This document shows, piece after piece, positions 1-22,218 of a stretch of 22,218 nt of DNA. Origin of the DNA: a virus; the IMG/VR virus record IMGVR_UViG_3300017735_000115, positions 1 to 22,218 of that record; one strand, given 5' to 3'. The first letter of the stretch is position 1. Each line of letters opens with the position of its first letter. The notes under the pieces were generated by a model. The model was not told where the DNA came from. It did not search any database and saw only the letters and a program-made list of their open reading frames with translations. The position numbers were made by a program, and so were the translations under genes.

Positions 1-68
1 GTCAGAAATCCTGCGAAACTGTATGTATATATATCATTAGGTGACCTTTAAAAAAATTGCTCATTCAT

Positions 69-129
69 AGGGCTTATTAAGGGCTTATGAAGGGCTTGGT
101 AAGGGCTATGATGAAATCATTAAGGGCTT
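69..129 (+). repeat. Helically phased AGGGCTW direct repeats (iteron-like)
   Basis: AGGGCTT or AGGGCTA occurs at 69-75, 80-86, 91-97, 102-108 and 123-129. The first four copies are exactly 11 bases apart and the fifth lies 21 bases on, so all five would face roughly the same side of the helix. The flanked form AAGGGCTT is nearly self-complementary. Such arrays usually bind a protein cooperatively. Its position 160-220 bases before the small terminase gene makes a packaging site, an operator or an origin all possible. Confidence 0.75.
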
Positions 130-157
130 CTCTTATCTACTTATCTGTATACTTAAG

Positions 158-182
158 TACACCCTTCCTTGGGGGAAGTGTA
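158..182. other. Imperfect hairpin
   Basis: TACAC (158-162) pairs with GTGTA (178-182), and TTCC (165-168) with GGAA (174-177), leaving a two-base bulge CC and a five-base loop. No T-tract follows on the + strand, so it does not look like a terminator. It may be an operator or RNA structure. Confidence 0.4.
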
Positions 183-197
183 GCTAATGAACTACCC

Positions 198-225
198 CAT
201 ATGATGATCAAGAGACATCATTATG
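198..225. other. Imperfect hairpin, 9-bp stem with one bulge
   Basis: CATATGATG (198-206) pairs with CATCAT plus ATG (216-221 and 223-225), with T222 bulged and a nine-base loop. It lies between the phased repeats and the first gene. No T-tract follows, so a terminator role is unlikely. Confidence 0.4.
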
Positions 226-256
226 TACACCCAATTAAGATTTATTAATTATAACA

Positions 257-285
257 TTGACTGTCAAGTAAATTAACTCCAATAT
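257..285 (+). promoter_or_regulatory. Candidate sigma70-like promoter with embedded palindrome
   Basis: TTGACT at 257-262 resembles a -35 box. A 17-base spacer then leads to CAATAT at 280-285, a weak -10 box. The -35 box is part of a perfect palindrome, TTGAC-T-GTCAA (257-267), which could also be an operator. A start from this promoter would fall at about 292, on the first ATG (293), making the transcript nearly leaderless for that ATG or giving a short leader for the ATG at 311. Confidence 0.4.
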
Positions 286-292
286 CTTCAAT

Positions 293-835
293 ATGGAAAA
301 AGAGGAACTCATGAAGGAGATTACTCAAGCTATTCAAGAAGTAGCTTCTAAGAAGGATGCAATGCAGAAGAAGAGCATCAGTCGGTATAATCCGGAGAAG
401 GTAGCCGAGATACTATATTTGTATTCTGTGGGCAATAGCCAGACTAGGTTAATCAGGAAGTATGGCTTTGATAGGCATAGTGTGGTAAATGTATTGGTGG
501 ACTATGCTGATTACTTTGGTAAGTTCAAGGATATGTCAGGAGCTATAGCCGCAAAGAACTATATGAATCTAAGTAGTCTTGAGGAAGACTTGGTGGATGC
601 AGTCAGAGTAAGGATGGAGAATGGAGAGCTGGAGGTGACATTTAGGGATTTGAAGGAGTTGAGTATAGCTAAGGCTAACTCAATCAGAGAGGCACTTACT
701 GCTAGAGGTGAGGCTACTAACATTACTGAGGATCGTAAGGTATATACCCAGGATGACTATGATGAGACAATTAAGTTAGCTAAGGAGAGACTAAAGAAAA
801 TCAAAGGTGAGGTAATAGACATAGATGGCGATTAA
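293..835 (+). CDS. Probable terminase small subunit
   Basis: The 180-residue protein is likely the DNA-recognition subunit of the packaging motor, which selects phage DNA and passes it to the large subunit encoded two genes downstream. Residues about 35-70 (starting YNPEKVAEILYLYS) look like a helix-turn-helix, with a helical, charged C-terminal half suited to oligomerisation. Position and length fit small terminases; the family assignment rests mainly on context. The start is uncertain: ATG 293 has no ribosome binding site, whereas ATG 311 has AGAGGAA at 301-307 just upstream and would give 174 residues. The 3' end overlaps the next gene by 11 bases. The phased repeats at 69-129 could be its binding site. 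Confidence 0.7.
   Translation: MEKEELMKEITQAIQEVASKKDAMQKKSISRYNPEKVAEILYLYSVGNSQTRLIRKYGFDRHSVVNVLVDYADYFGKFKDMSGAIAAKNYMNLSSLEEDLVDAVRVRMENGELEVTFRDLKELSIAKANSIREALTARGEATNITEDRKVYTQDDYDETIKLAKERLKKIKGEVIDIDGD
301..307 (+). promoter_or_regulatory. Shine-Dalgarno-like AGAGGAA favouring ATG 311
   Basis: AGAGGAA lies three bases before an in-frame ATG at 311, six codons inside the longest reading of the small terminase gene. Few genes in this window have such a site, so it raises the chance that 311 is the true start or a second start. Confidence 0.35.
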
Positions 836-1058
836 CAGCGATTACGATGAATTATTTGATAGGGTTCGTGGCAATTTAGGCGAACACTTTGGAAACTATA
901 TGTTCATAGTAATGGATGATGATGGTGACTTATTCTATGATTATCCTAATCACAGGGTAGGCAGAATGTTATTAAAGGAAACAAAAGAGGATATGGAAGG
1001 CGATATTCTAGATATTATTTGGGAGGAAGAAACAGAACCAGAAGAAGATGGAGATTAA
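825..1058 (+). CDS. Acidic 77-residue protein of unknown function
   Basis: This small, very acidic protein is encoded between the two terminase genes and overlaps both: its ATG lies inside the end of the small terminase gene, and the large terminase ATG (1048) lies inside its own end. The middle contains FIVMDDDGDLFYDYPNH, and the C-terminus is a run of Glu and Asp. I recognise no family. The tight coupling suggests it is made in step with the terminase, perhaps as an accessory factor or a DNA-mimicking modulator; that is inference. No membrane segment or signal peptide is visible. Confidence 0.75.
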   Translation: MAINSDYDELFDRVRGNLGEHFGNYMFIVMDDDGDLFYDYPNHRVGRMLLKETKEDMEGDILDIIWEEETEPEEDGD

Positions 1059-2706
1059 ATTTACAAATCACCCTTTGGTTAAACCACCTACTGACGAGGA
1101 GATAGTTCTTCTTGGTGAGAAAGACCCTAGACTTTTAACAGAACTCCACAAGGCTCATGAAGGTAGAATTGAAGCATCTGTAGAAGACCCTATCCGATAT
1201 GGATTTGACCTGGAGGGTTGGAACAGAATCAGAGATGGTTTGGATGAGTACGATGAGTGTTTAACACTAGGTGGTAATAGATCAGGGAAGACTACAGGGT
1301 GTGCGAAGTTAGTAATGAAGGCAGTCATGGATAGTTATGATGGCCACATTGTATGCTTCTCACAGAATGCTGACACCTCGGTAAAGGTTCAGCAGGCGGC
1401 AGTATGGGAGATGATGCCCAAGGAGTTTAAGAAAAAGACTAAAAGTATAGAGGGGTATATTAATTTCTCTATGCAGAATGGATTTACAGGAAGTTCTTTT
1501 ATCTTTCCGGATACCAGGACTAGGGTTGATTTCAAGACTTATACACAGTTCTCAAACAATCAGACTATCTTGGAGGGTTTTGAATTTGGGTTCAAGCACC
1601 CCAAAGGGCAAAACATAGGAGCATGGCTTGATGAGTATCTTGGCGATGCTTCTTTGGTAAACACTCTTAGATTCCGACTAGCGACTAGAAACTCTAAGCT
1701 ACTGATAGGGTTTACTCCGATTGATGGTTATACACCATTTATATCAGAATACCTAAAAGGAGCAGAAACCCTAGAAACACGAGAAGCTGAACTGTTATCG
1801 AATAAGCCATTACCTGTAAAACAATATAGTAAAGAGAGAGATGCCTCTATAGTTTATCTTCATTCTGATGAAAATCCTTTCGGTGGATATGAAAGAATAG
1901 CAAAGGACTTGAAGAAAGCTCCAGAGGAAGAGATACTTGTTAGAGCATATGGTGTGCCAGTCAAGTCAATGACAACACTATTACCTTTGTTTAATACAGA
2001 GGTAAATGTTTTAGATGAAACCAAGAACAAGTACAATATGTCTTTTCCGGATATTAGTGATAAGAATGAGTTTACTTGTTATCAGGTAGTTGATCCAGCC
2101 GGTGCTAGAAACTATACAGCAATATGGGCAGGGGTAAATGAACAAGGCGAGATATACATTCGTAAGGAGTTTCCTGAAAGAGATATATATGGAGAGTGGG
2201 CATTGTTTGGTGATCCGAAATGGAGATATGGCCCTGCTGCTAAGAAGCTTGGTTTAAATGTAGCAGGATATGCCGAAATGTTCAGAGAGATAGAAGATGA
2301 CTTAGGTGTAGATGTATTTGAGAGAATCGGTGACTCTAGATTCTTCGCAAAAGAGAATGAGAACAATGATGATTTATTTAGAGCATTTGATGATCATAAC
2401 ATGAACTTCCTTGCAAGTGATGGTAGAATGGAGGAAATAGGGATCAATGCATTAGACGAATGGTTTAATTATAATCCTAATCTACCAGTAGACGAAGTCA
2501 ATAGACCACTATGCTATATACACAGATCATGCGGCAACCTAATCGAATCACTCATAAACTATGGAAGTAATGGGAAAGCAGACGAAGCTCTAAAGGATTT
2601 TTTTGATGTAATAAGATATTTAAGAATGAGTAATGGTGGTGAAGGCCCTGACCATGTAAACAAGCGGCAACTATTAACCCAATATAACCATACAGGAGGT
2701 TACTAA
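1048..2706 (+). CDS. terL: Terminase large subunit (packaging ATPase and nuclease)
   Basis: This 552-residue protein powers DNA translocation into the prohead through the portal and cuts the concatemer. The N-terminal ATPase has a Walker A GGNRSGKT at residues 75-82, a Walker B ending in LDE at about 194-196, and a coupling motif GFTP at about 221-224. The C-terminal RNase H-like nuclease shows its acidic residues in VVDPAG (Asp349), GDSRFF (Asp429) and KDFFDVIRYL (Asp517 or Asp520). Length and motif order are normal for a complete large terminase. The ATG overlaps the preceding gene by 11 bases, and the TAA shares one base with the next ATG. The family call is secure; whether it cuts at cos, pac or terminal repeats cannot be seen here. 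Confidence 0.97.
   Translation: MEIKFTNHPLVKPPTDEEIVLLGEKDPRLLTELHKAHEGRIEASVEDPIRYGFDLEGWNRIRDGLDEYDECLTLGGNRSGKTTGCAKLVMKAVMDSYDGHIVCFSQNADTSVKVQQAAVWEMMPKEFKKKTKSIEGYINFSMQNGFTGSSFIFPDTRTRVDFKTYTQFSNNQTILEGFEFGFKHPKGQNIGAWLDEYLGDASLVNTLRFRLATRNSKLLIGFTPIDGYTPFISEYLKGAETLETREAELLSNKPLPVKQYSKERDASIVYLHSDENPFGGYERIAKDLKKAPEEEILVRAYGVPVKSMTTLLPLFNTEVNVLDETKNKYNMSFPDISDKNEFTCYQVVDPAGARNYTAIWAGVNEQGEIYIRKEFPERDIYGEWALFGDPKWRYGPAAKKLGLNVAGYAEMFREIEDDLGVDVFERIGDSRFFAKENENNDDLFRAFDDHNMNFLASDGRMEEIGINALDEWFNYNPNLPVDEVNRPLCYIHRSCGNLIESLINYGSNGKADEALKDFFDVIRYLRMSNGGEGPDHVNKRQLLTQYNHTGGY
2694..2700 (+). promoter_or_regulatory. Strong ribosome binding site AGGAGGT
   Basis: AGGAGGT lies five bases before the ATG at 2706, within the last codons of the large terminase gene. 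It is one of only two full-consensus sites I noticed before starts in this window. Confidence 0.7.
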
Positions 2707-3083
2707 TGGCAAAAAGAAGATTAACAGATATAGCCAAAGACTACGATATTTCATTTGAAGAATTGCAAGACATTGCATTTAACAAATTGACCGAGGAAAG
2801 TATTTCCGGAAAAGGAAAGAATACTTGGATAAATGAAGTTGGTCAGGAAATATTAGATGACAATATTCCGATCAAAGAAGTGAAACCAAGAATGTACAGG
2901 GGTAAGGTACGAAACATAGCACCAAACCCTAGATTTTCATTCGTTCATGTTAAAGAAAAGAATGGATGCATTAAGGTAGAAATACCTAGAAGATTCATTG
3001 GAAAAATAAGAAGCCATCAAATGGTTAATCTAGAAGAAAGAGAAGAAGACCAATATATTATGGTTCTTCCGAAGATAGTTTGA
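2706..3083 (+). CDS. Small protein with IF2-N-like helical domain and basic C-terminal beta domain
   Basis: The 125-residue protein begins with RRLTDIAKDYDISFEELQ and continues to about residue 50 in a pattern much like the N-terminal helical module of translation factor IF2. Residues about 62-122 alternate like a small beta barrel and are rich in Arg and Lys (for example KVEIPRRFIGKIR), suggesting nucleic-acid or protein binding. It follows the large terminase with a one-base TAATG overlap and precedes the portal, a position typical of packaging or head-completion genes. I do not recognise a named family. No cysteine pair, signal peptide or membrane segment is visible. Confidence 0.8.
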   Translation: MAKRRLTDIAKDYDISFEELQDIAFNKLTEESISGKGKNTWINEVGQEILDDNIPIKEVKPRMYRGKVRNIAPNPRFSFVHVKEKNGCIKVEIPRRFIGKIRSHQMVNLEEREEDQYIMVLPKIV

Positions 3084-3089
3084 TCATTA

Positions 3090-3098
3090 TGTTAAAAT
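3090..3098 (+). promoter_or_regulatory. Candidate extended -10 promoter before the portal gene
   Basis: TGTTAAAAT lies in the short gap before the portal gene, within a 13-base stretch TATGTTAAAATAA (3088-3100) that differs by one base from the one at 5928-5940. Transcription would begin at about 3105, almost on the ATG at 3107, giving a near-leaderless message. No -35 box is evident. Confidence 0.35.
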
Positions 3099-3106
3099 AA
3101 GACGAT

Positions 3107-5188
3107 ATGCAAGACACAGATATTTCGGAGTCACTTACTTATGTGACAGGAGAACCTAATGTAAACCATTTGCGCCATGCTTACGAGCAAACAGTAAATG
3201 AACTAGAACCATATTTTGATTTATGTAGGGACTCCTACGATCAACGAAGAAACTATTGGGCAGGGAAAAGTCGTGACCTTCGCAAACATGGGGCTGATGC
3301 CTTTCCATGGGAAGGTGCTTCAGACATTGAGTCTCATGTTATCGATGAAAGGATATCAAGACTTGTTGCCATGCTTATGTCTTCATTGAGCAGAGCCAAT
3401 GTTTCGGCATTTCCTGTTGAAGTAAACGATATAGCTAGATCAAAAATCGTAGGTAGTTTCATGAAGTGGATGGTTAGCTCTGGTTACATAAATCGCTTTG
3501 AGAAAGAAATGGAGCTAGGGTGTAACTATTTGTTAGAGCGAGGTATCTTAATTACTCATGTTGGTTGGCAGAGAGAGGATCGTAAATTTCTACAAGAGTT
3601 AGATATTGCACAGATTGCCCAAATGTCACCAGAGATAGCTCAAGCTGTTGATGATCCAAGTAATGACCAGGCATTGGTTGCATTACTACAACAAACCTTT
3701 GAAGGAGTAACCGAAAAGAGAGGTTTAAAAGCCTTAAAGGAACTAAGGAAGAAAGGTTCTACAAAACTTCCAATAGTCCGAAGACAAGTAAATGCTCCTG
3801 AAGTAAAAACATTAGCACCTGACTTTGACTTTTTCTTACCACCATATGTTACTGATCCACAGAAAGCACCTTATTGTTTCTGGAGAAACTTCTATACTCC
3901 ACAGGAGTTAGAATTAAAAGTAACCACAGATGGGTGGGATGCAGACTTTGTAGCCGAAATGATTCAGAACTATCGTGGTGTTGATGTATTAGATATAGAA
4001 AAGCAACAAGAGGGTAGACGATCAAATCTTATACAAGATTATGGCTACGAAGCAGAGGAGTTAATTGAATTAATTTATGGATATCAGCGATTGATTGACC
4101 CAGAGGATGGTTCAGAAGGAATCTACTATACTGTGTTCCATAAACAATTTAGTGGGAACGAAGATGCTCCTGCTTTCGCAATTCACGAATTACTCAATGG
4201 ATATGAAGATTATCCTATCGTGGTCACAAAACTGTCAGAGGATTCTAAAAGATTGTATGACACTATGACTGCTCCTGATCTGCTTCGTGGTATTCAAAAC
4301 CAAGTAAAGGTAGAAAGAGATTCACGAATTGATAGAAACTCTTTGGCAACATTGCCGCCAATCATTCACCCTGTCGGACAAGCACCAACAGACTTTGGCC
4401 CTGGTAGATATATACCTTACCGAAGAAAAGGAGACTTGGACTTTGCTCCAACACCTCCACCACCTACAGGATCAATAGAAATTGAAAGAACTCTTCAGGA
4501 ACAAGCTGATAGATTGATGGGATTAGATAATACCCCAATCAGCCAATTGAAGCTACAGTTCTTGGTTAATAAATTCCTAAAGCACTCAGCAGATGTATTA
4601 AAACTAGCTTACAAGTGTTTTCAAAGATTTGGCCCTGATAGTGTATTCTTTAGGGTTACTGGTTCTCCTGATCCACAAACATTTGGCAAAGGTGATCCAA
4701 ACGAAGACTTTGATGTTACTATATCTTACGATGTATTAAACACAGACCCTGAAACTCAAGAGAAGAAACTTGCACAAATCCAAGCACTTACTGCTATGGA
4801 TCGTAATGGTCGAATAAATGTTGATAGTTTGTTAACAGTTATAGCAAATGCAGTTGATCCTGTGTTGGCCGATCAGATTCTACAACCAGTAGAAGCCGCA
4901 CAAGAACAAGTAGTCAAACAAGTTACTGACGATCTATCTAAGATTTTTGCTGGTATTGAAATGCCTGCTAGACCAAATGGCGCTCAGGTTGCAATGCAAG
5001 TAATCCAACAATATGGCTCTCAGCCAGATATTCAAGCTAGACTACAGTCAGATGAAGCATTTGCCGCTAGGATGGAAAAATATGTTGGACAATATACCTT
5101 TATGATGCAACAACAACAGAATGCACAAATCGGTCGTATTGGTACAGAGCCTGCTGCTATGGGTAGTGTTGACACTCAAAACATTTAG
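3107..5188 (+). CDS. Portal protein
   Basis: The 693-residue protein is the probable portal, the ring at one capsid vertex through which DNA enters and leaves and to which the tail attaches. Its size, its place just after the terminase and before the hydrolase, scaffold and capsid genes, and its all-alpha/beta portal-like pattern support this. The N-terminal segment FPWEGASDIESHVIDERI (about residues 66-83) resembles a conserved stretch seen in large portals of podovirus-like phages. The C-terminal part is Gln-rich (for example MMQQQQ near the end) and helical, consistent with a barrel or a disordered tail. The gene ends with TAG, one base before the next ATG. Confidence 0.88.
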   Translation: MQDTDISESLTYVTGEPNVNHLRHAYEQTVNELEPYFDLCRDSYDQRRNYWAGKSRDLRKHGADAFPWEGASDIESHVIDERISRLVAMLMSSLSRANVSAFPVEVNDIARSKIVGSFMKWMVSSGYINRFEKEMELGCNYLLERGILITHVGWQREDRKFLQELDIAQIAQMSPEIAQAVDDPSNDQALVALLQQTFEGVTEKRGLKALKELRKKGSTKLPIVRRQVNAPEVKTLAPDFDFFLPPYVTDPQKAPYCFWRNFYTPQELELKVTTDGWDADFVAEMIQNYRGVDVLDIEKQQEGRRSNLIQDYGYEAEELIELIYGYQRLIDPEDGSEGIYYTVFHKQFSGNEDAPAFAIHELLNGYEDYPIVVTKLSEDSKRLYDTMTAPDLLRGIQNQVKVERDSRIDRNSLATLPPIIHPVGQAPTDFGPGRYIPYRRKGDLDFAPTPPPPTGSIEIERTLQEQADRLMGLDNTPISQLKLQFLVNKFLKHSADVLKLAYKCFQRFGPDSVFFRVTGSPDPQTFGKGDPNEDFDVTISYDVLNTDPETQEKKLAQIQALTAMDRNGRINVDSLLTVIANAVDPVLADQILQPVEAAQEQVVKQVTDDLSKIFAGIEMPARPNGAQVAMQVIQQYGSQPDIQARLQSDEAFAARMEKYVGQYTFMMQQQQNAQIGRIGTEPAAMGSVDTQNI

Positions 5189-5189
5189 T

Positions 5190-5714
5190 ATGACTCCAGA
5201 ACAGTATAGCGCTAAGCGATCTGCTGAAATGCAGAATCAAATTGACATGGCTAACTTAACTAAGGCAGTTGCCTTGGAAGCCAGAGGAGAAGGTATGGAT
5301 GGAATGTTTGCAGTTGCTAAAAGCATACTCAACAGACATGAACTCATAAACTCAGGCGAGGTTTTGCCATCTACATATATGCCTAATAGTGTTAACAGTA
5401 AACCAACTATTAGTGATATCTTGTTTCATAAGGATCAGTATCAAGTATATGACTCAAAGAATAAAAGATTCAAAGATCAAAAAAACCCTCCAACTAAAGA
5501 AGATTTCCAAAAAGCCCAAGAAGCTATTCATTTAGCTTCAGATACCCATAGGGCAATGACATATATCTTGGATCGTAATTTACCAATGGATACTTTCGAT
5601 GGTACAGGCTTCAGAAGAAGAGATGCTAAATACGATGCTTCTCAAGATAAAGGAACATTCATGATAGGAAACCATCAATTCAACAAAGCAGGAAGACCTG
5701 AATTGGAAGAATAA
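5190..5714 (+). CDS. SleB-like cell-wall hydrolase
   Basis: The 174-residue protein has the core of the SleB (hydrolase_2) family: an N-terminal helix followed by LTKAVALEARGEG (about residues 23-35), with Glu30 in the position of the catalytic acid, then AVAKSILNR and a C-terminal region consistent with a lysozyme-like fold. I chose ATG 5190 over the upstream in-frame ATG 5121 because it begins one base after the portal stop; the longer form would overlap the portal by 68 bases. No signal peptide is present, so export would need a holin or delivery in the virion. Its place between portal and scaffold suggests either an endolysin or a virion-borne wall-piercing enzyme. No other wall-cleaving enzyme is seen in the window. 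Confidence 0.85.
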   Translation: MTPEQYSAKRSAEMQNQIDMANLTKAVALEARGEGMDGMFAVAKSILNRHELINSGEVLPSTYMPNSVNSKPTISDILFHKDQYQVYDSKNKRFKDQKNPPTKEDFQKAQEAIHLASDTHRAMTYILDRNLPMDTFDGTGFRRRDAKYDASQDKGTFMIGNHQFNKAGRPELEE

Positions 5715-5717
5715 TTT

Positions 5718-5927
5718 ATGACACTAGAAGAATCACTACAATCATTATCAAACCACGAATCATTTGCTACATTTGTATTTACAATTCGTGATCTAAGGGA
5801 AGAAGCTATAGAGGAGTTACACAAGGCTGACTTTGAGACCATTCAGCAAATAGCAGGTAGGATAATTACATATGATCAGATTTTACAAATGGCAGGTTAC
5901 AGAATCTTAGAAAAAAGATTTGGGTAG
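5718..5927 (+). CDS. Small conserved-looking phage protein of unknown function, 69 residues
   Basis: The protein is short and helical, with a pattern I associate with small proteins found near the portal in marine phages (IRDLREEAIEELHKADFE, then GRIITYDQILQMAG). It starts three bases after the hydrolase stop in a TAATTT-ATG context common in this genome. No cysteines, signal peptide or membrane segment are present. A role in head assembly is suggested only by position. Confidence 0.75.
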   Translation: MTLEESLQSLSNHESFATFVFTIRDLREEAIEELHKADFETIQQIAGRIITYDQILQMAGYRILEKRFG

Positions 5928-5929
5928 TA

Positions 5930-5938
5930 TGTTATAAT
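5930..5938 (+). promoter_or_regulatory. Candidate extended -10 promoter of the capsid operon
   Basis: TGTTATAAT is an exact TGn-TATAAT extended -10 element in the 54-base gap before the scaffold gene. It begins right after the stop of the preceding gene. I see no clear -35 box, which extended -10 promoters can lack. With the terminator at 8568-8606 it would bound a scaffold, capsid and decoration unit. Confidence 0.55.
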
Positions 5939-5954
5939 AACTTTATCGCAATCG

Positions 5955-5967
5955 CTTTGGCGCAAAG
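5955..5967 (+). other. Short perfect hairpin in the scaffold gene leader
   Basis: CTTTG (5955-5959) and CAAAG (5963-5967) form a perfect 5-bp stem around GCG, 14 bases before the scaffold ATG. It could shape the start of the message or be an operator, but it is short enough to arise by chance. Confidence 0.3.
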
Positions 5968-5981
5968 AAAGTGGACAAATT

Positions 5982-7049
5982 ATGACAGATGAAATCGCAC
6001 CTGACATCGCAGAGTCAGCAAAAAATCCTGTGGACAACATATCCCCATCTGACTTCGCAGTCAGAAGGTTAGGTCAAAAAGATGAAACTCAAGAAGCAGT
6101 AGCCTCTGAGCAAATCCAGGAGACCCCAGAATCGGTAGTAGAGGAAGCAGAAACTCAAGAGGAGACTGAGCAGTTAACTCAACAGGTTTCAGAAGAATCT
6201 ACTAATAATGATCTTTCACAGTACAACTTGGATGAAATGTCCGAGGAGGATTTAAGAGACTTATCAGATAAACTTGGAAGTAAGGCAGTTGCTCGATTTG
6301 GAGAACTTACTGCTAAACGAAAACAAGCTGAAGAAAAGTTAGCTGAATTACAAAAACAGTTAAGCGAAAATAAGGATGATATTCTAAATAAGCCTAAGGC
6401 TATTGAGAACAACCCTTATAATAGTTTAAAAACTGTTGAGGAGCTTCAAAATAAAAGCCAAGAGTTAAATGATATTATCACTTGGGCCGAAGAAACCTTA
6501 TTTGAATCAGATGGCTATTCGGCAGATGATGTGGTAACAGAGGTTGAAGGCCAAGAAGTAACTAAAGCACAAGTTCGCAAAAGTTTACTTCAAGCTCGGA
6601 AAGCTAGAGACCAATTCTTACCAGATCAATTGAACCAAGTTCAGAAGATTGCAACTAGTAAACAAGTTAAGGAAGCATTTGCTAAACAAGCAGAAGAAGA
6701 ATTATCTTGGATGACAGGAGATGACAACGATACTCGCAGAAATTATGAGGCTATGCTAAATGATAAGCGATTCATTAATCTCCAAGAAACAGTTGATCCT
6801 GATATATCAGCACAACTACCTTACATTATAGCTCATGCAGCCAATAGTATATATGGTAGAAAACTGATAAAGGATACTAAGTCGGTTAATCTTAATCCTC
6901 CAAAGACAGGTGCAACTTCAGCACCAACAGTAAGTCGTACTAAGAAAAGTCAGAAGGCTTTGGCTGACCTGAACAGTAGGTTCAAAAATTCAGGATCAAA
7001 AGGTGATTTCATTTCACTCAGAACTGCTCAATTATCCAAACAATCATAA
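5982..7049 (+). CDS. Capsid scaffolding protein
   Basis: This 355-residue protein is the likely internal scaffold on which the capsid assembles and which leaves before DNA enters. The evidence is its position just before the major capsid gene and its composition: a very acidic, Gln/Glu-rich stretch (about residues 33-95), a coiled coil (about 101-135, with LTAKRKQAEEKLAELQKQL), more helices, and a basic Lys/Arg/Ser-rich C-terminus (about 295-355) of the kind scaffolds use to bind capsid protein. There are no cysteines and no membrane segments. It is the first gene after the candidate promoter at 5930. Confidence 0.85.
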   Translation: MTDEIAPDIAESAKNPVDNISPSDFAVRRLGQKDETQEAVASEQIQETPESVVEEAETQEETEQLTQQVSEESTNNDLSQYNLDEMSEEDLRDLSDKLGSKAVARFGELTAKRKQAEEKLAELQKQLSENKDDILNKPKAIENNPYNSLKTVEELQNKSQELNDIITWAEETLFESDGYSADDVVTEVEGQEVTKAQVRKSLLQARKARDQFLPDQLNQVQKIATSKQVKEAFAKQAEEELSWMTGDDNDTRRNYEAMLNDKRFINLQETVDPDISAQLPYIIAHAANSIYGRKLIKDTKSVNLNPPKTGATSAPTVSRTKKSQKALADLNSRFKNSGSKGDFISLRTAQLSKQS

Positions 7050-7068
7050 CAATTAATCCATAAATATA

Positions 7069-8067
7069 ATGGCAATTTCAGATACATTCAATCCGGCTTT
7101 ACAGCCAGTTACAACCCAAGGGCCGAGTGTTTCCAATCGTGAGGATTTGACAGATGTCTTAACTATCCTTGCGCCAGAAGAAACTCCAGCTCTTTCATCT
7201 GCCAACAAACAGAAAGCAAATGCTACTTTTGTTGAGTGGACAGTCGATGGCCTAGCCGATCCCTCAACAGCAGGTATTAGCGAAGGTGCTGATGTTACAA
7301 CATTCACAGACCAATTCGCAAGCCGCGCTCGTCTTGGCAATTACATTCAGAAGTTTCGCAGAGACTTCATGGTTTCCGATTTACAGGAAGCTGTTGACTC
7401 TGTAGGGCCTGCTAAAGTTGCACAAGCTGAATCAAAAGCTATTCGTGAATTGAAAAGAGATGTTGAAGCAACAATTCTTTCAGACAATGATCGTCAAGCA
7501 GAAACAGGTGCAGCCCCTTACAAAATGCGAGGACTTGGTAAGTTCCTTGATGGTGCTAATGCTGACATCCCTGCTGATTACGAAACTCCTGCAGCATCTA
7601 TTGCTACTACAGGTTCATTAACAACAGAGACTGAGTTCAATACAATCATTCGTTCGATCTATCGTGCAAATGGTGAAGCTAACAACTTAGTTCTTATCGC
7701 TGATACATCACTTCGTAAGCAAATCGCAGACTATGCTCGCTTAGGAAACCAAACTGAAACTGTTCGTAGTGTAAACTATGATGGTGATAACTCAACAATT
7801 AAATTATCTGTTGAGATTTACCAATCAGATTTCGGTATCGTTTCTATCGTTAACATGAATCCAACAACCAACCCAGAGACAGTTTCAGGATCAACAACTA
7901 ATCACGATCGTGGTTATATGATCAACCCTGACTACTATGGTATTCACGAGCTTATCCCTATGGGATCATCTCGCCTACCTAACATGGGTGGTGGTGAAAG
8001 AGGTTTTGTTGACTGTGCATTAACACTAGGTGTTTATGCTCCAGCGGCTCATGGTATAATCAAATAA
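7069..8067 (+). CDS. Major capsid protein, SU10-like family
   Basis: The 332-residue protein forms the phage head. Its beginning (SDTFNPALQPVTTQGPSVSN), the central segment around AESKAIRELKRDVEATILSD, and the C-terminal ALTLGVYAPAAHGIIK match my memory of the SU10 major head protein family (DUF5309 type), a HK97-fold group of podoviruses and relatives. It follows the scaffold by 19 bases and precedes a decoration-like protein, the normal order. No ribosome binding site is visible before its ATG although it should be one of the most abundant products; the leader is simply A/T-rich. Confidence 0.88.
   Translation: MAISDTFNPALQPVTTQGPSVSNREDLTDVLTILAPEETPALSSANKQKANATFVEWTVDGLADPSTAGISEGADVTTFTDQFASRARLGNYIQKFRRDFMVSDLQEAVDSVGPAKVAQAESKAIRELKRDVEATILSDNDRQAETGAAPYKMRGLGKFLDGANADIPADYETPAASIATTGSLTTETEFNTIIRSIYRANGEANNLVLIADTSLRKQIADYARLGNQTETVRSVNYDGDNSTIKLSVEIYQSDFGIVSIVNMNPTTNPETVSGSTTNHDRGYMINPDYYGIHELIPMGSSRLPNMGGGERGFVDCALTLGVYAPAAHGIIK
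8052..8060 (+). promoter_or_regulatory. Candidate extended -10 element before the decoration-like gene
   Basis: TGGTATAAT lies in the last codons of the capsid gene, 26 bases before the start of the next gene and just ahead of its strong ribosome binding site. It could give extra transcription of that gene alone. No -35 box is apparent. Confidence 0.35.
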
Positions 8068-8070
8068 TTA

Positions 8071-8078
8071 AAGGAGGT
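8071..8078 (+). promoter_or_regulatory. Consensus ribosome binding site AAGGAGGT
   Basis: AAGGAGGT lies eight bases before the ATG at 8087. It is the best Shine-Dalgarno sequence I noticed in the window and predicts very high translation of the decoration-like protein. Confidence 0.85.
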
Positions 8079-8086
8079 AAAATATT

Positions 8087-8557
8087 ATGGCTATTCAACT
8101 TAAAAAAGTTTCTAACATAGAAACTCTCGCTCTTGGATTCAACTACGAAGGTAGCATTGACATCAAAACTGATGTCCCTACCGGAGGTGCAGTTGACATT
8201 CAATTCAACTCAGCAGAACTTATAGGGACTGTAGGTAAAGCGGCATTAGTCGTAGACCAACATGTACCTGCTGATAATAGTGGTTCAACTGATTACACAA
8301 GCTACAAAGTACAAGTAGGCGATACTGCTGACCCTAATGGTCAAATCGCTGATGTGGAGCTTTGCCCTGCTGGTACTGAAGCGGCTCTCGGAACAATCTT
8401 CACCAATACCGGTGATGATGCTTTCGGAACTGCTGTCACTAATGTAGGTGCTACATTTGTTTCATTAAATGAAACCGATGAAGCATTAGCTACTGCTGGT
8501 AAGGTTCGTGTATTCTTTGAATACTACCCAACAGCTGGAGATAACTTCTCAGGTTAA
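8087..8557 (+). CDS. Probable head decoration protein
   Basis: The 156-residue protein is rich in Gly, Ala, Thr, Asp and Val with few charged helices, as expected of a beta-structured virion protein. It lies directly after the major capsid gene, has a consensus ribosome binding site and its own candidate -10 element, and is followed by a strong terminator, all consistent with a product needed in capsid-like amounts. A capsid decoration or cement protein is the best guess; a head fibre is an alternative. I do not recognise the sequence family itself, and the C-terminus ends ...VRVFFEYYPTAGDNFSG without further domains. Confidence 0.7.
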   Translation: MAIQLKKVSNIETLALGFNYEGSIDIKTDVPTGGAVDIQFNSAELIGTVGKAALVVDQHVPADNSGSTDYTSYKVQVGDTADPNGQIADVELCPAGTEAALGTIFTNTGDDAFGTAVTNVGATFVSLNETDEALATAGKVRVFFEYYPTAGDNFSG

Positions 8558-8567
8558 TTAATTCAAT

Positions 8568-8606
8568 GGGGAGGTTGGGCTGAGTATCAGCCTCCCCCTT
8601 TTTTTT
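8568..8606 (+). terminator. Rho-independent terminator after the capsid genes
   Basis: GGGGAG (8568-8573) pairs with CTCCCC (8592-8597) and GCTGA (8579-8583) with TCAGC (8587-8591) around a GTA loop, leaving a GTTGG bulge on the 5' side. Eight T residues follow at 8599-8606. It begins 11 bases after the stop of the decoration-like gene, the same arrangement as the T7 terminator after gene 10. Confidence 0.9.
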
Positions 8607-8615
8607 AATAATAAA

Positions 8616-8924
8616 ATGGATATACTACATCACAAAGATAATAAGATAGATGAGAAAGAGCATTGCGAGGCAATGGCTCAAGTTATCAACAATGCTATCT
8701 TAGAAGAAAAACTAAACGAAAAGGATCGTACCGACATAGCTCGTAAAGAGGCTAGAGATAATGTTGGAAAGACTCACCCTACACTAGGTAAATGTGTAGC
8801 AACAATCCCTGCTAGGGATTATTTTAGATTAGTTAAGAAGTATGGATCAGATACTGTCTTATCTAAAGAATTTTTACAATACTTCAATAAGAAGCACAAA
8901 GACTTATCACCGAATAAAGCATAA
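8616..8924 (+). CDS. Hypothetical phage protein, 102 residues
   Basis: The protein is charged and mainly helical, with a conserved-looking core KTHPTLGKCVATIPARDYF followed by RLVKKYG and ending FNKKHKDLSPNKA. Proteins of this pattern occur, as I recall, after the capsid gene in uncultured marine phages, but no function is known to me. It is the first gene after the terminator and its stop overlaps the next ATG by one base (TAATG), so it is probably cotranslated with the connector gene. No signal peptide or membrane segment is visible. Confidence 0.75.
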   Translation: MDILHHKDNKIDEKEHCEAMAQVINNAILEEKLNEKDRTDIARKEARDNVGKTHPTLGKCVATIPARDYFRLVKKYGSDTVLSKEFLQYFNKKHKDLSPNKA

Positions 8925-9934
8925 TGTTAGATAGAAAAACATCTGATTTGTTTGATACAATCAAAGCCCTATCAGGGGTAAATGATTTTACTACTGAGGA
9001 AACTGCCAACTTAGTTGACTTAGCTAATCGTAGATTTACTATGGCTTACAACACTAGCCCTATGTGGGATAGATATGTGGCTGTAGGAGAAGAAAGAAAC
9101 CTTAGTTCATTTGAGGTAAGTAGGGCCACTTTTGAAAATGGTCTTTACTTTAAGTATGGAACTGAATTAGTTGGCTCAATTTATAATGATGTTTATGTAC
9201 CAACTAACCAAGATAACTTTGCTAAAGAGAATAATGCATTTAGAAAAGGAACAGATGGAAGATGGATTTTCGGATCATACTCTTATACTAAAGACCCAGT
9301 AACTAACATTGTAACATTTATAGGTGGAACAACCCAAGCTAAACAACAGGATACTGACTCTACTGGTGCTTACATAGAATATGGTTCACCTACTGAGGTT
9401 ATACAATGGGGTGATTTTGTTGGTCTTACTAATTTTAAGTTAACCCCAAAGCAAACAGTTGAGTTTTCTGAAAAATACGAAGTATTTAATTCAGAGGACA
9501 CAAGAGAAACAAAAGAACAAATTACTGATTTTATTCGTATTCATAGGGAACAACCATTTTTAAATAGATCAGCTACTGAATATGATTTCTTTGTTGATTC
9601 ATCTGGTGCAAATGTATTAAGCCCATTGACCAATGAAAGTAGCACAGTATATGTAACTTATAAGAAACCAATTGATCCAGCTAATAATCCTTCCACAGGA
9701 ATAGGTATTTCTAGTTTTACGATTGGTTCAATACCACGAGAATTTTTCAATTATATCTCTCATGGAACATATGCTGACTTCCTTAGAATGGATGGTCAGC
9801 ATGACAAGGCAGCCTTTGAAGAACAGAAGGCTGATTTGTTCCTAGCAACAGAGCTTGAACGAATTGATATAATAAACAATAACAACTCTTTAAATCATAA
9901 GATATCAACTTATGTAAACAGATCAACCAGATAA
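8924..9934 (+). CDS. Probable head-tail connector (adaptor) protein
   Basis: The 336-residue protein is likely the adaptor that docks the tail to the portal. The best evidence is the C-terminal segment at about residues 268-314, beginning IPREFFNYISHGTYADFLR and continuing through DGQHDKAAFEEQKADLFL, which matches the helical end typical of T7 gp11-like tail tubular or adaptor proteins. The N-terminal 45 residues are helical and the middle is beta-rich. It sits between the capsid genes and further small virion genes, as expected. The assignment is by pattern and context, so another head-completion role is possible. Confidence 0.65.
   Translation: MLDRKTSDLFDTIKALSGVNDFTTEETANLVDLANRRFTMAYNTSPMWDRYVAVGEERNLSSFEVSRATFENGLYFKYGTELVGSIYNDVYVPTNQDNFAKENNAFRKGTDGRWIFGSYSYTKDPVTNIVTFIGGTTQAKQQDTDSTGAYIEYGSPTEVIQWGDFVGLTNFKLTPKQTVEFSEKYEVFNSEDTRETKEQITDFIRIHREQPFLNRSATEYDFFVDSSGANVLSPLTNESSTVYVTYKKPIDPANNPSTGIGISSFTIGSIPREFFNYISHGTYADFLRMDGQHDKAAFEEQKADLFLATELERIDIINNNNSLNHKISTYVNRSTR
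9865..9873 (+). promoter_or_regulatory. Candidate extended -10 element
   Basis: TGATATAAT lies inside the end of the connector gene, 65 bases before the start of the 106-residue gene at 9939. It matches TGn-TATAAT exactly. No -35 box is evident. Confidence 0.25.
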
Positions 9935-9938
9935 TATA

Positions 9939-10259
9939 ATGCCAAATTCACTAGTAGTAAATTTATACCCAAAACCTAATCCAAGTGCAGGTAACATGAA
10001 GATGTTATCAGTAGCCGATTCTGTTGTCAAGTTAACCAATTCCTACACCTTTGATGAAAACACAATGTTTGTTGTATTAGATGTTCAAGACAATGATGTC
10101 TATGTAACATACAATAATAATGAAACACCATCAGCAACTGTAGGTCATATCTTGTATGCAGGTAACTCATATACTTGGGATATACAAACAGCTAAGGCAG
10201 CCAACTTCCTTTCAGTAGGTGGTACTGCAATTGTAGCCGCTTCTCAGTTCACACAGTAA
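9939..10259 (+). CDS. Small beta-rich virion protein, 106 residues
   Basis: The sequence alternates like a single beta domain: a start with SLVVNLYPKPNP, a strand pair MFVVLDVQDNDVYVTYNN, a turn before GHILYAGNSYTWDI, and an end AANFLSVGGTAIVAASQF. This pattern is common among small phage head or tail accessory proteins made in this part of the genome, but I cannot name a family. The stop overlaps the next ATG by one base, suggesting coupled translation with the 320-residue gene. No signal peptide or membrane segment is visible. Confidence 0.7.
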   Translation: MPNSLVVNLYPKPNPSAGNMKMLSVADSVVKLTNSYTFDENTMFVVLDVQDNDVYVTYNNNETPSATVGHILYAGNSYTWDIQTAKAANFLSVGGTAIVAASQFTQ

Positions 10260-11221
10260 TGTCTATTACAACACAACCGGCTGTCAATGTCCTCAATGGG
10301 TCATTAGCTTGTGCTTTCAATAATGGAAGACCAACAGGCAGTAATGAGTTGATACCTAGCATTCCTGGTAATGCTTTAGATAACCCTACATTTGATGTAG
10401 TAGCATCTCCACCATTTGGAAATGCTTACAATGGTGTAGTGTATTTTAACAAGTGGTCTCACTTTGGTCAGTTGTTTACATCAGACTTTGATTTTAAAAC
10501 ATATGTAGGTAATTCATTTAATGCAAACTTTCCTGCATTTAAAGATTTGGGTGGTGGTGCATTAGACGATCAAAGAAAGTGTGTTAAGCTATATGGTGCA
10601 GGAACAAACTTTCCTGACAATACTTCTAATACAAATAATAATAATTCTAGAAGTTTTCCACTAAGTGGTATGTCCACTACTAATACTCCAGGAGCTTATC
10701 CAGATAGTGGTACTTGGACAAGACAAGGATGGTCACAGGGTGTAGCAGTACCAGATAGTGCTACTACAGTTACATTTGGTGCATATGTTAGGATACCTAG
10801 TGATGACCAACTTAGAGATTTAAATGTAGTAGGTTGCTATATTAATCAAAATACAGGTAGTAACAATTATGTAAATGCTATGTACATTAAAGAAGAAGGT
10901 CAGCTATTTAATTTTGCAACAGGTGCTTTAAATAAATTTCATTGGTCTGGATTAACCTCTAGCTTAGATTCAAATGGCAATACTGAATATGGTATAAGAA
11001 ACAATAATGTTTGTACAGTAGAAAGCATACAACCTTACTTTCAATCAAATTTTGCACAATTTAATAAGATAGAAAAAACAGTTACCCTTCAATCAGGAAC
11101 AAGTAGAAGGCTTACATTTGAAATGTTCTTTGGAGAAAATCAAAGTTATTTAACACCTGCAAGCACAGGAACACCTAGTGGTTCAGGACTTTTTTATAAT
11201 CCTTTTGTATTATATTCATAA
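10259..11221 (+). CDS. Putative virion surface protein with a jelly-roll-like pattern
   Basis: The 320-residue protein is rich in Asn, Ser, Thr, Gly and aromatic residues, with a long Asn tract near residues 123-130. The segments NPTFDVVASPPFGNAY, CVKLYGAG and GWSQGVAVPDSATTVTFGAY resemble the strand pattern of carbohydrate-binding jelly-roll modules, in which a ligand-binding sandwich starts with a similar NP-F motif. It could be a sugar-binding head or tail appendage. I cannot name a family with confidence. It sits between small virion genes and the lysis genes, with one-base TAATG overlaps on both sides. Confidence 0.6.
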   Translation: MSITTQPAVNVLNGSLACAFNNGRPTGSNELIPSIPGNALDNPTFDVVASPPFGNAYNGVVYFNKWSHFGQLFTSDFDFKTYVGNSFNANFPAFKDLGGGALDDQRKCVKLYGAGTNFPDNTSNTNNNNSRSFPLSGMSTTNTPGAYPDSGTWTRQGWSQGVAVPDSATTVTFGAYVRIPSDDQLRDLNVVGCYINQNTGSNNYVNAMYIKEEGQLFNFATGALNKFHWSGLTSSLDSNGNTEYGIRNNNVCTVESIQPYFQSNFAQFNKIEKTVTLQSGTSRRLTFEMFFGENQSYLTPASTGTPSGSGLFYNPFVLYS

Positions 11222-11379
11222 TGGAGGAAACACTACAGAGATTATCAGTAGGAGTATTTGGTTGGATCGCAACTGATACACTACAAGACATTGATTTAAT
11301 AATGGGGATAATGTCCAAGGGTGTTATAATAGGGTTAACCACTTTATCAATACTTAAACTAATACAAGAACTAAGATGA
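11221..11379 (+). CDS. Small membrane protein, 52 residues, next to the holin
   Basis: The gene begins on the last base of the previous stop (TAATG) and ends in ATGA, overlapping the next start. The product has an amphipathic N-terminal half and a hydrophobic segment at about residues 34-48 (KGVIIGLTTLSILKLI) followed by a short charged tail. Its size, hydrophobicity and place next to a likely holin suggest a lysis accessory such as a second holin or antiholin; that is inference. Clean junctions on both sides support it as a real gene. Confidence 0.65.
   Translation: MEETLQRLSVGVFGWIATDTLQDIDLIMGIMSKGVIIGLTTLSILKLIQELR
11322..11330 (+). promoter_or_regulatory. Candidate extended -10 element before the holin gene
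   Basis: TGTTATAAT is an exact match, identical to the element at 5930-5938. It lies inside the small membrane-protein gene, 45 bases before the holin ATG. It could time lysis gene expression. Confidence 0.35.
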
Positions 11380-11780
11380 CAACAGAACTTATAGCAATGC
11401 TCGGAGGAGGTGCAAGTGGCTTTCTCTTTAAATTAATTGGTACAATGGTAACTTCCCAGCAAGCCAATGTTGATAACTTAATTAAGAAACAGAAAGCATC
11501 AGACGAAAGTGCAGATGCCGCGGCAAAGAGAACCGGTGATGGTGGTGCTATTGTTCGTAGAATTATTGTAGTAACAGTTTTATTCGGAGTAATCATAGCT
11601 CCATTCATCCTAGCTCATAGTAACGAAGGGGTCACAGTAGCTAATGAATACAGTAAATGGTTTGGCTTAATTAAAGGCACTAGCTACCAAACATTGCATG
11701 GGTATGTTATACTACCAGAGATAAGACAAACAGTATTGGCTATCGTAGGATTCTACTTTGGCTCATCATCAGTTAAATAA
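11376..11780 (+). CDS. Probable holin
   Basis: The 134-residue protein likely forms the membrane lesion that releases the wall hydrolase. Hydrophobic segments appear at about residues 5-26 (weaker, Gly-rich), 63-80 (IIVVTVLFGVIIAPFILA) and 110-129, separated by a charged linker with KKQKASDESADAAAKR. Three segments and this length fit the three-membrane-span holin type described in gene transfer agents and marine phages. The start overlaps the preceding stop in ATGA. The wall hydrolase itself is encoded about 6 kb upstream, so the lysis genes are split. Confidence 0.7.
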   Translation: MTTELIAMLGGGASGFLFKLIGTMVTSQQANVDNLIKKQKASDESADAAAKRTGDGGAIVRRIIVVTVLFGVIIAPFILAHSNEGVTVANEYSKWFGLIKGTSYQTLHGYVILPEIRQTVLAIVGFYFGSSSVK

Positions 11781-11802
11781 TTATGAATCATTGTCATTGT
11801 AA

Positions 11803-12594
11803 ATGGATAAGAAAAGAGCAAAGCAAGAACTGCGAACTCTCAGGGATTCAATCTCTGAAGTGCTTGGCGAAAAGAATAATCAAGCTGATTCCTCAGACAT
11901 TAAGGAAAGTATTGAGCAAGCTCAAGAGTCTGCTAGAGCAGGGGCTAAAGCTCTTAAAAAATCTCTTATAGAGAGGATCAAGGAATTACCAGTTGTAACA
12001 CAAGTATCTCAGCTAGGGGCTGCAGGTACTGTTGCTGTGTCTACTGCGGCAGTAACTCAAGTAGATATTGCCCAAGATCGTACAGAGATATTTGTAGCAG
12101 AAGTGGCCCAGGATGTCATTGAAGAAAGATTTGAAGTCCCAATGTTTATTGATAACTTTGTAGACTTTGCTACTTTAAATGATTGGGGACAAAAGGTTAT
12201 TACCGAGAAGATTTCTGAGGCACAGGCTTTCGTAGCCGAGGTTTCCGAACCACCACAGACTTCTCAATCATCTTCTGCTCCTGAGGACACCAAACCTGCA
12301 CCCTCTGCTTCTTCACAAGATAGTTCTTCCGATAAGTCTTCTGAGCCGAAAGATAGTAGCACAGAGCAAAAATCAGAAGAAAAGGAATCCAAATCAGATA
12401 AAACATCCTCAGAGACTACTGAAGAGCCTAAGGAGGTCAAGTCTAATGATGATACTAAGGAAGAAACAAAAGAGCCTACAGAGCAATCTGAGGCTAAATC
12501 TGATGCCATAGAACAGGTAAACACACCATACGAACCAATGGATGATGATATAAAGCCTCACACAGACACAAGACCAGTATCCCCAATATTATGA
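11803..12594 (+). CDS. Membrane-linked protein with long acidic/Ser low-complexity tail
   Basis: The 263-residue protein has a charged helical N-terminus (1-60), a moderately hydrophobic Ala/Val/Gly segment at about residues 63-90 (VVTQVSQLGAAGTVAVSTAA) that may span or enter a membrane, a short folded-looking stretch (about 91-145), and a long tail (about 148-240) made almost only of Ser, Glu, Lys, Asp, Pro and Thr. Such a tail is probably disordered and could span the periplasm or wall, as spanin-like or anchor proteins do; this is inference. A stop codon lies immediately before the ATG in frame, so the start is fixed or later. It overlaps the next gene in ATGA. An alternative out-of-frame start at 11783 is discussed in the findings. 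Confidence 0.7.
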   Translation: MDKKRAKQELRTLRDSISEVLGEKNNQADSSDIKESIEQAQESARAGAKALKKSLIERIKELPVVTQVSQLGAAGTVAVSTAAVTQVDIAQDRTEIFVAEVAQDVIEERFEVPMFIDNFVDFATLNDWGQKVITEKISEAQAFVAEVSEPPQTSQSSSAPEDTKPAPSASSQDSSSDKSSEPKDSSTEQKSEEKESKSDKTSSETTEEPKEVKSNDDTKEETKEPTEQSEAKSDAIEQVNTPYEPMDDDIKPHTDTRPVSPIL

Positions 12595-12755
12595 TAGAGT
12601 ACATTTTTAGTAACTACAAAGACGATCTGCTCGCTATGGCATTTGCATACATTGGTATAATATCTATTATAATGATGTTCTTACCAAAAAATAATATATT
12701 GGTAAAATCATTCAAGAGCATCGCATCAATCTTTACATCCCTTTTCAAAAAATGA
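12591..12755 (+). CDS. Small single-span membrane protein, 54 residues
   Basis: The product begins MIEYIFSNYKDDL, has one hydrophobic span at about residues 13-31 (LLAMAFAYIGIISIIMMFL), and ends in a basic amphipathic stretch (VKSFKSIASIFTSLFKK). The gene overlaps both neighbours in ATGA junctions (12591-12594 and 12752-12755), strong evidence that it is real and translated in step with them. Its role is unknown; it could be a membrane-active lysis accessory or a partner of the PEP-CTERM-like protein encoded next. Confidence 0.75.
   Translation: MIEYIFSNYKDDLLAMAFAYIGIISIIMMFLPKNNILVKSFKSIASIFTSLFKK
12653..12661 (+). promoter_or_regulatory. Candidate extended -10 element
   Basis: TGGTATAAT lies inside the 54-residue membrane-protein gene, about 90 bases before the PEP-CTERM-like gene. 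It matches TGn-TATAAT exactly but is set in codons for hydrophobic residues, which are AT-rich, so it may be fortuitous. Confidence 0.25.
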
Positions 12756-13042
12756 GCCACGAATTTTCAGAACTCGATATCAACAATGACTCCGACTATG
12801 GTTGGGGCGATAGCATTACTTCAACTGATTACAATTACTTTTATGTACCATCTATACCGGAGTGGGCATATAGTGAATTTGATGGATTATTATACGAAGG
12901 AACTCAGTACAATTGGAGTGAAGTAGATTATAGGCTTTCAGTTGATTACAATAGTGTACCTGAACCAGCAGATGCAGGATTCATTGGTGCAGTATTAGTA
13001 GGAATTTTTGTAGCATTTACTTATTTTAAAACAAAAAAATAA
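12752..13042 (+). CDS. Phage protein with a PEP-CTERM-like C-terminal sorting signal
   Basis: The 96-residue protein has an acidic, Tyr/Trp-rich body (residues 1-68) and a C-terminus with all three parts of a PEP-CTERM tail: VPEP at 69-72, a hydrophobic span at about 77-92 (FIGAVLVGIFVAFTYF), and a basic end KTKK at 93-96. In bacteria with exosortase, this tripartite signal directs secreted proteins to processing and display in the extracellular matrix. Those substrates normally also carry an N-terminal signal peptide, which is absent here, so the product may instead be a tail-anchored membrane protein or a mimic. The gene starts in an ATGA overlap with the preceding membrane-protein gene. 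I know of no phage family for it. Confidence 0.75.
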   Translation: MSHEFSELDINNDSDYGWGDSITSTDYNYFYVPSIPEWAYSEFDGLLYEGTQYNWSEVDYRLSVDYNSVPEPADAGFIGAVLVGIFVAFTYFKTKK

Positions 13043-13043
13043 C

Positions 13044-13148
13044 ATGGCTATCACATCAATTATATTTTTCGGAAAAAAGAAAAAACCTAAGCAACCAAAA
13101 GTCGCTCAAAGGAAAAACATATTAACCCAAAAAAGGAACATTAAATAA
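13044..13148 (+). CDS. Very small basic protein, 34 residues
   Basis: ATG follows the preceding stop by one base. The product starts MAITSIIFFGKKKKPKQP, a short hydrophobic lead followed by a run of lysines, and ends KRNIK. It resembles the tiny basic proteins seen at this position in marine phages. Its stop is followed two bases later by the next ATG, in the TAATT-ATG context typical of this genome. Function unknown; the charge suggests nucleic-acid or membrane binding. Confidence 0.6.
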   Translation: MAITSIIFFGKKKKPKQPKVAQRKNILTQKRNIK

Positions 13149-13150
13149 TT

Positions 13151-13234
13151 ATGCCACAAGGAAAAGGAACATATGGAAGTAAAAGAGGTAGACCACCTAC
13201 AAAGAGAAAGATGAAGAAGAAAGGTAAGTGCTAG
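13151..13234 (+). CDS. Very small basic protein of the GKGTYGSKRGRPP type, 27 residues
   Basis: The product is MPQGKGTYGSKRGRPP followed by a Lys/Arg-rich tail and one final cysteine. The motif GKGTYGS-x-RGRPP is, as I recall, recurrent among mini-proteins of marine phages; the RGRPP part also resembles an AT-hook that grips the minor groove of AT-rich DNA. The stop TAG overlaps the next gene's GTG start. Too short for most gene finders, but its junctions and motif support it. Confidence 0.65.
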   Translation: MPQGKGTYGSKRGRPPTKRKMKKKGKC

Positions 13235-13398
13235 TGGGTAAGTTATGTGCTAGAGGTAAGGCAGCCGCCAAAAGAAAGTATGATGTATATCCATCAGCTT
13301 ATGCTAACTCATATGCAGTTCGTGTATGTAAGGGGCAAGTTAAAGGCCCTGATGGCAAGAAGAAGACTGCTAGTGGATATAAGAGAAAGAAAGTATGA
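13234..13398 (+). CDS. Basic mini-protein of the YPSAYAN...VCKG type, GTG start
   Basis: The 54-residue product reads, in parts, GKLCARGKAAAKRKYDVYPS, AYANSYAVRVCKG and GPDGKKKTASGYKRKKV. The CxRGKAAAKRK, YPSAYAN and VCKG elements form a pattern shared by small proteins of large phages and giant viruses. It has two cysteines and a strong positive charge. The start is a GTG that shares one base with the TAG of the previous gene, and the stop overlaps the next ATG (ATGA). The ATG at 13247 is in another frame and is not the start. Function unknown; DNA or capsid association is plausible. Confidence 0.75.
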   Translation: MGKLCARGKAAAKRKYDVYPSAYANSYAVRVCKGQVKGPDGKKKTASGYKRKKV

Positions 13399-13631
13399 GC
13401 CTCAAAAGATGGCATCAAGAGAAATGGGTAGATATAAAAACTGGCAAGCCTTGTGGTAGAAAGAATATCGAGAAGAGCAAGCGAGGATACCCTGCCTGTA
13501 GACCATCTAAAAGAGTTAGCTCAAAAACTCCAAAGACTCAATCAGAGATGTCTTCGGCAGAGAAAGCAAAGTTCAAAAGAACAAAGACAAGTAGTAAAAG
13601 AATTTCATATCAACACAAAAGAAAGAAGTAA
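13395..13631 (+). CDS. Basic protein of the PCGR...CRPSKRVSSKTPKT type (DUF5872-like)
   Basis: The 78-residue protein has EKWVDIKTGKPCGRK near residues 9-23 and YPACRPSKRVSSKTPKT near 32-48, followed by a Ser/Lys-rich tail ending YQHKRKK. I recall this arrangement as the family labelled DUF5872, found in phages and large eukaryotic viruses, though I cannot check the number. Two cysteines and many lysines suggest a small nucleic-acid-binding or packaged protein. The gene overlaps the preceding one in ATGA and the following one in TAATG. Confidence 0.75.
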   Translation: MSLKRWHQEKWVDIKTGKPCGRKNIEKSKRGYPACRPSKRVSSKTPKTQSEMSSAEKAKFKRTKTSSKRISYQHKRKK

Positions 13632-13741
13632 TGGGTAAGGGGATGCAACCAAAGGCTGGATACAATCAAAAATTGTATGAACAGAATTACGATGCAATCT
13701 TTCGTAAAAAGAAAAAGCATGAGAAAAGAACACAAAAGTAA
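13631..13741 (+). CDS. Basic mini-protein of the MGKGxxPKxGYN type, 36 residues
   Basis: The product begins MGKGMQPKAGYNQKLYEQNY, continues DAIFRKKKKHEKRTQK, and has no cysteine. The MGKG...GYN...Y..NYDAIF pattern is, as I recall, common in small proteins of cyanophages and other marine phages. It starts on the last base of the previous stop and its 3' end overlaps the next gene by 23 bases. Function unknown. Confidence 0.7.
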   Translation: MGKGMQPKAGYNQKLYEQNYDAIFRKKKKHEKRTQK

Positions 13742-13955
13742 AAAAGGTGGACTAACTGCCGAAGGCAGAGCTTACTTTAAAAGAAAGACTGGTGCTAATT
13801 TAAAGCCACCGGTTACTGAGTCTAATCCTACTGGTAAAAAGAAAGCCAGAAAGAAATCATTTTGTGCTAGAATGTCTGGTGTTAAAGGGCCAATGAAAGA
13901 CAAGAAAGGAAGACCCACAAGAAAGGCATTAGCCCTTCGTAGATGGAAATGCTAA
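13719..13955 (+). CDS. Basic Cys-containing protein resembling DUF6321
   Basis: The 78-residue product contains GGLTAEGRAYFKRKTGANLK, PPVTESNPTGKKKARKKSFC and RPTRKALALRRWKC, the pattern I associate with DUF6321 proteins of phages and other viruses. I chose ATG 13719 because the recognisable family sequence begins there; an in-frame ATG at 13677 would add 14 residues encoded inside the previous gene and unlike the family. The stop is directly followed by the ATG of the large tail gene with no gap. Its two cysteines and heavy positive charge match its neighbours in the cassette. Confidence 0.75.
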   Translation: MRKEHKSKKGGLTAEGRAYFKRKTGANLKPPVTESNPTGKKKARKKSFCARMSGVKGPMKDKKGRPTRKALALRRWKC

Positions 13956-16900
13956 ATGGCTAGATACGACAAGTATGGAAACCTAGATGATCGTACCCTT
14001 GAAGACCTAGACTTAGGATTCACCGGATACAACAATCGTCTGCGATCTGATCAGTTACAAAGAGGTACACTTAGCTCTAGTGTCAATGGTCGGCTTGATC
14101 GTAATGGTGAGTGGCAAGTAAGGAAGGGTATAACTAATGTTATATCTCCATTTACTGTAGCAGGTAATGCAGTTAGATTACCTACTTCTACAGAAGAGGA
14201 GACAGGTACAAAACTTAGGTTACCTTTCACTATATCGGCAGCCACAGTATCAACCAATGTTGTAACTATTACCACAGGTGCAATTGCACATGGATTAACA
14301 ACAGGCGATAAGGTAGTGATAGAGGGACTAAAAAAAAGTGACCCAGGTCATACTGATCCAAATGGTGAGAGAACTATTACCGGCACTCCGACAACCACTA
14401 CATTTACTTTTGACTTAACTACAACTGCTACATCGTATGTGGTCACAGAAGGCATTGTGCTAACTTGGGAAGCATTCCCACAAGACCCTGTAAATTGGGG
14501 TAGTGCCTCAAGCTATGCACAAATTAATCAGCATTTATTCCTTCCTCATACAGGTGGATCATTAGAGCTAACACTCAATGATGCTACTAACACAGAGGTA
14601 ACATCATCCTGTAGGTTTAGTGATAATGCGATTTCCACCGATGAGTTTGTTATTTTATCTAGTGTCACAAATGCAGTTGCAGTTAATGTAAATGACTCAA
14701 GTAAATTCAATATGACTTTCGAGGCAGGTGAAACTGTCCCTTTAGCATCTCAGTTATTGCAGGTGTTAAATAAAATCATATTATTCAGAAATGAACAAGC
14801 AGCACTTGAGTGCAATAAATTTTTTAAACAATTAGATATAGCATCAGCGACTAGACCAGGAAGCTCTAGGGTTGTGACTGTTAATACAACTGTAGCACAT
14901 GGATTAGACACAGGTGACTTTATCGGTATAGAAAACCTATCACTTGGTAGCGAAGACCCCAATGGTTCTTTTGTAATCACAAAGGTTGATCTAGATACAT
15001 TTACATACCAAGTAGCTAACACATCTCCAAGTGGTTCTTCTGATGATTATTCGGCAGTAGTGGGTGCATTTGGTCATACGATACCTGCATTCAAAAAAGT
15101 TCCTAGTGGTCAGTATACACAGCCTATTGAGGTTGCTACTCAAGCAGGCGAATATGCACAAGTTGAAAACAGAGGTGTGGTTCATAAGAATCCTGACAAC
15201 TATGTATTGGGTGATGAGTTAGAATTTTTAGGAGAAATACATGACACAAATGTATCAGGTCTTGTTATTGGTTCTAAGTTTAATGTATCAAAAGTATTCA
15301 CATTAGGTGACACTTCTGCGATAGGATCATCTGCCGCAGGAGATAATAGTCATGGAAACCCAGAGTATGGAACTATGTACAGAATAGTATTTACTGCTAC
15401 CGGACATGGTTTATCTGTAGGTGATCCTATAACAATAGCAGGAACTTCTCAAGGTGCATTAAATGCTGATTGGTTTGTTGCCGAAGTGCCAGATGCTAAT
15501 ACTTTTACAATATATAAAACATCAAATACTGCAATCTCTAGTGGTGGTACAGTAAGAATTGCAGAAGGTTTTGAGTTTTTTATACAATCCGAGAAGACAA
15601 GTGTTCATATAACAGAGGGTGATAGTTATTTAGCTCAACCTGTATTTTCAAAGAGAATAGCTCTAAGTATGGGATTCCGACATATGCCGAATCCACCTTA
15701 TGGTATATATCACCAAAAGAGGTTGGTTGTACCATTCTTCTTTGATGTAAGCGATACAGGCCTTACTACTGATAGAGGAAACCGAGATGAGTTAATTGTG
15801 TCTGACTTATTAGACACAGATACTTATGATGAAGTATTCGGTCAGTTTAGATTTAATGCAGGTGGTGCTGACTTTAATGTAGGCATGCACTCATTCTCTG
15901 AAGATGTCCTGGTGGTATTTAACAGAAATAGTATTCACTTAGTAGTCAGTAGCTTGAACCTACAGACCGCAGCAGTAAAGAATTTGACCAACGAAGTTGG
16001 GTGTATAGCTCGTAAGAGTATTATTCAAGTTGGTAATAGGATATTATTCTTATCAGATAATGGTGTGTATGCTATTGATTTCCAAGATGAGTATAACCTT
16101 CGTGGTAACGAAATGCCACTTAGTGAACCAATCAATGTTAATGTACAGAACATCAACAAAGATAATGCTAGTAAAGCAACTGCTGTTTACTTTGATAACA
16201 GATACTACATTGCAGTTCCTATGAACTATGTAGAGAGTGTTAACACTAGCCAAGTATTCTTTTCATCGAGAGAGGCACTTGAGTATGTTGATCCAATAAC
16301 TGGTTTAATGAATACATTTGATGCAGCTGACACAACAAAGAATTTAGTCAGAAATGTAAGTGCTACAGAAAACAATGTCATACTAATATACAATTTCCTT
16401 AACAATGCTTGGGAGTCCATTGACTATGTGAGCGAACAATCAAGTAGCACAAACTTTGCTATTAACCCTGATTGGAATATATTAGATTTGGTTGTAGCAG
16501 GTAGAGGTGATGCTCGTGGTGTATATGTAGTAAACTCTAAGGGTGGTGTACACAGACTAGATATTGGGCTAACTGGTACTGACTCAGTTATTACTGAGAT
16601 TGGAGTAACAGACCCAAGTAGTAAAAACACCAATGGATTTGCTACAACTCGTATGTATAACCTTAACTCAATTGACCGAAAAAGATTTGAAAACTTTGAG
16701 ATACTAGCTGAGTCTAGTGTTGATGCAAGTGCCACATTTAGACTAGGAGCAGTAGCTGAAAACTTAGATTCAGAGTTTTTGCTAAATAATGGAAATGCAT
16801 ATTCTATAGCAACTAAAGGAGAAGATGTTGCCATTCGTGGTAGAATAGGAAATAAGAGAGCATATGGTATGGAGTTTAAATTACAAAATACAACCGGTAG

Positions 16901-16967
16901 ACCTAGATTCAAAGGATTCAAGGTAGCCGCATCAGAAACATTTAGATCAATAAACGAAGCAAGATAA
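13956..16967 (+). CDS. Large tail protein, probable T7 gp12/P22 gp10-like tail nozzle or tube
   Basis: The 1003-residue protein is likely the main tail tube or nozzle component. Its N-terminus (YDKYGNLDDRTLEDLDLGFT, then an arginine-rich QWRKG-like stretch) and its C-terminal half, with SIHLVVSSLNLQTAAVKNLT, GCIARKSIIQVGNRILFLS and DNGVYAIDF followed by YNFLNNAWESIDY, match the beta-propeller-like pattern of podovirus tail hub or nozzle proteins. Three internal modules share HGLxxGD...NG or NA...TFT: at about residues 96-150, 299-353 and 467-522. Such modules are common inserts in phage structural proteins. The gene begins directly after the basic cassette and is followed by two tail-fibre genes. 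Family assignment is by pattern. Confidence 0.7.
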   Translation: MARYDKYGNLDDRTLEDLDLGFTGYNNRLRSDQLQRGTLSSSVNGRLDRNGEWQVRKGITNVISPFTVAGNAVRLPTSTEEETGTKLRLPFTISAATVSTNVVTITTGAIAHGLTTGDKVVIEGLKKSDPGHTDPNGERTITGTPTTTTFTFDLTTTATSYVVTEGIVLTWEAFPQDPVNWGSASSYAQINQHLFLPHTGGSLELTLNDATNTEVTSSCRFSDNAISTDEFVILSSVTNAVAVNVNDSSKFNMTFEAGETVPLASQLLQVLNKIILFRNEQAALECNKFFKQLDIASATRPGSSRVVTVNTTVAHGLDTGDFIGIENLSLGSEDPNGSFVITKVDLDTFTYQVANTSPSGSSDDYSAVVGAFGHTIPAFKKVPSGQYTQPIEVATQAGEYAQVENRGVVHKNPDNYVLGDELEFLGEIHDTNVSGLVIGSKFNVSKVFTLGDTSAIGSSAAGDNSHGNPEYGTMYRIVFTATGHGLSVGDPITIAGTSQGALNADWFVAEVPDANTFTIYKTSNTAISSGGTVRIAEGFEFFIQSEKTSVHITEGDSYLAQPVFSKRIALSMGFRHMPNPPYGIYHQKRLVVPFFFDVSDTGLTTDRGNRDELIVSDLLDTDTYDEVFGQFRFNAGGADFNVGMHSFSEDVLVVFNRNSIHLVVSSLNLQTAAVKNLTNEVGCIARKSIIQVGNRILFLSDNGVYAIDFQDEYNLRGNEMPLSEPINVNVQNINKDNASKATAVYFDNRYYIAVPMNYVESVNTSQVFFSSREALEYVDPITGLMNTFDAADTTKNLVRNVSATENNVILIYNFLNNAWESIDYVSEQSSSTNFAINPDWNILDLVVAGRGDARGVYVVNSKGGVHRLDIGLTGTDSVITEIGVTDPSSKNTNGFATTRMYNLNSIDRKRFENFEILAESSVDASATFRLGAVAENLDSEFLLNNGNAYSIATKGEDVAIRGRIGNKRAYGMEFKLQNTTGRPRFKGFKVAASETFRSINEAR

Positions 16968-16968
16968 T

Positions 16969-17805
16969 ATGGCAGGAGTAATCAGATCAGGAACAAACAC
17001 AGGGTCTTACCCTAACAACTTTGGAGCAAGCGATGCAGTAACAGCTAGTCAATTGAATGGTCATGTAAATGATGCATCATTTGACCCAACAGCAGTAGTG
17101 ACTGGTGGTGGATTAGCACTAGATACTGGTATTAAAATAGCAGACGAAGGTGTTACATTAGCTAGAATGGCACATGTTAATACAAATAAAATATTAGGCA
17201 GAACTACTGCCGGAACAGGCGATGTAGAGGCATTAACACTTAACACAGATAATGCATTGGCTAGTGCTAGTGCTACATCTTTAGCAACTGATGGTAGTAT
17301 CAAGGCTTATGTGGATACATATATTAGACCAAATATTGTTACTACTAATTCTACTGCTGCTTCCATAGCATCTGATACAAATGCTTTTACAGACTTTCCA
17401 TCCTTGGAAGTTACCATTACACCTAGACTAGCTAGTTCTAAATTTTTAATTAATACAAAAGCACTCATGGGAAATTATGCTTCTGAAATGATATGGGGTA
17501 GAATACAATATAAAGTAAATTCTGGCTCATATGCAGATGTAGTTGTAGCTGATAGTCCTAGCAATCGAACAAGTGTTCATGGAATACTTGATATGGATTT
17601 GAACAATGACGAGTGGGGAGGAGAGCTTGTTATACACATAGGTGCAAGTGGACTCTCTTATTCTGTTGGAGATACCATTACATTTAAATTACAAGTAAAA
17701 AATTACTATAATAGTTATCCTTTGTATTTTAACAGAACAGAAAGTAATTTTGATGGCCCTAGAAAATTTAGAGGGGTATCAACAATAACAGTACAGGAAA
17801 TTTAA
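16969..17805 (+). CDS. Tail-fibre protein with beta-sandwich-like tip
   Basis: The 278-residue protein has an N-terminal attachment and shaft region (residues 1-117) with VTASQLNGHVNDASF (24-38), KILGRTTAGTGDVEALTL (74-91) and LATDGSIKAYVDT (105-117). The same elements recur in the next gene's product. The rest (about 120-278) is beta-rich with conserved-looking aromatic turns and ends FRGVSTITVQEI, and is probably a receptor-binding tip. It starts one base after the stop of the large tail gene. Pairing with a paralogue with a different tip suggests two receptors or a fibre and its short companion. Confidence 0.75.
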   Translation: MAGVIRSGTNTGSYPNNFGASDAVTASQLNGHVNDASFDPTAVVTGGGLALDTGIKIADEGVTLARMAHVNTNKILGRTTAGTGDVEALTLNTDNALASASATSLATDGSIKAYVDTYIRPNIVTTNSTAASIASDTNAFTDFPSLEVTITPRLASSKFLINTKALMGNYASEMIWGRIQYKVNSGSYADVVVADSPSNRTSVHGILDMDLNNDEWGGELVIHIGASGLSYSVGDTITFKLQVKNYYNSYPLYFNRTESNFDGPRKFRGVSTITVQEI

Positions 17806-17806
17806 T

Positions 17807-18466
17807 ATGTCAGTAGTAAACACAGGTAAAAATTTCGCAAATGGTGAGCAGTTAACTGCCACTAAACTCAATCAAATGTTTGGGGATTCAACATTCTCAC
17901 CTGGTGCAGTAGATAACTCTAGTGTTACACTTAACTCACAGGGTAAACTACAGGTTAATCAGATTACAACTAGTAACATTGCCGCTAACTCTATTAACTT
18001 GGATGACATACAACAGATATCTACTGATAGAGTATTAGGAAGACTAAGTGATGAAACTGGTAATGTTGAACAAATTACTGTTGATGAGGACTTAACATCA
18101 GTATCAGCTAATCATGATGAGTTAGCTACATCTAAGGCTATCAAGGATTATGTGGATACAACCGCAGCACCTACAGTTGGTTTTGTGCCAACTAGCTATA
18201 CTGGTGAAGAATCAGTAACCCTTCCTAATGGCTTGATTATGAAAATGGGGATATCAGCAAGTGTTGGTACTGATTCGAGTCAAACAATAGAGTTTGGTAC
18301 TGATTTTAATGCTGTACCTATAACAGTTCAATTAACTAAATATCGTGGATTAGCAACAACTGGAGCAGGAGAACTTACAGTTGATAATGTTACAGCATCT
18401 GAATTTACAATTCGCAATGGGCTAGATACTTCAGGACAAGTATATTGGTTTGCAATAGGTAGATAA
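17807..18466 (+). CDS. Tail-fibre protein with gp53-like C-terminal tip
   Basis: The 219-residue protein shares the N-terminal design of the preceding fibre: LTATKLNQMFGDSTFSPGA (16-34), RVLGRLSDETGNVEQITV (75-92) and LATSKAIKDYVDT (106-118). Its C-terminus (about 138-219) differs: LPNGLIMKMGISASVG, then TIEFGTDFNAVPITVQLT, EFTIRN and VYWFAIGR at the end. That series of strands ending in WFAIGR matches the tail-fibre C-terminal domain known as gp53-like, a receptor-binding beta-sandwich found across phages and prophages. It starts one base after the preceding stop. Confidence 0.85.
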   Translation: MSVVNTGKNFANGEQLTATKLNQMFGDSTFSPGAVDNSSVTLNSQGKLQVNQITTSNIAANSINLDDIQQISTDRVLGRLSDETGNVEQITVDEDLTSVSANHDELATSKAIKDYVDTTAAPTVGFVPTSYTGEESVTLPNGLIMKMGISASVGTDSSQTIEFGTDFNAVPITVQLTKYRGLATTGAGELTVDNVTASEFTIRNGLDTSGQVYWFAIGR

Positions 18467-18469
18467 TTT

Positions 18470-18937
18470 ATGGCACTAGCTAATCATGTTCGTAAATGGT
18501 TGGAGATAAATGGCACTCCAAGTGAGGTAAAGAAGATAGTTGATTATTGTTTAAGGAAAGAAAATGGAAAAGTATTTGATGATTGGGGAGAGGATATTAT
18601 CACCACAATGGTTACTTACCATATGTTTAAAAAGACAATATCAGTTATATATGATGGTGAAGAAGTTGTGGGTGTACATATGTGGTACAATTGTAATTAC
18701 GAAGATGGATGGGAATTTATTAGAGGTTGGGAAGAAGATGATCCAAATGGTGATTCAATATTCTTAGCTTTCTTATTTGCAGAAAACAGAAAAGTATTAA
18801 AACAATTAACATTAGATTTATTCTCAAAAGAACCGAATGTACTGATAAAGAAATTAATAGGAATAAGACACCGACATGGTGTACCAACTAAGATAGATTT
18901 ATCAGTAAAATATTTTAACAAATTACTTAAAGCATAA
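18470..18937 (+). CDS. Protein of unknown function, 155 residues
   Basis: The protein is mixed alpha/beta. Strands TISVIYDGEEVVGVHMWY (56-73), then DGWEFIRGWEEDDPNGDS (79-96), a helical stretch IFLAFLFAENRKVLKQLTL, and IGIRHRHGVPTKIDL (130-144) give an order that faintly resembles a GNAT acetyltransferase, but I see no clear acetyl-CoA binding loop, so I do not assert that function. It lies between the fibre and ejection genes, a position often used for fibre chaperones, tail-tip modifiers or accessory virion proteins. The stop overlaps the next ATG by one base. Confidence 0.7.
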   Translation: MALANHVRKWLEINGTPSEVKKIVDYCLRKENGKVFDDWGEDIITTMVTYHMFKKTISVIYDGEEVVGVHMWYNCNYEDGWEFIRGWEEDDPNGDSIFLAFLFAENRKVLKQLTLDLFSKEPNVLIKKLIGIRHRHGVPTKIDLSVKYFNKLLKA

Positions 18938-19797
18938 TGGGAGGAAAAGGAAAAACAACAATCAATCAGCCAGACCCTATTGATCCAGGCAAGGCTATGG
19001 GTGAATATTTATTTGGTTCAGACTTTGGTAAAGCAGAAGGTATCACAGACCCTTTACTTCAACAAAGACTCATCGAGGCTGAGAGAACCTATAGACCACA
19101 GTATACTGCTCTAGAGTTAGCTGACCAAGAAGCCGCATTGTTCGGTGACGAGGATCAGATTGGGTTGCTCGAAATGCAACAAAAAGCCGGAGAGCGAGCT
19201 ATAGGTTTTGAAGAAGAGGCAAAGAGAAGAGAGACTGCATTACTAGGAGAACTAGGTGGAGGTGTAACAGAGGCCCTAAGATCAGCTGACCCTTACTCTA
19301 CTGCTATAGCAGATAAATTATCTCGAAAAGCTATGGGTGAGTTAACCCCAGAGGAAGAGCGAATAATTCAACAAACAGCTAGAGCGGCAAGTTCATCAAG
19401 AGGTCGCACAGGTACATCTGCTGACTTTGCTGAAGTATTAGGCAGAACCCAATACACAGACCAATTTTTACAACCAGCTTTTCAAGCGAACAGAGCTATT
19501 GGTGGTGATCCATCACAGTTCTTATTTGGTAGGTCTACACAGCAATCATCCATGGGTTCTAACTTATTTGGACAAGCTGCTTCCATAGCGGCTCAACAAC
19601 AAGGGCCACAACTATTTGATCCAAATGCAGGTATCAATATGGCTATGCAACAAAGGTCACAAGACATGAGTTTATTAGGCGCACAAGCACAAGCTGATGC
19701 TAGTCGTAGTGCAGGTGGTCTGGGTGCTATAGGTAAGATAGCAGGTGGCGCTCTAGGTGGGCCAATTGGTACTGGAATCGCAGATATGATATTTTAA
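18937..19797 (+). CDS. Probable internal virion (ejection) protein
   Basis: The 286-residue protein begins with GGKGKTTINQP, then a helical region with TYRPQYTALELADQEAALFG (about 50-69), Arg/Glu-rich helices, and a Gln/Ala/Ser-rich second half with LFDPNAGINMAM. It ends in a Gly/Ala-rich hydrophobic stretch with GAIGKIAGGALGGPIGTG (about 263-280). This layout is what I expect for podovirus internal proteins such as T7 gp14, which enter the host envelope at infection to form a DNA channel. The position before two further internal-protein candidates supports this. It has no signal peptide. Confidence 0.7.
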   Translation: MGGKGKTTINQPDPIDPGKAMGEYLFGSDFGKAEGITDPLLQQRLIEAERTYRPQYTALELADQEAALFGDEDQIGLLEMQQKAGERAIGFEEEAKRRETALLGELGGGVTEALRSADPYSTAIADKLSRKAMGELTPEEERIIQQTARAASSSRGRTGTSADFAEVLGRTQYTDQFLQPAFQANRAIGGDPSQFLFGRSTQQSSMGSNLFGQAASIAAQQQGPQLFDPNAGINMAMQQRSQDMSLLGAQAQADASRSAGGLGAIGKIAGGALGGPIGTGIADMIF

Positions 19798-19799
19798 TT

Positions 19800-20906
19800 A
19801 TGGCATTACAAGTAGGCAGTAAAGTAGACCCAAGGTTATTAGATTATAGTGGATATGCCCAAGGCATGACTAATGCGGCAGCAATTAATGCAAAAGCATT
19901 AGATAGTTTAAGTAAATCAGTCGGTAAAGGCATTGAAGAATTTAATGAGAAGAGGTTGCAGAAGGAACAAAAGAAACAAGCAAATCCTATGATAGCTTCC
20001 TTCCTTAGGCAGATTAATCCAAGTTTATCAGAAGAACAATCAAATGCAGGTGCATCTAGCTTTATAAACTCAGTAGGGATTGAGGGATTACAAGCCGCTA
20101 TACCTGTTTTTGCTCTAGAGGGCATGAAGAGCCAGAATAAAATTAAACTTGCACAGATTGAAGCATTTGGTGAATTAGCCAAACAAGAAACATTAAGTAT
20201 TACTGATCAACAAAAAGTGGCTGAAGGATTTGAACCAGGTGGTGTTTACACAAATCAAGGATTCTCAATTGTGGGTGGTCAAGTAGTACAAGAAATTAAT
20301 ACTAAGCCTGGATTCAATATAGGAGATATACTCCCAGGAAGATCGGAATACAAACAAGTTCCTGTTACAAGTGGCCCTGTATATGATGCCGCAAGTCAAG
20401 CAGGATTATTAGCACAGACTCCTGAGGTAGATACTTCAATGATTAGTCAACCACCAGTAGGCACAGGTACTGTATTAACAGAGTCAGATACTGTTATTCC
20501 TAATTCATTAAACTTAGATATACCTTCAGCAGAAACACCTAGTGTTTCACAAATAGACGAAGTAGCAAAATTAGAAGATACAGATACTTTCTCTGATATT
20601 ACTAGCAAGGTTGACTATGGTGAATTTAATGTCCCTAAACCTGAATTAATAAAACAAGAAGGATTTAGAGACCTTACTGCTACAGATAGACCTCTGACAT
20701 TTAAAGAGTTCAGGGCAAAGCAAAGAAGAAATGTGGAAAAAACTCCTGAGGCATATCAAAAATATCTTGATAAATTTGAATACAACTATCCAATAACATT
20801 TGAAGATTTCAGTAATCCAGAAAACCAGCGACTAAATTATGCAAGAAGCATTCCTGGAAAGATGGAAGAATTATATATAGACCAATACTTACCTAAATTT
20901 TATTAG
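19800..20906 (+). CDS. Probable internal virion protein, 368 residues
   Basis: The N-terminus reads MALQVGSKVDPRLLDYSGYA, followed by Ala/Lys-rich helices with coiled-coil character (about 25-65) and a helical part to about residue 140. The second half is Thr/Ser/Pro-rich, probably disordered, then charged helices with LTFKEFRAKQRRNVEKTPEA near 298-317. I recognise no named family, but similar beginnings occur, as I recall, next to ejection proteins in uncultured marine phages. It lies between two ejection-protein candidates, with a TAATT-ATG junction. A role in the internal core is inferred from context. Confidence 0.65.
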   Translation: MALQVGSKVDPRLLDYSGYAQGMTNAAAINAKALDSLSKSVGKGIEEFNEKRLQKEQKKQANPMIASFLRQINPSLSEEQSNAGASSFINSVGIEGLQAAIPVFALEGMKSQNKIKLAQIEAFGELAKQETLSITDQQKVAEGFEPGGVYTNQGFSIVGGQVVQEINTKPGFNIGDILPGRSEYKQVPVTSGPVYDAASQAGLLAQTPEVDTSMISQPPVGTGTVLTESDTVIPNSLNLDIPSAETPSVSQIDEVAKLEDTDTFSDITSKVDYGEFNVPKPELIKQEGFRDLTATDRPLTFKEFRAKQRRNVEKTPEAYQKYLDKFEYNYPITFEDFSNPENQRLNYARSIPGKMEELYIDQYLPKFY

Positions 20907-20917
20907 CCTAAGCAGTA

Positions 20918-22218
20918 ATGACTCGCCAAGAATTAGCACAAAAAGTTAAGGCTAAGTATCCTGAGTTGCAGGGTTCAGATGACGAAACAGTCGTAGCCGG
21001 AGTATTAGACCAATATCCTGAGTATAGTGCATATCTTTCTGATGAAGATATTGGTACTAACTATGTTATTGAATCAGCCAAACAATTTGGTCTTGGGGCA
21101 GTTGAGACTGTAGGGCAAGCCGCAGAAGGTGCAGTCATAAATTTATCGCTAGGAATGGCTAATGAAGCAATGTCTGAGGAGGAGTTTTACAACTCACCTG
21201 AGTCATTAAAGAATGTCAGCTATGACAGATATGTTCGTCTTAATGATATAAAACTAGAAAAGCAAAAGAAGGGAATGGAGTTTGCTGACTCTATTAAATC
21301 ATGGACTGAAGAAAAACTTCCTGATTATATCAATGCTAATGAAGAATATGGCAATGCATTTGCAGGCCAAGTATTCAGAGGTCTAGGTCAGTTCTTAGGA
21401 TATGGTGCTGTAGGTGCAGCAGGTACAGCAGTCGGAAGCCCTGTAGGTGGTGTGGCGGCAGTTTATGGTACTGCATTCTTCAACAGACAGATAGAGTTCC
21501 TAGAGGATGCTGAGCAAACCCTTGGTCTTGATCTCTTAGAGATGGACAAGGATACTAGAGATAAGGTTGTTGGTGGATCATGGGCATATGGTTTAACTAC
21601 TGGTGCATTGGATGCGACAGTATTTAAATACATAACTAGAGTTCCAGGAGCAAACACTCCTACAGTAAAGAATTTATTAAGTAACCTAGTAAGAGGACAA
21701 GGAGTACCTTCCGGACAGTTAAAGACAGTATTAGCGAATACTGCTAAGGCGGCAATAGCTGAAGGTACACAAGAATCACTTGGTGATGGATTGACATTAG
21801 ATGCGATGGCTAAGTCATTGTATGATGATGACCGAGAGTTAATTACAGGCGATGCATTAGGGCGAAGAGTAACTGAGTTTGCTCTTGGTGGTACAGTCGG
21901 TGGTCTTGGTAAGACAGGTATTGATTTAATTAGAGCCAGACCCAGAACTGATGAAGAAGTTCAAGAGTTCAAGGATACTCTAAAGAAAGTTGATGAATCA
22001 TTAAAGCAAGTTGAAAGTACAGATGAAGGCCCTCAAACATTTAAGATACAGTTTGAGCAACAGGCTTCAGGGGAAACTGACATAACTGAGGTTAAGGCTA
22101 ACACCGAAGAAGAAGCTTTAGATTATTTCAATAATACATACAAGGGTATGTATGTTCCTGACTCAGGTAGAATATATACCGGTGAAGTACAAACACAAGA
22201 GACTGCCCCTGTAGAAGA
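20918..22218 (+). CDS. Large internal virion (ejection) protein, cut by the window end
   Basis: An open frame runs 433 codons from ATG 20918 without a stop to the window edge, so only the N-terminal part is seen. It begins MTRQELAQKVKAKYPELQGS, has a helical N-domain that looks like a small binding module, then a Gly/Ala-rich hydrophobic region at about residues 145-190 (for example LGQFLGYGAVGAAGTAVGSP) and another Gly-rich helix near 320-345 (TVGGLGKTGIDL). Long proteins with such segments at the end of a podovirus structural cluster are usually ejection proteins of T7 gp15 or gp16 type, and some carry a transglycosylase domain; none is visible in this part. The start lies 11 bases after the preceding stop without a clear ribosome binding site. 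Confidence 0.7.
   Translation, partial: MTRQELAQKVKAKYPELQGSDDETVVAGVLDQYPEYSAYLSDEDIGTNYVIESAKQFGLGAVETVGQAAEGAVINLSLGMANEAMSEEEFYNSPESLKNVSYDRYVRLNDIKLEKQKKGMEFADSIKSWTEEKLPDYINANEEYGNAFAGQVFRGLGQFLGYGAVGAAGTAVGSPVGGVAAVYGTAFFNRQIEFLEDAEQTLGLDLLEMDKDTRDKVVGGSWAYGLTTGALDATVFKYITRVPGANTPTVKNLLSNLVRGQGVPSGQLKTVLANTAKAAIAEGTQESLGDGLTLDAMAKSLYDDDRELITGDALGRRVTEFALGGTVGGLGKTGIDLIRARPRTDEEVQEFKDTLKKVDESLKQVESTDEGPQTFKIQFEQQASGETDITEVKANTEEEALDYFNNTYKGMYVPDSGRIYTGEVQTQETAPVE

Follow-up and report, generated by a model that had tools for sequence, protein, structure and literature searches.

Helically phased AGGGCTW repeats extend the right box of a conserved, terminase-linked element, a candidate packaging site of almost entirely uncultured phages

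Few phages have a known packaging site, and sequence seldom makes one recognizable. Lambda-type cos sites consist of cosQ, cosN and cosB, the last with the small terminase (TerS) sites R3, R2 and R1 and an IHF bend site, and lie upstream of terS. The pac region of SPP1 and SF6 is composed of boxes A, B and C, and that of phage P1 of repeated TGATCA hexamers; operators of the PhoB/OmpR type carry 11-bp direct repeats at a -35 element. In lambda cos, the TerS sites are placed near terS at a set distance from cosN with a bend between them, and the spacing between the cut site and the TerS site matters (PMC4669245). At the SPP1 pac site, direct repeats extend over promoters and the start of the TerS gene (PMC4737164).

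The window analyzed here, i.e. the whole stretch of 22,218 bp, is a late-gene fragment of an uncultured phage. It begins within a conserved element whose anatomy resembles lambda cosN-cosB and SPP1 pac in outline. As in lambda cos, a short GC-rich stretch (the 12-bp cohesive end in lambda, a 12-bp G-tract here) is followed at a fixed distance by bend-prone DNA and TerS-type boxes, and then by the terminase genes. Unlike in lambda, the short boxes have a different, unrelated sequence, the G-tract consists almost wholly of G, and one box is multiplied in helical phase in the window's lineage. As in SPP1 pac, direct repeats overlap promoter-like sequences and the TerS start, and element-bearing contigs assemble across the site, one of them as a circle, as would be expected of headful phages, whereas the rigid spacing of the parts across very distant phages is unlike SPP1. 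The array shares several copies of a short word with P1 pac but differs from it in the word, the spacing and methylation control. With PhoB/OmpR-type operators it shares direct repeats about one helical turn apart over a weak -35, although its first copy belongs to a terminase-linked element.

Among described phages, C75C1 (OQ984151) is the only full-length relative by large terminase (TerL), at 75%; TerL searches of the phage collection gave good coverage for C75C1 only, and partial matches in one Manatee Spring genome. The corresponding region of C75C1 is a divergent intergenic region, with early and replication genes running leftward and the terminase operon rightward. A consistent G-tract/A-tract element was absent in the distant TerL relatives Jasmine, Shocker, RHph_Y25, DS1 and several Manatee Spring genomes. 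As for the host, no TerL relative was found in the genome-contig collection, and literature searches on this phage or such a site returned nothing specific.

The initial annotation described five phased AGGGCTW copies in a non-coding region upstream of the small terminase gene, and this description holds. The copies start at positions 69, 80, 91, 102 and 123 of the plus strand, in three 11-bp steps and one 21-bp step, and end 164 bp upstream of the open reading frame (ORF) at 293-835. Across the window, AGGGCTW shows mild enrichment at most (nine copies against 4.75 expected; 6 of 100 shuffles reach nine), and its clustering is the striking part. When hexamers of any sequence were considered, the best one was helically phased within 61 bp in five copies, whereas more than three copies were never seen, either in 300 dinucleotide shuffles of the whole window or in 3000 shuffles of bases 1-292. 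For practical purposes the region is non-coding: a 53-aa ORF at 87-248 lacks a credible family match, and a stop interrupts the corresponding frame of L158. A role as a structured RNA leader was also rejected, the folding stability being like that of shuffles (z -0.55) and Rfam giving no match. AGGGCT arrays were likewise rejected as a widespread viral motif, since 11-bp arrays gave 51 matches in viral DNA and the reversed-pattern control 96.

Table 1. Coordinates of the element, the repeat copies, the promoter-like sequences and the terminase genes in the window
Feature	Position	Strand	Remarks
G-tract motif, last three bases GTC	1..3	+	alignment with L004 and L005; columns of 92 lineages
Spacer, fixed length, free sequence	4..30	+	gap-free across lineages
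AT stretch ATATCATTAGG, consensus ATATATCATAAA	31..41	+	columns -26 to -16
Left box ACCTTT, consensus GSCCYT	44..49	+	columns -13 to -8
A-tract A7T (A-run 50-56)	50..57	+	nearly invariant columns -7 to 0
TTCA in place of consensus CTCA	64..67	+	columns +7 to +10
Repeat copy 1, AGGGCTT; right box (consensus RGGSCTT)	69..75	+	columns +12 to +18
Repeat copy 2, AGGGCTT	80..86	+	lineage-specific
Repeat copy 3, AGGGCTT	91..97	+	lineage-specific
Repeat copy 4, AGGGCTA	102..108	+	lineage-specific
Repeat copy 5, AGGGCTT	123..129	+	where a -35 would fall, 18 bp before the -10-like TATACT
GTATACTTAAGTACAC, near-palindrome containing the -10-like TATACT at 148-153; candidate late promoter (P1) or operator	147..162	+	kept in close relatives
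TTGACTGTCAAG, inverted repeat; possible -35 of a TerS promoter	257..268	+	just before TerS, in most close relatives
Predicted small terminase (TerS) gene, 180 aa, HTH and helical hairpin	293..835	+	
Large terminase (TerL) gene, 552 aa	1048..2706	+	phrog_2, E 4.8e-13

Besides the fact that such arrays are not unusual in viral DNA, the initial annotation missed that the first repeat copy forms one end of a larger conserved element and that the window starts within it. Searches with TerS and TerL yielded a few hundred viral loci, and a common pattern was found upstream of TerS in 212 of 242 loci, the remainder being nearly all incomplete contigs. We aligned 92 lineages, less than 80% identical to one another, anchored on the A-run; four were false anchors devoid of the G-tract, and 88 were kept. 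Across these divergent lineages the element, about 85 bp from G-tract to right box, aligns without a single gap. Its parts follow in the order G-tract (GGGGGGRGGGGGTC), spacer, AT stretch, GSCCYT, A7T, CTCA and the right box RGGSCTT, with a few free bases between A7T and CTCA(T/A) in the consensus. Columns -67 to -55 of the lineage alignment read GGGGGGRGGGGG and T, mostly followed by C. The spacer between the G-tract and the AT stretch has zero conserved columns and yet a fixed length; the window and L006 are only 28.6% identical over bases 1-28.

In the window, the G-run proper (TGGGAGGGGGCAGTC in L004) falls just to the left of the first base, and a proper CTCA is also present at 60-63. TerS begins anywhere from -13 to +610 relative to the A-run, its start codon falling within the element in 17 lineages. 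A search of 23 whole records with the G-tract pattern matched 12 of them, each at one place directly upstream of TerS; the remaining records do not have that exact pattern. The left and right boxes look like inverted half-sites, but a stem formed by them gains no support, as no pairing co-variation was seen across the 88 lineages. In L055 the G-tract part is apparently lost, by deletion or an assembly join, and the A-tract, CTCA and right box are kept.

Since loci fetched with TerS and TerL could make this result circular, viral contigs were scanned blind to their genes for GGGGNGGGGGTC, 31-61 free bases and AAAAAAAT, which gave at least 120 matches. Among the matches listed, the spacer from G-tract to A-tract is 43-48 bp in 108 of 120 (67 after removal of near-duplicates), and the other 25 possible lengths together account for 12. 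A related TerL lies downstream on the same strand in 94 of the 108 listed matches with 43-48 bp, against 1 of the 12 with other lengths. Where an element-bearing contig among the matches listed contains TerL, the gene is downstream on the same strand in 95 of 97 cases. The element is therefore associated with the terminase.

Spacer length also follows the terminase lineage among the matches listed: 43 bp in a clade whose TerL is about 30% identical to that of the window, 47-48 bp in most lineages with about 41% identity, and 45-47 bp in the window's own family. The G-tract and A-tract are kept across these clades and the flanking boxes vary between them; in the 43-bp clade the element stands mostly 50-70 bp before TerL itself. 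Some TerL frames of that clade, as in L434, extend back over the element with a cysteine-rich N-terminal stretch, which gives a weak NinG match (E 0.006).

The ORF at 293-835 gave no PHROG match at E 0.001, and we assign it as the predicted TerS by its position, its size, a weak HTH_23 match and a predicted HTH followed by a helical hairpin. Such an order is the plan described for TerS (PMC9611059), and here an N-terminal HTH-hairpin is encoded close to TerL, two places before it. Among 13 relatives, the best HTH_23 match has E 3.6e-4, and HTH_7 matches at E 4.9e-4. The AlphaFold2 model, of moderate confidence (mean pLDDT 72.9), shows a three-helix HTH and then the hairpin. In the structural comparison, the solved G20c and P74-26 TerS appear at Z 3.8-3.9, among unrelated HTH proteins. 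The PDB contained no credible sequence relative of TerS and no relative of TerL, and Foldseek gave no match to TerS at E 0.001 in PDB or BFVD. In six lineages (L009, L010, L042, L095, L102 and L012), the element is separated from TerS by an additional gene, whose product of about 115 aa (MEYCSNFRYDLEVGQVAE...) has no Pfam match, and its IEIKRDMKAKETGNIFIEYESRGKPSGI gave us the impression of a nuclease.

A partial Mantel test across 67 lineages compared the variation in parts of the element with that of TerS, with TerL removed. CTCA variation follows TerS (partial 0.30, a value reached in 0 of 300 permutations), as does that of the G-tract (partial 0.24), and right-box variation does not (partial 0.02). 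These correlations weakly favor TerS reading the element and give no specific support to its reading the repeated box.

The initial annotation had raised the possibility of a packaging recognition site. For the 85-bp element, this is the best reading: its tie to the terminase and its rigid spacing in very divergent phages suggest that it is probably the packaging recognition site. For the array, the suggestion fares less well, as it is a lineage-specific extension that abuts a promoter-like -10, most relatives having one copy. We propose that the repeats are an expansion, specific to this lineage, of the right box of a conserved packaging-initiation site (cos or pac), and place this proposal, with the full mechanism below, just short of an even chance. 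TerS, presumably a ring-forming HTH protein, would bind the boxes around the A-tract (GSCCYT, CTCA and RGGSCTT), and the DNA would bend at the A-tract and AT stretch. The bend and TerS would together keep TerL on the G-tract, a fixed distance away, and TerL would nick the concatemer there and start packaging toward the late genes. Right boxes 11, 11, 11 and 21 bp apart would stay on one face of the helix, so that they might provide extra contacts of the TerS ring with the wrapped DNA. Several observations argue against the packaging reading of the array: it contains no CTCA, most relatives manage with one box, the right box does not co-vary with TerS, and AGGGCTT arrays occur in the early intergenic region of L139 and L141, away from the element.

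The contig ends bear on the choice between cos and pac. No single exact cut point or pile-up of ends at one base was found among them, many contigs cross the site, and at the array nothing pointed to a fixed cut. Near the G-tract, contigs start more often, in groups 77-90 and 109-133 bp upstream of it; we read these distances as common assembly k-mer lengths, which would make a branch of the assembly graph within the G-tract the probable cause. In contig G010 (36,025 bp), the two ends overlap by 77 bp up to a point immediately ahead of its G-tract, as in a circle cut there, a break that can originate from error-prone G-runs or from DNA ends. G010 and a second contig, G007, which closes on itself by 48 bp, would fit permuted or concatemeric DNA.

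Judged by comparison of the lineages, copies two to five are a local, lineage-specific expansion of the element's right box. The extra copies extend toward TerS, the side where spacing is free. A single right box is found in L007, L039, L040, L046, L055 and L092, three copies in L158, five in the window and L006, and six in L005; the inserted lengths of 22, 54 and 65 bp are whole helical turns within about 2 bp. Between the window and L006, the array is 98.4% identical, compared with 83.6% for TerS, 76% for the next ORF, 79% for TerL and 29% for the spacer. Because the array is so much better conserved than the terminase genes, copies two to five are probably functional, the array being kept by selection or by recent exchange. 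The conserved block spans 57-185 and includes the array, the -10-like TATACT in its near-palindrome and a possible hairpin; since it reaches the promoter-like sequence, a promoter role is plausible.

A serious, though less favored, alternative, raised initially as a repressor operator, assigns the array to the late promoter P1 as its operator or activator array: a phage or host regulator bound to the 11-bp repeats near a weak -35 would control late transcription, the packaging-like element being a separate neighbor. Direct repeats of 11 bp at a -35 are typical of PhoB-type operators, and the array is conserved as a single block with the -10 palindrome and the hairpin. The last copy is 18 bp ahead of TATACT, a distance also seen in L007 and L039 that could reflect shared descent, and in L158, L092 and L046 the box is fused directly to TTGACA (AGGGCTTGACA). 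Copy 1, however, belongs to an element that tracks the terminase and not a promoter, and a TerS start within the element leaves no space for a downstream promoter. Moreover, a further set of boxes is absent from the early promoter region of the closest relatives, L005 and L006, no regulator was identified, and a simple scan gave P1 no score as a sigma-70 promoter.

In L046, L047, L055, L092 and L158, a promoter-like TTGACA comes right after the right box, and no more than about 100 bp downstream a hairpin with a T-run resembles an intrinsic terminator, such as an antiterminated leader or a small RNA would have. This stretch is missing from the window's lineage. Between 212 and 268 of the window, a conserved GACATCATTATGTACAC is followed by the inverted repeat listed in Table 1. 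TerS itself has no clear ribosome site; the transcript from which it is translated may have a very short leader or none.

It is unlikely that the extra copies are a functionless minisatellite, produced by 11-bp slippage in one lineage from a single ancestral box. Near-identical strains do differ by exactly one unit (six in L005, five in the window), and 11-bp AGGGCT arrays in viral contigs are no commoner than the reversed control. Against slippage, the near-identity of the array with that of L006 contrasts with the 29% of the adjoining spacer and the 79-84% of the terminase genes, and a second lineage, L158, has three copies at the same place. An iteron-type replication origin bound by a phage initiator, also raised initially, is very unlikely: direct repeats do adjoin an A-tract and AT-rich DNA, and the region separates leftward early from rightward late genes in C75C1, but most relatives retain a single copy and no tandem repeats, the annotated replication initiation gene of C75C1 is about 4 kb away, and the element accompanies the terminase, in one clade directly before TerL.

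Returning to the packaging reading, we tentatively suggest, and with some doubt, that a large and almost entirely uncultured phage clade shares a new class of packaging site. In such a site, the 12-bp G-tract would be the cutting site of TerL, set by lineage at 43-48 bp from an A-tract whose flanking boxes the cognate TerS reads, and some lineages would multiply one box in helical phase. A gap-free signature retained despite TerL identities of about 30% would make packaging starts predictable for uncultured phages, and would serve as a sequence tag for finding such phages and any satellites copying the site. By comparison of natural TerS/box pairs and natural copy-number variants, how TerS rings read DNA would become testable.

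Arrays and small genes elsewhere deserve mention. The long AGGGCTT arrays of L139 (2324-2450) and L141, located some 1.7-2.5 kb upstream of TerS, have early genes of leftward orientation on either side and consist of 11-bp units, with 16-bp units in part of L141. L018-L032 carry a second helically spaced array, three to five copies of TATCAACGACTTA at 20-22 bp, about 640-700 bp upstream of TerS, which may be part of an early promoter or of an origin; L007 and L047 each have a single, inverted copy of this word. Further downstream in the window, a run of small basic ORFs (13228-13955) includes a lysine-rich 92-aa DUF6321 protein (13677-13955; E 2e-29).

What the first reader, a model, noticed from the sequence alone, without database searches (positions are those of the whole stretch)
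12752..13042. A phage protein ending in a PEP-CTERM-like sorting signal
The C-terminus has VPEP, a hydrophobic span and a basic KTKK end, in that order and at normal spacing. PEP-CTERM signals are established for exosortase substrates of biofilm-forming bacteria; I know of no described use by a lytic phage. The protein lacks an N-terminal signal peptide, so it may be a tail-anchored protein that mimics or titrates exosortase substrates, or one that acts at the envelope during lysis or superinfection exclusion. The motif also hints that the host has exosortase.
Basis: partly seen in the sequence, partly recalled or inferred. Interest (0 to 1): 0.85.

Follow-up and report, generated by a model that had tools for sequence, protein, structure and literature searches.

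The report
Phage protein with host surface-sorting tail
A group of uncultured phages carries a small gene set whose last protein ends in the kind of C-terminal address label that some bacteria use to send proteins to their surface, which suggests that these phages borrow the host's sorting machinery; the copy in this window is a worn version of that label.

Summary
In detail: ORF 12752-13042 ends VPEP - hydrophobic span - KTKK. It is not chance. A search free of the motif found 63 relatives: [VI]PE in 63, PEP in 60. A search with only the upstream 54-aa gene (best 80 of 105 loci) found [VI]PE and a span on the next gene in 79 of 80. Some relatives exceed curated PEP-CTERM cut-offs; the window's copy does not. 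Spans swap while the N-part stays, the break lying at VPEP. In sister phages and in unrelated ones the same slot holds a protein with a signal-peptide-like start, about 150 more residues and the same kind of tail. Canonical phage tails closely resemble tails of Opitutae bacteria, in whose sampled family 43 of 43 genomes have exosortase; one Opitutae MAG holds a contig of this phage clade, but so does a Rickettsiales MAG without exosortase. Best reading: a phage cassette that uses host exosortase sorting, probably to alter the infected cell's surface. The signal is well supported at family level; cleavage, host and purpose are inferred. The window's tail may now be a plain anchor.

The parts
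12752..13042 (+). 96-aa PEP-CTERM-like phage membrane protein (short type, no signal peptide)
   Evidence: ORF; 43 related loci; 63 related loci found without the motif
12752..12955 (+). acidic N-part, residues 1-68 (1 K/R, 14 D/E), inferred to lie outside the membrane
   Evidence: family range 1-5 K/R and 10-20 D/E in 44 unique members
12956..12967 (+). VPEP codons (residues 69-72)
   Evidence: [VI]PE in 63 of 63 related loci
12974..13033 (+). C-terminal hydrophobic helix, residues 75-94
   Evidence: AlphaFold2 helix 75-94 (mean pLDDT 85 for residues 81-90; whole model only 58)
13028..13039 (+). basic end KTKK
12591..12755 (+). 54-aa single-span membrane protein (tm54), coupled partner gene
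   Evidence: relatives in 91 of 95 records examined, (number of records); next gene starts with the same 4-base overlap in 74 of 80 loci
11803..12594 (+). 263-aa low-complexity acidic protein with one weak hydrophobic segment (dis263), first gene of the cassette
   Evidence: homologue upstream of tm54 in 69 of 69 loci with at least 600 bases upstream; weak homologue in unrelated phages L267 and L268
11221..11379 (+). 52-aa membrane protein, holin-like neighbour (not counted as part of the cassette)
   Evidence: relatives in 57 of 95 records; 'holin-like' is judged by eye
11376..11780 (+). 134-aa membrane protein, neighbour, shared with Verrucomicrobia phage P8625 (51%) and phage C75C1 (54%)

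Best explanation
The ORF is the third gene of an accessory phage cassette (dis263 - tm54 - PEP protein). Its C-terminus is a PEP-CTERM-type exosortase sorting signal, taken over from, or shaped to fit, host PEP-CTERM tails. The short acidic N-part crosses the inner membrane without a signal peptide, the span stops in the membrane with KTKK in the cytoplasm, and [V/I]PE lies at the outer face, where host exosortase can act. In sister phages the same slot carries a signal-peptide-like start plus a jelly-roll-like outer domain on the same kind of tail. The most likely purpose is to place a phage protein on the envelope of the infected cell and change its surface, for example against a second phage. 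Shown here: sequence, conservation, modularity, gene linkage, similarity to bacterial tails, exosortase in the favoured host family. Inferred: membrane orientation, cleavage by exosortase, host, purpose. In the window's own copy the tail is divergent, and processing is about as likely as not.
For: Relatives over curated cut-offs: PF07589 20.7 bits, L076 21.8 and L043 22.3; TIGR02595 16 bits, L076 21.4, L072 17.5, L043 17.3; PF07589 at E <= 1 in 24 of 38 members. tm54-only search: [VI]PE and span in 79 of 80 next genes; at least two K/R in the last 12 residues in 53 of 53 unique proteins. Tail modularity: L002 v L010 N-part 99% and tail 52% DNA identity; L016 v L037 60% and 90%. Long-type proteins in the same slot, tm134 92% identical in L321, and in unrelated phages beside a tm54 relative. 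Long-type profile rings in 25 of 132 genomes of an Opitutae MAG's order; the places I read are PEP-CTERM-type tails. 37 of 41 unique phage proteins score best with the HMM of that order against gamma and alpha HMMs. Exosortase 43 of 43 in the family.
Against: The window's tail fails Pfam and NCBIfam and in pairwise scoring is nearer an alphaproteobacterial tail (54) than an Opitutae one (45). Among 19 unique tails of the window's x-D-x-G kind 4 have IPEM, and L093 and L094 have IPEA and IPES. Five relatives (L015, L030, L032, L033, L055) have some 26-36 residues after the span. The short type has no signal peptide, though PEP-CTERM proteins are said always to have one (PMC3237569, passages read). 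Host unproven: a Rickettsiales MAG contig (L095) has the head protein at 65% and the 134-aa neighbour at 69%, as near as the Opitutae MAG's contig, and that MAG gave no exosortase match; two more alphaproteobacterial MAGs carry the neighbour at 69%, one with and one without exosortase. No function data.
Confidence: 0.53

Rival explanations
1. Plain membrane anchor of PEP-CTERM descent: in the window's subgroup the tail (x-D-x-G...VAFxYFK) is no longer cut by exosortase and simply holds the acidic N-part in the inner membrane.
For: Window copy fails curated models; PEP drifts to IPEM in 4 of 19 unique tails of this kind and to IPEA and IPES in L093 and L094; long cytoplasmic tails in five relatives of other span kinds.
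Against: [VI]PE is kept in 52 of 52 unique proteins with a readable tail, and the window copy still scores above the shuffled and control sequences with the bacterial HMM.
Confidence: 0.35
2. Exosortase decoy: the short protein competes with host substrates, or jams the enzyme, so that host surface proteins are not sorted during infection.
For: Small, coupled to another small membrane gene, little outer domain in the short type.
Against: Long-type versions carry an alignable beta-sandwich domain as cargo, which a mere decoy would not need.
Confidence: 0.15
3. Lysis or envelope-disruption set (spanin-like): dis263, tm54 and the PEP protein bridge the envelope late in infection.
For: The cassette lies next to a holin-like pair (tm52, tm134) in the window and in many relatives.
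Against: Phage C75C1 has the 134-aa gene and no homologue of the cassette genes; in L265 and L267 no tm52 or tm134 homologue was found on the stretch held; no spanin family among the hits.
Confidence: 0.15
4. Chance resemblance of an ordinary C-terminal span to PEP-CTERM.
For: The window's own copy has no significant library hit.
Against: Family conservation, curated hits in relatives, modular tails and linkage.
Confidence: 0.03

Closest known systems
PEP-CTERM sorting signals (Pfam PF07589, TIGR02595) and exosortase (PF09721)
   Same: Extreme C-terminal motif, span and basic end; some relatives score over curated cut-offs; phage L259 tail 17 of 25 identical to a tail of genome G236
   Different: Carried by phages; the short type lacks a signal peptide; the window copy scores below the models
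Phage-encoded surface proteins that borrow host sorting, such as superinfection-exclusion lipoproteins (T5 Llp, TP-J34 Ltp; recalled, from no call)
   Same: Idea: a phage protein put on the host envelope by a host sorting signal
   Different: Signal is PEP-CTERM, not a lipobox; effect on superinfection untested
Prophage-encoded LPXTG surface proteins such as SasX (recalled, from no call)
   Same: C-terminal motif-span-basic sorting signal on a phage gene
   Different: Gram-positive sortase and temperate phage; whether the present phages are temperate was not tested
Verrucomicrobia phage P8625 and phage C75C1
   Same: P8625 shares the 134-aa neighbour (51%); C75C1 shares TerL (75%), major head protein (67%) and other structural genes
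   Different: C75C1 has no tblastn match to the three cassette genes (E <= 0.01); in bases 14000-32894 of P8625 the tail pattern occurred only in one open frame of 100 codons on the minus strand, opposite to the genes listed there

Membership tests
PEP-CTERM / exosortase substrate | Pro-Glu-Pro motif near the C-terminus | tested here: met
   Window VPEP; family PEP 60 of 63 loci, [VI]PE 63 of 63
PEP-CTERM / exosortase substrate | Hydrophobic span then basic cluster at the extreme C-terminus | tested here: met
   Window met; five relatives have a long tail instead
PEP-CTERM / exosortase substrate | Score over curated model cut-off | tested here: inconclusive
   Window: not met. Relatives L076 and L043 met for Pfam and TIGR02595, L072 for TIGR02595 only
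PEP-CTERM / exosortase substrate | N-terminal signal peptide (PMC3237569: always present) | tested here: not met
   Window and 45 unique short-type members: none by hydropathy; hydrophobic start in the 8 long-type proteins of the tm54 set
PEP-CTERM / exosortase substrate | Exosortase in the same cell | tested here: inconclusive
   Favoured host family 43 of 43; host not proven, and 3 of 5 MAGs with the 134-aa neighbour gave no exosortase match; none in the window record
PEP-CTERM / exosortase substrate | Cleavage and surface release by exosortase | not testable with these tools
   Needs protein work
Tail-anchored (N-in, C-out) protein | N-part in the cytoplasm | tested here: inconclusive
   Charge bias and long-type relatives argue against it; no direct test

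The most novel reading that the evidence does not exclude
Phages of Opitutae, from at least two unrelated genome types, carry a mobile cassette (dis - tm54 - PEP protein) that uses the host's exosortase to display exchangeable phage outer domains on the infected cell; the short type reaches exosortase by N-tail translocation without any signal peptide, a substrate class that our searches did not show in print, and tm54 is its dedicated helper.
Probability: 0.33. Interest if true: 0.88.

Novelty: new variant of a known kind. Interest (0 to 1): 0.75.

Why it matters
Exosortase was found by comparative genomics (PMC3237569, passages), and what it does for most bacteria is open (own knowledge). 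A phage cassette that keeps its recognition motif while swapping spans and outer domains would be a natural genetic probe of what exosortase recognises, would show that phages exploit this route as others exploit lipoprotein sorting, and could mark phages of exosortase-bearing hosts.

Tried and rejected
Chance motif: rejected. Bias of the first relative search, whose patterns included DYNSVPEP: controlled with the N-part alone and with tm54 alone. Relatives of the PEP protein in named phages: two insignificant hits, E 4 and 9; long type and its tm54 relative: none. Relatives in genome contigs: 92 stretches matched a pattern, none confirmed. Solved structures by sequence: nothing significant for the short type or the long type. 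AlphaFold of the short type: low confidence (58), only the C-terminal helix is usable. Long type: mean pLDDT 74; Foldseek has no PDB match at E <= 0.001; VIA places jelly-roll domains of a subtilisin-like protease and of collagenases (Z 7.8-9.1, rmsd 2.4-3.0) level with calpain C2-like domains (Z 8.3-8.7), so a fold class only. Host by protospacers: 29 of 384 Verrucomicrobiia genomes gave a match at E <= 0.1; apart from G004 all are short and weak, taken as chance; in the family, 2 of 43 (G004, and G054 with one 34-base match). Single-protein search of the long type in 132 genomes: none; only the profile rang, and the profile was not tried on another lineage as a control. Tail pattern around distant prophage-like loci: one host-like tail in L179 and one frame in L184, neither a relative. 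Literature (listings and starts of abstracts; passages of PMC11003980, PMC12642866, PMC4886054): no phage PEP-CTERM system. PMC11003980 mentions, among transferred cellular proteins in hot-spring viruses, 13 of the TIGR03118 family with a putative exosortase-interaction domain; so single phage-borne cases may be in print. The other listed papers were not opened for this question, and this library lacks most subscription papers. A search for a paper on C75C1 found none.

Full report
What is there. The ORF at 12752-13042 is real and starts inside the end of the 54-aa ORF before it. It lies in a tailed-phage structural block: terminase-like ORF 1048-2706 and major head protein 7069-8067 (PHROG matches), both closest to phage C75C1 (75% and 67%). 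The record itself is a virus contig of 22218 bases, 38% GC.

Is the motif more than chance? The first search gave 43 loci, all with VPEP, but one of its patterns contained VPEP. I therefore repeated it with residues 1-68 only: 63 loci, 40 unique proteins; VPEP in 50 loci, IPEP in 10, IPEQ, IPEA and IPES in one each. Between the conserved YRL or FRL and the motif the linker varies (SVDYNS, SADLA, DVPYLS, QVEYDV and others) while [VI]PE stays.

Family models. The window protein matches neither PF07589 nor TIGR02595. Of 38 family members, 24 match PF07589 and 15 TIGR02595 at E <= 1. L076 (21.8 bits) and the 42-aa contig-end fragment L043 (22.3) pass the Pfam cut-off of 20.7; L076, L072 and L043 pass the TIGR02595 cut-off of 16. 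With HMMs built from bacterial tails only (39 from the order of the Opitutae MAG G004, 26 gamma, 31 alpha), 37 of 41 unique phage proteins score best with the first, L076 34.8 bits against 11.8 and 14.4; the exceptions are L022, L055, L071 and L027, many margins are small, and L093 and L094 score only -0.3. The window protein scores 7.7, 2.6 and 6.5. Shuffled tails reach 3.3 with the first HMM (n = 820), other phage ORFs 4.6 (n = 1067, leaving aside family member L072, which had slipped into that set). The taxon labels come from record titles and general knowledge; the tool names no orders. I call G004's order and family 'Opitutae' for short.

Linkage. A search with tm54 alone returned the best 80 of 105 loci. 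In 79 the next gene ends in [VI]PE-x and a span; L298 is cut by an ambiguous base. By unique protein (53): VPEP 36, IPEP 9, IPEM 4, IPES 2, IPEQ 1, unreadable 1; all 53 have two or more K/R in the last 12 residues. A dis263 homologue lies upstream of tm54 in 69 of the 69 loci with at least 600 bases there. The 25 most distant loci were not seen.

Two architectures. By unique protein 45 next genes are the short type, nearly all starting MSH, and 8 the long type (L321, L323, L327, L337, L338, L341, L342, L346), with a hydrophobic signal-peptide-like start and about 150 further residues before the tail. L321 and L327 have the 134-aa neighbour at 92% identity to the window, so these are sister phages, and their tail aligns with the window's. 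A scan for [VI]PEP[ST]-TYA or -FYG patterns gave 27 and 14 stretches; several of the first set are other phage proteins. In L259, L265, L267, L268, L270 and L273 a long-type protein with PEPSTYA stands directly after a tm54 relative or one small gene further on (for L268 and L270 from coordinates only). L273 also codes for a PhoH-like protein, and these six stretches have no other window homologue than tm54 and, in L267 and L268, dis263, so they are unrelated phages so far as seen. In L360 the three genes lie between tm52 and tm134 instead of after tm134, so the cassette seems to move as a unit.

Modularity. L002 and L010 share 99% of the N-part DNA but 52% of the tail; L003 and L011 91% and 52%; L016 and L037 the reverse, 60% and 90% (nine hand-picked pairs). 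The break lies at VPEP. PMC3237569 (passages read) says that PEP-CTERM domains can appear as a suffix on only some members of a family.

Orientation. PMC3237569 states that PEP-CTERM proteins always have a signal peptide; the short type does not. Its N-part has 1-5 K/R and 10-20 D/E (44 unique), the pattern that allows N-tail translocation in proteins such as ProW (recalled, from no call). Since the long type has the same kind of tail in the same slot, the short type is most simply N-out, C-in. This is inference.

Host. For Opitutae: the 134-aa neighbour is 51% identical to that of P8625, a lytic siphovirus of a marine Opitutae strain (PMC4642752, passages read). The Opitutae MAG G004 holds that gene (49%) on one contig and, on another of 10.1 kb, TerL 64%, the 693-aa ORF 68% and head protein 62%; this contig stops before the cassette. 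TerL relatives occur in 6 of 384 Verrucomicrobiia (5 of 383 without G004, which was chosen through its phage; those five are distant) and 0 of 385 Alphaproteobacteria; one, in G025, lies in a 3.75-Mb contig with distant relatives of four other window genes, so it looks integrated. Against: L095, an 8-kb contig of a Rickettsiales MAG, has the head protein at 65% and the neighbour at 69%, and ends 46 bases after the latter; L096 and L097, from Rhodobacteraceae and Sneathiella MAGs, have the neighbour at 69% and no homologue of the cassette. Exosortase rings in G003 (Sneathiella) and G004, not in G001 (Rickettsiales), G002 (Rhodobacteraceae) or G005 (Porticoccaceae). MAG contigs can be misbinned either way.

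Tails and hosts. PF07589 rings in 35 of 52 genomes of G004's order, 22 of 56 of G005's order and 12 of 115 Alphaproteobacteria. The long-type profile rings in 25 of 132 genomes of G004's order; the places I read, chosen from the best, are PEP-CTERM-type tails. G236, of G004's family and about 36-38% GC in the pieces read, has tails such as VPEPSTYALIAGFAAFLFVAIRRRK, 17 of 25 identical to IPEPSTYALLAGFSVFMYVAIRKRN of phage L259. All 43 genomes of that family match the exosortase model. In pairwise scoring 40 of 51 unique phage tails are nearest an Opitutae tail, but 11 are not, the window's among them: 45 against 54 for an alphaproteobacterial tail (with a choice of tails that favours Opitutae). 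The host is thus likely, not proven.

Mechanism. The place in the structural block, an accessory nature (absent from C75C1), exchangeable outer domains and an outer-face motif fit a protein placed on the envelope of the infected cell. The long type folds as a beta-sandwich nearest jelly-roll domains (Z 9.1, rmsd 2.8, 103 residues to 3afg_B), with other beta-sandwiches close behind; a shared fold shows no function. I favour surface change or superinfection exclusion over decoy, plain anchor or lysis, with modest confidence.

Limits. I found no experiment on any member. The window's copy belongs to the subgroup whose tail is least like known PEP-CTERM; among its 19 unique tails 4 have lost the second proline. 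At checking I lowered the overall confidence and the odds of the novel case by 0.02 each, because the Rickettsiales contig had been given too little weight.

Noticed in passing
L247, L248, L254, L256, L271: Another small protein on phage contigs: hydrophobic signal-peptide-like start, Asp-rich stretch, VPEPSTYALFAG tail, on five IMG/VR contigs of 29.7-73.2 kb; no homologue of a window gene on the stretches held.
   Followed up: no
L265:1-759(-), L267:4693-5847: Directly downstream of the PEP-CTERM gene lies a protein with a signal-peptide-like start that by eye resembles an outer-membrane beta-barrel (384 aa in L267); no Pfam hit.
   Followed up: partly
window 11221-11780: Holin-like pair of 52 and 134 aa. 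The 134-aa gene is shared with P8625, C75C1 and MAG contigs; a small membrane gene stands before it there too, but the 52-aa gene itself had no tblastn match in P8625 or C75C1.
   Followed up: partly
window 13395-13955: Small basic proteins with DUF5872 (E 5.5e-13) and DUF6321 (E 2.2e-29), also in relatives.
   Followed up: no
L171 and L170 (G004 contigs C78 and C43): One Opitutae MAG holds a P8625-like contig and one of the window's phage clade.
   Followed up: partly
L364 (G015): A bacterial tail of this family with VPET instead of VPEP, so hosts too vary the second proline.
   Followed up: no
window 5121-5714: Cell-wall hydrolase-like ORF (PF07486, 25.2 bits, just under the cut-off of 27) overlapping the end of the 693-aa ORF.
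   Followed up: no
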